Of a stretch of DNA of 64,000 bases, positions 1 through 64,000 are shown in pieces (position 1 is the stretch's first letter; each line of letters starts with the position of its first letter). The notes under the pieces were generated by a model. It ran no database searches, had not been told where the DNA came from, and saw only the letters and a list, made by a program, of their open reading frames with translations. Source of the stretch: Syntrophobacteraceae bacterium (GTDB lineage: Bacteria > Desulfobacterota > Syntrophobacteria > Syntrophobacterales > Syntrophobacteraceae); the NCBI GenBank assembly GCA_031292195.1, contig JARLHP010000127.1:1-64000 (forward strand), given 5' to 3'. Position numbers and translations under genes: made by a program.

Positions 1-2
1 CC

Positions 3-167
3 GAAGTTATCCGTGAATTCAAGCGCCTTCGCCGGCGGCGCAAAGGGCAAAAAGTGATATCCTTCCCTATGGTTGTCCGAGAGCTTAACCGACAGGGTGT
101 ACGCACCTGCAGCGCCACACTCTTTACCGGTGTGAATGTGAAGGCAATGCCGCGCCGGAATGAATAA
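3..167 (+). CDS. C-terminal fragment of a serine recombinase/resolvase
   Basis: An open frame enters from the left edge and stops at a TAA at 165-167, giving the last 54 residues of a protein. It is rich in Arg/Lys early (KRLRRRRKGQK) and continues with a segment of the form 'VVRELNRQGVRT...FTGVNVKAM'. That form is typical of the region after the catalytic domain of large serine recombinases, where a helix and a 'new-gene target' loop precede the DNA-binding part. Only the end is visible, so catalytic residues cannot be checked and it could be intact or a remnant. It lies next to a toxin-antitoxin pair and decayed repeats, which fits a mobile or accessory edge. Confidence 0.5.
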   Translation, partial: EVIREFKRLRRRRKGQKVISFPMVVRELNRQGVRTCSATLFTGVNVKAMPRRNE

Positions 168-306
168 TCCGCTAAAGCAAAAAGCGCCCTCTGGCTCTGT
201 TTAAAGGACTTTGGCGATAATTATCAGCAAGATATGAATTGAAATACAGAACCACGTTCTATATATTAAGCAGTGAGGGACATGGCAGCCAGGAGGGGGG
301 GCGGGC

Positions 307-681
307 GTGCAGATTTTTATGAATAAGTGGTTTGCCAAGTTCGCCAAGGCTGAAAGCATCAGCAATGCAAGGCTATGCAAAGCGGTGAAGGATGCCGAGG
401 GAGGGTTGATTGATGCCGATTACGGCGGCGGGGTCATCAAGCAGAGGATTGCGCGGCCGCATGAAGGCAAGTCAGGTGGGTACAGGACAATCATTTTGTA
501 TTGCCAAGGCGACAAGGCTTTTTTCGTTTATGGGTTTTCCAAGAATGAGCGGGATAACATAAACAAATTTGAGGAACGGGAATTCAAGGAATTGGCGAAA
601 ATCACCTTTGCCCTTACAGAGGACGAGTTTGGAAAACTCATCAAAACGGGAGTCTACAAGGAGATAAGGTGCGATGGCTAA
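307..681 (+). CDS. Type II toxin, RelE/HigB-like (DUF1044-type)
   Basis: A 124-residue basic protein with the layout of the HigB/RelE-like family often annotated as DUF1044: an N-terminal helix, a central 'GGGVIKQRIARPHEGKSGG' stretch (about residues 40-58), a beta strand ending in 'FFVYGFSKNE', and a C-terminal helix. Proteins of this family are expected to cleave mRNA at the ribosome and are neutralised by a cognate antitoxin. The GTG start at 307 is chosen because AGGAGG lies at 291-296, ten bases upstream; an ATG at 319 would be badly spaced. The stop overlaps the start of the antitoxin gene by 8 bases, so the two are translationally coupled with the toxin first. Its 3' end recurs in degraded form at 1086-1127. 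Confidence 0.8.
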   Translation: MQIFMNKWFAKFAKAESISNARLCKAVKDAEGGLIDADYGGGVIKQRIARPHEGKSGGYRTIILYCQGDKAFFVYGFSKNERDNINKFEEREFKELAKITFALTEDEFGKLIKTGVYKEIRCDG

Positions 682-997
682 AGCCGGAACTTACAAAAGC
701 GATGCACTTGCGGCGATTCATGAGACGGTTTCCGACATGTTCAAAGCCGGCGTTATCGACAGACAGACAATGCGTCACTTCGACGAGTCTTGTTTAACGC
801 CGGTTCATGAGTTCAGCGCCGGGGAAATCCGGGCGTTGCGCGAACGCGAGGGGGTGAGCCAGACGGTTTTTGCGCACTATCTGAACGTAACAAAGGAATC
901 CGTCAGTCAATGGGAGCGAGGACAAAAGAAACCTGCGGGTACGACACTGAAGCTCCTGTCTCTTGTGGAACGTCGTGGGCTTAGCGCCATTGCCTGA
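674..997 (+). CDS. HigA-type antitoxin, XRE-family HTH
   Basis: A 107-residue protein whose C-terminal half is a helix-turn-helix of the XRE/HigA type: 'EIRALREREGVSQTVFAHYLNV' followed by 'ESVSQWERGQKKPAG'. The N-terminal half carries the usual HigA lead-in. In this family the antitoxin binds its toxin and also represses the shared promoter through the HTH. The gene starts inside the 3' end of the toxin gene, giving the toxin-antitoxin order common for higBA modules. No operator could be assigned in the 139-base gap before the toxin gene. Confidence 0.82.
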   Translation: MAKAGTYKSDALAAIHETVSDMFKAGVIDRQTMRHFDESCLTPVHEFSAGEIRALREREGVSQTVFAHYLNVTKESVSQWERGQKKPAGTTLKLLSLVERRGLSAIA

Positions 998-1085
998 CAC
1001 TGGATGTGATGTGATGGTGACAGGCGCGCTGGGGATCGCGGCGAGGACCTGGAGCTTTTTATCACCAAAGCCGTTTCCCCTGGCA

Positions 1086-1127
1086 GAACGGGAGGTCAAA
1101 GAATCGGCAAAAATCACCTTCGCCCTT
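1086..1127 (+). pseudogene. Decayed copy of the toxin gene 3' region
   Basis: These 42 bases match 573-614 of the toxin gene at 36 of 42 positions by direct reading. They still translate as EREVKESAKITFAL against EREFKELAKITFAL in the toxin. No start, no upstream homology and no antitoxin follow, so it is a fragment. It suggests a second toxin gene or a tandem duplication that has largely been lost. Confidence 0.6.
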
Positions 1128-1361
1128 CTGGATTTAGAAATTTTCCTCTTGCGAATCAACCGATTGCAGGGGCAATCTTGCGACGCAATTGCAATGCCAT
1201 TTTGCGCAACTGCCCTTGCCTGTGGAGGATGCATGGCTTTGGTCGAATGAGGTAGCTTGCGGTTTGGCTGAATATCAGCGGAAACGAAGGACACAATCGA
1301 GCGTAATGTCTGAGGTTCCAAACAGGTTATCGTTTATGGGGTGCGGGGGGCACATGTCCCC

Positions 1362-1581
1362 CTTAAAATTACCCACTCGTGCCCCCATTGTCAGAGTTGG
1401 GGGTAGCAGGAAGCGATTTTACGGTTCTGGAATTGCACCGGGAGATTTTTCGAGAATGGCGGCCAGCTTGTTTTCGTAGGAGCGGCATACCCCCGCGATT
1501 CGTCTGTCGCGGCTGGAAGCCGCTCCTACAAAAAAGAACCACTCGCACCAGTTATCGGGGGCACGTGTGGGTAATTGTAAG
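1362..1581. repeat. Small inverted-repeat element (MITE- or REP-like)
   Basis: The segment at 1362-1386 and the reverse complement of 1557-1581 agree at 23 of 25 bases, with the shared core AATTACCCAC.CGTGCCCCC. The arms enclose about 170 bases with no convincing gene. A second, tighter palindrome sits inside (1476-1529), and a GGGGG/CCCCC mirror lies just left of the left arm. The rest of 998-1628 shows no gene. This layout resembles non-autonomous elements or REP clusters moved by RAYT-type transposases, but no transposase is present in the window. Confidence 0.5.
1476..1529. repeat. Nested REP-like palindrome
   Basis: GTAGGAGCGGC at 1476-1486 is the exact reverse complement of GCCGCTCCTAC at 1519-1529, with 32 bases between. 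A transcript could fold into a hairpin with an 11-bp stem. The motif resembles the extragenic palindromes common in many proteobacteria. It sits within the larger inverted-repeat element. Confidence 0.6.
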
Positions 1582-1628
1582 ATGTCCCCCCAACCCCCGC
1601 TCTTTTGACCCTCACCTTTTTAACGATC

Positions 1629-2852
1629 TCAAACCGCCCCAATTGCCACCGCAATGTTCATTCCACCGTGCCGGATGTTCCACAGCCGCATCCGCCCGGT
1701 GCCCAACGCGGCGGCTTCCAGCCGGGATTTGGCCAGAACAGCGTATCTCCAGCCTTTGAAATGAAGCCTCAGGTGGGCGCCTATTTTCTCATAGAGGTCC
1801 GCTCCCGCGGTAGCCATGCGCACCCCGTAGGGCGGGTTTAAAACCACCAGGCCTTTCCTCAGTCCTTCTTTACCCGGGACGAAATCGAAAAAATCCATAT
1901 CTTTCCAACTGATGTCACCACCGGTCCCGGCGCGGTCCGAATTTTCCCTTGCTATGGAGATCGCCCCTGGATCGAGATCGACTCCGACGATCGGCTGAAC
2001 CGTTTTCGGGAGTGAAGTCTCCAGGGCCTTTCGCCTCAGATATTCCCAGGTCTTTTCCTGGAAAGAGGGCCACTTCTGAAACAAAAAATCGCGGCCAAGC
2101 CCCGGGGCAATCCGCCGGGACATCAGGGCCGCTTCTATCGGGAAAGCGCCCGAACCGCACATACCGTCCACCAGCGGGGTATCGGTCTTCCAGCCGGCCT
2201 TCAGCAGTATGGCGGCGGCCAGGCTCTCGCGTATGGGGGCGCCTGAATGGTGCAGACGGTAGCCTCTCTGGTGCAGGTGGGCGCCCGAGGTATCCAGGCT
2301 GATCTGGCAGTGATTGTCGATCAACCGGACGAGGATTTTTTGCCTGGGTTCCGCCGGGACGGGCCCTCTCTTTTCAGCCTCCGGGCCGCAGCCTTCCGCA
2401 GAATGAAAAGACGCTATTTGACCAAAGTATCTATCGAGGCCCTGGTGGATAATCTCGACCACCCGGCCTTCGTTGTTTATTCGCGAATATTCCACGCGGG
2501 CTTCGAGATCGATGGGTATCCGAGGGTTTAACCACAGCTCCCACGGGACCTGTGACACTTTGTAAAAGAGCTCTTCGGCAATCCCCGCTCGAAAAGAGGA
2601 AAGCCTGCACAGAACTCGACTCGCCGTCCTCAGCCAAAGGTTGCAGGCGTAGGCGTCTTTTAGCCTGCCGGTGAATTCCAGCCCGGCCTCGCTCAATTCG
2701 GGGGCGGGAATATCGAGCGAACGCGCTTCATTAAGACATAGTGGGGCCAGTTCGGGCGCCACGGTGATGGCGAAACGGTGCTCGGGTCCCGTGATATGGG
2801 TCTTTATGCGACGGTTGAAAGCCCCGCCGGGGCTTTGACATGCTTTATCCAT
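1629..2852 (-). CDS. THUMP-domain class I SAM-dependent RNA methyltransferase (RlmL/YpsC type)
   Basis: A protein of about 407 residues that should methylate a guanine N2 in RNA, probably 23S rRNA, by homology with the RlmL/YpsC (UPF0020) family. The N-terminal half carries the THUMP-type RNA-binding region. The C-terminal half is a Rossmann methyltransferase with the UPF0020 signature 'DGMCGSGAFPIEAA', an acidic 'GVDLDPGAI' and the catalytic NPPYG motif ('VVLNPPYGVRM'). The start at 2852 is preferred because AGGA lies seven bases upstream; in-frame ATGs at 2873 and 2885 would add 7 or 11 residues. It lacks the RlmK half found in enterobacterial RlmKL. It is divergent from the radical SAM gene to its right. 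Confidence 0.85.
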   Translation of the reverse strand: MDKACQSPGGAFNRRIKTHITGPEHRFAITVAPELAPLCLNEARSLDIPAPELSEAGLEFTGRLKDAYACNLWLRTASRVLCRLSSFRAGIAEELFYKVSQVPWELWLNPRIPIDLEARVEYSRINNEGRVVEIIHQGLDRYFGQIASFHSAEGCGPEAEKRGPVPAEPRQKILVRLIDNHCQISLDTSGAHLHQRGYRLHHSGAPIRESLAAAILLKAGWKTDTPLVDGMCGSGAFPIEAALMSRRIAPGLGRDFLFQKWPSFQEKTWEYLRRKALETSLPKTVQPIVGVDLDPGAISIARENSDRAGTGGDISWKDMDFFDFVPGKEGLRKGLVVLNPPYGVRMATAGADLYEKIGAHLRLHFKGWRYAVLAKSRLEAAALGTGRMRLWNIRHGGMNIAVAIGAV

Positions 2853-2925
2853 TAAGTTTTCCTGGTTTTTCATGGCTATTGTCATTTGTTTTCATTTTGC
2901 TTTCTTACCCATACCCTCTAACCTG

Positions 2926-4371
2926 ATGGACTGTAAACTCGAATATGCTATAAATAAAGGTTGGCATATTCCTTCGGGACACCCCCGAGACCATAAAAAC
3001 TTCAAACCGGAACTTTTCGAGACAGTTGTGCGCGTGCCTTCGAGATACCCTAAAACGACAAAAAGCCCGCTGCACGGGCATACCGGTCCCGGTCGGCAGT
3101 CCCACCACCCTGCTCTCGTTTACGCCGACGCCGAAGGCCACATTTTGGACTGGCCCGCCCTGGAAATGGCCGGAGCGGGCGGAGGCGAGTGGCAACGCCC
3201 CCGTTTCTCCGAACTGGTTCCGCTTCCGGAGGGTAGCGAACTGTTCCTTTTGCCGGACCGGTTACCCGTTGGCTTTAACTCGGCCCTGCGCCGGTTCGAA
3301 CCGCTGGCGGCAGACCCGTTTGCCCCGGAAAAACCGGTACGCGCCGTGGCCGCTTTCATCTCTCCCGCCTACACCCATCTTTACTCACCCGCCTACAGGA
3401 CCCGGTCGGGCGCGCCGCTGTTGCCCCTTTTCGCCTACACTGCGGTAGGCTGGCTGAACGGCAACTTTGTGGTCCCCGCGGTAAGGATCGACAGCGACCG
3501 GCGGCAGGATTTTTGTAATTTCGACCTGAAGCTTATCGAGCGAAACGCCCGCAGGCGCATGAGCGCGGAACGTGAAAACCGGCTTCTGCAGCACCTGGGA
3601 AAGTGCGCCCTCACTTACGGATGCCCCGCGGCCAAAAACCTGTTCATGAATCGCTGGGAAGCCCCGCTGCCCTCTTCTCCGGAGTGCAACGCGCGATGCA
3701 TCGGGTGTATCAGCCTCCAGGAGTCCACCGGCCTCAGCGCCACCCAGGATCGTATCGATTTCGTTCCCACCCCCGAGGAGATAAGCGCGGTTGCCGTTCC
3801 TCACCTCCAGGAGGCGCAACGGGCGGTCGTAAGTTTCGGACAGGGCTGCGAAGGCGAACCGCTGCTCCAGGCCAAAACGCTCGAAGCCTCTATTCGGATG
3901 ATCCGCGGCGCCACCTCCAGGGGCACCATCAACCTCAATACGAACGGAAGTCTTCCGGAAGCCGTCGAAAAGCTTTGCCGGGCCGGCCTTCAGAGCATCC
4001 GCGTCAGCATGAACAGCGCGCGCCCCGAATATTATCAAAAGTACTTTCGCCCCAAAGGATTCAGCTTCGAGGATGCCCGCCGCTCCATCTCCGTGGTCAA
4101 AGCTAACGGAGGATTCGCCTCGATCAACTATTTTGTCCTGCCCGGCTTTACCGATCAGGAAAGCGAATGGCTCTCTCTCAGAAAACTCATAGCTGAAACC
4201 GGCCTCGACCTGATCCAGATGCGCAACCTGAACATAGACCCGGAATGGTATCTTGACATCCTGAAGCCCGATCTTCGCGAAAAAAAGCTCGGAATGAGCC
4301 GTCTACTCTCGATGATCCGCCAGGATTTTCCCCATGTCAGGCTTGGCTACTTCAACCCGCCGGTGGAATGA
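2926..4371 (+). CDS. Radical SAM protein of unknown substrate
   Basis: A protein of about 481 residues with a radical SAM core in its second half: the cluster motif 'CNARCIGC' (C-x3-C-x2-C), then 'VSFGQGCEGEPLL' and 'INLNTNGSLP', as in MoaA-like enzymes. The first ~200 residues are not a standard domain; they are rich in Pro and aromatics and include 'AFISPAYTHLYSPAYRT' and 'FAYTAVGWLNGNFVVPAV'. There is a small Cys motif upstream of the core ('CALTYGCPAAKNLF'). The start is uncertain: no clear ribosome site precedes the ATG at 2926, and the frame stays open to 2872. No pathway neighbour explains its substrate. It is followed by sodB after 150 bases. Confidence 0.75.
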   Translation: MDCKLEYAINKGWHIPSGHPRDHKNFKPELFETVVRVPSRYPKTTKSPLHGHTGPGRQSHHPALVYADAEGHILDWPALEMAGAGGGEWQRPRFSELVPLPEGSELFLLPDRLPVGFNSALRRFEPLAADPFAPEKPVRAVAAFISPAYTHLYSPAYRTRSGAPLLPLFAYTAVGWLNGNFVVPAVRIDSDRRQDFCNFDLKLIERNARRRMSAERENRLLQHLGKCALTYGCPAAKNLFMNRWEAPLPSSPECNARCIGCISLQESTGLSATQDRIDFVPTPEEISAVAVPHLQEAQRAVVSFGQGCEGEPLLQAKTLEASIRMIRGATSRGTINLNTNGSLPEAVEKLCRAGLQSIRVSMNSARPEYYQKYFRPKGFSFEDARRSISVVKANGGFASINYFVLPGFTDQESEWLSLRKLIAETGLDLIQMRNLNIDPEWYLDILKPDLREKKLGMSRLLSMIRQDFPHVRLGYFNPPVE

Positions 4372-4520
4372 AAACGGGAACCTTCCGTTGCCGATCCGTG
4401 ATTTCCGATCGTCTCTACCTCCCTTGAGCATCTCCGATTGCATGCTTAACTTGCACTCGATTTGGTTTCCGTCCGTTCGACGCCTTGATCAGATAATGAG
4501 GAACCTAAAAAAGGAGCAGA

Positions 4521-5117
4521 ATGATGGCCCTGACCTTACCCGACCTGCCCTATGCGAAAAATGCGCTCGAACCTCACATCAGCGCAAAGACCCTGGAGTT
4601 TCACCACGGCAAGCACCACAAAGCTTATGTGGACAACGCGAACAAACTCCTCAGCGGGACCGGCCTGGAAAAGGAAGACCCTGAGAAAATATTAAAAGAA
4701 GTTGCGGGCGACGTCTCCAGGATCGGAATATTCAATAATGTCGCCCAGGCTTGGAACCACGCTTTTTTCTGGAATTGCCTGAAAACCGGGGGAGGAGGTC
4801 GCCCCACAGGGAAGGTGGCCAAACAGATCGACGCCGATTTTGGCTCCTATGAAAAATTTTCAGAAGACCTCAAAAATACCGGCGTAACCCAGTTTGGAAG
4901 CGGCTGGGCCTGGCTGGTGCTAAAGAGCGGCAGGCTCGAGGTGATGAAAACCGCAAACGCGGATACCCCGGTCGCCCACGGAATCAAACCGCTACTGACC
5001 ATTGACGTCTGGGAGCATGCATACTACCTGGATTACCAGAACAGAAGGCCCGATTTCCTGCAGGCGGTTATCGACAACCTGATCAACTGGGATTTTGTCA
5101 ATTCGCGCCTGGGGTAA
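4521..5117 (+). CDS. sodB: Superoxide dismutase, Fe type
   Basis: A 198-residue cytoplasmic enzyme (no signal peptide) that dismutates superoxide to peroxide and oxygen. The four metal ligands are visible: the His in 'FHHGKHH' (about residue 28), the His in 'QAWNHAFFW', and the Asp and His in 'DVWEHAYYLDYQN'. The Gln before 'AWNH', together with 'QFGSGWAWL', is the pattern usual for the iron form rather than the manganese form. The ATG has an AAGGAG site about seven bases upstream. In an anaerobe it would protect iron-sulfur and radical enzymes during oxygen exposure. A GC-rich hairpin follows the stop. Confidence 0.95.
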   Translation: MMALTLPDLPYAKNALEPHISAKTLEFHHGKHHKAYVDNANKLLSGTGLEKEDPEKILKEVAGDVSRIGIFNNVAQAWNHAFFWNCLKTGGGGRPTGKVAKQIDADFGSYEKFSEDLKNTGVTQFGSGWAWLVLKSGRLEVMKTANADTPVAHGIKPLLTIDVWEHAYYLDYQNRRPDFLQAVIDNLINWDFVNSRLG

Positions 5118-5165
5118 AAGCGGGGTTTTCCCCAACCGGCGCTACTTGCGGGGCCTGAAATGCGA

Positions 5166-5189
5166 AGGCGGGCAAAACCGCGCCCGCCT
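5166..5189 (+). terminator. Possible terminator after sodB
   Basis: AGGCGGGC at 5166-5173 pairs with GCCCGCCT at 5182-5189 across an eight-base loop. It is followed by a T-containing but not pure T tract (CTCCTGTTTTG). It lies between convergent genes, so it probably ends sodB transcription. The weak U-run lowers confidence. Confidence 0.45.
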
Positions 5190-5216
5190 CTCCTGTTTTG
5201 ACGTCCGCCCGTGCTC

Positions 5217-5960
5217 TCAACTGGGATAAACGTTGCCTGTTTCCAGGATGCACCACCCGTTTTTGGTCTTGCCCAGAAGCAGGTTGACCTGCCAGCCCTT
5301 GCGGCAGTGGTCCGTTATCTCTTTGGGAACGCGCACTTCCACAATCCCGGAAGTCGCCATGCCGGACAGTATCAGGATTCCAGGGTGAACCTGGTCGATT
5401 ACAAAGTAGTCGTCCAACTCCGCGGTCCAGTACCGGGGCGCGTGGCTCTGGGCATATTCGTACATCAGCCGTGCAAGCCGTTCGGCCGCGGGAAGCTCCC
5501 GTGCAGCCTCGGCTGCCAGCCTGACGATACGATTTGCCGTTTCCTTTTCGATATACCCGTTTTCCTCCAGCCACTTGGCCAACTTTTTGGCAACCACCCC
5601 CGCGGACTGCAGCAGCGCCTCGGAAGCCATAACTTTCCGTATCATAAAATAGTTCAAAAAATTGGGCAGCGAGGAAGCAATCTTTTCGGGGCCGAAAATG
5701 AAACAGAATTCAAGGTTCTTTTGGAAATAAAGCTTTTCGTAGAGCGCTACGTCCGAAGAACTGTCGAGTTCGTGATACCCGTGTCCGTTCAGACAATGGC
5801 GCAAAAGGTCTACGACCTCTTCGTACCGATTGAAAGTCCTCTGTTTCAGCCGCTTTTGCTGATCTTTGAGAAAAAGCGTCAGCACCTCGTCGATGCTGGG
5901 GTGTGAAACCGTCGGAAACTGCAGGACCTTTTTGCTTTCGCTCATCTTTGTAGCCACCAT
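5217..5960 (-). CDS. Uncharacterised protein with an integrase-SAM-like N-terminus
   Basis: A 247-residue protein not recognised as a known family member. Residues about 18-60 ('IDEVLTLFLKDQQKRLKQRTFNRY') resemble the helical core-binding domain that precedes tyrosine recombinase catalytic domains. No catalytic R-H-R-Y residues follow. The middle is helical and Glu/Ala-rich. The last third looks like a beta fold ('HPGILILSGMATSGIVEVRVPKEI'). No signal peptide or membrane segment is seen. It is convergent with sodB. An alternative start lies five codons in (5945). It could be a DNA-binding protein that lost or never had recombinase activity, which is only an inference from the N-terminus. Confidence 0.65.
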   Translation of the reverse strand: MVATKMSESKKVLQFPTVSHPSIDEVLTLFLKDQQKRLKQRTFNRYEEVVDLLRHCLNGHGYHELDSSSDVALYEKLYFQKNLEFCFIFGPEKIASSLPNFLNYFMIRKVMASEALLQSAGVVAKKLAKWLEENGYIEKETANRIVRLAAEAARELPAAERLARLMYEYAQSHAPRYWTAELDDYFVIDQVHPGILILSGMATSGIVEVRVPKEITDHCRKGWQVNLLLGKTKNGWCILETGNVYPS

Positions 5961-6397
5961 AATACGCAGATACCCTCATATTAGCGTTACGCGCAAAGGG
6001 CAACAGTTTTTCAGGTCTCTTCCGCGAAGCCCCAAAAAACCAAGATAAACCCTTCCCCTACCCGCGTCTTCGCATGGAAAACATTTCGAATCGCGACCGC
6101 ATCTCCCCCTCGACCACAAATCGACACACTGATTCAGTTGAGTGTATATCATACTTTTAAGACGATTGCTACGTTCGGCAACAAAGTCTCCCGGCAGGCG
6201 TCGCCAGGAATATTTCCGGAAATTCTCAGCCCCCTGGCTGGACAAAGCAGCCCACCGGTCTTAAAAGCCCATTGTTTACAACCCTGAATGCACAGGGACC
6301 CCGGGGATGGGTAGCCCCAAAAAATCGGAAGGTCTGCGGCAGCGGGGGGCGTTGCCGAGGATAACCGGTATTCACCTAAATTGCCAGGAGGTCGGTT
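5961..6397. other. Intergenic region, no gene seen
   Basis: These 437 bases separate divergent genes. Short open frames exist on both strands, but none has a ribosome site or recognisable content. The right end carries CAGGAGG before the start at 6398. No riboswitch could be identified; a resemblance to a GEMM aptamer near 6285-6355 was considered and rejected. Confidence 0.5.
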
Positions 6398-7117
6398 ATG
6401 AAAAAAATTGCTTTTGCTCTTGCGACGGTGGCCTTATTGGCCGGAGGCATGGTCGCTGTGGCGCCTTCGCCTTCTCATGCCCAGGATTACGAGTATCCAC
6501 CCCAGCCGGCGGATGTTTATGCCCAGCCCTGGGTGGGGCCTGACACACCGTGGGTCTATTACAACGGGGACTGGTTCTTGAACGGCATCCTGTATTACAA
6601 TTTCGGGCCAGAATACGGATGGGCGCCCTATTATGCCTATCCCCCCGTCTATATGGTCAGACCCCAGACCTGGTATGCCCCCCGATGGTTCTCCTGGTAC
6701 CAGGGGCATCCCATCTACGGGCAGAACTTTTTGGGCCACTATTCCTACTGGCGGGGACACCGGGAGGGGCAGCATTACGGCCGGTCATTTTATGAGAAAC
6801 ACAATCCCGGTCATGGCGGTGGGTGGCAAAAAGGATTTCACGGCACCCCCCCCGGCGCGCACCCGAAGGGGGTCAGACCAGGTGCGCCCGGAGCGGTCCC
6901 ACCCGCGGGCAAGCATAATCCACAGCCCCGGCTCCAGCACCCGCAGCCGCAACAGCGTCATCAGCAGAACATGATGCACGGACCACAATCTCAGCCGGCG
7001 CATCCGCAGATGCAGCATCAGATGCATCCGCAGATGCAGCAGCATCCGCAACAACAGATGCAGCACGGCGCCAAGCCCCAACACCCTCAAGGAGAGAAAA
7101 AGCAGCATAACCCATAA
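6398..7117 (+). CDS. Secreted His/Gln/Pro/Met-rich protein
   Basis: A 239-residue exported protein. Residues 1-28 form a clear signal peptide (MKKIAFALATVALLAGG..., with an A-x-A-type site near 'SHAQ'). Residues ~30-115 are rich in Tyr, Trp and Pro, with repeated 'WY.N.DWFLNG'-like patterns as in YXWGXW-type envelope proteins. The C-terminal ~100 residues are low-complexity and dominated by His, Gln, Pro and Met, with repeated HPQMQ units. Such tails can bind Cu, Ni or Zn, but that is inference. A strong CAGGAGG ribosome site precedes the ATG. A perfect hairpin follows the gene. It is convergent with the trp operon. Confidence 0.8.
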   Translation: MKKIAFALATVALLAGGMVAVAPSPSHAQDYEYPPQPADVYAQPWVGPDTPWVYYNGDWFLNGILYYNFGPEYGWAPYYAYPPVYMVRPQTWYAPRWFSWYQGHPIYGQNFLGHYSYWRGHREGQHYGRSFYEKHNPGHGGGWQKGFHGTPPGAHPKGVRPGAPGAVPPAGKHNPQPRLQHPQPQQRHQQNMMHGPQSQPAHPQMQHQMHPQMQQHPQQQMQHGAKPQHPQGEKKQHNP

Positions 7118-7147
7118 CGGGGTAATGCCTGACAGACCAAATAAGAT

Positions 7148-7175
7148 CCCCCTGCCCCGATATGAGGGCAGGGGG
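7148..7175. terminator. Bidirectional terminator between the secreted-protein gene and trpA
   Basis: CCCCCTGCCC (7148-7157) and GGGCAGGGGG (7166-7175) form a perfect 10-bp stem with an eight-base loop. On the minus strand the stem is followed by GATCTTATTT, which gives a modest U-tract for trp operon transcripts. On the plus strand there is none. It lies between convergent genes, the usual place for a shared terminator. Confidence 0.6.
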
Positions 7176-7206
7176 ACCAACCACCCACCGATTCACCGAT
7201 TCACCC

Positions 7207-7248
7207 ATTCACCGGCTCTTATTCACCGGCTCTTATTCACCGGCTCTT
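7207..7248. repeat. Three tandem copies of a 14-bp unit entering trpA
   Basis: ATTCACCGGCTCTT occurs three times head to tail at 7207, 7221 and 7235. Degenerate ATTCACC units lie just left of it (7190-7206). The last copy and the end of the second form the final codons and stop of trpA (minus strand), so the array has shaped the C-terminus of TrpA (…AGE-stop). Copy-number slippage here would be easy to detect. Confidence 0.85.
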
Positions 7249-8036
7249 AACGCACTTTTCAGCCTGGCCGCGAATTCCCCGACCTTCTCCGCTATGTGAC
7301 TATCCTGCAGGCCCGATTCGATGAGCCTTTCGAAAGCGCTTCCCACCACCACGCCGTCGGCGAATTGCGACATTTTCGCCGCATCCTCCGGCGTGGAGAT
7401 GCCAAACCCTACACACACGGGAAGATCGTTGCAGTTTTTTTTCAGCTCTTTGGCCACTACGGCCGTTTCTTCACTTTTCAGTCCACTGCTGCCGGTAATA
7501 CCGGTCATGGAAACCAGGTAGATAAAGCCGGAGGCCCTGGAAGCTATCCGGGCCATGCGCTCGGGCGGCGTAGTGGGGGCCACCAGCCGGATGAAGTCGA
7601 GGTCATGTCCCCAAAGCCGGGTCAGTTCGTCGGATTCTTCGGGAGGAAGGTCCACCACCAGCGTCCCGTCGGCCCCGGCAGCGACCGCGTCGCCGTAGAA
7701 CTTTTCGGCGCCATAGGCCAGGATGGGATTATAGTAGCTGAAAAGGACGATGGGGACCGAACTGAACTCCCTTATTCGCCGGACCATTTCCATCACGACT
7801 TTCATATTCATCCCCGCGCCGATGGCGCGCGCCGATGAACGCTGAATGACCGGCCCGTCGGCGGTCGGGTCGGAAAAAGGTACTCCCAGTTCGAGAAGGT
7901 CGACTCCCGAGCGGCACATTTGCCGAGTTATCTCCAAAGACATGGCAAAGTCGGGGTCTCCGGCGGTGATAAAGCCTACCAGCGCTTTTTCTCCCCTGGA
8001 GCGCAGATTGCCGAAAGTTTCTTCTATCCTGCTCAT
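7233..8036 (-). CDS. trpA: Tryptophan synthase alpha subunit
   Basis: A 267-residue TIM barrel that cleaves indole-3-glycerol phosphate to indole, which is passed to TrpB. The catalytic acids are in '[17 protein letters not shown]' (Glu near residue 47, Asp near 58). The phosphate site is the Gly-rich '[12 protein letters not shown]' and 'GVVVGSAF' region. It is the last gene of the operon, nine bases after the trpB stop. The C-terminus runs into a 14-bp tandem repeat. Confidence 0.97.
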
Positions 8037-8045
8037 ATGCTTATC

Positions 8046-9260
8046 TCACCTCGCCTTCAGCTTTTCCACTATTCCCAGGTCCTTGTCCCCACGTCCGGAC
8101 AGGTTGACGATGACGATTTTTTCCGCCGGCATGCGGGCCGCTTCCACCAGGGCGCGGGCCACCGCGTGAGAGCTTTCGAGGGCCGGAATAATCCCCTCGA
8201 CCGCACTCAGAAGGTGGAAAGCGTTAAGCGCGTCTTCGTCCACCACGGATTCGTAGCGCACGCGGCCGGTATCCTTCAGCCAGGAATGCTCCGGCCCGAC
8301 GCCCGGGTAGTCAAGGCCGGCGGATATGGAGTGGGCTTCCTTTATCTGCCCGTTTTCGTCCTGGAGCACATAGGACTTGGAGCCGTGCAGAACGCCGACA
8401 GAACCCGCCCCGAGAGTGGCGGCATGCTTTCCGGTGCCGATTCCGCACCCCGCGGCCTCAACTCCCACCATCTCGCAGCCATCTTCCAGGAAAGGATAGA
8501 AGAGGCCCATGGCGTTACTGCCTCCCCCTACGCAGGCCACCAGCATGTCCGGCATCACGCCTTCGGCCTCCATGATCTGCCTTTTTGCCTCGTCTCCTAT
8601 CACCCGCTGGAAGTCTCGGACCATAACCGGGTAGGGGTGGGGACCGGCCACCGAACCGATGACGTAGAACGTATCGCGCACCGAGCCAACCCAGTAGCGC
8701 ATGGCCTCATTCATGGCGTCCTTCAAGGTGCCCGTTCCCGAATCCACCGGCATGACTTCGGCCCCCAGCAGTTTCATCCGCTGGACGTTGGGAGCCTGCC
8801 GGGAGATGTCTTCGGTGCCCATGAAAATCTTGCACTCCATACCGAACAGGGCCGCCGCGGTGGCAGTCGCCACTCCGTGCTGTCCGGCGCCGGTCTCGGC
8901 GATCACTTTAGTCTTCCCCATCCACCTGGCAAGAAGTGCCTGGCCGAGCGTGTTATTGATCTTGTGCGCGCCGGTATGAGCCAGATCCTCCCTCTTGAGA
9001 TAGATGCGAGCCCCCCCGACTTTGGCGCTAAGCCGCCTGGCGCAAAAAAGCGGGGTCGGCCTTCCGGCATAGTCTTTCAAAAGAAGGTTCAGTTCGGCCT
9101 GGAAAGTCGGTTCGGCGCATATGGAGTTGTACGCGCGCTCCAGTTCGATCACCGCGGGCATGAGCGTTTCGGCCACGTAGCGTCCTCCGTAGGGTCCGAA
9201 GTGCCCTCCCCCATCGGGCAAAATTGAAGCCATTTTGGAGTCGTTCTCAGCCACTCTCAT
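8046..9260 (-). CDS. trpB: Tryptophan synthase beta subunit
   Basis: A 404-residue PLP enzyme that condenses indole with serine. The PLP lysine lies in '[14 protein letters not shown]' (Lys near residue 94), and the phosphate loop is '[10 protein letters not shown]'. The length and '[15 protein letters not shown]' start fit the standard TrpB1 type that pairs with TrpA. GGAGG sits eight bases before the ATG, and the start overlaps the trpF stop by four bases, indicating coupled translation. Confidence 0.97.
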
Positions 9261-9943
9261 TTGAATATCCTCCCCGGCGCGGAACGCGGTTTCGCATTCC
9301 GGACCGCCTCGATAAAAGCACGCACTTTATTTTTGTCCTTTCTTCCCGGCGCCGATTCCACCCCGGAACTTACATCGACGGCGTCGGGCCCGACTTGGCA
9401 AATGGCCTCACCGACGTTTTCAGGGTTCAAACCTCCAGCCAGGATACAGTGCCGCCTGCCGGCAAGATCACGGGCCGCACTCCATTCCCAGCTGAGCCCC
9501 ACTCCGCCCGGTTGCCCCCCCCCACCGCCTTCGACAAGCAAAGCACAACCGCGATAATCGTCGGCATCCGCTAAAAAAGGCTTTCTCTTGGCAAAGAGGG
9601 CTTTTATTACGGGTATCCCTGTCGACTCGATCGCCTCAACCATCGCGGGAGGTTCGCAGCCATGAAGCTGAACAAAATCAAGGCGGCACAATTCCGCGAT
9701 TTTCACGATCTCCAGGAAAGGCTCGTCTACAAAGAGGCCGACTTTAAAGACACCTTTCGGAAGGTTCTCGCCAATTTCTTTCGCCACGGCAACGGTTACA
9801 AAACGCGGACTGGGCGGATAAAAAACCAGGCCTATGGCGTCGGCGCCCAGTTGCGCACAGGCAACAGCTTCCTCCACCACGGTCAGACCGCATACCTTTA
9901 CTTGTGGCGCCCCGGGACTATCAAACATCATTTCTCTTTCCAT
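9257..9943 (-). CDS. trpF: Phosphoribosylanthranilate isomerase
   Basis: A protein of about 228 residues that converts N-(5-phosphoribosyl)anthranilate to the carboxyphenylamino-deoxyribulose phosphate. Motifs include '[27 protein letters not shown]' around the catalytic Cys, 'DFVQLHG', and the C-terminal phosphate site '[10 protein letters not shown]'. The frame is open upstream to 10024, but that would overlap trpC by 79 bases. The ATG at 9943, two bases after the trpC stop and with a GGAG upstream, is the better start. The segment after '[13 protein letters not shown]' has a Gly-rich stretch longer than usual. Confidence 0.93.
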
Positions 9944-9945
9944 TT

Positions 9946-10734
9946 CTATGCTCCGTGCAGGGTCCGCAACAGCATTACGGGGTCCTGCGACCTCATGAGG
10001 CTCTCGCCAATCAGGAAATTCCATATCCCGGCTTCGAGAAGCCGCTCGATATCGGAGCGCGTGTGGATACCGCTCTCGGCCACCAGGACCTGCCCGGGAG
10101 CGGCTTTTCGGGAAACGCGGATAGCAGTGGAAATATCGGTGGTAAAGGTCGCAAGGTCGCGGTTGTTTATGCCGACAAGCCGCGCCCCGGCCCGGGAGGC
10201 GATCTCGAATTCATGCTCGTCATGCGTCTCGACCAGCGCGTCCAACCCCAGGCCCGCGCACAATGCCAACAGGTCTTTCAGTAATTCCGGCGAAAGCGCC
10301 CTTACTATCAGCAATAGGGCATCGGCGCCCATGACCGCCGATTCGTAGACCTGGTAAGGACTTATAATAAAGTCCTTTCGAAGGGCCGGAAGCTGTGAGG
10401 CAGCCCTGACTTTTTTTAAATCGTCCGGACTTCCGCTGAAATAATCCCGGTCCGTAAGCACCGAAATAGCGGCGGCGCCTCCTGATTCGTACATCCGTGC
10501 GAACTCGGCGGGATCGACGTTGTCCTTAATTTTTCCTCTGGAAGGAGAGGCGCGCTTGACTTCGGCGATAACATTCATCCCGGCTGGTCCCCGCACGGCC
10601 AGCCTGCCCATGAAAGCCCTTCGCCCGTTGGACTGCTCCGCATCCCGCCTGAGGGAACTCTCCGACACGCATTTGGCGGCTTCTCTTACTTCTTCCTTCT
10701 TCCGCTCGATAATCCTGGAAAGAAAATCGGACAT
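9946..10734 (-). CDS. trpC: Indole-3-glycerol phosphate synthase
   Basis: A 262-residue TIM-barrel enzyme that closes the indole ring. Family motifs are visible: 'VIAEVKRASPSRGKI' (catalytic Lys near residue 57), 'VLTDRDYFSGS', 'LPALRKDFIISPYQV' (Lys near 116), 'GINNRDLATFTTD', and 'VAESGIHTRSDI'. It is a stand-alone TrpC; enterobacteria fuse it to TrpF. It is 52 bases downstream of trpD and immediately upstream of trpF. Confidence 0.97.
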   Translation of the reverse strand: MSDFLSRIIERKKEEVREAAKCVSESSLRRDAEQSNGRRAFMGRLAVRGPAGMNVIAEVKRASPSRGKIKDNVDPAEFARMYESGGAAAISVLTDRDYFSGSPDDLKKVRAASQLPALRKDFIISPYQVYESAVMGADALLLIVRALSPELLKDLLALCAGLGLDALVETHDEHEFEIASRAGARLVGINNRDLATFTTDISTAIRVSRKAAPGQVLVAESGIHTRSDIERLLEAGIWNFLIGESLMRSQDPVMLLRTLHGA

Positions 10735-10786
10735 CTTGGTTCATCCCCACATAACGTGTTAGTGACCGTTGTCGCAGCCCCGAGCC

Positions 10787-11794
10787 TCAGTTTGTGAACC
10801 GTATTAACGCCTCAAGCTTCTGGCTGGCCCGACCTTCGTCGATGGATGCCCGGGCCATTTCGATACCTGCGGTAAAATCACGGGCCTTACCGGCCGCAAC
10901 CAGGGCCGCTCCGGCATTGACCACCACCACGTCGCGCTTCGGGCCCTTTTCACCGGCCAGGATCTTCAACGTTATCCGGGCGTTCTCAGCAGCCGTTCCC
11001 CCCGCCATATCCGACTGATCGGCAGTGCGACCCAGCAGTTGTTCGGGCGTAATATCATAGGTCCGGATCAGTCCGTCCTTCAACTCGGAGACCCTGGTGG
11101 GAGCGCAGACGCTGATCTCATCGAGCCCCTCGTGTCCGTGCACCACAAAAGCCCGCCTGGAGCCAAGCCGATCGAGGGCGCGGGCAAACATTTCCGTCAA
11201 CTCGGGGGCGTAAACGCCGATCAACTGGCAGTTGGCGCCCGCCGGGTTTGTCAAAGGCCCGAGCATGTTAAAAATGGAGCGCACCCCCAGTTCCTTCCGC
11301 GCCTTGGCGGCATGGCGCATGGCGCCGTGAAACAGCGGAGCGTAAAGAAAGCCTATGCCGATCTGTCTTACGGCCTCTTCCACCACTTCCGGACCGGCTG
11401 CCAGGTTTACGCCCAGCGCTTCCAGCAAATCGGCGCTCCCGCATTTGCTGGTGATCGAACGGTTGCCGTGCTTGGCCACCGTGACCCCGCAACCGGCCAC
11501 GACGAAGGCCGACGTGGTCGAGATATTGAAAGTGCCGGAGGAGTCTCCGCCAGTGCCGACGGTATCAACCACCGTATCCGCGTTTGTCTGGATTCTGGTT
11601 GCTTTGCGCCGCATGGCGCGCGCAGCCCCGACCAGTTCAACGTAAGTCTCTCCTTTGGTGGCAAGAGCGGCCAGTATGGCCCCGATTTGAGCGTCGGTCG
11701 CCTTGCCCGACATTATCTCGCCAACCAGGCCGGCCATTTCTTCCTCGCCCAGATCCTTCTTTGCAATAATGCTCTTGAGGCTTTCCTGTATCAT
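10787..11794 (-). CDS. trpD: Anthranilate phosphoribosyltransferase
   Basis: A protein of about 335 residues that joins anthranilate to PRPP. It shows the type II phosphoribosyltransferase motifs 'VDTVGTGGDSSGTFNIST', 'KHGNRSITSKCGSADLLEALGV' and 'NMLGPLTNPA'. The start at 11794 is preferred because AAGGA lies seven bases upstream; an ATG five codons earlier has no such site. It is separate from TrpG, unlike in enterobacteria. It begins about 20 bases after trpG. Confidence 0.97.
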   Translation of the reverse strand: MIQESLKSIIAKKDLGEEEMAGLVGEIMSGKATDAQIGAILAALATKGETYVELVGAARAMRRKATRIQTNADTVVDTVGTGGDSSGTFNISTTSAFVVAGCGVTVAKHGNRSITSKCGSADLLEALGVNLAAGPEVVEEAVRQIGIGFLYAPLFHGAMRHAAKARKELGVRSIFNMLGPLTNPAGANCQLIGVYAPELTEMFARALDRLGSRRAFVVHGHEGLDEISVCAPTRVSELKDGLIRTYDITPEQLLGRTADQSDMAGGTAAENARITLKILAGEKGPKRDVVVVNAGAALVAAGKARDFTAGIEMARASIDEGRASQKLEALIRFTN

Positions 11795-11814
11795 GCTTGT
11801 TCCTTCCATGGAGT

Positions 11815-12390
11815 CTATTGTCCGCGGGCAAGAGAGAGAAAGTTTTTGAGCAGCCGTTTGCCAACGGGCGTCATGATGGATTCAGGATGAAACTGCACAC
11901 CCTCGGTGAGGTGTTCTTTGTGGCGGATACCCATGACTTCGCCGTCTTCCGAACTGGCCGTGACTTCCAGGCATTCCGGCAGGCTCTGCGGCGCCACCGC
12001 CAGGGAATGGTAGCGCATGGCCTGGAAAGGATTCGCTATCCCGGCGTAAATCGACTTTCCATCGGAAGTGACCGTCGAGACCTTTCCGTGCATCAGTCTT
12101 TTGGCGTGGACCACATCGGCCCCGAAAGCCGCCCCAATCGCCTGGTGCCCCAGGCAGATTCCAAGGATGGGAATCTTTCCGGAAAAACTGCGAATGGCCT
12201 CCATGGAGATTCCCGCATCCTCGGGCCGGCAGGGACCCGGTGAGATCACCAGGGCGGAGGGGGCAAGGTTGCGGATATCCTCAATGGAGACCTCGTTGTT
12301 TCTGGCCACCTTCACCTCGCCGCCCAGCATTCCGAAATACTGAAAAAGGTTGTAAGTAAAGGAATCGAAGTTATCGATCATGAATATCAT
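11815..12390 (-). CDS. trpG: Anthranilate synthase glutamine amidotransferase subunit
   Basis: A protein of about 191 residues that releases ammonia from glutamine for TrpE. It starts with the family signature 'IDNFDSFTYNLFQYF'. The catalytic Cys lies in 'ILGICLGHQAIG', and the His-Glu pair in 'VQFHPESI'. The ATG at 12390 has a GGAG site and matches the usual N-terminus; the frame is open 12 codons further up. It could also serve p-aminobenzoate synthesis (PabA), since no separate pabA is seen in the window. A dispersed repeat cluster lies between trpE and this gene. Confidence 0.95.
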   Translation of the reverse strand: MIFMIDNFDSFTYNLFQYFGMLGGEVKVARNNEVSIEDIRNLAPSALVISPGPCRPEDAGISMEAIRSFSGKIPILGICLGHQAIGAAFGADVVHAKRLMHGKVSTVTSDGKSIYAGIANPFQAMRYHSLAVAPQSLPECLEVTASSEDGEVMGIRHKEHLTEGVQFHPESIMTPVGKRLLKNFLSLARGQ

Positions 12391-12427
12391 GGGGTCTTCT
12401 CCGTTACAAACGCCTTGAAATGTCATT

Positions 12428-12458
12428 GTTGGGCTGCGCTTCGCTTAGCCCAACCTAC
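12428..12458. repeat. Dispersed palindromic repeat, family A, between trpE and trpG
   Basis: A 31-base unit of the form GTTGGGCTGCG...CTTAGCCCAACCTAC, in which GTTGGGCT pairs with AGCCCAAC. Degenerate tails continue to about 12500. A copy with one mismatch is at 30888-30918 and a variant at 32114-32153. It interrupts the trp operon between trpE and trpG and could form an RNA hairpin in the polycistronic message. Confidence 0.75.
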
Positions 12459-12533
12459 AACGCTTAGCCCAACCTGCTGCGCTTTGCCCAGCCTGCCGCG
12501 TTATGGCGCTCAGGATATCAGGGCGCCTGATGG

Positions 12534-14018
12534 CTAAAGCCCGACCGCTTTGCCTTCCAGCATCTGCAGCGCCCTGTGTATCGACTTAGCCTTGTTGATC
12601 GTCTCCTGTCTTTCCCGCTCGGGATCTGAATCGGCCACTATCCCCGCCCCTGCCCTTACCGTCAGCTTGCCGTCCCGGATACAGGCGGTCCGGATGGTGA
12701 TTGCAAGGTCCATGTTGCCGGTATAGGAAAAGTAGCCGATCGCCCCCCCATAGGGCCCCCGGGGCTCATCTTCAAGCTCCGCTATAATTTCCATTGCCCT
12801 GACCTTGGGAGCGCCGCTAAGGGTTCCGGCCGGGAAAGTGGCCCTGAAAAGGTCGAAGGCGTCCAATCCCTCGCGCAGGTCGCAGTTTATGTTCGAAACC
12901 ATGTGCATGACGTGGGAGTATCTTTCCACCACCATCAGGTCGGTCACCTGCACCGAACCGATCTCGGCCACCCGGCCCAGGTCGTTTCTGCCTAGATCCA
13001 CCAGCATGAGATGCTCGGCCCTTTCCTTTTCGTCTTTTAGCATTTCGTCTGCCAGCTCCCGGTCCTGCTGTTCGGTTTTTCCGCGAGGGCGGGTGCCCGC
13101 GATGGGGCGAAGAGTGGCCACCCCGTTTTCCAGGCGCACCATGGTTTCAGGCGATGAGCCGACCAGGATGGTGTCGTCAAAATGGAGAAAATAGAGGTAG
13201 GGAGATGGGTTTATGAAGCGTTGCGCTCGGTAAAGAGACCGGGGGTCGGGTGGGGGGGAACAGCTGAACTGCTGGGAATACACCGCCTGGATGACGTCTC
13301 CCTCCCTGATGTATTCCTTGATCCTGGAAATGTCGGCCAGAAACTTCCGCGGCTCGGTTTCGTCAGTCAAAGCAAAATCGTTGGGACCCGGGCGCGGGAA
13401 TGGCTCCAGGGGGGCTTCGAGCTTACCTTGCATTTCCTTCAAGGTCTCCACAGCCCGGTCGTAGGCCTCGTCAGCCCCGCCGTTTTCCACCAGGGCGTAA
13501 GCCACAAGGCTCAGCGTATGGCGCACGTTATCGAATATGAACAACTGTCCGGGCAGAATGAAATGGGCAATCGGGACATCCGCGGGCAGTCGGTTCTCAA
13601 TATTTTCTAAAAAAGAGACGAACTCATAGGAGAAAAATCCGACCATGCCACCCCAGAACCGGGGCAGCCTGGAGAGCTTTACCGGTTTGTACCCGGCCAT
13701 GAGGGAGCGCAGGATTTTTAGCGGGTCTCCGTCATGAGCGACTCGCTCTTTACCTGCGGCGCTTTCGATTTCTACTTCGTCGCGAAACACCCTGACACTG
13801 GTAGTGGCGGAGTTACCCAGAAAGCTGTACCTTCCCCACCTCTCGCCACCCTCCATACTTTCCAGCAAAAAAACCGGACCATGGCCGTGGTATATTTTGG
13901 CCAGCGCGGATACAGGCGTCTCCGTATCGGCAAGCACTTCCATACACACCGGGATAAGGTTCCCCTTTTCAGCCATAGCCCGAAACTCAGCTCTGTCCGG
14001 GTAAAAGCCCAACTGCAT
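12534..14018 (-). CDS. trpE: Anthranilate synthase component I
   Basis: A 494-residue enzyme that converts chorismate and ammonia to anthranilate. The N-terminal domain carries the tryptophan feedback motif 'FLLESMEGGERWGRYSFLG'. The C-terminal chorismate-binding domain shows 'YSQQFSC', 'GTRPRGKTEQQD', 'DLGRNDLGRV', 'TFPAGTLSGAPKVRAMEI' and 'GAIGYFSYTGNMD'. A strong AAGGAGG site precedes the ATG. It is the second structural gene, 43 bases after aroF. Presence of the LLES motif suggests enzyme-level Trp inhibition in addition to transcriptional attenuation. Confidence 0.97.
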   Translation of the reverse strand: MQLGFYPDRAEFRAMAEKGNLIPVCMEVLADTETPVSALAKIYHGHGPVFLLESMEGGERWGRYSFLGNSATTSVRVFRDEVEIESAAGKERVAHDGDPLKILRSLMAGYKPVKLSRLPRFWGGMVGFFSYEFVSFLENIENRLPADVPIAHFILPGQLFIFDNVRHTLSLVAYALVENGGADEAYDRAVETLKEMQGKLEAPLEPFPRPGPNDFALTDETEPRKFLADISRIKEYIREGDVIQAVYSQQFSCSPPPDPRSLYRAQRFINPSPYLYFLHFDDTILVGSSPETMVRLENGVATLRPIAGTRPRGKTEQQDRELADEMLKDEKERAEHLMLVDLGRNDLGRVAEIGSVQVTDLMVVERYSHVMHMVSNINCDLREGLDAFDLFRATFPAGTLSGAPKVRAMEIIAELEDEPRGPYGGAIGYFSYTGNMDLAITIRTACIRDGKLTVRAGAGIVADSDPERERQETINKAKSIHRALQMLEGKAVGL

Positions 14019-14061
14019 AGCCTGCCTCCTTCTCGCCTGGGTATGTTCGTTTCCGAAGCAT

Positions 14062-15081
14062 TTATTGGTTTGTCGAGGCCTTATAGACGTTGGAAATTGC
14101 CTCTATCTGTCTGCACAGGTCCGCGAACTGATCGGGATAAAGGGACTGCGCCCCGTCGCTCAAGGCCTTTTCGGGGGCGTTGTGAACTTCCACTATCAGG
14201 CCGTGGCAGCCCACCGCAACTGCGGCCCGGCCAAGGGGGACCACCTGGTCCCTGAAACCCGCGGCGTGGCTGGGATCAACGATTATCGGCAAATGACTTT
14301 CCTGTTTGACCACCGGAACCGCTGAAAGGTCCAGGGTGTTTCGGCTGTGACTGGCGAAGGTGCGGACCCCGCGCTCACAAAGAATGACTTTGTCGTTTCC
14401 GCCCTCCATGATGTACTCGGCGGCCATCAGCCACTCCTCTATGGTTGCGGCCATGCCGCGTTTTAAAAGAACGGGCTTTCTCGATTTGCCGGCCCGCCGC
14501 AGGAGGCTGAAGTTTTGCATGTTCCTGGCCCCGATCTGAACCATGTCCGCGTAATGCTCGACCAGATCGAACACCTCGTGGTCCATTGCTTCGGTGACAA
14601 CCGGCATTCCGGTTTCACTGCGCACTTTGGCCAGGATCTTAAGCCCTTCCTCACCCAACCCCTGGAACGAGTAAGGCGAGGTCCTGGGCTTGAAGGCGCC
14701 GCCCCGAAAAATCCGCGCGCCACGATCCTTCACCAGTCGGGCGATCTCAAGGGCCCCCGCTTCGCTCTCGATGGCGCAGGGCCCGGCCATGACGGTGAGA
14801 TGACCATTCCCGACCAGGACTTCTCCAACCTCTATAACCGAGTCGCCCGCATGGGACTCGCGGCTTACAAGTTTGAAGGGCCGGGTTACCGGAATGACCT
14901 CTTTGACCGCCGGAAGCTGCATAAATAGAGACGCGTCCACCGCACCCTGATTATGAAGAACGCAGATTGCCACCCGCTCTCCACCCGGAATCGGCCTGGC
15001 GGTGAATCCCTTCTGCTCTATAGCGCAGACTGCCGCCTCTATCTCCTCGGAAACGGCGTTCTTTTTCATTACGACAAGCAC
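14062..15081 (-). CDS. aroF: 3-deoxy-7-phosphoheptulonate (DAHP) synthase, type I beta with N-terminal regulatory domain
   Basis: A 339-residue enzyme that condenses PEP with erythrose 4-phosphate, the first step of aromatic synthesis. Residues 1-~75 form a ferredoxin-like regulatory domain, as in Thermotoga-type DAHP synthase. The barrel follows with 'VMAGPCAIES', 'RGGAFKPRTSPYSFQG', 'IGARNMQNF', 'LLKRGM' and 'PIIVDPSHAAGFRD'. The GTG start has AAGGAG seven bases upstream. It heads the trp operon and lies directly behind the attenuator, so carbon entry into the shikimate pathway is tied to the Trp genes. Confidence 0.95.
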   Translation of the reverse strand: MLVVMKKNAVSEEIEAAVCAIEQKGFTARPIPGGERVAICVLHNQGAVDASLFMQLPAVKEVIPVTRPFKLVSRESHAGDSVIEVGEVLVGNGHLTVMAGPCAIESEAGALEIARLVKDRGARIFRGGAFKPRTSPYSFQGLGEEGLKILAKVRSETGMPVVTEAMDHEVFDLVEHYADMVQIGARNMQNFSLLRRAGKSRKPVLLKRGMAATIEEWLMAAEYIMEGGNDKVILCERGVRTFASHSRNTLDLSAVPVVKQESHLPIIVDPSHAAGFRDQVVPLGRAAVAVGCHGLIVEVHNAPEKALSDGAQSLYPDQFADLCRQIEAISNVYKASTNQ

Positions 15082-15101
15082 CTTGGGACTCCTTTTCCAT
15101 C

Positions 15102-15140
15102 AAAAAAAGAAAGGGACCGCGGATTGCCTCCACGGTCCCT
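15102..15140 (-). terminator. Second terminator hairpin in the aroF-trp leader
   Basis: On the minus strand AGGGACCG pairs with CGGTCCCT across a 13-base loop that has some further pairing. TTTCTTTTTTT follows directly. It lies between the first attenuator hairpin and the aroF ribosome site. It is a good intrinsic terminator on its own, so the operon leader carries two in a row. Confidence 0.75.
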
Positions 15141-15148
15141 CTAAAACG

Positions 15149-15183
15149 AAAAAAGACCGTGAGCCTTGGCGCGGCCCACGGTC
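15149..15183 (-). terminator. trp attenuator terminator
   Basis: On the minus strand GACCGTGgGCC pairs with GGCtCACGGTC across a seven-base loop, followed by TTTTTT. It begins about 31 bases after the stop of the Trp-rich leader peptide. That is the position of the 3:4 hairpin of a classical amino-acid attenuator. A possible competing stem, CAGTT...AACTG, lies between the leader stop and this hairpin. Confidence 0.85.
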
Positions 15184-15213
15184 CAACCAGTTATCTACAT
15201 TGCGAACTGATGG

Positions 15214-15288
15214 CTATCCCGTCAGGCAAGCGCCTCCACAGCTACACCACCAGCACCAGAAGTAGGGTCTATCGAATGTATTTCTCAT
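15214..15288 (-). CDS. trpL: trp operon leader peptide
   Basis: A 24-codon open frame, too short for routine gene calls. It has an ATG, a GGAG site about nine bases upstream, and TAG as stop. The middle reads Tyr9-Phe10-Trp11-Cys12-Trp13-Trp14, so three of 24 codons are Trp and all three aromatic amino acids are adjacent. Four Cys codons cluster around them. It is followed by terminator hairpins and then aroF. This is the arrangement of ribosome-mediated attenuation: stalling at the Trp codons when charged tRNA-Trp is scarce would prevent terminator formation. Inclusion of Tyr and Phe codons next to Trp suits a leader controlling DAHP synthase. Confidence 0.85.
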   Translation of the reverse strand: MRNTFDRPYFWCWWCSCGGACLTG

Positions 15289-15323
15289 CTACAATGCTCT
15301 CCGTCCAAAAATTACCTCAGTTT

Positions 15324-15354
15324 GTAACAGGTCCGAATAAAAATTACAAGTCAA
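15324..15354 (-). promoter_or_regulatory. Candidate sigma-70 promoter of the aroF-trp operon
   Basis: On the minus strand TTGACT (15349-15354) matches the -35 consensus at five of six positions. The best -10-like hexamers, at 17-19 bases spacing, are weak (TGTTAC at 15324-15329). It lies 36 bases upstream of the leader peptide start, where a promoter is expected. The -35 is convincing and the -10 is not. Confidence 0.5.
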
Positions 15355-15518
15355 TTTTTTCGGCTGCCCAAAGATTTCCAAATCCCGTGCGCAAACTTAC
15401 CTTTGGCGGTGAGCGACGATCATGAGCCCGGTTGGGCTGTCGGTTGGGCTAAGCCCTGTAGGTTGGGGTGAGCCTCCGCGAACCCCAACAGGATTGCGCT
15501 GTAACTGGCGCCGCGATA

Positions 15519-15551
15519 AATCCCATGCTCTTGCTCTTTTAAGATACAAGG
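15519..15551. repeat. 33-bp repeat with an exact inverted copy at 30833-30865
   Basis: The block beginning AATCCCATGCTCTTGC is identical over 33 of 33 bases to the reverse complement of 30833-30865. It lies in the 411-base gap between trpL and the PHA-synthase-like gene. That gap otherwise holds the trp promoter, degenerate family A repeat pieces (15432-15485) and a nested palindrome. No gene is seen in it. Confidence 0.85.
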
Positions 15552-15614
15552 GGTCAAAGGGGTTGAGACCCTGAGGCCGATTCCCCCCGGAAAGGAAGGC
15601 CGATAACCCCGGAT

Positions 15615-15687
15615 GACGATCTCGATCCCGAAGGGATCAAAGCCATTAGCCGGGGGTTGAGGCCCTGAGGCCGATACCCCCGGAAAG
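15615..15687. repeat. Nested-palindrome repeat, family C, copy 1
   Basis: This ~73-base block matches 60264-60334 with only a few changes and a two-base indel. It contains CCGGGGGT...ACCCCCGG enclosing two GGCC-containing arms, so it can fold as a hairpin. A partial extra copy of the same palindrome lies just left (15557-15590). The downstream gene begins 13 bases after it, and the A/G-rich tail may supply its ribosome site. Confidence 0.8.
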
Positions 15688-15699
15688 CCGGAGAAAAGG

Positions 15700-17325
15700 A
15701 TGCAAGAACATTTTAGCGCGCCTTTCGAAGTCTTTAACGCAGCCGTTGCCCTGCTGACCAGATCGATCCTACTTGCGCCCCGGATCGGCCAGGCGACTCT
15801 TTCTCAGGCCAAAGCGGCCCAGTATTACCAGAGCGGAATTCTGCGATACGCGGCGGCATTCCTGGCGCCCTCCGTCGAGGCCTTCAAGGCCTTCACAAAT
15901 ATCGAGAGGAAAAAGCTTGCCGAAAAGTCTCCCGCGGAAAACCTGGAAGACTACTCCAAATTGTTCGAACTAAACGTCGAGCTTGCCGGCGCCGCCATGG
16001 CAGGCAGTCTCAGGGCCGCGAACAACTTCTTCTATGAATGGCTGAGCAAGGGGGTTTTAGCCTGGCTAACCTCGTTTGAAAATGAAAACAGCCTGTGCGA
16101 GTTTTCCTCCAGGCTCGAAGAGGTCCTGAAGCTCACCGTTAAGGAATACCCGAAAGCCATAGAGGCCATCAAATCCGAATTCGGTTTCCACCTCGATGAC
16201 GGAGGCTATGTCAAAGTTGCCGAAACCGAACGTTTCCATCTCTACCGGGTGCTGCCGAACAAGAAAGTTGCGGCGTCAAGAGACAAACCCATTCTCATCG
16301 TTCCTCCCTATGTCCTGGGCGCAAATATTCTGGCCTTCCTGCCCGGAGAACAAAGGAGCTACGTTCATTTCTTCGCCAATCAGGGAGTTCCCACTTACAT
16401 TCGGCTGGTCAAGGATATCCACACTAACGTGTCCGTCCAGACGATGACGGGGGAGGATGATGCCCTGGACACGCAATTTTTTTGCCGCAAACTGCTGGAG
16501 AAGCATAAAAGACCGGTCACCCTCAACGGTTTTTGCCAGGGCGGCTACCTGAGCCTGACAGCGCTTCTATCCGGTGAACTGGACGGCCTGGTGGACGCTC
16601 TTATAACCTGTGTCACTCCCATTGACGGCGCCAGGAGCAAGTCTCTTACCTCCTACATGAACGCGGTTCCGGAAAGATTTCGGGACTTGGAATATTCTCA
16701 AAAGGTGCTGCCGGGGGGTAACGCGGTAGTTGACGGGTCAATTCTGTCGTGGGTTTACAGGCTGCGCAAACTGGAAACCGAGTCGCCGATCGCGGCCTTG
16801 CATCGCGATATAGCCATGTTCGACAGCCAGGCCACACCCCATCCCAAAATCGGAAAAACCGCCGCGGGCATCCACCAGTGGCTGCTCCACGACCAGACGG
16901 ACGTGCCCTGTCACATCACCGAAATGAGCTTCGCTTCCTATACCGTTCCCATAGACAAAGAAGGGAACCTGCCGGTAACCCTTTTCGGGCGAAAACTCAA
17001 TTTGAAGCGGCTCGAAGAGAAAAAAATCCCATGGCTTACCTGCATCGCGGACGGAGACGACCTGGTCGACAGGGAAGCCGCCCTGGCCGCGCTGGACTAC
17101 ATCGATTCGCAGGTCGAAGTATGCGTGTTTCCCAAGGGCCATGCTTCCATCGCCACATCCTGGTCCATTCCGACTTCACAATGCGCGCTCCATCTTCACT
17201 TTCATCCGGCCGGCAATCCGGCCCCCGGTTTTTGCAAGACATGCCGGGGGCCGGTCTGCTTCCAGATAGACCTGGATGGAGGCGCCGAACCGGTGGAAAG
17301 TGACAAAAGGGATGAGCCGCGCTAG
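15700..17325 (+). CDS. PHA synthase-like alpha/beta hydrolase
   Basis: A 541-residue protein of the PhaC superfamily. The nucleophile Cys279 sits in 'NGFCQGGYLS', a lipase-box variant (G-x-C-x-G-G). A likely acid is in 'TCIADGDDLVDREAAL' and the catalytic His in 'FPKGHAS'. The first ~160 residues are helical. True PhaC polymerises hydroxyacyl-CoA to polyhydroxyalkanoate. No phaA, phaB, phasin or phaE neighbour is present, and the box reads GFCQGG rather than the usual G-x-C-x-G-G of class I enzymes. A related acyltransferase or depolymerase role is possible. The last ~40 residues are Cys/Pro-rich and hydrophilic. It is convergent with the acyl-CoA dehydrogenase. Confidence 0.75.
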   Translation: MQEHFSAPFEVFNAAVALLTRSILLAPRIGQATLSQAKAAQYYQSGILRYAAAFLAPSVEAFKAFTNIERKKLAEKSPAENLEDYSKLFELNVELAGAAMAGSLRAANNFFYEWLSKGVLAWLTSFENENSLCEFSSRLEEVLKLTVKEYPKAIEAIKSEFGFHLDDGGYVKVAETERFHLYRVLPNKKVAASRDKPILIVPPYVLGANILAFLPGEQRSYVHFFANQGVPTYIRLVKDIHTNVSVQTMTGEDDALDTQFFCRKLLEKHKRPVTLNGFCQGGYLSLTALLSGELDGLVDALITCVTPIDGARSKSLTSYMNAVPERFRDLEYSQKVLPGGNAVVDGSILSWVYRLRKLETESPIAALHRDIAMFDSQATPHPKIGKTAAGIHQWLLHDQTDVPCHITEMSFASYTVPIDKEGNLPVTLFGRKLNLKRLEEKKIPWLTCIADGDDLVDREAALAALDYIDSQVEVCVFPKGHASIATSWSIPTSQCALHLHFHPAGNPAPGFCKTCRGPVCFQIDLDGGAEPVESDKRDEPR

Positions 17326-17350
17326 AAATGGAGTCTCTATCTACCCTTGC

Positions 17351-18538
17351 TCACCTCTGGGCTTTGCGGACGAATTCCTCGCGGGTCAACTCGCGAGCGA
17401 TGATCATGCGGCGAATTTCGCTCGTGCCGGCCCCGATTTCGTAGAGCTTGGCATCGCGCCACAGCTTTTGCACCGGGAATTCCAGGCAGTAGCCGTACCC
17501 GCCGTGAATCTGGACCGCCTGATCGCAGACCCATGTGGCGGATTCCGAGGCAAAGAGGATGGCGGCCGCGGCCTGTTTGGTCAGTTCGGTCCCCTTGCCT
17601 CCCCGCTTGGCTTCCTGGGCCACCTGGGCCGCGCGGTAGACCAGCAGGCGGGAAGCCTCCGTACGGGCGTACATATCGGCCAACTTCTGCTGGATCATCT
17701 GGAAGTTCGCTATGGGCTGTCCGAACTGCTCGCGTTGAACCGCGTAGCGTATCGAATACTCCAGGGCCTGCCGGGCCATGCCCACAGAGCCTCCGGCCAA
17801 AACGATGCGTTCGTAATCTAGACCGCTGGTCACAACATTTACGCCCATGTTTTCAACACCGACCAGATTTTCCGCGGGCACCTCACAGTCCTCGAAAGTA
17901 AGCTCGGCCGTTGGCGAACCCCTCATGCCGCATTTTTTGAGCTTGCGGGATACCGCATAACCCGGAAAATCCTTTTCCACTATGAAGGCGCTGATCCCCT
18001 TGGCCCCCCTCTCGGGAGCGGTCTTTGCGTAGACAAGAATCGTATCGGCTATGGGGCCGTTTGTTATGAACATCTTGGCGCCGTTCAGAATATACTTGTC
18101 GCCCTTTTTGACGGCGCGGGTCCTCATGCCTTCCAGAGCATCCGAACCGGCGTTGGGTTCGGTGAGGCCCAAAGCGCCCACCTTTTCGCCCGCGATCAGA
18201 GGCGGCAGGTATTTTTCCTTGAGGGCTTCGTTTGCGTTTTTGTGGATATTGTTTGCACAAAGATTCGAATGGGCACCGTAGGTCATGCCGAGAGCGGGAG
18301 AAATGCGGCTCATTTCCTCGATTGCCAGCGCCTGCATCAGGATATCGCCTCCCAGTCCGCCGTACTTCTCATCCATGGTGATGCCCAGAATTCCGATTTC
18401 AGCACACTTTTTAAAGAAATCAGGCGGAAACCAGTCTTCCTCATCTATCTTTTCCTGCAGAGGCCCAAGGTAATCCACTGCCCATTTATAAACGGTTTCT
18501 TTCAACATTCGCTGTTCATCAGTCAACTGAAAATCCAT
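17351..18538 (-). CDS. Acyl-CoA dehydrogenase, isovaleryl-CoA dehydrogenase type
   Basis: A 395-residue flavoenzyme that makes an alpha,beta double bond in an acyl-CoA and passes electrons to ETF. The family motifs 'ALGLTEPNAGSD' and 'QIHGGYGY' are clear. The usual catalytic Glu near the C-terminus is replaced ('YEIGAGTSEIRR' has Ala where MCAD has Glu). A Glu is instead at position 243 in 'SGLDYERIVLAGG', as in isovaleryl-CoA dehydrogenase, which points to branched-chain substrates. GGGAG precedes the ATG. It is 46 bases downstream of the acyl-CoA synthetase, so the two act in sequence. Confidence 0.9.
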   Translation of the reverse strand: MDFQLTDEQRMLKETVYKWAVDYLGPLQEKIDEEDWFPPDFFKKCAEIGILGITMDEKYGGLGGDILMQALAIEEMSRISPALGMTYGAHSNLCANNIHKNANEALKEKYLPPLIAGEKVGALGLTEPNAGSDALEGMRTRAVKKGDKYILNGAKMFITNGPIADTILVYAKTAPERGAKGISAFIVEKDFPGYAVSRKLKKCGMRGSPTAELTFEDCEVPAENLVGVENMGVNVVTSGLDYERIVLAGGSVGMARQALEYSIRYAVQREQFGQPIANFQMIQQKLADMYARTEASRLLVYRAAQVAQEAKRGGKGTELTKQAAAAILFASESATWVCDQAVQIHGGYGYCLEFPVQKLWRDAKLYEIGAGTSEIRRMIIARELTREEFVRKAQR

Positions 18539-18584
18539 CGAACTACTCCCATTAAACCGGTTTGTTGGCCGGAAAGGTCGTCAA

Positions 18585-20240
18585 TCATTTACCTGCCAGG
18601 TTTTCACTGGCCATCTCTCTTAGTTTGTACTTCTGGATCTTGCCGCTGGCGGTCGTGGGGTACTGATCCACAAAATAGATGTGTTGCGGAATCTTGTGGA
18701 ACGATATCTGGTCCCTGCAGAAAGCGACCACTTCCTCTTTTGTAAGCTCATCCCTGGGCTTTACCATGATAAATGCCGCCACCTCTTCACCATACTTTTC
18801 ACTCGGAATCCCCACTACCTGTACGTCTCTTACCTTCGGATTGGTGTAGAGGAATTCCTCGATCTCCCGCGGATAGATGTTTTCCCCGCCGCGGATGATC
18901 ATATCCTTTATCCTGCCGGTGATCTTGCAGTATCCGTTTTCATCCATGATCGCCAGGTCACCGGTATGGAGCCAGTTATCCGCATCCACGGCCTTCGTGG
19001 TTGCCTCGGGCATCTTGTAGTAGCCCTTCATCACATGATAGCCCCTGCTGCACAATTCTCCCTGCACGTTGGGGGGAACCTCCAGGCCGCTGGTCGGGTC
19101 GACAATCTTTACCTCCACGTTGGGCAGGGCCTTGCCCACCGTGGAGGTTTTGAGCTCCAGCGAATCGTCTCGCAAGGTCTGGGTAATGCCCGGTGAAGAT
19201 TCCGTTTGACCGTAGACGATGGTCATCTCGTTTGCCCCCATATCGGCGATCACCCGTTTCATGAGTTCAATGGGGCAAGTTGCTCCAGCCATCACTCCGG
19301 TACGCAGGCTGGAAACGTCGTAGCTCTTATTGTCCATCTCCTCGAATTCGGCTATGAACATCGTCGGTACGCCAAGCAGAGAGGTGCACTTTAACCCCTG
19401 GACGGTCCTCATCACCCCGTCGGGGGTAAAGGATACAACGGGCGCCATGGTCGCCGCCGAAACCAGGCAGGTCAGGGTCCCGATAACGCAGCCGAAACAG
19501 TGGAAAAAGGGAACCGGGATGCAAACCGTGTCCGCGGAGCTGAGATCCATACGTTCGGCCATGCTCAGCGCATTGCCGACCACGTTGGTGTGGGTGAGCA
19601 TGACGCCCTTTGGAAACCCGGTCGTTCCGGAGGTATACTGCATATTGATGACATCATCGGGCTCGAGCGAATCCATTCTCTCCTTGAGGTCCTGGTCCGA
19701 TACCGATTTACCCATCTCCAGGACATCGTCCCAGTTGTACATCCCGCCCATTTTCTCCTTACCCAGATAGATGATGTTTTTGAGGAAGGGAAGGTTCGGG
19801 CAGCTGATTTTTCCCGGTTCGCTCTTGGCGATTGCCGGACACACTTTCTCCAGAACTTTCAGGTACTCATCGGCTTCCCGCACCCCACCGACCAGGATAA
19901 GGGTTGTGGAATCGGATTGCTGGAGCAGGTATTCGAGTTCGCTGCTGCGATAATTGGTGTTTACCGTGACCAGAACCGCCCCCATCCGGGCGCTTCCGTA
20001 ATGAGTGTAAATCCATTCGGGAACGTTGTTGGCCCAGATCGCCACCTTCTCCCCCCGGCCCACACCAAGGGCCATCAACCCTTTGGCCACATCGTCGAAG
20101 ATGACTCTCAACTCCTTGAAGGTCTTCCTGATACCCAGATCGTAGTATTCCATGCCGACTTTATCGCCGAAGTCTTCCGCCAGGATATCGACGATATTAC
20201 CAATAGTTGCCTTACCGGTTGTGATGCTTGGCCTGTTCAT
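18585..20240 (-). CDS. AMP-forming acyl-CoA synthetase
   Basis: A 551-residue ANL-superfamily enzyme that activates a carboxylic acid with ATP and CoA. Motifs: 'MQYTSGTTGFPKGVMLTH' (AMP binding), 'YGQTESSPG', 'NWLHTGDLAIMDENGYCKITGRIKDMI' (hinge Asp and ATP site) and the C-terminal catalytic Lys in 'PTTASGKIQKYKLRE'. The substrate cannot be read from sequence. The paired isovaleryl-type dehydrogenase suggests a short or branched-chain fatty acid. A GAGGGTTGA site precedes the ATG. The HTH-cupin regulator lies upstream on the same strand. Confidence 0.92.
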   Translation of the reverse strand: MNRPSITTGKATIGNIVDILAEDFGDKVGMEYYDLGIRKTFKELRVIFDDVAKGLMALGVGRGEKVAIWANNVPEWIYTHYGSARMGAVLVTVNTNYRSSELEYLLQQSDSTTLILVGGVREADEYLKVLEKVCPAIAKSEPGKISCPNLPFLKNIIYLGKEKMGGMYNWDDVLEMGKSVSDQDLKERMDSLEPDDVINMQYTSGTTGFPKGVMLTHTNVVGNALSMAERMDLSSADTVCIPVPFFHCFGCVIGTLTCLVSAATMAPVVSFTPDGVMRTVQGLKCTSLLGVPTMFIAEFEEMDNKSYDVSSLRTGVMAGATCPIELMKRVIADMGANEMTIVYGQTESSPGITQTLRDDSLELKTSTVGKALPNVEVKIVDPTSGLEVPPNVQGELCSRGYHVMKGYYKMPEATTKAVDADNWLHTGDLAIMDENGYCKITGRIKDMIIRGGENIYPREIEEFLYTNPKVRDVQVVGIPSEKYGEEVAAFIMVKPRDELTKEEVVAFCRDQISFHKIPQHIYFVDQYPTTASGKIQKYKLREMASENLAGK

Positions 20241-20634
20241 TCAACCCTCGATATTGTCATTGAAGTTATTAGAGTATGATTCCTCTGGAGTCCACAGACG
20301 CCTGAATAAATGATCGATGCCATGTTGACTACCCAGGCGAATTGTTTCTCCACCGTTACTTGCCTACCCAGAAAATATTCGGATCAGACAACTGACAAGC
20401 GCTCGAGCAAGGTGGATTTATTCCACCAGTTCTATTACAGCATCCACAGAGAGCTTCACTAAAGGGTTGGGCAAAGGGATTGCGCAAGAAAACCGGGGCT
20501 TCAATACAGAGGGCCCCGATACGTCCTCCGCGGCAAACAGGCGTCCTCGCTCATGAACCGCGGGCGCTGTTTGTACAATGTGATCATCTGTCGCTATCCT
20601 CTTCGCTAATCGGCTCGATGCATCATGGGAAAAT
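20241..20634. other. Intergenic region upstream of the acyl-CoA synthetase
   Basis: About 390 bases between the regulator stop and the synthetase start. A minus-strand frame (20418-20735) runs through it but overlaps the end of the regulator in another frame and has no family resemblance. I treat it as chance. The region probably holds the synthetase promoter, but no box stands out. Confidence 0.4.
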
Positions 20635-21177
20635 CTACATTGTTCCCACCCACAGGACAAAACTCGTCGTACTGCCGGTATTGGTGATCTTCTCGTTGTC
20701 ACGGTTGGAGAAGTAGTGAACGCAATCCCCTTCAATCAGCGCATACACCTCATCGCTCAGCACCAGCTCAATCGTGCCCTTCAAAATACAGAGAACTTCC
20801 TGTCCGTTCTTCACATTTTTTCTGGCGGGAATGGACTTGCCGGGCTCAACCACCAGGATGGCGGAGTCAATAACCGTTCGGTAGTCGGGAGAGAAGAAAC
20901 GGCGGGTTACAAATCCGGTATGGGAAAAATCAATCTCCTCCCATTCGGACTTCCTGATCACGACAATCTCACGCCGCTTGCCCACCTGAGAAATAAGATG
21001 GCCGGCATCGACGCCGATGGCGTTGCAGATCCGGATGAGGGTGTCGACCGAAGGTGAGTTTACATCGTTTTCCACCTGGCTGAGGAACCCTTCCGAGATG
21101 GACGCCTTTTCGGCAACGACCTTCAGAGTGAGCTTTCGTTCCTTCCGGCATTTCCTGATGAGTGTGCCGACGTTCAT
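20635..21177 (-). CDS. XRE-family regulator with C-terminal cupin domain
   Basis: A 180-residue protein with an N-terminal helix-turn-helix (residues ~5-60, 'LTLKVVAEKASISEGFLSQVENDVNSPSVDTLIRI') and a C-terminal cupin_2 beta barrel (~100-178, 'VVEPGKSIPARKNVKNGQEVLCILKGTIEL'). Proteins of this build sense a small ligand in the cupin pocket and control adjacent catabolic genes. Here the target is probably the synthetase/dehydrogenase pair downstream. GAGGTGGT precedes the ATG. TTTACC/GGTAAA palindromes upstream may be its operator. Confidence 0.88.
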   Translation of the reverse strand: MNVGTLIRKCRKERKLTLKVVAEKASISEGFLSQVENDVNSPSVDTLIRICNAIGVDAGHLISQVGKRREIVVIRKSEWEEIDFSHTGFVTRRFFSPDYRTVIDSAILVVEPGKSIPARKNVKNGQEVLCILKGTIELVLSDEVYALIEGDCVHYFSNRDNEKITNTGSTTSFVLWVGTM

Positions 21178-21226
21178 ACCACCTCAGGTTCTGTGCAGAT
21201 AAAGCGAAACACAACCTCTTCCGGTT

Positions 21227-21263
21227 AATAATTTACCAATACCAAACTTTTACCTTTGGTAAA
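21227..21263. promoter_or_regulatory. Candidate operator palindromes upstream of the HTH-cupin regulator
   Basis: TTTACC (21249-21254) and GGTAAA (21258-21263) form a perfect inverted repeat with a TTT spacer. Further half-sites TTTACC and TACCAAA lie at about 21231-21247, ending about 50 bases upstream of the start codon. A cluster of such half-sites suits autoregulation by a dimeric HTH protein. The remainder of 21264-21603 shows no gene. Confidence 0.45.
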
Positions 21264-21603
21264 GCTGAACTTATACAGATTATTCATACTCTGTCAACAG
21301 AAATCCGGAACCATCTCCCAAAGATGGTGAATTGTCGATTCCGGCCTTGCGGCGCTTACCCGGAGATTGTGAGGATCGGTTGGAAAGAGAACAGCTTGCG
21401 AGGCGTAGAGGCGACGGAAGGCCCCTAAGCGCCTCCTGTGGGAGAGACTCAAACCGGCTCTAGGAGGGGACTTTGAAAAAAAATTCTTTTCCCCGGCCAA
21501 AGGCCCCCAAAACACGGGAGCCATCAGGTCGCGGAAGCTCCCCGTGTTCGGCAACCTTATCGGTCAAAGAGACGACCAGGCTGCTGGAACACGGATTGGC
21601 GGA

Positions 21604-22050
21604 TTATTTTTCGACACACCCCCAAACAGGTTTCGAGACCGACTGCAGTAAGGGCTTAAGCCCCAGTGGAAACTTCTCTATCTCAGGCGGCAAGCTCATC
21701 CCCTCATTCAATTGCAGGAGGGCCCACGTGGGAACGTGCTCCCGGGATATACAGCTCGCCGTGGCCCAGTAACTTTCCGGTGAACACAGCCGGATGAACC
21801 TCACCTCATCGCCCACCAGCAGAGCGAAATAGCTCAACTTCGGATTGGCGCCCTCTTTTTCCTGGCCCAGTCCGACGATCCGGCCCTCTTTGGGCGCAAG
21901 GCGCCGCACGGACTCACACGGCATGCCGCATTCCCCGCAGTACAGGCACTCTACGCAACTGCCCACAATTTCGACTACCTGAAGCTCGAAAAGGTCAGGG
22001 TCGGGGTTGTTCAACTCCCATCCACAGAGATCACTTTCGCAGAGTTCCAT
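21604..22050 (-). CDS. Uncharacterised small Cys-rich protein
   Basis: A 148-residue acidic protein with no recognised family. It has a dense Cys cluster at about residues 32-45, 'CVECLYCGECGMPCES' (C-x2-C-x2-C-x2-C-x3-C), suited to an Fe-S cluster or zinc. The rest is mixed alpha/beta, with Trp- and Pro-containing loops. There is no signal peptide. AAGGGG lies upstream of the ATG. It follows the glycosylase gene on the same strand after a 110-base gap. The Cys spacing is not that of a standard 2[4Fe-4S] ferredoxin. Confidence 0.65.
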   Translation of the reverse strand: MELCESDLCGWELNNPDPDLFELQVVEIVGSCVECLYCGECGMPCESVRRLAPKEGRIVGLGQEKEGANPKLSYFALLVGDEVRFIRLCSPESYWATASCISREHVPTWALLQLNEGMSLPPEIEKFPLGLKPLLQSVSKPVWGCVEK

Positions 22051-22160
22051 GATTTACCCCTTTCCCAACGTCGCGGAGAAGCTGGAAACCTGCCACAATT
22101 ATGCTTCATAAGGGAGGAATAGAAATGGGGGAAATACTCTATTTTGGCGCTAAAAACACA

Positions 22161-22859
22161 CTAGGCGTCCATAAAGACACAGAGAGGGCACTGTTGGCAT
22201 AACGGTGTCTTACGGCAGTACAGGTGCCCGATTCGAACGAGAAGAGCGCGAAATTCCTGAAAAAGATGCACGTCGGGGTCCATCGCTTCCATGAAAAATT
22301 CCCGCAGATCGTCGTAGGAAATAGATTCTTCCACCCATCCGTGCCGGGAGAAAATACGCCAGGTGTAGGTGTCCACGACAAAAGAGGGCTGAAAAGCAGC
22401 ATAAAGGACTATGCTGTCCGCGGTTTCCGGGCCGATGCCCCGGATGGAGAGAAGCTCGGCCCGAAGCCGTTCCATTTCCAGGGCGAGGAATTCTTCCAGC
22501 GACCCGTTCCATTTCGTTGCAAGGTGACGGCAGAAAGCCAGGATCTTCCCGCTCTTTTGCCTGTAGAAACCGGAGGGGCGAATCAGCGCTTCCAACTGCG
22601 GGGTGTTAATCCCGCAGACGGAGGCCAGACTCAGCAAACCGTTTCGCCGAAGGTTTGCGATGGCCGCGGCAGCATTGCTCCAAGCCGTATTCTGGGCCAG
22701 TATGGCGCCCAGTATGACTTCAAACGGGGTCTGGGCCGGCCACCAGTTCTGCGGGCCAAGAGCGGCCAGCAGCGTGTCATAGACCTGCAGCAACAGTTCT
22801 TTGCGGTTCGCTCTCAATCCAGTCCTACCCCGGCGACCGCTGTTCCACATGTGGCGCAC
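22161..22859 (-). CDS. Endonuclease III-related DNA glycosylase (COG2231/MagIII type)
   Basis: A protein of about 232 residues of the HhH-GPD superfamily. 'GAILAQNTAWSNAAAAIANL' marks the COG2231 branch that contains Helicobacter MagIII, a 3-methyladenine glycosylase. The hairpin is 'LLSIRGIGPETADSIVLYA'; it lacks the lyase Lys of Nth, so a monofunctional glycosylase is likely. The catalytic Asp is in 'FVVDTYTWRIF'. Four Cys near the end (C-x5-C-x2-C-x2-C) differ from the classic Nth cluster spacing. The start at 22859 overlaps amrS by 46 bases. A later start is possible. Confidence 0.82.
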   Translation of the reverse strand: MRHMWNSGRRGRTGLRANRKELLLQVYDTLLAALGPQNWWPAQTPFEVILGAILAQNTAWSNAAAAIANLRRNGLLSLASVCGINTPQLEALIRPSGFYRQKSGKILAFCRHLATKWNGSLEEFLALEMERLRAELLSIRGIGPETADSIVLYAAFQPSFVVDTYTWRIFSRHGWVEESISYDDLREFFMEAMDPDVHLFQEFRALLVRIGHLYCRKTPLCQQCPLCVFMDA

Positions 22860-23827
22860 ACGCCGCGCTCCAGGTGGTGCTTTTGGACGGCGTAGCCGAT
22901 ACGGCCGATCAGCAGGGCCCCGCAGCCATGACAGAACGTGTTTTCTCCATCGTCTCCGGGCACATTCCCGGTGTAGACGTAACGCAGCCCGGCCTCCAGC
23001 CCGATCCGCCTGGCCCGCCGGATGGTCTCCACCGGCGTAGGACGCGCGTGCGGCATGCTATAGGCAGGATAAAAACGGCTGACGTGCCAGGGGGTCTCGG
23101 CGCCAAGGCCCACCAGGAATTGGGCGATTTGTTTCAACTCGGCCTCGCCGTCGTTCAGGCCGGGGATGACCAGGGTGGTCACTTCCAGCCAGATGGACTT
23201 TTTCTTCATTCCTTCAAGCGTCTGGAGAACGGGCTTGAGGCCGGCGCCGCATTTGTCCCGGTAGAAGGCATTATTAAAGGACTTGAGGTCCACGTTGGCC
23301 GCTCCCAGCCAAGGGGCGGCGGCGTCCAGGGCCTCCCTGCTCATATACCCGTTGGTTACGAAGACATTTTCCAGCCCCCGCTCCTTTGCCAGGGCGGCCA
23401 CATCGAGAGCAAACTCCATGAAAATGGTCGGCTCCGTGTAGGTGTAGGAAATCGACGAGCAGCCCTCCTTTTTGGCCTGCTCCGCAACCTGAAGTGGTGT
23501 TGCGTCCCGCCCGTAAATCCCGCCTGCAGTTCGAGGCGACTGAGATATGTCGGCATTCTGGCAGAACACACATTCAAAGTTGCACCCCACCGTGGCGATC
23601 GAGTAGCTGGTCGAACCGGGCAGGAAATGAAAGAGCGGCTTTTTTTCGACCGGGTCCACGTGGCTCGCGATCAATTTTCCATAGACCAGGCTAAAGAGTT
23701 TACCGTCCCTGTTTTGGCGCACTCCGCATTTTCCAATTCCCTCCGGCTCGATACGACAATGCTGCGAGCAGAGAAAACAGTGCACCCGGTCTTCCTCCAG
23801 CCGGTCGTAACACATCGCCTCTTTCAT
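22814..23827 (-). CDS. amrS: AmmeMemoRadiSam system radical SAM enzyme
   Basis: A 337-residue radical SAM protein with the AmrS layout: an N-terminal Cys set ('CFLCSQHCRIEPEGIGKCGVRQN'), the cluster motif 'CNFECVFCQN' (C-x3-C-x2-C), 'SYTYTEPTIF' and 'FVTNGYMS', then 'WLEVTTLVIPGLND' and 'WHVSRFYPAYSM'. Two C-terminal CxxC pairs ('CHGCG', 'CATCG') suggest an extra metal site. The family is widespread and its reaction is not well defined. Its usual AmmeMemo partners are not next to it here. It follows a methyltransferase gene by 27 bases. Confidence 0.92.
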   Translation of the reverse strand: MKEAMCYDRLEEDRVHCFLCSQHCRIEPEGIGKCGVRQNRDGKLFSLVYGKLIASHVDPVEKKPLFHFLPGSTSYSIATVGCNFECVFCQNADISQSPRTAGGIYGRDATPLQVAEQAKKEGCSSISYTYTEPTIFMEFALDVAALAKERGLENVFVTNGYMSREALDAAAPWLGAANVDLKSFNNAFYRDKCGAGLKPVLQTLEGMKKKSIWLEVTTLVIPGLNDGEAELKQIAQFLVGLGAETPWHVSRFYPAYSMPHARPTPVETIRRARRIGLEAGLRYVYTGNVPGDDGENTFCHGCGALLIGRIGYAVQKHHLERGVCATCGTAVAGVGLD

Positions 23828-23854
23828 GCTGGATCCTTCCTCACGATTCGGCGC

Positions 23855-24658
23855 TCAGGCATTCATCGAACTTTCCGGTTCGTTTACGGAAGAGCGCCAG
23901 TATCCCAGAGAATGGACCGTAATTTTGGCGCCCCCCGGAATTTCATCGAAAACAGGGGTCTGTAATGTGCGGAGGCGGTATTGCATGTCGACCCGCATGG
24001 CAATGAAATGGCCGAAAGGATTGCGCTGCATAAAAGGAATTCGTTCCACAAACTGGAGATAGGGAAGCAGTTGCGGCGGAAAGGAAAAACAGGTTCGCCA
24101 TTCGATTGGAACCGCGCCGCAAAGGATTTGGTCGCACATCCGGCTCAACTGGCAAACGCTAAAGAACCTGGCGCGGCTGTAGAGCGAGTACTTCCAGAAA
24201 CTCTGCAAACCGTACTGGAGCCCGCCCACTGAAAACCTGTTGAGCGCGCCGAGAAGCACGTTTCGGCGGGCCACCCGGAAGGCTTCCCTGAGCGCCGCGT
24301 AAGGATCTTCCACAAACTCCAGGGTTGTGATGAGGGCCACCGTATCGAATTCGTTGTCCTCATAGGGCAACTCCTCGGCAAATCCCCGGGTGAGCCGGAC
24401 TTTATTGCCAAGCCTCCGGCGGGCAAGCTCCAGGCTTTCAGCCGAAGGCTCGAGCCCGGCCACCATGTGCCCCCGGGACCTGAACCACTCCAGGAAAATG
24501 CCCGTCCCGCAACCCACCTCCAGAACGCGCTGCGGAGACACGGGCTGCCATACCTTCTTCAAAAGCCCCTGTTCGAACTCCAGCGTCTTTCGTCCATTGG
24601 CGGAACGAAACCATCGCTCGTAGCTCTCGGCATCGGCCAGGCTGAAAATATAACCCAC
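23855..24658 (-). CDS. Class I SAM-dependent methyltransferase
   Basis: A 267-residue protein with a Methyltransf_11-type fold: motif I 'VLEVGCGTGIFLEWF' near residue 45, 'VAGLEPSAESLELARRR', and 'DEFDTVALITTLEFVEDP' as the post-I acidic region. The C-terminal part is aromatic-rich and gives no clue to the substrate. The GTG start has AAGGG upstream. It lies 80 bases after ilvD and directly before amrS on the same strand. Confidence 0.8.
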   Translation of the reverse strand: MGYIFSLADAESYERWFRSANGRKTLEFEQGLLKKVWQPVSPQRVLEVGCGTGIFLEWFRSRGHMVAGLEPSAESLELARRRLGNKVRLTRGFAEELPYEDNEFDTVALITTLEFVEDPYAALREAFRVARRNVLLGALNRFSVGGLQYGLQSFWKYSLYSRARFFSVCQLSRMCDQILCGAVPIEWRTCFSFPPQLLPYLQFVERIPFMQRNPFGHFIAMRVDMQYRLRTLQTPVFDEIPGGAKITVHSLGYWRSSVNEPESSMNA

Positions 24659-24738
24659 ATCAAACCCTTACGAGGAAACACCGTCGACTGGCATAAACAG
24701 GTGAGCCCACAGACCCCGGTTACCCGTAACGGTGAATC

Positions 24739-26403
24739 CTATTCATTTTGCAAAACCGCGCCTCGCGCCCCCGAGGTGACCATGCTTGCGTACCGGGCAA
24801 GATAGCCGCTTTTGATTCGCGGCTCGCGGGGCTTCCACGCTTCCTTGCGTTTTGCGATCACCGCACTGTCGACCAGCAGTTCCAACTTCTTGCCGGGGAT
24901 GTCCACCAGGATTTCATCCCCTTCCTCAATGAATGCAATCGGCCCACCCACGGCCGCTTCGGGAGAGATATGTCCAATGGCGGCCCCCTGCGTGCCTCCG
25001 CTGAACCGGCCATCGGTTATCAGCGCCACGTCCGCCCCCAGGCCGCGACCAATAATGGCCGCCGTGGGGGTGAGCATCTCCTGCATCCCCGGGCCGCCCT
25101 TGGGACCTTCATAACGGATAACCACCACGTCACCGGCAACAATACGGCCTTCCAAAATGGCGCCGGCAGCATCGGACTCACTTTCGAAGACTCGTGCCCT
25201 GCCCTTGCGGACAAGCATCTGGGGCGCAACCGCCGATTGCTTCACCACGGCACCTTCCGGCGCAATGTTGCCATAGAGCACCGCAATACCGCCTTCACTA
25301 TGATAAGGATTGTCGAGCGACCTGATAACCTCGGGGCGGAGGATGCGCACATTTTCGAGATTCTCTCCAACCGTCTTTCCGGTTGCGGTGATAGACGCAA
25401 GCTCCACCAGATCGCGGCGGGCAAGCTCCTTCATCACCGCCTGTACGCCGCCCGCGGAGTGAAGGTCCTCCAGGAAATGGGCCCCCCCGGGTCGCAGACT
25501 GCACAGGTGAGGCGTCCTGGCGCTGATCTCGTTAAAAAGGCCCAGATCGAGCCGGATTCCGGCCTCGTTGGCAATGGCCGGCACGTGCAGGACCGTGTTG
25601 GTCGAACAGCCAAGGGCCATATCCACGGCTATGGCGTTGCGGAATGCGTTCATGGAGGCTATTTCACGCGGCTTGAGATCCCTGGAGACAAGCTCCATTA
25701 TCTTCATTCCCGCTTCTTTGGCCAGACGGATCCTGGCCGCGGTCACCGCCGGGATGGTTCCATTTCCGGGCAAGGCCAGTCCGAGAGCCTCCGCCAGGCA
25801 ATTCATGGAATTGGCGGTAAACATGCCGGCGCAGGACCCGCATCCCGGACAGGCCTGCTCTTCGAGTTCTTCGAGTTCGGCAGGCGATATCTGCCCGGCC
25901 CTTAGTGCCCCCACGCCCTCAAAAACCGAAATGAGGTCAACCGGCTTTCCACCCACCCGGCCGGCCAGCATCGGCCCTCCGCTTACCAGGATGGCAGGAA
26001 TGTTAAGCCTTAGAGCGGCCATCATCATGCCCGGTATTATCTTGTCGCAGTTCGGAACCAACACCAGTCCGTCGAAGGGATGGGCCGTAGCCATTATCTC
26101 GACCGAATCGGCTATCAACTCGCGGCTGGCCAGCGAATAGCGCATTCCGGCGTGATTCATGGCCAGGCCGTCGCAAACGCCTATCGTGCTGAATTCCACA
26201 GGCGTCCCGCCGGCCAACCTGATGCCCGCCTTCACCCCCTCGGCTATCTTGTCCAGGTGAATGTGGCCGGGAATGATTTCATTTGCCGAATTGACCACTC
26301 CGATCAAGGGCCTGTCTATTTCCGTTTGAGTGTAACCCATGGCTTTAAAGAGTGAGCGATGTGGAGCCTTCTCGACACCCTTTTTCATCAAATCGCTTCG
26401 CAT
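24739..26403 (-). CDS. ilvD: Dihydroxy-acid dehydratase
   Basis: A protein of about 554 residues that dehydrates dihydroxy acids in valine, isoleucine and leucine synthesis. Cluster cysteines appear in '[13 protein letters not shown]' and '[19 protein letters not shown]'. Other signatures are '[13 protein letters not shown]' and '[20 protein letters not shown]'. GGAGG lies 11 bases before the ATG at 26403, which is preferred over the in-frame ATG eight codons upstream. No other ilv or leu gene is nearby. Confidence 0.96.
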
Positions 26404-27174
26404 TTCGTTTTGTCCCTCCAGCGGCATGCTGTTTCAATCCGGCTTCCCGGATGCGGTTCCGGTCAATTCATTTTGACTCTAAACCTGTAATAAGTAAAAT
26501 ATTTCCGGGTGTTTTGGAAGCAAAAACAGGTGCAAATTGCCAATCCAGTCGATTCCTCAGCCCCTGGATATCCACAAAGCTTTTGGAGCCCACGTTCCAG
26601 GGAGCGGCCCATATTTTTCTTCGCAATCGATTGGCATTCCACTTTGCTTGTTGAAGTCTCCTTATGCTGTTTTTCGCTGTTAAGCAGGATGATTTTTTAT
26701 GTGTTTTTGTATTGTACTTATTTAATTGATCTTTACGGATTCAGAGGAGACGAAACAAAGCGGCAACGAAAATCCGACCATGGATGAAGTCCTGGCAAAA
26801 TTTACCGCCACTTTTCCATCATGACTTCCGTCCGAATCCATGCCCCAAATTATTTTGCTATGTTTTTTTCTGCGTGCTATTGATAATAGAAGTGTTTATT
26901 GCATTCCATATTGGACTAATACAATCTCACGCACCTATACTTGTTCCGTACCTGATCGGATCATTTTCTGTTGTCATGGCGTTATACGAAGTTGCGTTCA
27001 AGCCCAGTCAAACAGATGGGTTTCACTGCGTTTCACCCATCCTACAGCGGCTCTCGACGGGCTGGCGTAGGATGGGTGGAGCGAAGCGCAACCCATCAGG
27101 CAAATCTTGAATGCAACCTGGTATTAATTGGCTAAACGATTTCCGGGGATTTGTTCCGCCCCACCCCGCCGGAC
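26404..27174. other. AT-rich intergenic region with one doubtful membrane ORF
   Basis: About 770 bases, visibly more AT-rich than its surroundings from 26640 to 27000. A plus-strand frame at 26784-27110 would encode 108 residues with two hydrophobic segments ('CYVFFCVLLIIEVFIAFHIG' and 'VPYLIGSFSVVMALYEVAF'). It has no ribosome site, and its last 33 codons lie in a dispersed repeat. It may be the remains of a small membrane protein gene. The left end holds the ilvD upstream region, with no attenuator seen. Confidence 0.4.
27010..27075. repeat. Dispersed repeat, family B, copy 1
   Basis: This 66-base block matches the reverse complement of 30923-30988 at 65 of 66 bases. It contains GATGGGT...ACCCATC palindromic arms (27015-27041) and continues into GTAGGATGGGTGGAGCGAAG, a second hairpin arm also found near 30807. 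It forms the 3' part of a doubtful ORF. Confidence 0.85.
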
Positions 27175-27939
27175 TCAGAACTTGAAATTTACGCCCAAGC
27201 TGACAATATTGTCCGTTAACTGCCATTTGTATCCGACCCGGGTGGCAGGATCCAAGACCATGTTAGGATTGGCGACTGCGGACCGGCTTCCCATGTCGAT
27301 ATACAGATACTCCACCCTGAGGGTCCAACACTTCGAAAAGGCATATTCGACTCCCGCGCCGGCGGCCCAGCCGACAGTTGTCCGGCTGACCGAGGAGGGG
27401 TAGTCGATGGGTAACAAAGGCCTCAGGTCGGTATTGGCAGAGGTTGACACGTTGCCGTAGGCAAGACCGCCGGTCCCGTAGAAGAGCAAGGAGTCGGTGA
27501 CGGTATAGCCCAGCCGCAGGCGGAGAGTTCCGAACCAATCGATTGCCTCCCGCGATGTTAGAGCTCCGCCGCCCGGCAGTGGAGTGGAGTCATTTCGCAG
27601 AATAGGCGAGACTGTTTTGGTCCCGCTTATTCCGGAGCCCGAAAAATCGGTCTCGACTCCGGCCACCCAGCAGCCCATCTGATAATTATAGCCCGCCTGC
27701 AGACCTCCTATCACCCCGCTCGACTGCTGACTCCATCCGGCGGGCAGGATGCCGAAGGTCTCGGCGTTCGGCAGCGGAAAAGAATTCGTGTCTCCATTTG
27801 CCCAGCCGCCCCCCAGGTGGAGGCCAACGTAGGGTCCGGTCCAATCGAAGGCAGGTTTATTGTCGGCCGCCGGAGCGCTTTGAGCGGACAGCAGTACGAA
27901 ACCAAGCAACAGCAATGAACGTATGCTAAACAATTTCAC
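27175..27939 (-). CDS. Outer-membrane beta-barrel protein (Omp25/OmpW-like)
   Basis: A 254-residue exported protein. Residues 1-24 form a signal peptide ending near 'SAPAA'. The mature part starts with 'FDWTGPYVGLHLGGGWANG' and shows alternating aromatic/hydrophobic strands such as 'SGVIGGLQAGYNYQMGCWVAGVETDFSGS' and 'WTLRVEYLYIDMG'. It ends in Phe ('LGVNFKF'), the signal for insertion by BAM. This is typical of small opacity/Omp25 barrels. The GTG start has an AAAGG-type site. It lies 53 bases after the phosphoesterase gene and may be cotranscribed. Confidence 0.88.
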   Translation of the reverse strand: MKLFSIRSLLLLGFVLLSAQSAPAADNKPAFDWTGPYVGLHLGGGWANGDTNSFPLPNAETFGILPAGWSQQSSGVIGGLQAGYNYQMGCWVAGVETDFSGSGISGTKTVSPILRNDSTPLPGGGALTSREAIDWFGTLRLRLGYTVTDSLLFYGTGGLAYGNVSTSANTDLRPLLPIDYPSSVSRTTVGWAAGAGVEYAFSKCWTLRVEYLYIDMGSRSAVANPNMVLDPATRVGYKWQLTDNIVSLGVNFKF

Positions 27940-27992
27940 CTTTTTTGCCTTTCCATATCACGTTGAACCTGTATCCATGCGCCCGGACGAGG

Positions 27993-29864
27993 CTAAAGCC
28001 CTGCCAGTTTGCGCGCCAACGCCGGGGTGAGTTGACTCATTTGTATGACGAGCTGTGCATTTAGAACACTGGAAGAGGGATAGGGCGCCATCCCGTTGCC
28101 CTGCTGCCACCTATTACCGAATATCTGCTGTGCCGCCACCGCGCAAGTGCGCGACTTTAACGCCGGCGAAGGCGAGCCGTTTGCGAGAGTGGTCGCCGCC
28201 GGATCGACGCTGTACACCAGGATTGACAGAGTTCGATTGCTGTTGCGGACGATCTCGAACCGACGGAATTGCTGTGGATAATCCCTGGTTGACGGGGTCT
28301 CGACCATCCAGAAGCCGTGTCCATGAAGAGGATCGCCGGCGGTGGCGCCGGCTTTCGCCGGTTGCGGGGTGATGGTATTGCGGTGGACATGTCCCGCGAT
28401 CCACATGACGACGTTTGAATAGTGGGTATTGATTTGTTTGACCAGGGCCACGTCGGAGATGCAGGATTTAGGGGTCCAAATCGACTTGGGAGGCTGATAG
28501 CCGTAGGGGTTCACCGGAACATGGGAGCAAATGACCATGAGTTCGTTATCGGTCTGACCGGCCTCCAGTTGCCCAATGAGCCAACTGTAGCGCTGTTGGT
28601 CCAGAGAGCCTGCCGCGCTGCCGGTTTTGTCGGTATCGTCCAAAACGATGATCTTGAGCGGAATACCCGGCACCGGATGGAAAGAATAGCAGGCAAATCC
28701 GTTGATGACCATTTCCTGCGTGAAACCGTGGCCGACCGGTTTCGATGTGGTGTCGAAGAATTCGCCCATCCAATAGTTGATCGAAAGCGCGCGGCGGTTC
28801 TTATCGGCGGCAACCGGCCGGGGTTGGTTGGCAGGGGTGGTCTGCCCTACATTGATTATGTCTCCGTATTCCTTGGAGCCATCGACCACACCCATCAGGT
28901 AACCTCTGCCACGGAAGAGTTGTTGAAAATTGGGGGGCGACGTGGGCGGACCGGTGTTGAGGACGTTGGACCCGACGACCGTTGCCCGAAGGTAATCGGT
29001 CCAGAGGGTAGAGCCCTTCCAGAACTGATCGTGGTTGCCGACGGCCTGGTACCATCTGAGGGACTTGTCGAGCCCGGCCGCCTGGTATGGCAGCTGATAA
29101 TCTACCCGGTTGTGTCCCTTCTTTGCGTTTCCGTCTCCCAGATGAGCTCCGGAGCTGGGTTGGATCATCTTGCCGTCCATCACGTCTATAAACCATCTGA
29201 GTTCGTTGTACTGCGAGTTGTCGGCCGCGTCGCCAAGGCAAATGCCGAAATCAAACGGTTTGCTTTTGTGCAGGGCGTTGATTGTCTGGATAGCGGCGTC
29301 GAGTACCTGGGTCGTGTAGAGCATGATCCCTGAATAACTCGAACTGCCGCCGGCGGGCTGGGCGCTGTCCGGAGGGTTGGGCGGTTCGACGGCAGCCCCC
29401 GATGACGGTATGGTGGGATAGGGATATTGGTAGCCGTTGTAAATTGCCCCGGCAGGGCTTTCTTTGTCGCAGATATGCACGTCGCTCAAGGTGAAAAAAG
29501 ATACAAGTTGTACGGCCTTGGGATCGGGGCCCGGTGGAAGAATAATCAATCCGGTCTGAATGTCCATGCCGCGGAAAGAGAGGGCCGGCCCGTAATCCCA
29601 CACACCGTAGCCGTGTGCCCCGTAGGAAGCGATGCTGCTGGGAAAAATCTCGGCGTAGGGCGGCTGAGGGAATAAACCTTGCGGCTTCCCAACCGGAACG
29701 ATCGTCCTGTCCAGCGTGGTCAGGACCGTGTCGGAAATCGGGTAGGACGGCACGGCTTTAGCGGCAAGCGCCTTCTGGATTCTCGCCATAGGCGAAATCT
29801 CCAGCCCCAGGGCTGTGGCGCAACCCGCACAGCATTTCAAAAAATATCTTCTTGAAAAAGTCAT
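27993..29864 (-). CDS. Tat-exported metallophosphoesterase (TIGR03768-like)
   Basis: A 623-residue protein with a twin-arginine signal ('SRRYFLKCCAGCATALG'), so it should be folded with metal in the cytoplasm and exported. Calcineurin-type metal motifs are in order: 'TLSDVHICD' (D-x-H), 'CLGDAADNSQ' (GD-x2-D), 'VGNHDQF' (GNHD), 'VICSHVPVNP' and 'WIAGHVHRNT' (G-H-x-H). Two close Cys in the signal region raise the possibility of lipidation, though no standard lipobox is present. GGAGG precedes the ATG. The substrate is unknown. Length and motif order fit the TIGR03767/03768 families. Confidence 0.88.
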   Translation of the reverse strand: MTFSRRYFLKCCAGCATALGLEISPMARIQKALAAKAVPSYPISDTVLTTLDRTIVPVGKPQGLFPQPPYAEIFPSSIASYGAHGYGVWDYGPALSFRGMDIQTGLIILPPGPDPKAVQLVSFFTLSDVHICDKESPAGAIYNGYQYPYPTIPSSGAAVEPPNPPDSAQPAGGSSSYSGIMLYTTQVLDAAIQTINALHKSKPFDFGICLGDAADNSQYNELRWFIDVMDGKMIQPSSGAHLGDGNAKKGHNRVDYQLPYQAAGLDKSLRWYQAVGNHDQFWKGSTLWTDYLRATVVGSNVLNTGPPTSPPNFQQLFRGRGYLMGVVDGSKEYGDIINVGQTTPANQPRPVAADKNRRALSINYWMGEFFDTTSKPVGHGFTQEMVINGFACYSFHPVPGIPLKIIVLDDTDKTGSAAGSLDQQRYSWLIGQLEAGQTDNELMVICSHVPVNPYGYQPPKSIWTPKSCISDVALVKQINTHYSNVVMWIAGHVHRNTITPQPAKAGATAGDPLHGHGFWMVETPSTRDYPQQFRRFEIVRNSNRTLSILVYSVDPAATTLANGSPSPALKSRTCAVAAQQIFGNRWQQGNGMAPYPSSSVLNAQLVIQMSQLTPALARKLAGL

Positions 29865-30406
29865 AGGTACTCATCCTCCATGGTAACCGCGGGTTGCCCA
29901 CTGGAAACGAATCTCCACCCGGTAGCACTGGACAACCCCAAACACCCCCCACACTGCGCCCCACGCCCGGTCTGTGGCGGTAAATCCGCACATTCCAAAC
30001 TGCGGCGTCACCAAGATCGCCTCTCGGATTACTATTATCTGCTATTCGGTATAATGCTAAATTCTATTGAATAAAATTATTCGGCAAGCTGGGCAGGTCC
30101 GCAACCCGGCGCAGGCAAACCGGCTTTGCCTACCCGCACCATGTTCCCGTTTTTCCAGTGCGGTCGGCAAGCAGTAAAGGGGCGCGTAGACAGCGAGGAA
30201 ACCGCCTTCAAGAATTTCCCCTTGGGCCACCCCGTTCCCCCGCGATTTCCATCGTTTTCGGGATGGCCGCGGGACATGATGGACCGCGGTGCTGAACGAA
30301 TCCGCCGTGACGCCGGATTCGTCAAAGTGTTGGGGTGCTAATTTGCAAGCTGGATTTGAATAAGCTATATTTTCATGTAGAAAAACTGGATGAATGGAGG
30401 GCACAA

Positions 30407-30668
30407 ATGCATGCGACGAGTCTTCGGAAAGTTGGCGACTCTGTCATGCTAAAAAGCCGTACCACCCGCCATACTTGAACTATTGCACTTGCATGCCGGC
30501 GCAACTGTCGGCCTGACTGTGGACCGAGAGCGGCTTGTAGTTGAACCCACTCCTCGGCCGCACTACAGCATTGATCAACTCCTTGCTCAGTGCGACGCCT
30601 CGGCTGAGATGAGTGAGGAAGACCGCGCCTGGCGGGATAACACACCCGTTGGTAGCGAGCTGCTGTAG
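30407..30668 (+). pseudogene. Frameshifted MazE-type antitoxin gene
   Basis: A start with a perfect GGAGG six bases upstream opens an AbrB/MazE-like N-terminus (M-H-A-T-S-L-R-K-V-G-D-S-V-M), which then runs into a stop. In the next frame the protein resumes as 'AVPPAILELLHLHAGATVGL', then 'RERLVVEP...HYSIDQLLAQCD', and ends 'VGSELL' at 30668. The break falls at the CTAAAAAG run near 30452, so one indel separates the two parts. MazE antitoxins neutralise MazF and repress their own promoter. Only a decayed toxin start follows. Confidence 0.75.
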
Positions 30669-30724
30669 TGGAACGCGGCGATATTTCTCTGATCGTTAGC
30701 AACAGGAAACGCGAATTGTCTTGA
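30668..30724 (+). pseudogene. Truncated MazF toxin start
   Basis: A GTG overlapping the mazE stop (TAGTG) begins Val-Glu-Arg-Gly-Asp-Ile-Ser-Leu-Ile-Val, close to the conserved N-terminus of MazF. Similarity then ends and a TGA follows at codon 19. The rest of the toxin gene has been lost, apparently replaced by the repeat-rich DNA to the right. No functional toxin is expected. Confidence 0.6.
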
Positions 30725-30832
30725 TTATATCTCCCTCCTCCTTCAATCGGCCAACCAAATCGCAGGCCGGTTATTTGTTAAACCAGGTTGCGTTCAAAAT
30801 TTACCCGATGGGTTGCGCTTCGCTCCACCCAT

Positions 30833-30988
30833 CCTTGTATCTTAAAAGAGCAAGAGCATGGGATTAACCGGGGTGACGAAAGTATTTGTTGGGCTGCGCT
30901 ACGCTTAGCCCAACCTACAGCCCCATCCTACGCCAGCCCGTCGAGAGCCGCTGCAGGATGGGTGAAACGCAGTGAAACCCATCTGTTT
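30833..30988. repeat. Repeat island: copies of three dispersed repeat families
   Basis: Three blocks lie end to end. 30833-30865 is the exact inverse of 15519-15551. 30888-30918 is a family A palindrome with one mismatch to 12428-12458. 30923-30988 is the inverse of 27010-27075 (65/66). The rest of 29865-31171 holds the mazEF remnant and no other convincing gene. The region looks like a sink for small repeats. Confidence 0.85.
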
Positions 30989-31171
30989 GACGCGTCTTGA
31001 ACGTAGATGAACGTAGCTCGCACACTGGCAGGTATTTTTTATATCTGCGTCCATCTGCGTCCATCTGCGGTGAGATCTTGGTAGTTCATACCAGGGTGCC
31101 CGGAAAACCCGCACTGTCCAATCTGACCGGTCAAAGTTGACAACGTGCTTTGAGGCCAATATAATTTTTCC

Positions 31172-32104
31172 ATGAAATGCATATTTGGCCCAGTACCATC
31201 GAGACGTTTCGGAAGGTCGCTCGGAATAGACGTCATTGCGGCGAAGACCTGTTCCTTCGACTGCATTTATTGCGAATCCGGCCCCACCACGTGTTTGAGC
31301 ATCACGCGGCAAAATTTCGTGGACTGCGGCGAGGTGCTGGCCGAACTTAAGGCTTTTACCCGAGCGGACCCGAACTTCGCCGATGTCCTCACGTTTTCGA
31401 GCGGTGGAGAGCCAACCCTCTATGAACCTATGGGGGAACTCATCACGGCAATCAAGAAGGATTATCCGCACATTCCCTTGATCGTCCTCACAAACGGTTC
31501 TCTATTGTGGAAGCCGGAGGTGAGGCGCGGCCTTCTTAAAGCCGATCGCGTGGTGCCTTCTTTGGACGCTGTAACCGCCGAGGTTTTCCGCAAAATCAAC
31601 AGACCCCACCCCTTCCTGGAGCCCGAGCAGATCGTCGAGGGAATACGGGCGTTTCGAAAAGATTACAAAGGCCGGCTTCACATCGAGGTGCTGCTTGTGG
31701 AGGGCGTAAACGACGGCCCGGAGGAGCTTTGCGCAATAGCGCGGGCTGTGGAGTCAATGACGCCGGACACGGTGGAACTGAACACGGTGGTTCGCCCTCC
31801 CGCCCACGCGGGCGCCAAGGGTCTGAGTGATGAAGCCATGGCGCGGGCCGCCGCGTTTTTCGGGTCGATGAATGTCGAAATAATCGGTACGTTCCAAGCG
31901 CACGAACAAGAGAGCAGCGAAGAAAACATCGATCAGCGAATAATCGATACCGTGGAAAGGCGTCCCTGCACGGAAGAGGAACTGGCCGCCTCTCTCGGGG
32001 TCTCCGCCGAACGGGTCCGCAGGGAATCCGCAAAGCTCCAGGAACAGGGCAGACTGACCCGGCTTTCTTTCGGTGGAAAGACGTTTATCCGCCCTGTCGA
32101 ATGA
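31172..32104 (+). CDS. Radical SAM protein (COG0731-like) with C-terminal winged helix
   Basis: A 310-residue protein that opens with 'FGPVPSRRFGRSLGID' and the cluster motif 'CSFDCIYCESG' (C-x3-C-x2-C), then 'TFSSGGEPTLY' and 'IVLTNGSLL'. This is the COG0731 group, related to the wyosine-type tRNA-modifying radical SAM enzymes but common in anaerobes with unknown substrate. Residues ~245-305 form a winged-helix-like segment ('RRPCTEEELAASLGVSAERVRRESAKL') that could bind nucleic acid. No clear ribosome site precedes the ATG. It stands alone among repeats. Confidence 0.85.
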   Translation: MKCIFGPVPSRRFGRSLGIDVIAAKTCSFDCIYCESGPTTCLSITRQNFVDCGEVLAELKAFTRADPNFADVLTFSSGGEPTLYEPMGELITAIKKDYPHIPLIVLTNGSLLWKPEVRRGLLKADRVVPSLDAVTAEVFRKINRPHPFLEPEQIVEGIRAFRKDYKGRLHIEVLLVEGVNDGPEELCAIARAVESMTPDTVELNTVVRPPAHAGAKGLSDEAMARAAAFFGSMNVEIIGTFQAHEQESSEENIDQRIIDTVERRPCTEEELAASLGVSAERVRRESAKLQEQGRLTRLSFGGKTFIRPVE

Positions 32105-32113
32105 TCTCCGGTT

Positions 32114-32153
32114 GTTGGGCTGCGCTTTGCTTAGCCCCTGCTTAGCCCAACCT
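32114..32153. repeat. Family A palindromic repeat, variant copy
   Basis: GTTGGGCTGCGC and the reverse arm TTAGCCCAACC are present, with an internal duplication of CTTAGCCC. It lies between convergent genes (radical SAM and M16 peptidase) where a hairpin could end transcription. Confidence 0.65.
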
Positions 32154-32240
32154 TGTATCTACAGGCTGCCCGGTGAACCCCGCGACCTCGTTGGGCCAGG
32201 TGGTCCCGGCTGCGGCGGTACGCTGCAGCCGGGACGCCCG

Positions 32241-34973
32241 TCACCTTTGCAAATCGTTTCCGGTGGCCGGCGGGGCAATAAGTGTTTTGGCCGGCCTCTC
32301 GGGCAGGGTCCTGACCACCAGGGTATTTGTGAAAAGCCTGCGGGCAAGCTCCTCTACCTGCCGGGCGGTGACTGCCTTTACCAGGGCGGGATATCGGTCC
32401 GTATAGTTCCAGCCCAGTCCCAACACCTCGTCCAACGCCGCATCCCCGGCCCGGCTCTCGATGGTTTCTTTTTCGAACTTAATCCCAACCAGAAGGGCGT
32501 CTTTGGCCCTGGCCAGTTCGCTTTCCGGAACCAGTTGGTCCTTCAGGCGATCCAGATTCTGTTCGATTATCTTCTGCACCCCGGGCAAGTTGGCCATCGT
32601 GGTCTGGGTGAGCACGCCCAAAAATCCGGAGTTTACGCCATAAAACGGGAAAGTGCTTACGGTATAGATCAGGTCCTTGTCCCCGCCTCTTAGCGAGTCG
32701 AACATCCGACCCGAAAGAGAACCTCCCCCCGAAAGGACCTCGGTCAGCACATCGAGCACGGGCCTCTCGGGAGCGCCAATGCCAAGACCGTTCGTACCGA
32801 CCATAAGAGCCGAACTGCTCTTTTCATCCCTTATCTCAACAGTGCGGTTGGCCACCAGCGGGTGGGTCTCCTCCACCAGATTCACTGTCACGGGTTCACC
32901 GGTCCATTTTCCAAAATCCCGGTTCGCCAGGCGCGCCGCCTCCCGCGGGTCCACATCCCCATAAATTGCCAGGACCGAATGGGTGGGATTCACCATTTTG
33001 CGATAAAAAGCAACAATTTGATCTCGCGTAAAAGAGTTGACGGAAGCTATCGTTCCCAGCTTGTAGTTGGCATAGGGAGTTTTGTGAAAATAATTACTCA
33101 TAAAGAGCCGCATTGCCTCGCCGCGCCAGTTCTCATCGCACATTTTTATGGCGGTGAGAGTGTCCTGCTTCTGTTTTGCAATCTGGTCGGGAGGAAAGCT
33201 TGCATTTTGGGCTATATCGGCCAGTAGACGTAGTCCAAGGCCGAAGTCCCCTTTGAGCACCTTTATCGAAACATGGTAGCTGTTGTAGTCGGAAGCGGCG
33301 CTGATTTCGCCTCCGACGTCCTCCACCTTTTTCATCAGATCGATTTTTTTGCAGGTCTTGGTCCCGGCGGTGAGCAAGGCCGCGGTAAAGACCGAGATAC
33401 CGGGATTTTTCACCGTTTCCAGTGACAGGCCGCCTTTTCCCCACAGCTGCAAAGTCACAATCGGCAGGTTCTTATCCTTTTTAATCAGCAACTTCAGCCC
33501 GTTGCCTATCCGGCTGTATGCAACTCCCGCGGCTTCAGGGGGCCGGCATTTGACTGCGGCAACTTTTCCAGCGGCAGTCGAGGGGGGCTTTATGACCGCC
33601 ACGTTCATGCGCTCGCCCACCAGGTACCGCCTGGCCGCATCCTGCACCTGACGCGCGGTCACCGCGCGGATCCGGTCGAGATAATGATCGTCGTAGTAAG
33701 GGTTTCCGGTAAGATCATAGGAGGAGGCAAGCGAGGAAGCCATGGACTCGACGGATTCTTTTTGGAAGATGTGCTGCGCTATGGCCGTATTTTTGGCTTT
33801 AGCCAGTTCCGCCGCGCCGATCGGTACATCTTTTAGAGACGCGATCTCATTTTCGATGCATGTCAGGGCCGAGGGCCACTGGGCAGCCGACATGGACGCG
33901 GAAATAATGAACTGGCCGCTCACAAAGGCGGGGGTCCAGTTCGTTGCTTCAATGCCAAAGACTTTGTTCTGCTTTTCCTTCATACTGCAATAGAGGCGGC
34001 AGGTTTCACCCTCCCCCATCACTTGTGCGAGAACGTCAAGGGCGTAGAGGTCATGATCATGAGCGTCCACCGATGGAAACCCGATCATCGCCCGGGTCAG
34101 CCTGGTAATGGGAACCGTTTTTTCCTCCCACCGGGGGCTTGCCTGCGCGGGTTCCAGAGGTACAACCACGGGGGGCGAATTTTCGGAAACAAAATTCCTG
34201 GTCTTTTCGGCCACCAACTGGAGGACTTCCGAGGCCGCCACATTGCCGGCCACAGCCACTATCATGTTCTGCGGCTGATAGCGGAGGCGGTAATAATCAA
34301 GCAGGGCTTCCCGGTCCTGTTTGACGAAGACATGGGGAAAGCCGACTACAGGATAGCGCACCGGACTTTTCCGGTAGGCCGTTTGGAGAAACAGCTCCCA
34401 CAGGACATTACCCGGGTTGCTCTCCCGCATTTTCATCTCCTGCTGGATAACGTTTTTCTCCCTGTCGATATCTCTAACGGCAATGAGGTTTTCAGTCACC
34501 TTGGAGAGCAGAATATCCAAAACGTCCCGCCAGTGGTCAGCCCCGGCATCGATGTGGAAAACTGTACGGTCATAGCTCGTGTAGGCGTTCATCGAGCCGC
34601 CTATCGCTTCGAGGCGTTCCTTGGCCTGTTCTTCGGTCATGGAACGAGTCGAACCCGAGACCACTATATGCTCAAGATAATGAGAAAGCCCGGCCCTCAT
34701 GTATTTACCTTCCAGCACAGAGCCCGTCCGGACGAAAACCTGCGCGGACACCACCCCGGATTCGGACATCTGATGAACCAGCAGGGTCAAACCGTTTTTG
34801 AGCACCACGAAAAGATCGCCGGGCTTGGAGGCAATGGTGCGGTCAACAAAAGACTGCGACTGGGGCGGTATGAACGGGCATTGCCCGCCCTGGAACGAAA
34901 GAGCGGCCAAGGGAAGCCCCAGGCAAAAGAATGGGACCAGTATACAAGCCAAAACCGTTCTATTTGGTATCAA
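32241..34973 (-). CDS. Two-domain M16 zinc peptidase (pitrilysin family)
   Basis: A 910-residue exported protein. Residues 1-~27 form a signal peptide ('LACILVPFFCLGLPLAALSF'). The first half carries the inverted zinc motif H-x-x-E-H in 'LSHYLEHIVVSGS', with the third ligand Glu expected in the 'EKNVIQQEMKMRESNPG' region. The second half is a related M16_C pair without the metal motif ('LLIKKDKNLPIVTLQLWGKGGLS'). This active-plus-inactive build is that of periplasmic M16 peptidases such as PqqL/YmxG relatives. The TTG start with AAAGGA upstream is the only sensible start. It may degrade periplasmic peptides. Confidence 0.9.
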   Translation of the reverse strand: MIPNRTVLACILVPFFCLGLPLAALSFQGGQCPFIPPQSQSFVDRTIASKPGDLFVVLKNGLTLLVHQMSESGVVSAQVFVRTGSVLEGKYMRAGLSHYLEHIVVSGSTRSMTEEQAKERLEAIGGSMNAYTSYDRTVFHIDAGADHWRDVLDILLSKVTENLIAVRDIDREKNVIQQEMKMRESNPGNVLWELFLQTAYRKSPVRYPVVGFPHVFVKQDREALLDYYRLRYQPQNMIVAVAGNVAASEVLQLVAEKTRNFVSENSPPVVVPLEPAQASPRWEEKTVPITRLTRAMIGFPSVDAHDHDLYALDVLAQVMGEGETCRLYCSMKEKQNKVFGIEATNWTPAFVSGQFIISASMSAAQWPSALTCIENEIASLKDVPIGAAELAKAKNTAIAQHIFQKESVESMASSLASSYDLTGNPYYDDHYLDRIRAVTARQVQDAARRYLVGERMNVAVIKPPSTAAGKVAAVKCRPPEAAGVAYSRIGNGLKLLIKKDKNLPIVTLQLWGKGGLSLETVKNPGISVFTAALLTAGTKTCKKIDLMKKVEDVGGEISAASDYNSYHVSIKVLKGDFGLGLRLLADIAQNASFPPDQIAKQKQDTLTAIKMCDENWRGEAMRLFMSNYFHKTPYANYKLGTIASVNSFTRDQIVAFYRKMVNPTHSVLAIYGDVDPREAARLANRDFGKWTGEPVTVNLVEETHPLVANRTVEIRDEKSSSALMVGTNGLGIGAPERPVLDVLTEVLSGGGSLSGRMFDSLRGGDKDLIYTVSTFPFYGVNSGFLGVLTQTTMANLPGVQKIIEQNLDRLKDQLVPESELARAKDALLVGIKFEKETIESRAGDAALDEVLGLGWNYTDRYPALVKAVTARQVEELARRLFTNTLVVRTLPERPAKTLIAPPATGNDLQR

Positions 34974-35357
34974 TTCATTTCCTTTCAGCTAATTTTGAGT
35001 CCATCTCCAGGAGGGGTTCCGCTAATTGTAAATGGGAAGTCAATACGGCGTGCCGGCGGCGGTGGGACCGCCAGCCGGGATTGCCAAGCCCGGGCCACGG
35101 ACTTTTCGCGGTTTCCGGGTATCCCGGGTGGACATGAGAAACCGCCCTGAAAAGCTCTTGTTCGGCTGCGCTCTATGCTTATCCCAACCTGCGGATCTCC
35201 GCAAAGAAGCACGAAGAACCGCGCTCCGAAACTTTTCATTAAATTGGGTGTTCCGAGGTAGCATGAAAGATTGTGGTTGGATCATGATACATGGAAGGAA
35301 AACGACAACAGGCTTTTTCCGCATCGGGCCGAATCGGCCCGGGCGGCGGCCACCTTT
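34974..35357. other. Intergenic region with degraded repeats
   Basis: About 380 bases between two minus-strand genes. It includes a worn family A repeat near 35160-35195 (TTCGGCTGCGCT...CCCAACCTGCGG). Short frames on both strands look like chance. No gene is seen. Confidence 0.4.
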
Positions 35358-36803
35358 TCAACGCATGGACTCTCGGACTTCGACCGGGTTATTGAGCAGA
35401 AGGTCGGGGTGAACACCATAATTGTAGCTTCGCATGCGAAAATAATTGTCGAGTATTCCCACCCTGGAATCGACGTAATCATAGATGGTAAGACGGTTGT
35501 CGGCGGTTTCCCCATCCTGGGATATATCCCGGATGGCATTGGAGAGGTTCTTCTGGAAGTAAACCGGAACCGCCAGGAAAACGACGTGAGATTTCAGGGT
35601 TCGCGAGAACTGAGGCAAAGCGCCGGGGGAAACCAGAAGCACCTTGGCCTGCAACGCTCCGCCATGCGAAACATGGTTATTGCCGCCGTCTTCGTCGGCC
35701 ATCCTGGAAGCGCCGCCGAGCCTGCTGTAAGGAAACACCGTGACTCCGCGCCGGCTGAATTCGTCGCCCAGGGCCCGGTCATGCTCTTCACCGCCCGAAA
35801 GCACCAGGACCTGCGCTGCGCCTTTACCCAGTTCCACCTCCACATCGTCGGCGATTTTACGGTTTCTTTCCGGGTCAAGCATTAGTCCCTGGAGCATGGA
35901 GGCGTAGTCAGCCCTGGAAGTATAGGGATAATCAAAATCGGTGCGCCGGGCTATCACCGTGCCCGGTATTATTCCTCGTCCTTCCCTGGCATCTTTTTCG
36001 TCGATGGAGTAAACCACATCGCCCAGGTGAAAATGAATCAGCTTCAAAAGCCGATCTTTGCGCTGCAGGGTGTTGGACAGACCCAGCACATAGCGGCAGT
36101 CGAAGTTGGGAAGAAGGTTGGTCAGAATCTTTGATGGAGAACGCTGGGACTCGTCGAAGATGATTAATCCCACCTTGTCGAAAATCTTTCTCCAATGGCG
36201 CATGACTTCGCCTATATGTCCAATGGTAATCCGGCTTCCAATCTCTTGGGTGCCGCTCGAAAACATTCCCACTTCCGAGGCCGGAATCTGCAGAAAGCCT
36301 TCGATTTTTCTTAGCCAGCCGTCAAAGAGATCTGCTTTGGGGACTACGATCAGCGCAGGTTGGCGCCTTTGGGCAAGGGTGTAGAGAGCGATGACGGTTT
36401 TGCCGCTCTTGTGACCTCCCACCAAGGTGGCGCAATCGTGTTCCAGCACGGCCTCGGCCGCCGCCTGCTGGTAGTTTTTCAATTCTCCGTGAAACTCCAC
36501 GTCTATGGGGTCGAAATGTCGCCTGCGGTCCACCAGACGGTACGGGACCTGATATTTTTTGCACAGGTCCACGAACTGGTCGAGAAACCCTCTGGGGATG
36601 AGATAATACCTGCCCTTCTGCTTAAGACAGCAAATCTGGGCAGGAATGTTGCCGATCCATTCACCCCGATTGTGCCGCATCTCATATTCGGGGTTGGTGA
36701 AAACAAGTCGTTCGTGCAACTTTTTTTCGAGCACCGGAGGCAACCCGTCAATGGGCACCTTGATCCACTCGGCAAGCAAGACATTGATATGTTTGGCGAA
36801 CAT
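35358..36803 (-). CDS. SF2 helicase-like protein with an atypical motif VI
   Basis: A protein of about 481 residues related to COG1061-type DNA/RNA helicases. Walker A is 'GGHKSGKTVIAL' (residues ~129-140), the DEAD-box equivalent is 'IIFDESQ' (~217-220), and motif III reads 'GLSNTLQRKD'. The second RecA domain includes 'VLVLSGGEEHDRALGDEFSRRG'. Motif VI is poor: 'SNAIRDISQDG' replaces the usual Q-x-x-G-R-x-x-R, although the following 'YDYVDSRVGILDNYFRMR' matches the family tail. The start at 36803 has GGAGG upstream; the frame continues 40 codons further. The N-terminal ~100 residues are a separate domain of unknown role. Confidence 0.78.
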   Translation of the reverse strand: MFAKHINVLLAEWIKVPIDGLPPVLEKKLHERLVFTNPEYEMRHNRGEWIGNIPAQICCLKQKGRYYLIPRGFLDQFVDLCKKYQVPYRLVDRRRHFDPIDVEFHGELKNYQQAAAEAVLEHDCATLVGGHKSGKTVIALYTLAQRRQPALIVVPKADLFDGWLRKIEGFLQIPASEVGMFSSGTQEIGSRITIGHIGEVMRHWRKIFDKVGLIIFDESQRSPSKILTNLLPNFDCRYVLGLSNTLQRKDRLLKLIHFHLGDVVYSIDEKDAREGRGIIPGTVIARRTDFDYPYTSRADYASMLQGLMLDPERNRKIADDVEVELGKGAAQVLVLSGGEEHDRALGDEFSRRGVTVFPYSRLGGASRMADEDGGNNHVSHGGALQAKVLLVSPGALPQFSRTLKSHVVFLAVPVYFQKNLSNAIRDISQDGETADNRLTIYDYVDSRVGILDNYFRMRSYNYGVHPDLLLNNPVEVRESMR

Positions 36804-37075
36804 CTCGAAAAATCCTCCGCCCGGAGCTCTACCCCACACCAAACCGCCCCTGGACAGAAAAAAGCTGAATGATAGAACTGAGCGCCGGACAGGCACAACG
36901 GCACTGCGCCCGCGCAGGCTCATAAAAAACGTTGCGGACCGGTCGTTTCGGCTTCGGAGAGAGTAGCCTTAGTGATATTATTACTATCCCTTAGTGCACG
37001 GTTGATTAGAATGATACCGCACAGTCTACCGAAAGTGTTATAATCAACTAACTTATTGCCCCAAAGGAGCTTTCA

Positions 37076-37411
37076 GTGAAAGGTGATCCCCCGCAATTAC
37101 TAATTATAGAGCAACTTTCCCGCGAATACGATGAAAAATATCGAAATCTGGAAAAACTAGTCTCCGAAAGCACCACCGAAGAGATTCCGCCGCAGCTGAT
37201 GGGGCTGGCTGAACGCGCCGCGGACCGTTTTCGCTCCGCCCAGGCGACCCTGCTCTCACTGCCCGCAACATTCGAAGAGGATGCGGTCCACACGGCCCTC
37301 CCAGCCATGACGGCGCTCTTCCGGGCATTCGACGAGATGCGCATTCTTTTCCAATTTTTATTTGAAACTATCAACAGCGAATCTGAATACAAGGAGAGTA
37401 GTGAAGAGTGA
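37076..37411 (+). CDS. Small hypothetical helical protein
   Basis: A 111-residue acidic, mostly helical protein with heptad-like spacing at residues ~8-32 ('LLIIEQLSREYDEKYRNLEKLV'). It has no recognised family, signal peptide or membrane segment. The GTG start has AAAGGAG at good spacing, which supports translation. It is divergent from the helicase. Its last codons run into a GTGAAGAGTGATCAGTGAAC repeat, so the C-terminus may have been altered by repeat insertion. Confidence 0.6.
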   Translation: MKGDPPQLLIIEQLSREYDEKYRNLEKLVSESTTEEIPPQLMGLAERAADRFRSAQATLLSLPATFEEDAVHTALPAMTALFRAFDEMRILFQFLFETINSESEYKESSEE

Positions 37412-37412
37412 T

Positions 37413-37439
37413 CAGTGAACAGAAAAAACATCCGGTTAC
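37413..37439. repeat. 27-bp block shared in inverse with the uvrA-mutS gap
   Basis: The sequence beginning CAGTGAACAGAAAAAACATC matches the reverse complement of 47018-47044 at 26 of 27 bases. CTCACTGCTCACTG units follow. It belongs to the TTCACTG family that fills the uvrA-mutS gap. Confidence 0.8.
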
Positions 37440-37592
37440 CGCTCACTGCTCACTGTTCGAGCCCCGCCGGGAAGAGCTCTTGCAAAAGGGGACTTCCCGG
37501 CGGAGTTCAAAGGAGTTCTGGACGATTTATAGTTACAGCAACTGGTGGCAAGAGTCCCCGCCATCCACAAAAGAAAGACTCTTTTCCCGATC

Positions 37593-38849
<1,257 letters not shown>

Positions 38850-38895
38850 TCACACTCCCCGTTTACGAAAACATATCCGCAGATTCAGAAAACCT

Positions 38896-40092
38896 TCAAC
38901 ATTTACACGTAGTGCTGATGTTGCTGAGGCCCGCCCTTTCCCGGAGCGTATCGACCATGTCCGTTTTTTCCCAGGTAAAGTCGGGATCGGTCCTTCCGAA
39001 ATGGCCGCAGCATGCGGTTTTTCTGAATATCGGCCTCTGGAGCTTCAAATACTTGATCATTTTGGCAGGTTTGAAGCTGAAAAGCTCCAGGACAAGTTCC
39101 TGGATTTTCTCGTCCGGAATGCATCCCGTACCGAAAGTATCGATCATCAGCGAAACCGGATCGGCCATGCCGATACTGTAGGCAACCTGCACCTCTACCC
39201 GTTCGGCCAGCTCGGCGGCAACGATGTTTTTGGCCACATACCGGGCCATGTAGGATGCGGTCCGGTCGACTTTGGAGGGGTCCTTGCCCGAGAAGCCGCC
39301 CCCGCCATGACTGCCTTGTCCCCCGTAGGTGTCGGCGATGATCTTTCTGCCCGTGAGGCCGCAATCGCCAAGCGGTCCGCCCACCACAAACCGGCCCGTG
39401 GTATTGACATAGTATTTGGTCTTCGAGTCCAGCAGGTTTTCCGGTATAACTGCTTTGATGACCTCTTCTATGATCGCTTCCTGCAGCTTGGCGTGAGTGA
39501 CATCGGGGATGTGCTGTGCGGCGACCACCACGGTGTCCACCCTCCGGGGCTTGTGATCGAGGTATTCGACCGTCACCTGGGTTTTTCCGTCGGGTCTTAG
39601 AAAATTCATCGAGCCGTTTTTCCGCACCTCGGCCAGCTTCTTCGAAATGCGATGGGCGTAATAGATAGGCATGGGCATGAAAACAGGGGTTTCGTTGCAG
39701 GCAAAGCCAAACATCAGCCCCTGGTCGCCTGCGCCCTGCTCTTCGAAAAGTCCTTCGCCGGCGTTGACGCCCATTGCTATATCGGGCGACTGCTTGTCAA
39801 TGCTGCTGACCACCGCGCAGGTCTCCCAATCGAAACCCATAGCGGAATCGTTGTAGCCGATATCTTTAATAGTATCTCTTACGATATGGGGGATATCGAC
39901 ATAGGTGGAGGTCGAAATTTCACCCGCCACAAAGGCCAGCCCGGTGGTTACAAGTGTTTCGCAAGCCACGCGCGCTGTTCTGTCTTCGGCTATGATCGCA
40001 TCCAGAACAGCGTCCGATATCTGGTCGGCCACCTTATCGGGATGCCCCTCCGTTACGGATTCGGACGTGAACAGATAACTCCTCATCGACAT
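38896..40092 (-). CDS. metK: Methionine adenosyltransferase
   Basis: A 398-residue enzyme that makes S-adenosylmethionine from ATP and methionine. Clear motifs are '[20 protein letters not shown]', '[13 protein letters not shown]', and the P-loop-like '[19 protein letters not shown]'. It lies between panD and ahcY on the same strand. SAM supply is relevant to several methyltransferases and radical SAM enzymes in this window. No SAM riboswitch was found in the 65 bases before it. Confidence 0.97.
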
Positions 40093-40157
40093 CGGTAAAG
40101 ATCTCCTTATAGCAAAAGCTTGGGTTTTGATGGCGGGGGAGGCTCAAAAAAAACGAC

Positions 40158-40538
40158 TCACCCCACCACCGCAAGACTTGCAGGGGCCTTTGGTTCGCAC
40201 TTCCTGTTCCCGGAGCCCACCAGCACTACCGCAGGTTTGTGCGCCACTATTTCAGACTGGTCGAAATTGGCATAAGTGGCGATGATTATCAGATCGCCCG
40301 GCGCCCCCATGCGGGCCGCCGCGCCATTGAGGCAGATATCCCCTTTCCCGGCCGGACCGGCGATTGCATACGTATCGAATCGCGCCCCGTTATTGATATT
40401 GTAAACTTTTATTTGCTCGTAAGGCAGAATATCCGCCGCCTCCATGAGGTCTGAGTCTATGGTCAGGCTGCCTTCATAGTTGAGATTCGCGTCCGTTATA
40501 CGCGCACGATGGATTTTGGACTTGAGCAACGTCCTTTG
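40158..40538 (-). CDS. panD: Aspartate 1-decarboxylase
   Basis: A 126-residue proenzyme that makes beta-alanine for pantothenate and CoA. The self-processing site is the Gly-Ser in 'YEGSLTID' (Ser near residue 25), which becomes the pyruvoyl cofactor. Further motifs are '[20 protein letters not shown]' and '[10 protein letters not shown]'. The ATG at 40538 is preferred for its GGGAG site and family-typical N-terminus; the frame is open 12 codons upstream. It starts a run into metK and ahcY. Confidence 0.96.
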
Positions 40539-40984
40539 CATGGCCCTTCTCCCGGCAATTAAGTTTAAAGCCACTTGAGCAGGTGGACACCCGGTACAGG
40601 AGTTGGCCTCAAAGCCGGAAGACCGACGATCGGCGCGTATTTGCCGTGAGGTTCGCCTCTAAAATAGCTTTTTCCAACTTTTTCTGCGCCTGCTGCATCT
40701 CGCCAAGCTCGCTGATGATGCGCATCTTGCTTCTTTGGCCTTCAATTCGAAAAACTGCGGGGGATATACTTCCCGAAGACCGTCCCGCCTGAATAATTGG
40801 TCATTGTCCCGTCCTCCAGGAGAGATACGGGCAAATCAATCTAAAAAAGTACAAAAAAAACTCTCCACAGTCAAGCCCTGCAGGGCAATCGCATGAAATT
40901 TCCACCGCCGAGCGCTTGGCCACACGCCCGCAGCGCGCGCGGCCAAATCCCGGGGGGCGCGGGGGAGACGCTCCCCCGCTCTTT
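40539..40984. other. Intergenic region between uvrA and panD
   Basis: About 450 bases. A 38-codon minus-strand frame at 40609-40725 would give a Lys/Glu-rich helix ('[20 protein letters not shown]'). It has no good ribosome site and I do not call it. A strong hairpin lies at 40959-40979. No riboswitch was recognised. Confidence 0.4.
40959..40979. terminator. Perfect GC hairpin after uvrA
   Basis: GCGGGGGAG (40959-40967) pairs with CTCCCCCGC (40971-40979) over a three-base loop. On the plus strand it is followed by TCTTTTTATCTCTTTTT, an intrinsic-terminator layout. On the minus strand, the direction of uvrA, no U-tract follows. It could be a barrier to antisense transcription into uvrA, or an RNA-stabilising 3' hairpin for uvrA. 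Confidence 0.5.
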
Positions 40985-43900
40985 TTATCTCTTTTTATCT
41001 CTTTTGCCCGCGTATTGGGCCAGCGCACGGCCGGTGAGAGATCTTTTGCGGGCTGCGACTATTTTTTGGGGCGGGCCTTCGGCCACTATCAGGCCGCCCT
41101 CGTCCCCGCTGCCCGGCCCGATATCGATAACGTAGTCGCTGGCCCAGATGAAATCGCTATTGTGCTCGATCACCAGAACGGTGTGGCCGTGATCGGTTAG
41201 CGCCCTCAGCACGTCGACCAACCGTTTGGTATCGGCGCGGTGCAGTCCGGTTGTTGGCTCGTCCAGAATGTAGAGGGTGGGGGTCCTGGAGTTGCCCAGT
41301 TCTCCGGCCAGTTTTATTCGCTGCGCCTCGCCTCCCGAAAGCGTTGGACTGGGCTGGCCCAGTTCGAGATAGCCCAGGCCCAGATCGCTTAAGACCTTCA
41401 ACTGCCGCACGATGCGGGGAATTGCGGAAAAAAGCTCCACCGCCTCCTCCACGGGCATGGCCAGGACATCGGCTATGCTCTGCCCCTTGAACCTGATATC
41501 GAGCGTTTCGGTATTGAACCGGCTGCCGCCGCACGTTTCGCAGGGCACGGAGACGTCGGGCAAAAAATTCATTTCCACTTTGGCCCGCCCCTGTCCCTTG
41601 CACTCCTCGCAGCGCCCGCCCTTCACGTTGAACGAAAACCTTCCCGGCCCGAATCCCCGGGCGCGCGCTTCGGGGAGCATGGCGAAAAATTTCCGGATGT
41701 CGTCCCAGACGCCTATGTATGTGGCCGGAATGGATCTGGGTGTTCGCCCGATGGGGTTGTGATCGACTTCCAGGACACGGCGCGGGGGCGTCGCCGTTGC
41801 GGAATCGCCCGGCGTCGGTACGGAGGCGACTCCCTCGTTCCTGGCAAGTGTCTCTCCCAGCCTGCGGTAGACCACCTCTTTTACCAGGGTGCTCTTTCCT
41901 GCGCCGGAGACGCCCGTGACCGAAATAAGCAGACCCAGCGGCACTCTTACGTCCATTCCCTTGAGATTTCTGACACTGGCGTCTTTAAACTCCAGCCAGC
42001 CCCCTTCTCCCGCCTTCTTTCTGGGCGGGATCGACCACAGTTCGTCCAAAGATTTTCCGAACCACTGTCCGGTCAGGGTTTGGCCGTTTGCGGCCAGTTC
42101 CTCGAAGCTTCCCTCGGCGATCACTTTGCCGCCGCTTTTTCCCGCCCCGGGCCCCAGTTCCACCACCACGTCGGCCTGCTTCATCGTTTCGGTATCGTGC
42201 TCGACGATAATGACCGTATTCCCCTTGTCCCGCAGCTTCCGCAGACTATCGAGCAGTTTGCTGTTGTCGGCCGGATGAAGGCCGATGGTAGGTTCATCCA
42301 GGATGTAACAGACGCCTCGCAGGTTGGAACCCAGTTGAGCGGCCAGACGTATCCTCTGGGTTTCGCCTCCCGAGAGGGTTTCGCCCGACCTGTCGAGAGA
42401 GAGGTAGCCCAACCCCACTTTCTCCAGGAATGAGAGCCTCTGGGTCAATTCCTTTGAAATCGGTTCGGCCACGGGGAGTTCCTCCCGGCTGAAGCGAAGC
42501 TTTTTCCACAGGGCCTCGAGTTCGGATACTCTCAAACCGCTCATCTGGGCGATATTGAGATCCCGAAAATAGACCGACCGGGCCTGGGCATTGAGCCTGC
42601 CGCCCCCGCAATCGGGACAGTCCAGATCGTCGTACATGGGCTGAACCCACTTCCACGCCTCATGTTCTTCCGAGACCCCCTCCAGGATTTGCAGCACCCC
42701 GGAAAACTTCCCCTTCCTGCCGTGCAAAATAGTCTCCCACACGGAATCATCCAGACTCGACGCCGGTTTTTCCGGGTCCACCCTGAGCTCGGACTTGACG
42801 GCGCGCTCGAATTTGTCCGCCTCCCGCCTCGAACCTCGCCACACCGAAGAACGGAGAAAAGCGAACAGCCCGGCTTTAAGAGAGACGTCGGGGGCGCCGC
42901 GCAGCCGGTCCACGGCCACCCGCTTTGCCCTTCCCAGGCCCATGCAGGCCGGGCAATACCCCTGCCTGCTGTTGAAGGAAAAAAGCCTCGGATCGAGGGG
43001 CGCAAGCCCCGAATCGCACGCCGGGCAGTAGAGATGCCGGCTGAACACCCTTGTCTCTCCCCCGCCGGTATCGAGGTGGAGAATGCCTCCGCCCATGGCC
43101 AGGCCGCGGCGAACCGCATTGAGCAGTTCCTCGGGGGTCACCCCGCCATGGTCCAGGCCCGGCAGGAGGGCCTCGATATCGTGTTCGCGCCGCCGCGCAA
43201 GCTCGGGCACGGGGCTGAGAACCACGTAGCGGCCGTCCACCCTCGCCTGCTCGAATCCCAGGCGCGCAAGGCGCGCGAAAAGATCGCGATATATTCCCTT
43301 GCGTCCGTGCACCAGCGGCGCCAGGAGTTTAATCCCGCCGCTCGCGGCCTCCTGCCGTACGCGCGAAAGAATATCGTCGACGCTCAGGGTTTCGAGCTCC
43401 CGGCCGCACTGCGGGCAACGCTGCCTGCCCAGCTTGGCGTAAAGAAGCCGCAGCAGGTGGTAGGTCTCGGTAATGGTGCCGACCGTCGATCTTCTGCCGA
43501 ACTGGCTGGTCCTCTGCTCGATGGCGATGGTGGGGGCAAGCCCCACGATCTGGTCGACCTCCGGCTTTTCCATGATCTTAAAATACTGGCGCACGTAGGA
43601 AGAAAGGCATTCCAGGTACCGGCGCTGGCCTTCGGCGAAAATCACGTCGAAAGCCAGGGTGGATTTGCCCGAACCGCTCAGACCGGTCAAGACGCTCATT
43701 TTGCCGCGGGGAAGCCGGATTTCGTCGATGTCCAGGTTGTGCTCCCGCGCTCCGCGTATGATAATCTGATCCTGCTTCTCTCGCGCCGGTCGCGGGCGTG
43801 GCGCCTCGACCGGCAAGCGGTCCTGCGAAATCTCCGGGCGCGAACACCTCTCCCCGGATAAGGAATAGTGTGCCACGGGCTCGGCCGCCTCCAGAAAAGA

Positions 43901-46840
43901 GCCGGAATAAGGCATGGAAATTTGAGCCAGCCGCTCGGCCAGATAGCGTCCGGTTATGCTGTGCGAACACTCCGCCACCGCTTCGGGGGAACCTTCGCAA
44001 ACGATCCGCCCGCCTTCCTCCCCTCCTTCGGGGCCAAGATCGACTATCCAGTCGCAGGCGGCCAGAAGATCCAGGTTGTGTTCGACCAAAAGGACGGTGT
44101 GGCCCTTTTCGACCAACTTGCCCAGGACCCCGATCAGCTTGGCTATGTCGTCCTGGTGCAGCCCGGTGGTCGGCTCATCCAGGATGAACAGATTGGAGCG
44201 GGCCGGTTGCCGGCCGCTCCCATCGTCGGCCTGCCGCGAACCGGGCATGGAGAGATGGCGGATGAGCTTCAGCCTTTGAGCTTCCCCGCCGGAAAAAGTG
44301 CTGAGAGGCTGGCCCATGCGGATATAATCCAGACCTATCTCCGTTACGGGTCCCAGGGCGTCGGCCAACTGGCGGTTTTTGGGGAAGAGCTCCAGAATTT
44401 CCCGCGAACTCATATCCAGCATGTCGCCGATCGACACACCCCGCAATTTTATATCCAGCACCTCCTGCTTGAACCTTTTGCCGTTGCATTGAGGACAGCG
44501 CACCAGGACGTCTGCCAGAAACTGCATTTCCACGCGCTGGAAGCCCTCGCCCGAACAGGTCTCGCACCTTCCCCCCGGCACGTTGAACGAAAAATGCTTG
44601 GCTGAAAAACCTTTGGCCATGGCTTCCGGGGTAGCCGCCAGCATCTTTCGGAGCGGATCCAGCGCCTTCGTGTAGGTCAGGAGGTTGGCCCTGGGAGTGC
44701 GACCCACCGGCTGCTGGTCGACCAGTATGACGTCACTTACGTTTTCCGCCCCGGCGATATCGTCGTGAAGACCGGGGGCCTCCGCGGGCCGGCCGGTTTT
44801 TCTAAGCCACCCCTGGTACAACGTTTTTTCCACCAGGGTGCTTTTCCCCGAGCCTGAAACCCCGCTCACCCCGACCATGAGTCCCAGGGGAATCGAAACG
44901 TCTATGGCCTTCAGGTTGTTTTCACGCGCGCCGGTAATGGTGAGTTTTCTCCAGGGGTGAGGCGGCCGGCGCAAAAGGGATTCGGGCAGCACCGATTTTT
45001 GGCCCGAAAGATAGGCCCCCGTGAGGCTCCCGGCGCAGCTTGGGAGTTGCGCGGGCGGCCCCTGGAACACCACTTTGCCCCCCCGTTCGCCAGCACCCGG
45101 CCCCATATCGATCACTTCATCGGAAAAACGGATCATTCCGGGGTCGTGTTCGACCATAACGACGCTGTTTCCCATCGTCACCAACCGATCCAACTGGTCA
45201 ACCAGCCGCTTCTGGTCGCGGGCATGCAGCCCTACGCTCGGCTCGTCGAGCACATAGAGCACATTTACCAGCGCCGACCCCAGCGCCTTGGTGAGATGCA
45301 CCCGCTGCACCTCCCCGCCGGAAAGCGTTCTGGACTGACGGTCCAGCGAGAGGTAGTGAAGCCCCACGGCCATCAGGAATTCCAGTCTGCTCCGGGTTTC
45401 GCTCACCAGCAACCGCGCTGCCGGGTCGTTCGCTATTTCCGGCCACTCGCCCCCGAAAAAAGTGCTCAGCCTGGCTATGCTCAAGGAGGCAAGCTCGGCG
45501 ATATTGGCCCCGCGCAGCCGGTAGAGAAGAGTGGCGGGCTGAAAGCGCGAGCCGCCGCAGGTCTCGCAGGGAACGTAGGCGCGGTATCGTGACAGGTAGA
45601 CCCGGACGTGCATTTTGTAGGTCCTGGTTTCCAGCCACTCGAAAAATCCCTTTATTCCGTAATAGCCTTTCGTTCCGTTTATAATTTTGTTCCTGGCGGA
45701 TTCGGAGAGTTCCAGGAATGGAATATCCACCGGGATCTTTTCTTTTTTGCAAAAATCGAGCAGCTCGACATACTCATCCCGGTCCGTGCCGAATGGTTTT
45801 ACCGCGCCCTTTTCGATGCTGAGGCCCCTGTCCGGAATGACCAGGTCTATGTCCACGCCGATCGTCCGGCCAAAGCCGCGGCAAACCGGGCACGCCCCGA
45901 TGGGACTGTTGAAGGAGAAAAGGTTGGGAGTGGCGGGAGGTATCTGCAAACCGTTTCCGCAATCGGCGCAGGAAAGCTCGGAGCTGAAACGGATGATCCG
46001 GTCGGGCATAACCACCGCCGCGACCCGTCCGGCCCCGGCGGTGTAGGCCGTGGTAATGGAATCGAGCACCCGCTGCCGCGCCACACTCCCCCAGCGCAAC
46101 CGGTCGACCACAACCAGCGGCGGCGGCGGCGGCGTAGCGCCGCTGCCGGGTTTGCCTCGCCCGGACGAGAGGATTTTTCCAGTCTGCGGCTCTGATCGGC
46201 GTGGCGCAGCCGCCGGGGCGGTGGGACCGCCTGCCGGGGTTGCCTCGCCCTCCCCTCGGGCCTTTCCTTGCTCTGTGGAAGCTGACAGGTCCAGCACGGC
46301 CCCGTTTTCAAAGATTCGCAGAAAACCCTGCGAAATCAGCCGCCCGCGCCAGTCCTCTTCCCCGTTGACGGCATAGGGGAAACAAATCAGCACCCGGTCT
46401 TCGGCCTTGAGCTCGCTCAGCCTGGAGTAAATCGTCTCGGGCGTGTCTTTGCCCACCGGCCTGCCGCACGACGGACAACCCGGCACTCCCAGCCTTGCAA
46501 ATAAAAGCTTCAGGTAGTCGTTAATTTCGGTTATTGTCCCCACCGTGGAACGGGAACTGCGCACCGCCGTGCCCGATTCTATGGCGATGCTGGGAGGAAT
46601 TCCCTCGATTAGGTCGGCTTCGGGCGGATCCATCCGTTCCAGGAACTGGCGGGCGTAAGGGGAAAAAGTCTCGACGTACCGGCGCTGCCCCTCGGCATAA
46701 AGGGTGTGCAGCGCAAGGCTCGATTTGCCGGACCCGCTCACCCCGGTAAGGGCGATCAGCCGGTATAGCGGAATGTCGAGATCGAGGTTCTTGAGATTAT
46801 GCTGGCGAACGCCGCGAAGGCGGATAACGTCCTGATCCAA
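40985..46840 (-). CDS. uvrA: Double-length UvrA (tandem fusion of two UvrA proteins)
   Basis: A protein of about 1950 residues, twice the usual ~940. Each half is a complete UvrA with two ABC ATPase units. The four Walker A motifs read [30 protein letters not shown] and [10 protein letters not shown], each paired with an LSGGE signature. Zinc-module Cys sets such as '[20 protein letters not shown]' and '[20 protein letters not shown]' are in both halves. UvrA recognises bulky DNA lesions and loads UvrB, normally as a dimer; this is a covalent dimer. A Pro/Gly-rich insert lies near residue 210-265. The TTG at 46840 with GGAG upstream is preferred. The frame is open to 46924 but runs into repeats. 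Confidence 0.93.
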
Positions 46841-46860
46841 TAGTAAAAACTCCAAGTTCG

Positions 46861-47152
46861 GTGAACAGTGATCAGCGAACAGTGAGCAGCAATGGGATGA
46901 TGTTATTTCTGTTTCACTCTTCACTGATCACTGTTTTTAACACACTGAGGCCGGCCTTGAAAAGCGCCGGGTATTTCAAATCAGTGAACAGTGAGCGGTG
47001 ATGAGTGACGAGCGGGCGTAACCGGATGTTTGTTCTGTTCACTGCTCACTCTTCACTGCTCACTCTTCACTGGTTTTAGGAGGTTTTTTTCTGTTCACTG
47101 GTTTTAGTTTTTTTCTATTCACTATTCACTATTCACGATTCACTGGTTTTAA
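46861..47152. repeat. TTCACTG/CAGTGAA repeat tract between uvrA and mutS
   Basis: The gap between the divergent repair genes is made of imperfect short units such as CAGTGATCAGCGAACAGTG, TTCACTGCTCACTCTTCACT and ATTCACTATTCACTATTCAC, in both orientations. It reaches the mutS start codon, leaving no ribosome site there (…GGTTTTAA-ATG). A related block is at 37413-37460. Promoters for both genes must lie within or beside it. Such tracts are prone to slippage. Confidence 0.85.
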
Positions 47153-49834
47153 ATGAACGATCTTACTCCCATGATGCGGCAGTACCTCGATATAAAATCG
47201 AAGTACCCGGAATGTCTTCTGCTCTATCGCATGGGCGATTTCTACGAACTGTTCCTGGAAGATGCGATCACCGCGTCCAAGGTGCTCGATATCGCCCTGA
47301 CCTCCAGGGACAGGCAGGCTGAAAACCCCGTTCCGATGTGCGGCGTTCCCTATCACGCCGCCGAAGGCTACATAGCAAAGCTGGTTGGAGCAGGATACAA
47401 AATAGCGGTCTGCGACCAGGTCGAAGACCCCAGGAAAGCGAAGGGACTGGTAAAACGGGAGGTTACCAGGGTCCTCACCCCGGGCCTGATCGTGGACAAC
47501 CAGAACCTTACCTCCGATCAGCCCAATTACCTGGCGGCCGTCCGGCAGCCCGGGGGCCCCAAGGCGCTCGGCCTGGCCTTCCTGGATATCTCCACCGGAG
47601 AGTTCCGAATCACCGAACTCGACTCGGAGGAAAACCTGGTCGAAGAGTTGTTGCGAATCGGCCCCAAAGAGGTGCTCATCCCGGAGGAATTTAGCGCCGA
47701 GTGGATCAGGACGGTGCAAAACAGGACCGATGCCTCTTTTACGCAGGTCGAGGAAGTCTGTTTCGACAGGCGCCGTTCCGTTGAACTGCTCACCTCCCAT
47801 TTTCGCGTCCACTCGCTGGAAGGCTTCGGAGTTGACGGGATGGATTCGGCCGTTCAGGCCGCCGGCGCGGTCCTGGCCTATGCCCACCAAAACCTGTTCA
47901 GCAGCTGCGAGCACATCCGGCGGCTAATACCCTACAGCCGCTCCGAATTCATGGTCCTGGACGAGGCCACGGTCAGAAACCTGGAAATATTCTACTGCGC
48001 CGGCTTCCAGGGGAAAAAAGGCTCCCTGGCCGAGGTGGTCGATCATACCCGCACCGCCATGGGCGGGCGCAAGCTCAGGCAGTGGCTGCGCTATCCCCTG
48101 CTCGATCTCCAGCACATCACCGAGAGGCAAAGCGCGGTGGCCGAACTGGTGGCCCAAAGCGATATGAGAGGTTCAGCCCTCGAGGTTCTCGGCGGCATAA
48201 ACGATATCGAAAGGCTAAACGCCAGAAACAGCACCGGGGTCTCCACCCCCCGGGACCTCATAGGTCTCAAGAAGTCCCTGCAGGCGCTCCCGGGCCTCGG
48301 ACGGGCCATCTCGACGGCTGCCAGCCCCCTTTTGGCCGGGATTTTTTCCCGGTGGGACAACCTGGAAGAACTGGCCTCCCACCTGGAAGCCGCCCTGTGC
48401 GACCCGCCGCCCGCCACCCTGGCCAACGGCGGGGCCATCAACCCGGGCTTTGATTCCGAACTGGAGCGCTATGTCCACCTCAGCCGGGACGCAAAAGGGT
48501 GGATGGCCGAATATGAGGCGGCCCAGCGGAAAGAAACCGGAATATCTTCTCTAAAGGTTCGCTTCAACAAAGTTTTCGGCTATTATATCGAAATATCCAG
48601 GACAAATCTTTCTGCCGCACCGCCCCATTATCACCGCAAACAGACCCTGGTAAACGCCGAACGCTTCATTACCGAGGAACTCAAGAAATTTGAGCAGCAG
48701 GTCCTGGAAGCCGACGATAAGAGACTGGAACTCGAGGAGCGCCTTTTCGGGGAACTGAGGCAGGCTGTGGCCCGTGAAAGCGCCAGAATACAGCAGATGG
48801 CGGAAATAATCTCCGAACTGGACTGCCTCGGCTCGCTGGCCGAACTGGCGGCCAGATACGATTACTCCCGGCCCGAGGTCGATGCCGGCGATTCCATCCA
48901 CATCCGGGACGGAAGGCACCCGGTGATAGAGCGGTTTTTGCCCGAAGGCGGTTTTGTGCCCAACGATCTCGATCTGGACCAGGAAAGCCAGCAGGTGCTG
49001 ATCATCACCGGTCCGAACATGGCGGGCAAATCCACCATTTTGCGGCAGGCCGCCCTGATCGTTTTGCTCGCCCAGATCGGCTCCTTCGTCCCGGCCTCCG
49101 AAGCGCGCCTCGGAATAGTCGACCGCATTTTCACCCGGGTGGGGGCATCGGACGATCTGGCTCGCGGCAGGTCGACTTTCATGGTAGAAATGCACGAGAC
49201 GGCAAACATTTTGCACCAGGCCAGCCCCCGCAGCCTTATAATACTGGACGAAATCGGCAGGGGCACCAGCACCTTCGACGGGTTGAGCATAGCCTGGGCG
49301 GTGGCCGAATTTTTGCACGATTTCGAGGGCCGGGGAGTCAAAACCCTTTTCGCCACGCACTATCATGAACTTATAGAACTGGCTCGCAGTCACCCGCGGG
49401 TGAAGAACTTCAATGTTGCGATCAGAGAATCGGAGCAAGAGATACTTTTTTTCCATAAATTGACGGCCGGCGGTTCGAGCAGGAGCTACGGCATCCAGGT
49501 GGCCAGGCTGGCCGGACTGCCCGGAGAAATTACGGGGCGCGCGGGCGAAATCCTGGCCCAACTCGAAGGAAAGGCGCAGGTGAGCCGCGGACCGATTGCC
49601 AAGGCCAGGGAGTTCACCTCTTCCGGGGGCGGAGTCGAGGTCCGCACACAGTTGCCGCTTTTCACCGCGACGCTGGACTGGCTGCGGGACCGACTGCTGG
49701 AGTTGGACCCCGATAATATGACGCCCCTCTTGGCCCTGCAGACCCTTCATGCCCTGCGGGAGGAGGTCCTGCGCAAAAGCGAGGGCGCCCCTTCCCCGTC
49801 AAAGAGACGAAGGGCCGCACAGAAAAAGATTTGA
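47153..49834 (+). CDS. mutS: DNA mismatch repair protein MutS
   Basis: An 893-residue ATPase that binds mismatches and starts repair. The mismatch-reading Phe-x-Glu is in 'GDFYELF' (about residue 28). Connector, lever and clamp regions follow. The ATPase has 'ITGPNMAGKSTILRQ' (Walker A), 'IILDEIGRGTSTFDGLSIAWA' (Walker B and signature) and 'FATHYHEL'. The C-terminus has a short linker to a helix-turn-helix dimer region. No Shine-Dalgarno site is visible before the ATG because the repeat tract abuts it. No mutL is in the window. Confidence 0.97.
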   Translation: MNDLTPMMRQYLDIKSKYPECLLLYRMGDFYELFLEDAITASKVLDIALTSRDRQAENPVPMCGVPYHAAEGYIAKLVGAGYKIAVCDQVEDPRKAKGLVKREVTRVLTPGLIVDNQNLTSDQPNYLAAVRQPGGPKALGLAFLDISTGEFRITELDSEENLVEELLRIGPKEVLIPEEFSAEWIRTVQNRTDASFTQVEEVCFDRRRSVELLTSHFRVHSLEGFGVDGMDSAVQAAGAVLAYAHQNLFSSCEHIRRLIPYSRSEFMVLDEATVRNLEIFYCAGFQGKKGSLAEVVDHTRTAMGGRKLRQWLRYPLLDLQHITERQSAVAELVAQSDMRGSALEVLGGINDIERLNARNSTGVSTPRDLIGLKKSLQALPGLGRAISTAASPLLAGIFSRWDNLEELASHLEAALCDPPPATLANGGAINPGFDSELERYVHLSRDAKGWMAEYEAAQRKETGISSLKVRFNKVFGYYIEISRTNLSAAPPHYHRKQTLVNAERFITEELKKFEQQVLEADDKRLELEERLFGELRQAVARESARIQQMAEIISELDCLGSLAELAARYDYSRPEVDAGDSIHIRDGRHPVIERFLPEGGFVPNDLDLDQESQQVLIITGPNMAGKSTILRQAALIVLLAQIGSFVPASEARLGIVDRIFTRVGASDDLARGRSTFMVEMHETANILHQASPRSLIILDEIGRGTSTFDGLSIAWAVAEFLHDFEGRGVKTLFATHYHELIELARSHPRVKNFNVAIRESEQEILFFHKLTAGGSSRSYGIQVARLAGLPGEITGRAGEILAQLEGKAQVSRGPIAKAREFTSSGGGVEVRTQLPLFTATLDWLRDRLLELDPDNMTPLLALQTLHALREEVLRKSEGAPSPSKRRRAAQKKI

Positions 49835-49888
49835 TTTTTGCCGGCGGGCCCCAAGGCTCGGCGGTACATTTTTTTAACGGAGTAACTC

Positions 49889-51934
49889 ATGAGTCGGAAT
49901 GTGGGCATCGAAATTGCGCCCGGAGACGTGTTCGAATTTTACGAATCCAAGGAGATCCTTTGCGGCGTCGTTCTGGTCGTAAAGGACGGCCGGCTCAACG
50001 CCATCTCGGAGACTAACCGGGAAGTGGCCCTCACCCTTTCCCGGATCGTTTTCCGGGGAAAGACTTTCCTCGACCTGGCCCAGGGCCGTGACGAACTGAT
50101 CCAAAGACTGCGGGCCGTCTCCGCGAACCGACGAGACATCATGCAGGGGATCGATTTGGAGGAAATCTGGACCCTGCTCGAATCGGAGGAAAACGGCTAC
50201 TCCGCCCGGGAGATAGCCGAGTTCCTGTTCAGCACTCCGCTCTCCGACGACCAGGCGGCGGCGGTAAATCGAGCGCTGCTCTCGGACAAACTCTATTTCC
50301 AGGCCAAAGACACCACCTTTTATCCCCGGTCGGCGGAAAACGTGGAGGTTCGCCGCGGCGAACTCCAAAAGGAAGCCGAAAGGGAGCGCAGGCTTTCCGA
50401 AGGGGCTCGGTGGCTCGCCGCCCTGAATGCGCGCAAGCAAAACGTTCCCCACATCGAGTTCCGCGAAGAACTGGTGGCTGCGCTCAAGGACTTTGCCGTT
50501 TTCGGCCAGGAGGCCAAAGAGGCCGCTTTTATCAAGGAAGTGTTCAAGCAGGCCGCCACTCCCGCCAGCCAGCAGACCGCTTTCCGGATCCTGGTGCGCT
50601 TGGGGGTGTGGCGCGAAAACGAAAACCTCCTGCTGCACGAGCACGGTATTTCGGCCGAATTCCCCGAAGACGCCATGGAACAGGCCAGGGAGCTGGCCGG
50701 GTACAATCCGGCCGAAGCATCCGGAAACGGCCGCGAGGACCTTTGCGAACTCGATGTATTCACGGTGGACAGCGCCACCACCCGCGACTATGACGACGCG
50801 CTCAGCGTGCGGGAACTGGAGGGCGGTCTTTTCGAGGTGGGCGTACATATCGCCGATGCGGCCGAACTGGTGGTCCAGTCCACCCCCCTGGACAAGGAAG
50901 CCGAGGCCAGGGCCAGCTCGGTCTACCTGCCCGACGAGCGGGTCTCCATGCTTCCTCCTTTGCTCTCGGAGGGAATTCTGAGCCTGCAGGCCGGCCAGAA
51001 GCGGTTGGCCCTGAGTTTTCTGATCAAGATGGACTCCGGGGCCAATGTGCTCGAAACCAGGGTCTGCCCCAGCCTGGTCACGGTCCGCCGGCAGCTGACC
51101 TATGAACAGGTCAATAAAGCCATTGAAGGGGACAGCGGGCTCAAAGCGCTCTTTGAACTTGCCGTAAAGCTGCGGCAAAAAAGACTCGATGCGGGCGCCG
51201 TCATTCTTCCCATCCCTGAAATTCAGGTCTATGTCAACGACGCCGGAATGATCCAGGTTACCCGCTACGACAAGGAGACCCCGAGCCAGGTGATGGTTTC
51301 GGAGTGGATGATTCAGGCAAACGCCATGGCCGCCGGATACCTGGCCCAAAGCCATATGCCCTCCCTCTACAGAAACCAGGCGGAATGCCGGCCTGAAACC
51401 GAATGTGTGCAAAGCGAGCACGAACTCTTTCGCGTTTATCGTCAGAGGCGGCTTTTTTCGCGGGCCGAGCTTTCAACCGAGGTCAAGCCGCACTGCAGCC
51501 TGGGCATCGAACGCTATACAACCGTCACCTCGCCCATCCGCCGCTACACCGACCTCATTGTGCAGCGCCAGTTGAAACAGGCCCTGGCCGGCCGGACCGG
51601 GACCTATTCCCTGGAACAGCTAAACGAAGCCGCCGGGCGGCTTTCCGTCGCCCAGTCCAAGGTTTTCACCATCCAGCGCAAATGGACCCGGTACTGGATC
51701 CTGAAGTACATGGAACAGGAAGATATAGAAAACATGAACGCCCTGGTGCTGGACAAGAATGCCCGCTATGCGCACCTTTTGATCCCCGACCTGCTGCTGG
51801 AGGCAAACGCCCCCGTGCCGGAAAACGCCAACTTCAGCCAGGGCGACAAGGTCAAGATTCGGATAGAAAAGGCTATTCCACGCGAGGATGTGCTGAAAAT
51901 CCAAATCCTGGACGGCCCCCCGAGGCACGATTGA
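49889..51934 (+). CDS. RNB-domain exoribonuclease (RNase II/R family)
   Basis: A 681-residue 3'-5' exoribonuclease. The catalytic RNB domain spans about residues 285-590, with the Mg-binding aspartates in 'VDSATTRDYDDALSV', then 'HIADAAELV', 'YLPDERVSMLPPLLS' and 'YTTVTSPIRRYTDLIVQRQL'. A C-terminal S1-like segment ends the protein ('GDKVKIRIEKA'). The N-terminal ~280 residues are not the usual cold-shock pair of RNase R. They begin with an OB-like part and continue helical, as in the shorter deltaproteobacterial and cyanobacterial RNB proteins. GGAG precedes the ATG. It follows mutS by 54 bases. Confidence 0.9.
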   Translation: MSRNVGIEIAPGDVFEFYESKEILCGVVLVVKDGRLNAISETNREVALTLSRIVFRGKTFLDLAQGRDELIQRLRAVSANRRDIMQGIDLEEIWTLLESEENGYSAREIAEFLFSTPLSDDQAAAVNRALLSDKLYFQAKDTTFYPRSAENVEVRRGELQKEAERERRLSEGARWLAALNARKQNVPHIEFREELVAALKDFAVFGQEAKEAAFIKEVFKQAATPASQQTAFRILVRLGVWRENENLLLHEHGISAEFPEDAMEQARELAGYNPAEASGNGREDLCELDVFTVDSATTRDYDDALSVRELEGGLFEVGVHIADAAELVVQSTPLDKEAEARASSVYLPDERVSMLPPLLSEGILSLQAGQKRLALSFLIKMDSGANVLETRVCPSLVTVRRQLTYEQVNKAIEGDSGLKALFELAVKLRQKRLDAGAVILPIPEIQVYVNDAGMIQVTRYDKETPSQVMVSEWMIQANAMAAGYLAQSHMPSLYRNQAECRPETECVQSEHELFRVYRQRRLFSRAELSTEVKPHCSLGIERYTTVTSPIRRYTDLIVQRQLKQALAGRTGTYSLEQLNEAAGRLSVAQSKVFTIQRKWTRYWILKYMEQEDIENMNALVLDKNARYAHLLIPDLLLEANAPVPENANFSQGDKVKIRIEKAIPREDVLKIQILDGPPRHD

Positions 51935-52001
51935 AGGATGTTGTCACTTCGTCGGAATTCGTGCACCGAAGGCTCTTATGGAAATCGAAGTAATCATCGG
52001 G

Positions 52002-52020
52002 TATGATATTTTCTGAGGAG
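52002..52020 (+). promoter_or_regulatory. Candidate -10 box and ribosome site of the ATPase-TOPRIM pair
   Basis: TATGAT at 52002-52007 resembles a -10 box, but no good -35 was found. GAGGAG at 52015-52020 lies seven bases before the ATG at 52028 and is a strong ribosome site. If the TATGAT is real, the message would be almost leaderless upstream of the ribosome site. The 93-base gap after the exoribonuclease gene suggests an own promoter. Confidence 0.35.
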
Positions 52021-52027
52021 CACGCCT

Positions 52028-53149
52028 ATGGCGCCTAAAATCGTCACTTTGGACATCCAGCATTTTCGAGCGCTTCGTCAGCTCAAAATCGACCGTATTG
52101 GCCGGGTCAATCTTCTGACAGGACGAAATAATACCGGGAAATCATCGGTGCTGGAAGCCTTACGTATTCTTGCCTCTGACGCCGACCCGGCGATTATCAA
52201 CAGCATCCTCCGTTACAGGGAAGAGGACTTGGGTAATACGGAGGAGTCGCCGTCGATTGCCGCAGAGGGTTTATTTCAGCTAGCGAGCCTATTCCATGGT
52301 TTCCCTCGGTTCTCCTCGGAGATCGATCCCATAAAGATCGCTTCGAGCGGCGGATATCGTCCCATGCGGCTGTCGATTAAGGTCGGGTTATTTTCGGAGG
52401 TGCGGGAACCGGATGGGACAAGGAAACTTGTCCCTCGGCAGCAAACCCTTTTGGACGATGATGAGGGCCTGCCGGCGCTCGTAATCGAAGTCGGCGAAAC
52501 ACGACGCATTCTCTCTATCGATTACCCTCGGCGTTATGCATCACGCGGCATGTTGCGAACCGACATGACAGGTGACTCCCGTCTTCCATGCGTATATGTC
52601 AGCCCATACGGCGGCGAGCAGACAGCGACGCTTGGAAAGCTCTGGGACAAGATAGCGCTCTCCGATCTCGAAAAAGACGTTGTAGATGCTCTGCGTATCA
52701 TTGATCCCGTGATCTCGGCCGTCTCCATGGTTGGGGGCGAAGGACCAAGACAGAGCCGCACCGCTATTGTCCGCACGGCAGGTTTTCCACGCCCGGTCCC
52801 CCTTCGCTCTTTTGGTGACGGACTGAACCGTCTTTTCAGCATCATAGTGTCACTAGTCAACGCTAAAGACGGATTGCTACTCATCGACGAGTTTGAAAAC
52901 GGGATGCACTACACGGTTCAGGAGGACGCTTGGCGACTCATTTTTAAACTTGCCGGCCGTCTTGACATCCAGGTGGTGGCAACCACACACAGTTGGGACA
53001 CGGTCCTGGCTTTCCAAAAGGCTGCCGCAGACGACCCGGAGGAAGGGGCGCTCATTCGCTTATCGCGCAAAGGTGAGGAGATTGTGCCGACCGTGTTCGA
53101 TGAAGATGAACTGGCAGTTGTCACGCGCAACGAAATCGAGGTGCGCTGA
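52028..53149 (+). CDS. OLD/AAA_15-type ATPase of a putative two-gene defence module
   Basis: A 373-residue SMC-like ATPase. It starts with the RecF/OLD-type lead 'LDIQHFRALRQLKID' and Walker A 'LLTGRNNTGKSSVLEAL' (Lys38). It has a signature-like 'LRSFGDGLNRLFSI', Walker B 'LLLIDEFENGMHY', and a switch His in 'VVATTHSWDTV'. A nuclease domain is absent; the TOPRIM part is encoded by the next gene, one base downstream. This ATPase-plus-TOPRIM split is the build of PARIS (AriA-AriB) and of OLD-family anti-phage systems. The gene is lower in G+C than its neighbours (one 60-base line counts 29 G/C, against 39 in a line of the preceding exoribonuclease). Defence function is inferred. Confidence 0.85.
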   Translation: MAPKIVTLDIQHFRALRQLKIDRIGRVNLLTGRNNTGKSSVLEALRILASDADPAIINSILRYREEDLGNTEESPSIAAEGLFQLASLFHGFPRFSSEIDPIKIASSGGYRPMRLSIKVGLFSEVREPDGTRKLVPRQQTLLDDDEGLPALVIEVGETRRILSIDYPRRYASRGMLRTDMTGDSRLPCVYVSPYGGEQTATLGKLWDKIALSDLEKDVVDALRIIDPVISAVSMVGGEGPRQSRTAIVRTAGFPRPVPLRSFGDGLNRLFSIIVSLVNAKDGLLLIDEFENGMHYTVQEDAWRLIFKLAGRLDIQVVATTHSWDTVLAFQKAAADDPEEGALIRLSRKGEEIVPTVFDEDELAVVTRNEIEVR

Positions 53150-53150
53150 C

Positions 53151-53789
53151 ATGCCGCCTGTTAAGAAGAGGGTTCTTCTGGTCGAGGGCCCTGACGATGA
53201 ACATGTTCTTAAGCACTTGTGCGGCAATAATGGCGTGCCTCACCTTGATAAGATAGCAGCCTGCGGGGGTGTAGACTGTCTTTTGGAAAGTCTGTCAGTC
53301 CGGTTGAAGGCAAGTGAGTTTGGCGATATTGTCGGGCTGATAGTGGATGCGGATATAGATATTGCTTCGCGATGGCAGGCGGTGAGAGGCCGGCTGATGG
53401 GAGCAGGTTATGAGAGCGTACCAGGCCAACCTTTTGATGACGGCACGATCCTGGATCCTCCTACCGACAAGTTGCTGCCGCGTCTGGGCATCTGGATAAT
53501 GCCCGATAATCGAAGTGATGGTATCCTGGAAGACTTCCTGCGGTTTCTGGTACCTGCCAGGGGGGCAAAGCTTCTGGGCCACGTCGAATCCTGCGTTGCG
53601 GCCATTCCCGATGGACAACGACTCTTCGGCCCACTCGCCGAGCCGAAGGCCATCGTTCACACCTGGCTGGCCTGGCAGAAAGAGCCGGGGAAACCATTGG
53701 GAACAGCCATTACGGCTCGGTATCTTGATCCGGAAGTACCAGAGGTAGATACTCTCGTGAACTGGCTGAAGCGATTGTACCTTTTTTGA
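53151..53789 (+). CDS. DUF3226 TOPRIM-fold protein, partner of the ATPase
   Basis: A 212-residue protein matching the DUF3226 pattern. It opens with 'RVLLVEGPDDEHVLKHL' (Glu12) and has 'GLIVDADIDIASRW' (Asp66, Asp68), the Glu and D-x-D that bind metal in TOPRIM nucleases and primases. Later signatures are 'WIMPDNRSDGILEDFLRFL' and 'HTWLAWQKEPGKPLGTAI'. The ATG at 53151 follows the ATPase stop by one base; the frame is open upstream but overlaps that gene. By analogy with AriB/OLD it may be the effector nuclease released or activated by the ATPase. DUF3226 itself has, as far as I know, no settled function. Confidence 0.85.
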   Translation: MPPVKKRVLLVEGPDDEHVLKHLCGNNGVPHLDKIAACGGVDCLLESLSVRLKASEFGDIVGLIVDADIDIASRWQAVRGRLMGAGYESVPGQPFDDGTILDPPTDKLLPRLGIWIMPDNRSDGILEDFLRFLVPARGAKLLGHVESCVAAIPDGQRLFGPLAEPKAIVHTWLAWQKEPGKPLGTAITARYLDPEVPEVDTLVNWLKRLYLF

Positions 53790-53878
53790 GCCGGCTATAA
53801 CAATTCAGGGGCAGCTTTTATACTCCCCCGCGAACCAGGCAAGATTTTTTCAGGAAACGCTCACCGAAAGGATTTGAT

Positions 53879-55633
53879 TTGAAGGGTGTCTACCAAAGGC
53901 AGCTCAGGCTGGTCCTTCCATACCGGAACAAGATTTTGCTGGCCATGTTGTTCATGGGGCTGGCGGCAGCTTGCGCCACAGCAAGCCTCTACCTCATCAG
54001 GCCCGTTTTCGATGAACTGATCGTTAATAAAAACAAGCAGATGCTCGACCTGTTGTGTGTCGCCATACTCATCGTTTACGCGGTCAAAGGCGCAGCCCTC
54101 TGCGGCAACGCCTATCTTATGAACTACGTGAGCCAGAAAATAATAACAGTTTTAAGAGGTGACGTTTATAGCCATATTCAGCACCTGCCCGTTCCACACC
54201 TGGACAAATTGCAAACCGGCAACCTCATGTCGCGTATCAGCAGCGACGTTGGCGCGGTCCAAAACACACTTTCTTCGACTGTGACGGGAGTGATAAAGGA
54301 ATCGTTCACCTTTATCGGCTGTATAGGCGTCATGTTTTACATGGACTGGCGGCTGGCGACCTTATCCATGGCCATTGTGCCCATTGCTTTTCTACCGATT
54401 TTCAAAGTCGGAAAAGTGTTGCGAAAGATCAGCGCCAGAACGCAGCAGGCCATGGCCGACATCTCGGTTATCATGCACGAGACCATAGTGGGAAACCGCA
54501 TAGTTAAGGCTTTCGGGATGGAAGCCCGGGAAGAGGCGCGGTTTCGGGGCGAGAATGAAAAACTTTTGAAATTCGCCATGAGATCGGTTCTCGTAATGTC
54601 CATAAATAGCGCAGCCATGGAGTTTCTGGGAGGACTGGGCATTGTGGCCATTATGCTCTATGGAGGCTACCGGATTATTGACGGGCGGATGAACGGAGGG
54701 AGCCTTTTTGCCTTTCTGGCCGCTCTCATCAGCCTCTATACTCCCGTTAAGCGATTGGCGTCCTATTATTCTTCCATCCAGCAGGGACTGGCAGCCGCGG
54801 ACAGGGTTTACGACATTTTGGATCAACCCGTGGAGATAGTCGAGCAACCCGGCGCCAACCATCTTGCGCCCATCAGGGAGTATATAGAGTTTAAGAACGT
54901 CTTCTTCAGCTACGGAAAAGAGCCGATCCTCTCGGACATAAATTTCAGGGTGAAAGCAGGCCAGGTCATGGCCCTGGTGGGCATGAGCGGAGCGGGCAAG
55001 ACCACCCTGGTAAACCTCATCCCCAGGTTCTATGAAGTGAGCGGGGGAGCGATCCTGATTGACGGGGTGGATATCCGGGAGGTGACTCTTTCATCGCTCA
55101 GGTCCCGAATTTCCGTCGTCACACAGCAGTCCATTCTTTTCAACGATACTTTCAGAAACAATATCGCCTACGGCGACATCCGCAAAAGCGACGAGCAAAT
55201 AATCGCCGCCGCAAAGGCCGCCAATGCCTACGATTTCATAATGAAACTGCCAAGGCAGTTTGACACCAACGTCGGTGAGCAGGGAGTAAGGCTTTCGGGG
55301 GGAGAACGCCAAAGGATCTGTATAGCCCGCGCCTTGCTAAAGGACGCCCCGATCCTGATACTCGACGAAGCCACTTCCTCGTTGGACAGCGACTCCGAAC
55401 TCGAAGTGCAGAAAGCCCTCGAAAACCTCATGGCCGGGAGAACAACGCTGGTCATCGCCCACCGCCTTTCCACCGTCCAGAACGCCGACTGCATATTGGC
55501 CCTGGCTGAGGGCAGGATTGTGGAACAGGGGCGTCACTCGGAGCTGATGACATTAGACGGAGAATACCGCAGGCTCTACCAGTTACAATTCCACCAGTTT
55601 TCGCGAGAAGTCCATCGGGGGCTCACCGCATAA
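53879..55633 (+). CDS. msbA: Lipid A exporter, ABC transporter/permease
   Basis: A 584-residue half-transporter. Residues ~15-300 hold six membrane helices ('ILLAMLFMGLAAACATASLYL' begins the first). The nucleotide-binding domain follows with 'ALVGMSGAGKTTLVNL' (Walker A), 'LSGGERQRICIARAL' (signature) and 'ILDEATSSLDSDSE' (Walker B and D-loop). The family flips lipid A-core across the inner membrane. The TTG start is supported by AAAGGA upstream, and no ATG lies close. The envelope-sugar genes that follow fit the assignment, though a general lipid exporter cannot be ruled out. Confidence 0.88.
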   Translation: MKGVYQRQLRLVLPYRNKILLAMLFMGLAAACATASLYLIRPVFDELIVNKNKQMLDLLCVAILIVYAVKGAALCGNAYLMNYVSQKIITVLRGDVYSHIQHLPVPHLDKLQTGNLMSRISSDVGAVQNTLSSTVTGVIKESFTFIGCIGVMFYMDWRLATLSMAIVPIAFLPIFKVGKVLRKISARTQQAMADISVIMHETIVGNRIVKAFGMEAREEARFRGENEKLLKFAMRSVLVMSINSAAMEFLGGLGIVAIMLYGGYRIIDGRMNGGSLFAFLAALISLYTPVKRLASYYSSIQQGLAAADRVYDILDQPVEIVEQPGANHLAPIREYIEFKNVFFSYGKEPILSDINFRVKAGQVMALVGMSGAGKTTLVNLIPRFYEVSGGAILIDGVDIREVTLSSLRSRISVVTQQSILFNDTFRNNIAYGDIRKSDEQIIAAAKAANAYDFIMKLPRQFDTNVGEQGVRLSGGERQRICIARALLKDAPILILDEATSSLDSDSELEVQKALENLMAGRTTLVIAHRLSTVQNADCILALAEGRIVEQGRHSELMTLDGEYRRLYQLQFHQFSREVHRGLTA

Positions 55634-55666
55634 AGCGGCGTGTCGCCGCCGACGGGTTGCCAAGCC

Positions 55667-55704
55667 CCGACCTGCCCGGCTGGCTGCGCCGGCGGGCAGG
55701 TCGG
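55667..55704. terminator. GC-rich hairpin between convergent msbA and a glycosyltransferase gene
   Basis: CCGACCTGCCC (55667-55677) is the exact reverse complement of GGGCAGGTCGG (55694-55704), with a further GGC/GCC pairing inside. There is no T-run on either side. It lies between convergent genes and may slow polymerase or protect both 3' ends. Confidence 0.45.
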
Positions 55705-55757
55705 CCGCGAGTTTCATCTGGTTCAAACTGCCTCCCCGGGAGGCGGCGGCGAGGCTC

Positions 55758-56624
55758 TTATCCTTTTTCTCCGATTAGCAGGTGATGTCCCAGCGCCCGT
55801 TCCTTCACTGACCAAAAAAAGAGCCTGGCCTTGGAGGAGTGACGTTCCATGAACCTCCTGCGCCATGACAGGCCCCATTTGCGGCGATAATAGGCGCGAT
55901 TGGCCGCCTCGTAGGAGTTGTTACGCTCAGCGGAGCGAATGTGATTCTGGGTAACCGACCCGAAGTTGTGAATAAGAGAGCGTCCGGTAATTCCGAGGCG
56001 AAAACCGGCCATTTTGGCCCGCCTGAAAAAATCGACGTCTTCGAACTGCCCGATACGAAAATTTTCATCGAACCGGCCGATTTTTTCAAACACCGTTCTT
56101 CTTACCAAAAAACATATCCCGTCGGCCACCCCGAGTCTTGAGTGGCCCCTCATGCGAGCCGCAAACTCTTGAGCATAGAGTTCCAGGTTGTAGTCGCAGG
56201 GTCCTTCCCTGATGGCCGGGCTGACGATATCTACTTGCTTTTCCTCTGAAAACTCCAGCATTCCTTCGATCCAGCCGGAAGTCACGACCACATCGTTATT
56301 TAGTAAAAGAACCCACGCCGAGCCAGCGGCCTCGACCCCCTGGTTCCATGCCGCGGCACAGCCGAGATTTTCTCTGTTCATTATCACTGTGGCGCCGTCA
56401 AGACCGGACAGATACTCAGCCGTGCCGTCGGTCGAGCCGTTGTCTATAATGATTATTTCTTCGATGCCGCCTCCATGCGCTCTGAGGCTGTCGAGGCACT
56501 TTCGGGTGTAGCCCAGCTGGTTATAGACGGGGATTACCACCGTCGCCCGCGGCCCGTCGCGGCGGGGGGAAGATTCGGCGGCGCCATCCGCGGGGACGAC
56601 CAGGTTATCCTTCCAGCACATCAC
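55758..56624 (-). CDS. Family 2 glycosyltransferase (GT-A)
   Basis: A 288-residue cytoplasmic enzyme with the GT2 pattern: 'VVIPVYNQLGYTRKCLDSL', 'IIIDNGSTDGTAEYL', 'NLGCAAAWNQGVEAA' and the metal motif 'VLLLNNDVVV'. A later 'FDENFRIGQFEDVDFFRRAKMAG' contains the usual E/D-D-D-F catalytic segment. This subgroup includes rhamnosyl- and other polysaccharide transferases. The start (GTG at 56624 or ATG one codon on) has GGGAG upstream. It is likely part of lipopolysaccharide or exopolysaccharide synthesis. Confidence 0.88.
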   Translation of the reverse strand: MMCWKDNLVVPADGAAESSPRRDGPRATVVIPVYNQLGYTRKCLDSLRAHGGGIEEIIIIDNGSTDGTAEYLSGLDGATVIMNRENLGCAAAWNQGVEAAGSAWVLLLNNDVVVTSGWIEGMLEFSEEKQVDIVSPAIREGPCDYNLELYAQEFAARMRGHSRLGVADGICFLVRRTVFEKIGRFDENFRIGQFEDVDFFRRAKMAGFRLGITGRSLIHNFGSVTQNHIRSAERNNSYEAANRAYYRRKWGLSWRRRFMERHSSKARLFFWSVKERALGHHLLIGEKG

Positions 56625-56883
56625 ACTTTCTCCCTGAAGTTGATCACAGCCCCACCCCGCCTTGTCACCCCTCGTGGAAGAAGGCGCAGACGGTCAGGTC
56701 CTGCCCATTGTCGAACCGCTCGGGCGCCGGCCGTTTCCACGCTCGCCTCATTACACAGTATAGCGGAAAAAGTCGATCCGCGCCGAAGTTTTGCAGGAGC
56801 GAGGCCCAAGTTGCCTGACCTGATGCAATTGCCGGGAAGCAATCCGCCCTGGCAGCTTCATCGTGACAAATGATCCGTTCGGG

Positions 56884-57870
56884 TCAATTTTTCGTCGTCG
56901 GGGCGAGACCGGAAGCAATGTATCTGCGATTCTCCATGCGGAGAAAAAACTTGTTAAAAGGCTTGCATACCTTGTACAGGGGATATCCCAACAGAAAACG
57001 AGGCCAACCGCACCCCGATGCGATTCTGCCCCTGGCCATCGTCCTATCCAATATTCCCTGCCTGTGCAGCTTCCAAATCTGGTAATTATAGTCGTAAACC
57101 AGGTAGCTCTTGCGTATACGCGACAGCTCTATGTAATGCTTTTGATCATTGAAGACGTACTCGGTCAAAAGCTGCTCGGTATCGTCCAGAATAAGTGGAT
57201 TTCTGCTATTGGACATGGTCTGTTGTGCATTATGCTTTCGGAAGGCTACAAGGGGCCGGTTGATATATGCAAACCCGCCCCTTTCAAGCAGGCGAAACCA
57301 GAACTCCATATCCACAATTTGCCGCAACTTCGGATTGAAACCCTCACCGGACAGGCATTTTCTGAACATGACTGCCGTCGGCTCTCCGATCAGGTTCTTC
57401 TGATGCCTCAGGCAACGATTAATGACCCGTGTGCCGATAATGCATTCCGAAGCGGGGAAGTGCGCCAAAACCGCCATCGGTCTACCCGTTTTGTCGATTC
57501 TTTGCCTTGCCGAGGCAACCAGTGAAACTTCCGGGCTGTCATCGAGCGCCTCGATCATGAGCCGGATAGCATCCACAGAACAGAGCAAATCGTCGGCAAA
57601 CAAATATTTGACGTACTCTCCCGCGGCCTGCCTCAGGCACATGTTCCAGTTTTCCACCATTCCGACGTTATGCGGATTGATCTTAAACGAGATCCTTCTA
57701 TCTTCCCCCGCATACCTGGAGACAATCCGGGCGGTCTCGTCCGTGGAATGATCGTCGATAATGAGCAGTTCGAAGTCCGTATAACTCTGCGACAGGACCG
57801 ACTCTATCGCTTCAGGCAGGTATTGAGCGTAGTTGTAGGTTGGAATCAATACGCTTACTCTGGGGGCCAT
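56884..57870 (-). CDS. Family 2 glycosyltransferase (GT-A)
   Basis: A 328-residue protein with 'VLIPTYNYAQYLPEAIESVL', 'LLIIDDHSTDETA', 'NVGMVENWNMCLRQA' and 'YVKYLFADDLLC' (the DxD equivalent). The C-terminal third is basic and aromatic and may lie on the membrane surface. The ribosome site is weak. It reads in the same direction as the preceding glycosyltransferase with a 259-base gap, and away from a sulfotransferase gene. Confidence 0.87.
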   Translation of the reverse strand: MAPRVSVLIPTYNYAQYLPEAIESVLSQSYTDFELLIIDDHSTDETARIVSRYAGEDRRISFKINPHNVGMVENWNMCLRQAAGEYVKYLFADDLLCSVDAIRLMIEALDDSPEVSLVASARQRIDKTGRPMAVLAHFPASECIIGTRVINRCLRHQKNLIGEPTAVMFRKCLSGEGFNPKLRQIVDMEFWFRLLERGGFAYINRPLVAFRKHNAQQTMSNSRNPLILDDTEQLLTEYVFNDQKHYIELSRIRKSYLVYDYNYQIWKLHRQGILDRTMARGRIASGCGWPRFLLGYPLYKVCKPFNKFFLRMENRRYIASGLAPTTKN

Positions 57871-58073
57871 TTAAATCATACCACTCTCTGTGACGGGTGT
57901 ATCCCCGATCATCCTCCCGCAACATCTGTGAAAGGCGCCCGGTTTAAAAGAGTTTATCTCATACAACATCGGTCATAAAAAATCAAACCGGATCGCGGGT
58001 CTGTTCGAACGGGCTCCGGCGAGGTTTTCCCCGGTGGTTCCATGCCCGGATCGGGCTTCTGCCCCCATAGGAC

Positions 58074-58102
58074 TTGACATCAAGATAGACTTTCGCCATA
58101 TT
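58074..58102 (+). promoter_or_regulatory. Sigma-70-type promoter of the sulfotransferase gene
   Basis: TTGACA (58074-58079) is a perfect -35. After exactly 17 bases comes CATATT (58097-58102), four of six for the -10. Transcription would start near 58109, which rules out a TTG start at 58101 and supports the GTG at 58215. The rest of the 344-base gap between the divergent genes has no other gene. Confidence 0.6.
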
Positions 58103-58214
58103 GCCCTCTAGTTTTTGCAGCCGCGCCGCGATGCACATTCAGCCGGTCCCGACTACTGGATCAGCAGCTCTCACATCACCATTTCTTCAGCCTGATAACC
58201 GGAGTCAATGGCCC

Positions 58215-59204
58215 GTGCAGAATAGAAGCAAAATAATCGTTATCCTCGGTATGCACCGAAGTGGGACCTCCCTCGTGGCAAATTTCCTTCATGCCCTGGG
58301 AGTAGATTTTGGACAAAATCTACTCCCAGCCGATGAGAGGAATGCGGGAGGGTACTGGGAGTCTCGTACCATTCGTGAGATTCAAGATCAAATTCTAACA
58401 ATATTGAACTGCCAGTGGCACAATCCCCCGCTTTTTTTCCCATCAAACTGGCAAAACGATCCTCGGATCCGGAAACTCAGACGCGACCTGCTGGAGTTTG
58501 TACGGCTTGAATGCCAAAGGACGGAAAATACCTGGGGATTTAAGGATCCCAGGACGGCCATCCTGTTGCCGATGTGGCAGGAAATATTCGATGAATTGCA
58601 CCTGGAGCCTTACTATGTCCTTAGCGTGCGCCATCCCGAGGCTGTGGCCGCCTCCTTGCAAAAACGCGACCGGGTCGATGTCTCTCACGCGCAGGCCATT
58701 TGGCTTAAGACCAATTTGGAGATCATGTCGCATCTCGGCAATAAGCTGAGATCGGTCGTGGACTATGACCGCTGGTTCGATTCCGGGCTCGATCAGGGCC
58801 GAGCTCTCGCCAATTCATTGCAACTTATTCAGCCGCCCGATGAAACTCTGTTGGCTGAGGCGATAGACCGGGTTATCCGCCCCGGGCTCCGGCACCATTA
58901 CGGCAACCAGGAAGTAATTTGTTCACCCACCGTAGAGAAATTCTATTTTCTGCTGCGCCATGCGGCCATCGATGGGAAAATTCCCGATGAGGTCGCCCAA
59001 ATCTTAAGCACATTTGAAAAATCCCTGGATCTTCTGAATATCTGGGATACCCTCGTGGTAGAGCGCGATGCGATTATTGCGCAAAACGACTTAAAGATCA
59101 GGCGGATGAAAAAGCAAAAGAACGTGCTCTTATACTTGGTTTTTGCTCTGCCTGCCTTAATCCTGGCTCTTTCCGCGTTTTTTGCCTGGAGATTTTGGCA
59201 TTAG
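58215..59204 (+). CDS. Sulfotransferase-like P-loop protein with C-terminal membrane anchor
   Basis: A protein of about 329 residues. The N-terminus has the PAPS-binding P-loop 'VILGMHRSGTSLVANFL', and later 'WGFKDPRTAILLP' and 'YVLSVRHPEAVAASL' (3'-phosphate site). The last ~25 residues are a single hydrophobic helix ('VLLYLVFALPALILALSAFF') after a basic stretch, so it would be tail-anchored with the enzyme in the cytoplasm. The GTG at 58215 has GGAG ten bases upstream. The frame is open to 58101. It could sulfate a surface sugar or lipid. Confidence 0.8.
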   Translation: MQNRSKIIVILGMHRSGTSLVANFLHALGVDFGQNLLPADERNAGGYWESRTIREIQDQILTILNCQWHNPPLFFPSNWQNDPRIRKLRRDLLEFVRLECQRTENTWGFKDPRTAILLPMWQEIFDELHLEPYYVLSVRHPEAVAASLQKRDRVDVSHAQAIWLKTNLEIMSHLGNKLRSVVDYDRWFDSGLDQGRALANSLQLIQPPDETLLAEAIDRVIRPGLRHHYGNQEVICSPTVEKFYFLLRHAAIDGKIPDEVAQILSTFEKSLDLLNIWDTLVVERDAIIAQNDLKIRRMKKQKNVLLYLVFALPALILALSAFFAWRFWH

Positions 59205-59275
59205 GAAGACTCGATCGGCATGCCGTCCAGTTCACAGATGCATTTTGAAAGGAAGCTCGGCGACCTGAGGGAAGC
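59201..59275 (-). pseudogene. Fragment of a sulfotransferase gene
   Basis: On the minus strand this reads 'SKCICELDGMPIES' then a stop, matching 'SQCVSQLAAMPIES' in the sulfotransferase encoded at 60458-61324. Fourteen bases are identical (GACTCGATCGGCAT at 59208 and 61164) and the surrounding bases are similar. No start or P-loop is present. It is a remnant of a second copy, left between the tail-anchored sulfotransferase and the AT-rich gene. Confidence 0.5.
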
Positions 59276-59327
59276 CGCATGAAACAAACGTTTTGCGGTG
59301 TTCACCCATCGCTTTTGAGTAGTTCGG

Positions 59328-60179
59328 TTATGCGAAATTTTCAAGAAAGTATCCCCGTGCATTCTCCTCAGCCTCATCGTACAACTCCTTATCGAGTTCT
59401 GTCCGATGACCGGACAAAGAAGACCAGTGATGGTGATTATAATTTCTATTATAATATGCAAATTTATAACCCTTTAAGTGAAGACTCCTGAACCATAGAT
59501 CACCAACATCCACCCTGGCTTGGCCAAAGATAGGGCTGCTGCCATTTGGATGACATTCTTTCATAACTACATTTCTATTTATTAAACACGCCCATTCATT
59601 CAATCTACATTCAGGCAACGGTTTAGGATTTCTTTTATCTATGAGTTCTTTACGTGTCCTTCTATATGGCAAACCCAACTTAAGTACATCTGCATATGAC
59701 GGATTCCATTCATAAAACGTTTCCCCGCTACAAACATTCTTCCGTTGCGCGGGACAATTCCAGCACTGCCCTATTTCCCCTATACCAACATTATCTCCAA
59801 TCTCACGCAGCATATCTCCAACAATATCTCCGGTATATAACACATCATTATGAGTAATATATATAAATTGCTTATCGCTATTCTCAATACCATATTGGTA
59901 CCTTACCATGTATCTATACTTCTTGAAATAATAATTAACACGATGGTGCCAAAAGGTGTATTTATCTGGTTTAAATATAATTAAATTGCCAATATGCTCC
60001 TGGATCCAGTCTATATTTTCACCATATGGCTGTTGATTTTCCTTGATCAGGAAAATTTTATCAATCTTGTTCCCGGAATACTTTAATAAGCTTTTGAGCG
60101 TACACAACGTTTGCCACGGCTTACCGTACACATTGATGACTACGTCCACCCGGCTCTCTTCCAAAATCCCCGAATGCAT
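59328..60179 (-). CDS. Putative glycosyltransferase, AT-rich and probably acquired
   Basis: A protein of about 283 residues. 'VDVVINVYGKPWQTLCTLKSLL' and 'KIFLIKENQQ' at the start resemble GT-A enzymes, and 'IYITHNDVLYTGDI' could be the metal-binding segment. A Cys pair lies in 'CWNCPAQRKNVC'. The C-terminal half has 'YNHHHWSSLSGHRTELDKEL'. The gene is strikingly AT-rich; one 60-base line (59881-59940) has 16 G/C. The neighbours are near 55-60%. This points to recent transfer. The ATG at 60179 is preferred because the frame upstream of it lies in a dispersed repeat. Confidence 0.7.
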   Translation of the reverse strand: MHSGILEESRVDVVINVYGKPWQTLCTLKSLLKYSGNKIDKIFLIKENQQPYGENIDWIQEHIGNLIIFKPDKYTFWHHRVNYYFKKYRYMVRYQYGIENSDKQFIYITHNDVLYTGDIVGDMLREIGDNVGIGEIGQCWNCPAQRKNVCSGETFYEWNPSYADVLKLGLPYRRTRKELIDKRNPKPLPECRLNEWACLINRNVVMKECHPNGSSPIFGQARVDVGDLWFRSLHLKGYKFAYYNRNYNHHHWSSLSGHRTELDKELYDEAEENARGYFLENFA

Positions 60180-60263
60180 TATTTTCCCCCGTCCACAGGT
60201 TTCCTGACTGCGCACCCAATGTTGTTGAGTTAAGCGACTCAACTGTGCTGCTCTTTTTTGAGC

Positions 60264-60334
60264 GACGATCGTGATCCCGAAGGGCAAAGCCATTAGCCGG
60301 GGGTTGAGGCCGTGAGGCCGATACCCCCGGAAAG
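60264..60334. repeat. Nested-palindrome repeat, family C, copy 2
   Basis: This matches 15615-15687 with few differences (GATCCCGAAGGG, CCATTAGCCGGGGGTTGAGG, GAGGCCGATACCCCCGG). It sits just upstream of the AT-rich gene and would form a hairpin. In both places the repeat lies within about 100 bases of a start codon. Confidence 0.8.
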
Positions 60335-60457
60335 GAACGAAAAAAATGACGACGACCCCATGAGGGGTCGCAGATCAGAACCATCAAACAACATTGGCGG
60401 TATAGTCCCCGCGGCTTATGAGCAGCCTTCGCAAATATAGCCGTCGCATTCCTCAAC

Positions 60458-61324
60458 CTAAGATGGCCTGTTTCTATGAGATTTCAGAAAACGCTCCACT
60501 TTCTTCACAATCGGTCTGTGAATGGAGTTCTGAAAGGCAATGGCTTTCCGCATCGCGCGATAAAGCATGTTAACCCTCCGGAACTTCCTGATTTCATCAA
60601 TCATCTCAGGAGAATCGGTCTTTTCGAACTGTGACCTTACCTGATCGTATAACCGACAGTCCAGGTCGTTGAGCTGCCTGATAATTGCTATGGTCTTATC
60701 AGGTATGGATATCAGGGGTGGCTTCTTTTTGTTCCTGAGTTTGTCAACATAAATAGGCCGTTTTCGCCACCCCAGTATGTCGCTCATGCGAATCAACGAC
60801 TCATCGAAAAATTCGGTGAGGCCTACGAATGAAAAATAGCGATCCATATTGGCGGTCGCTTCAGCCAGCGAGCTTTCAGTACACTGTCCAAAGGGGATGC
60901 CCTCTACCCCGGCGATCCGCCGGGTTTGGCCGTTGTCCAACTCCGGGGCAATGCCGCTCGTAACATATTCTTCCAGGCTCATGCGACTGGAGGTCAGCTT
61001 TTCGTACAGGGGGTGCCATTGTGTTTCAAGCACATGGTAATAGTTCGACACTACCCTCTTCACGGGGTCTCTTAGAATCGTGATATAGGTTGTTGCAGAG
61101 GGAAGCAATTGATGAATGCCGAAGCTGAAGTGTCCGCCTCTAAGAAGCATAATGTCGCGACGTGACTCGATCGGCATTGCAGCCAATTGAGAGACGCATT
61201 GGGAAGGTACACCGTTAATAACGAGAGTTCGCTTCTTTCCGTACTCACGGTCAAGTATCGAATTAAGGGTTGTCCCCGCTGTCTTGGGCAGGTGCAAAAA
61301 GATCAAGGTCTTGCCGGATTCCAT
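60458..61324 (-). CDS. Sulfotransferase family 2 protein
   Basis: A 288-residue protein of the Sulfotransfer_2 type, related to carbohydrate sulfotransferases. The 5'-phosphosulfate loop is 'FLHLPKTAGTTLNSIL' near the N-terminus and the 3'-phosphate site is 'TILRDPVKRVVSNYYHV'. An acceptor-side segment 'FSFVGLTEFFDESLIRM' follows. The C-terminal ~60 residues are basic. GGAGGG precedes the ATG. It would transfer sulfate from PAPS to a sugar of a surface polymer. A fragment of a related gene lies at 59201-59275. Confidence 0.87.
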   Translation of the reverse strand: MESGKTLIFLHLPKTAGTTLNSILDREYGKKRTLVINGVPSQCVSQLAAMPIESRRDIMLLRGGHFSFGIHQLLPSATTYITILRDPVKRVVSNYYHVLETQWHPLYEKLTSSRMSLEEYVTSGIAPELDNGQTRRIAGVEGIPFGQCTESSLAEATANMDRYFSFVGLTEFFDESLIRMSDILGWRKRPIYVDKLRNKKKPPLISIPDKTIAIIRQLNDLDCRLYDQVRSQFEKTDSPEMIDEIRKFRRVNMLYRAMRKAIAFQNSIHRPIVKKVERFLKSHRNRPS

Positions 61325-61562
61325 TGTTTCCCTCCCGGGAGTCTACCGGTGCATTTCCGCTCAGCCACTAATTCGCACAATTGATCCACACAACGATCCA
61401 CGATTTCCTTCCAGGCGGGAGGCAAAAAGCCCGATGAACAGGGCCGCGATATAAAATAAGAATACCAGCGGATCTGATGTTTTTTACCATTTTCCCTGGC
61501 CGATTGCAAGAATGGCAAAAGTCAAGACGAACCTGTTCCCCCTTGATTTTAAAATACTACCT

Positions 61563-62465
61563 TCATAGACTCTCTCCATTCCGGTTATGCGTGGAATCGA
61601 CAAAACCGCTGTGCCGAGAGGCGTCTTGTTGTCGGGACCAGTCGTCTTCTTTAAAGCGTCTATAGAACAAAAAGTCGGACAAAATAGAAGCAAAAACCTG
61701 CTCCGAGAGGTGGTCATTTTCACGTATGATTGCCTCCTCGGGTTGAAACCTCTTTGGAATAAGTCTACCAAGAGTATGCGGATATCGTCTAATTTTCTGG
61801 AAGCAAAGATAGCTTACGGGGTTTAGCCGAGCCACGTCGGCTCTTGAAACCGCTGGTCTGAAACCTGCCCCGTGATGGTATACGATATCCTCATAAAGTC
61901 CAAACCACAGCGGGTGAAGATCACGCCGATTGCTTCTCAACATGGGAAACCAGCTGATCGATCTTTCGGCAAGAATCTTCAAGAGGTTTCCACCTATATC
62001 GGTAACATAGTCGCCGCGTGAGTTCCTCCATTTGAACCCCGGTTTCCAATCTCCTTTTATTTCCTTCCAGAACCCGATCGTGGTCAAGCAAAACGATGGA
62101 TGCGGCTGAATGTCACCGGCATTTTCTCTTCGCTGTATGGCAATAAGGGGGTATTCACTCAACTTGGAGCGCGCAAACTCAATGACGTCTCCGACCGGAA
62201 AAGCATCCCCATCGATGAAGATCAACAGATCTTCGTCATGCTCCGCGTTAAATGCCGCCATGTCGGCCAGGAGATTGAGTTTGACCGCATGGGATGCAAT
62301 CGGCTCCGTGGATGAGTAGAAAAACTTTGAGCTGTGGTCGACTCGCAACCCGTTCAGAAACGCATAGACCTTGAATGGGAAAGTTCGAATATTAGCACGC
62401 AAATATTTGAGTTGGACATCTATCCAACGATCATCCTGCCAGTGCACTGTGACAATATGAACCAA
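61563..62465 (-). CDS. Putative glycosyltransferase with DxD motif
   Basis: A 300-residue protein beginning 'VHIVTVHWQDDRWIDVQLKYL', with the metal-binding 'LLIFIDGDAFPVGDVIEFA' (D-G-D). Further features are 'VKLNLLADMAAFN', where a nucleotide-sugar loop is expected, and 'DLHPLWFGLYEDIVYHHGAGF', a His-rich segment common in such enzymes. The TTG start has AAGGA six bases upstream. The protein encoded from 63150 has a comparable DxD segment (FTDADMFFL). The product is probably part of the same surface-glycan pathway. The sugar specificity is unknown. Confidence 0.75.
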   Translation of the reverse strand: MVHIVTVHWQDDRWIDVQLKYLRANIRTFPFKVYAFLNGLRVDHSSKFFYSSTEPIASHAVKLNLLADMAAFNAEHDEDLLIFIDGDAFPVGDVIEFARSKLSEYPLIAIQRRENAGDIQPHPSFCLTTIGFWKEIKGDWKPGFKWRNSRGDYVTDIGGNLLKILAERSISWFPMLRSNRRDLHPLWFGLYEDIVYHHGAGFRPAVSRADVARLNPVSYLCFQKIRRYPHTLGRLIPKRFQPEEAIIRENDHLSEQVFASILSDFLFYRRFKEDDWSRQQDASRHSGFVDSTHNRNGESL

Positions 62466-62685
62466 CGTGTGTCCTTATCCGCAAACAGTCGCCCCGGTCA
62501 GCCCACACCCGGGGGGACTGAGTGACAGGTTATTCTAACATTTTAAAGATATTATTGCTGTTCCCCTCTTTCTCATTTCATCGAAGCGCCGATGAATCGG
62601 CCACTTTTCCGAGGCCCATAGAACCATACGATTCTCGGATCGGACATGCAAGAAAATATCTCGAAAATACCCTGCTTTGCTATTT

Positions 62686-62815
62686 AGTGTCCATCCGGAA
62701 ATTGGGGGTTTGTCTGGGGGCTGAGACCGCGCTCCCCTCCCGGGCTTCCAGCCTCGACTAGAGCCAAGTCGCGGCGATTCGCCGTTCTTGCGAGAGCACT
62801 TTCCGGATGGACACT
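62686..62815. mobile_element. MITE-like element with perfect 16-bp terminal inverted repeats
   Basis: AGTGTCCATCCGGAAA (62686-62701) and TTTCCGGATGGACACT (62800-62815) are exact reverse complements, 130 bases end to end. The interior has no gene. The flanks (TATTT / CATTT) hint at, but do not prove, a short target duplication. It resembles a deletion derivative of an insertion sequence; the parent family was not identified. The rest of the 684-base gap 62466-63149 shows no convincing gene; a 113-codon frame starting inside this element (62788-63129) is treated as chance. Confidence 0.7.
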
Positions 62816-63149
62816 CATTTGCGCGCCCGTCTTCATCGCAGGAGTTTTATAGCCTGCTTTCCGCCCCACCCGCACCTGCCCCGGGCGCGAAATATGGTTC
62901 TGAACTCCAAACTATGCCGGTGCGTCCTCAAATCGCCACAGCCAACGATACCGGAATACTCCTTGCGGGTTTGATCGGGAAATCGTATAGTGGCTCAGAA
63001 AGCGAAGGAAGCACTCTAAGTTCTCGGACCAAATCGGGTCCAACACGCGGTTTTGGGAATGGAATTCTACAACTATCCCGGTTAAAGATGCTGAAAGCAG
63101 AGAAGATTCTCGAGAACCTGGCGCGGTAAATGCCCCTCTGAGGAACATA

Positions 63150-64000
63150 ATGATACGGTTAGTGAAACAGTTTGCCGACTTATTTCGGACCCCAAAGTAT
63201 TGTACCTCGCAAGCCCCCTGTTCGCCTCAAGCCTTAAAGATCGCATATTCATGCGTGGTGGATGCTAAACCGAAGTTCGAGTGGCAGGCATTCCTTTGGG
63301 TCCACAGTCTATTGCGCAATGTCCGGTGCGATCCGTTCGATCTGAAGATTCACTGCATGCCGGGCGTGTCCCGCTACTTCCGACAAACGGCCCTGGATTT
63401 GGGGGTGCAAGTCATCGACACGGCGCCCTTTGAGGGCGACCATCCTTACTGCAATAAGATCCAACAATGCTTCAGCGGAGTCTTTGACGGCTATGCCAGG
63501 ATCATTTTCACCGATGCTGACATGTTTTTTCTCGCACCACCACAACTGCCCATGAACAAATCGTTCGCGGGCAAGATCGTAGATTTGGACAATCCCCCCC
63601 TTGAGATACTGCTATCCCTCTACGTGGAGGCCGGCATCAAGCCTTCAAAAATCGTTACGGTCGATTGTGCCGTCTCCAGACGGGAAAAAACCCTGGGAAG
63701 CAATCTAAATGGGGGGTTCTATAGCGTGGACATTGCGCTCCAGGAAGATCTGGGCCGGTGCTGGAAGAAAAATGCTTTGTGGATCCTGGACCGCATTGAG
63801 CGCCTCGGCAAATACAAGGCGCATGTCGATCAAATCGCGATGGCCATGACACTCGATGAACTGAAGGTTGATGTCGCCCATCTTACGGCACAAGTCAACT
63901 TTCCCGCACACTTGCCCAAAAAGCGCCTCAGAGCTTTACCGGCAGGCCGGATCGATGTACTGCACTACCATTCCAGTGTCACCCCCAACGGCGGTATCAA
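63150..64000 (+). CDS. Putative glycosyltransferase, cut by the window end
   Basis: An open frame of at least 283 codons that leaves the right edge. The ATG at 63150 has GAGGA about six bases upstream. Early residues include 'LKIAYSCVVDAKPKFEWQAFLW'. The metal-binding segment is 'ARIIFTDADMFFLAPPQL' (D-A-D), and 'GSNLNGGFYSVDIALQEDL' lies where nucleotide-sugar enzymes of the GT8-like fold have a conserved Asn/Gly stretch. Later 'VDQIAMAMTL' and 'HYHSS' continue that pattern. It would add a sugar to a cell-surface glycan. It points away from the other minus-strand genes of the cluster. Confidence 0.72.
   Translation, partial: MIRLVKQFADLFRTPKYCTSQAPCSPQALKIAYSCVVDAKPKFEWQAFLWVHSLLRNVRCDPFDLKIHCMPGVSRYFRQTALDLGVQVIDTAPFEGDHPYCNKIQQCFSGVFDGYARIIFTDADMFFLAPPQLPMNKSFAGKIVDLDNPPLEILLSLYVEAGIKPSKIVTVDCAVSRREKTLGSNLNGGFYSVDIALQEDLGRCWKKNALWILDRIERLGKYKAHVDQIAMAMTLDELKVDVAHLTAQVNFPAHLPKKRLRALPAGRIDVLHYHSSVTPNGGI

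What the first reader, a model, noticed from the sequence alone, without database searches (positions are those of the whole stretch)
52028..53789. Candidate new defence module: OLD/AAA_15 ATPase plus DUF3226 TOPRIM protein
Seen: two genes one base apart, an SMC/OLD-type ATPase without a nuclease domain and a TOPRIM protein with Glu12 and Asp66-x-Asp68. They form a compact unit between an exoribonuclease gene and msbA, with visibly lower G+C than the upstream gene. Known: in PARIS an AAA_15 ATPase (AriA) works with a DUF4435 TOPRIM nuclease (AriB), and OLD/Gabija proteins join the same two folds. Inferred: this is a split-OLD system in which DUF3226 replaces DUF4435, possibly a PARIS-like sensor-effector pair for phage or plasmid DNA.
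Basis: partly seen in the sequence, partly recalled or inferred. Interest (0 to 1): 0.8.

Follow-up and report, generated by a model that had tools for sequence, protein, structure and literature searches.

The report
Catalogued two-gene ATPase–TOPRIM defence candidate (PDC-M38)
The two neighbouring genes form a real, mobile ATPase-plus-nuclease unit that is already listed in a defence database as the untested candidate 'PDC-M38', most likely an infection sensor that unleashes a nucleic-acid-cutting enzyme; it is not a new system, though its target and trigger are unknown.

Summary
In detail: a 373-aa ABC/OLD-type ATPase (52028-53149) and a 212-aa DUF3226 TOPRIM protein (53151-53789), one base apart. 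It is not new: PADLOC models identify the pair as PDC-M38A (E 1e-90, full length) and PDC-M38B (9e-50), a catalogued but apparently untested candidate. By sequence the ATPase lies nearer AbiLi (3e-62, full length) than AriA (2e-26, partial). DUF3226 shares only the TOPRIM core with DUF4435. The pairing is close to obligate: 75 of 77 assessable homologous loci in at least 14 phyla have the ATPase directly upstream, and the two proteins co-diverge. The module is accessory and mobile. It is absent from 25 relatives of the same family, apart from an ATPase relic at the same site in one congener. It is also essentially the only cargo of about 130 small (~4.2 kb) ColRNAI plasmids, mostly Klebsiella. 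Conserved E12, D16, D66, D68, E127 and K166 fit the two-metal site of OLD nucleases and RNase M5, and E12 aligns with catalytic AriB E26. Best reading: a split-OLD sensor ATPase holding or activating a TOPRIM nuclease that aborts infection. The low-G+C argument is weak; the RNase-msbA location is not conserved.

The parts
52028..53149 (+). OLD/ABC-type ATPase, 373 aa (PDC-M38A; AbiLi/AriA-like), predicted sensor/regulator
   Evidence: Pfam AAA_15/AAA_21; PADLOC PDC-M38A E 1e-90 over 7-373; intact ATPase motifs conserved in 67 homologues
53151..53789 (+). DUF3226 TOPRIM protein, 212 aa (PDC-M38B), predicted metal-dependent nuclease effector
   Evidence: Pfam DUF3226 216 bits; PADLOC PDC-M38B E 9e-50; E12/DxD conserved
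52121..52144 (+). Walker A region of the ATPase (G32-R-N-N-T-G-K-S39)
   Evidence: G32, N34, K38 invariant and G37 66/67 in A5
52886..52891 (+). Walker B Asp287-Glu288
   Evidence: 66/67 and 67/67
52988..52990 (+). Switch histidine His321 (TTHS motif)
   Evidence: invariant in 67 homologues
53184..53186 (+). TOPRIM Glu12; aligns with catalytic AriB Glu26
   Evidence: 76/76 aligned homologues; AriB alignment (E 0.78, weak)
53346..53354 (+). TOPRIM DxD motif Asp66-Ala67-Asp68
   Evidence: 77/77 homologues; aligns with the DAD of DUF4435
53529..53531 (+). Glu127 of the G-x-LED motif, candidate second-metal ligand (compare Bp OLD E508 / RNase M5 E110)
   Evidence: 76/77 plus one Asp; spacing compared with PMC6755086
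53646..53648 (+). Lys166, candidate for the catalytic lysine of OLD nucleases (Bp OLD K562)
   Evidence: 77/77; PMC6755086
53138..53143 (+). GAGGTG: Shine-Dalgarno-like sequence of the TOPRIM gene, lying inside the codons for the conserved C-terminal E-V of the ATPase
   Evidence: sequence reading; E371 and R373 conserved
52015..52019 (+). GAGGA: Shine-Dalgarno-like sequence of the ATPase gene
   Evidence: sequence reading

Best explanation
The pair is a member of PADLOC candidate PDC-M38: a split-OLD, AbiL/PARIS-like two-gene module carried as mobile accessory DNA. Shown: two adjacent genes, an OLD-type ABC ATPase with intact nucleotide-binding motifs and a DUF3226 TOPRIM protein with conserved E, DxD and additional acidic/Lys residues, almost always found together and co-diverging. 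Inferred: the ATPase oligomerises, binds the TOPRIM protein and keeps it inactive or unassembled; an invader-derived signal (a phage protein or nucleic-acid structure) changes the ATPase; the TOPRIM protein then cleaves RNA (tRNA, as AriB does) or DNA by two-metal catalysis, stopping growth or replication of the infected cell before the phage or plasmid spreads. I favour a host-directed RNase (abortive infection) over direct cutting of invader DNA at roughly 60:40, on the analogy with AriB and the toxic F. nucleatum AbiLii; nothing here measures the substrate.
For: PDC-M38A/B full-length matches. All 10 ATPases of A1 match PDC-M38A and AbiLi; 11 of 12 diverse TOPRIMs match PDC-M38B, 5 also match AbiLii (best 1e-6) and 3 AriB (best 7e-4). 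ATPase directly upstream in 75 of 80 loci; 3 of the rest are at contig ends, one is a decayed module, one is solo. In the plasmid records examined the two genes are adjacent, and all 9 records with a P0002 match also have a P0001 match. Distance matrices of the two proteins correlate, r = 0.73 against at most 0.20 in 2000 shuffles. Two-metal residue set E12, D16, D66, D68, E127, K166; E12 aligns with AriB E26, whose E26A mutant is inactive. Patchy distribution: 12 of 395 genomes of the phylum over the family cut-off, 1 of 26 of the family. Essentially sole cargo of 3.8-4.7 kb ColRNAI plasmids.
Against: No direct functional evidence for any DUF3226 protein: no paper in the held library names DUF3226 or PDC-M38. 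No match in phages or viral contigs, which is neutral for defence. Neighbouring genes of the homologous loci contain only scattered defence genes, with no control set to prove enrichment. The window locus itself lies among housekeeping genes, not in a defence island. No structure could be predicted, so complex formation and the metal site rest on sequence.
Confidence: 0.65

Rival explanations
1. DNA-directed nuclease: an OLD/Gabija-like split enzyme in which the ATPase recognises invader DNA ends or structures and the TOPRIM protein degrades that DNA directly, without host suicide.
For: Residue pattern and spacing resemble Class 2 OLD DNA nucleases; the ATPase profile's best solved relatives include an OLD protein, RecF, Rad50 and GajA.
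Against: The only credible sequence-alignable effector in the PDB is AriB, a tRNase, and only weakly; split two-gene organisation is that of PARIS/AbiL rather than OLD/GajA.
Confidence: 0.22
2. Plasmid addiction or toxin-antitoxin module: the TOPRIM protein is a toxin restrained by the ATPase, and the pair persists on small plasmids and chromosomes by stabilising its carrier; defence is secondary or absent.
For: Essentially the only cargo of 3.8-4.7 kb ColRNAI plasmids; F. nucleatum AbiLii is toxic in E. coli (PMC3985639); AriA/AriB has a restrained-toxin logic.
Against: In that paper the partner AbiLi did not neutralise AbiLii. In congener G413 the ATPase is broken and the TOPRIM gene lost; loss of the restrainer should be costly, although the order of the losses is unknown.
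Confidence: 0.1
3. Housekeeping nucleic-acid repair or maturation (RecF/OLD- and RNase M5-like) unrelated to invaders.
For: In the window the genes sit next to mutS, uvrA and an RNase gene.
Against: Absent from 25 of 26 genomes of the family, patchy in the phylum, spread across many phyla, plasmid-borne, variable neighbours. The mutS/RNase neighbourhood lacks the TOPRIM gene in congeners.
Confidence: 0.03

Closest known systems
PDC-M38 (PADLOC candidate system)
   Same: Both proteins match its models full length, adjacent and co-directional.
   Different: No difference found; this is a member. Its function appears untested in the held literature (general remark on PDCs in PMC12988326).
AbiL (AbiLi/AbiLii) of Lactococcus
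   Same: Two-gene ATPase plus effector; ATPase matches PADLOC AbiLi over its full length (3e-62); some DUF3226 relatives match AbiLii (best 1e-6). PMC12409363 lists AbiL among ABC ATPase-Toprim systems.
   Different: P0002 itself does not match the AbiLii model at E<=1. The lactococcal sequences could not be obtained for direct comparison.
PARIS (AriA/AriB)
   Same: Separate ATPase and TOPRIM genes; ATPase matches AriA (2e-26, partial); E12 aligns with AriB E26.
   Different: TOPRIM partner is DUF3226, not DUF4435; only the TOPRIM core (about 78 columns) aligns (hhalign 87.6%); ATPase is about 90 aa shorter than the solved AriA (373 against 464 aa).
OLD (Class 1/2) and Gabija GajA
   Same: Same two folds; matching candidate two-metal residue pattern E-xxx-D, DxD, E, K.
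   [quoted passage not shown] here two genes. No GajB-type helicase among the adjacent genes.

Membership tests
PDC-M38 | Gene A matches PDC-M38A over its length | tested here: met
   E 1e-90, 303 bits, residues 7-373 to model 4-383 of 383
PDC-M38 | Gene B matches PDC-M38B over its length | tested here: met
   E 9e-50, residues 5-210 to model 12-218 of 220
PDC-M38 | The two genes are adjacent and co-directional | tested here: met
AbiL | AbiLi-type ATPase | tested here: met
   PADLOC AbiLi model E 3e-62 full length, second to PDC-M38A
AbiL | AbiLii effector | tested here: not met
   P0002 gives no AbiLii match at E<=1, although 5 of 12 members of the DUF3226 alignment do
PARIS | AriA-type ATPase | tested here: inconclusive
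   AriA models match partially (best 2e-26) but far below PDC-M38A and AbiLi
PARIS | DUF4435 (AriB) TOPRIM effector | tested here: not met
   P0002 matches DUF3226, not DUF4435 or AriB; profile comparison aligns the TOPRIM core only
OLD nuclease (Class 1/2) | ATPase and TOPRIM fused in one protein | tested here: not met
   Two separate ORFs with a stop codon between
OLD nuclease (Class 1/2) | Two-metal TOPRIM active site | tested here: inconclusive
   Candidate residues conserved and consistent with PMC6755086, but no structure could be made
Gabija | GajA plus UvrD-like GajB helicase | tested here: not met
   Neighbours are an RNase II/R-family gene and an MsbA-type transporter
Any anti-phage defence system | Protection against phage or plasmid | not testable with these tools
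   Needs a challenge assay

The most novel reading that the evidence does not exclude
DUF3226 defines an effector class distinct from AriB, with its own C-terminal domain (IMPDN...LED...KA..HTWLAWQ..PG.P.G) and a nucleic-acid target not yet described, and the pair is the self-sufficient payload of widespread 4-kb Klebsiella plasmids, giving their hosts immunity or the plasmid a means of persistence.
Probability: 0.3. Interest if true: 0.55.

Novelty: new member of a known kind. Interest (0 to 1): 0.35.

Why it matters
It removes a claim of novelty (the pair is PDC-M38). It also turns an uncharacterised candidate into a testable one: a near-obligate pair, named active-site residues for mutants, and ready-made natural constructs (about 4-kb plasmids on which the pair is essentially the only cargo). 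If shown to act, it would tie AbiL, PARIS and DUF3226 into one split-OLD group and ask what each TOPRIM effector cuts.

Tried and rejected
Structure prediction of both proteins with deep alignments (A4, A5): tool switched off, so no fold search was possible. Viral contigs and phage records: no homologue. AbiLii family search in the phylum rang nowhere, control genomes included, so it is uninformative. PDB profile searches gave only weak AriB and PH0156 (2p62) TOPRIM-motif matches, alongside an evident chance match to an engineered repeat protein. An apparent ATPase-TOPRIM fusion (L044) is a deletion product: 5' end of the ATPase joined to a TOPRIM gene with a damaged 3' end, so it is no Rosetta-stone evidence. 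Defence-island enrichment was looked at (148 neighbouring ORFs) but without a control set; scattered defence genes, no conserved third gene. Low G+C as evidence of recent import: rejected as weak. Literature search for the small Klebsiella plasmids: no paper held enough of the terms.

Full report
Observation. The window holds two ORFs, 52028-53149 (373 aa) and 53151-53789 (212 aa), one base apart on the + strand. Pfam finds AAA_15 and AAA_21 in the first and no nuclease domain; the second is DUF3226 at 216 bits against a cut-off of 27. The G+C contrast is with the upstream gene only: 54.8% for both genes, 59.6% for the RNase gene, 53.2% for msbA, 55.8% for the window; GC3 is modestly lower.

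Identity. PADLOC models call the pair PDC-M38A (E 1e-90, full length) and PDC-M38B (9e-50, full length). It is therefore a catalogued candidate, not a new module. PDCs were found by guilt-by-embedding, and validation is pending for most of those in the core defensome (PMC12988326); no held paper mentions PDC-M38 or DUF3226. After PDC-M38A the best match of the ATPase is AbiLi (3e-62, full length), then AriA (2e-26, partial). The 10 ATPases of alignment A1, from the window and from genomes of its phylum, all show PDC-M38A, AbiLi and AriA matches. Of 12 diverse DUF3226 proteins 11 match PDC-M38B, 5 AbiLii (best 1e-6) and 3 AriB (best 7e-4). For the Klebsiella plasmid pair the ATPase scores higher on AbiLi (197 bits) than on PDC-M38A (149). 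Inference: PDC-M38 and AbiL are neighbouring branches of one split-OLD group; PARIS is further away.

Pairing. In the window's phylum 12 of 395 genomes carry DUF3226 over the family cut-off, and an ATPase related to P0001 lies directly upstream in the loci whose contig shows a full module. A scan of one genome per species gave 80 loci from at least 14 phyla (phyla). 75 have the ATPase directly upstream, 3 more begin at a contig end, L044 is a decayed module (ATPase 5' end joined by deletion to the TOPRIM gene) and L089 is solo. Distances between the ATPases and between the TOPRIM proteins of the same loci correlate (r 0.73; at most 0.20 in 2000 shuffles; relatedness of the hosts is not removed). 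The ATPase tree needs 26 changes of phylum label (at least 13 possible), with the nearest relatives of the window in Pseudomonadota, Lentisphaerota, Aminicenantes and Acidobacteriota: consistent with frequent transfer, not proof of it.

Mobility. Among 25 other genomes of the family, including 10 congeners, none has DUF3226. In congener G413 the same site downstream of the RNase gene holds a broken ATPase (frameshifts, ends at the equivalent of window 52881) and no TOPRIM gene. The continuous alignment over mutS, RNase gene and relic is about 80% identical, so the module was probably at this site in their common ancestor and decayed in one lineage. On plasmids the pair occurs in Plesiomonas, Acinetobacter and Citrobacter and, as a diverged form, in 144 records, 138 of them Klebsiella, largely ColRNAI plasmids of about 4.17 kb whose only other annotated genes are rop and a helix-turn-helix protein. 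The same form sits on an E. coli 4.7-kb plasmid and, with its small plasmid backbone, inside a 337-kb conjugative plasmid next to a restriction system. No phage or viral contig match.

Mechanism. ATPase: Walker A (G32, N34, G37, K38), G263-D/E-G265, Walker B D287-E288, G292 and H321 are conserved or invariant in 67 homologues, so an active ATPase is likely. TOPRIM: E12, G13, D66, A67, D68, G124, E127, D128 and K166 are invariant or nearly so in 77 window-type homologues, and E12, D66 and E127 are invariant in the more diverse set, where D68 can be E or N and D16 varies. In B. pseudomallei OLD metal A is bound by E400, D455, D457, metal B by E404 (four residues after E400), T506 and E508, and K562 is catalytic (PMC6755086). 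Here E12 and D16 are four apart, D66/D68 sit 54 and 56 after E12 (55 and 57 in OLD), E127 59 after D68 (51) and K166 39 after E127 (54). The assignment of E127 and K166 is inference from order and conservation. A profile of the family aligns E12 with AriB E26 (E 0.78, weak), and AriB E26A is inactive (PMC12409363). Profile comparison with DUF4435 aligns the E and DxD motifs over 78 columns (87.6% probability) and nothing after them. In PARIS the ATPase hexamer holds AriB inactive until a phage protein releases it as a tRNase; F. nucleatum AbiLii is toxic in E. coli, though AbiLi did not neutralise it (PMC3985639). By analogy I propose a sensor ATPase and a TOPRIM effector that halts the infected cell; the substrate is open.

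Surroundings. The RNase gene and msbA are on different contigs in every congener examined. In G413, G409, G412, G407 and G408 the gene before msbA matches window about 39-40.9 kb; in G410 it matches about 26.5 kb. The window's 40.9-53.85 kb block (tandem UvrA, mutS, RNase gene, module) therefore lies next to msbA only here, by rearrangement or, since this is a draft assembly, possibly misjoining. What follows the RNase gene varies between congeners. The 148 neighbour ORFs scanned at the homologous loci include scattered defence genes (type III methylase, IetA, ShosA, TIR effector, PtuA/AriA/mad3-type ATPases) and mostly ordinary metabolism, with no conserved third gene.

Verdict. Not done: structure, activity, enrichment control, direct comparison with lactococcal AbiL.

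Noticed in passing
window 40985-46924 (-): A 1979-aa ORF that is two UvrA excinuclease proteins in tandem in one reading frame (NCBIfam UvrA equivalog, over 1900 bits, several stretches).
   Followed up: partly
window 46858-47151: Intergenic cluster of degenerate short repeats (TCACTGTTCACT / AACAGTGA type, direct and inverted) between the tandem uvrA and mutS.
   Followed up: no
window about 40900 and about 53850: Synteny breakpoints: in congeners msbA is preceded by other material (window about 39-40.9 kb in most, about 26.5 kb in G410), so the 13-kb block with uvrA-uvrA, mutS, RNase gene and module is rearranged here or misassembled.
   Followed up: partly
L132 4626-6114 (congener G413): Decayed relic of the ATPase at the same site, followed by a MazF-like toxin gene.
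   Followed up: partly
L021 1984-3731; L145 781-2528: About 4.2-kb ColRNAI plasmids, mostly Klebsiella, essentially carry only an ATPase plus DUF3226 pair; some records hold two or three copies of the unit (8.3, 12.5, 15.5 kb).
   Followed up: partly
L003 1498-2157, L005 1498-2160, L006 1432-2088: Some DUF3226 proteins have an N-terminal CPxCx-type stretch resembling half a zinc ribbon, absent from the window protein.
   Followed up: no
window 53138-53146: The ATPase's conserved C-terminal E-V-R is encoded by GAG GTG CGC, so its first two codons double as the Shine-Dalgarno sequence of the TOPRIM gene; whether the E/R conservation is protein- or RNA-driven is open.
   Followed up: no
window 59250-60250: Dip to 37-42% G+C with strong GC skew (-0.16 to -0.31) over a 321-aa ORF on the minus strand; not examined.
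   Followed up: no
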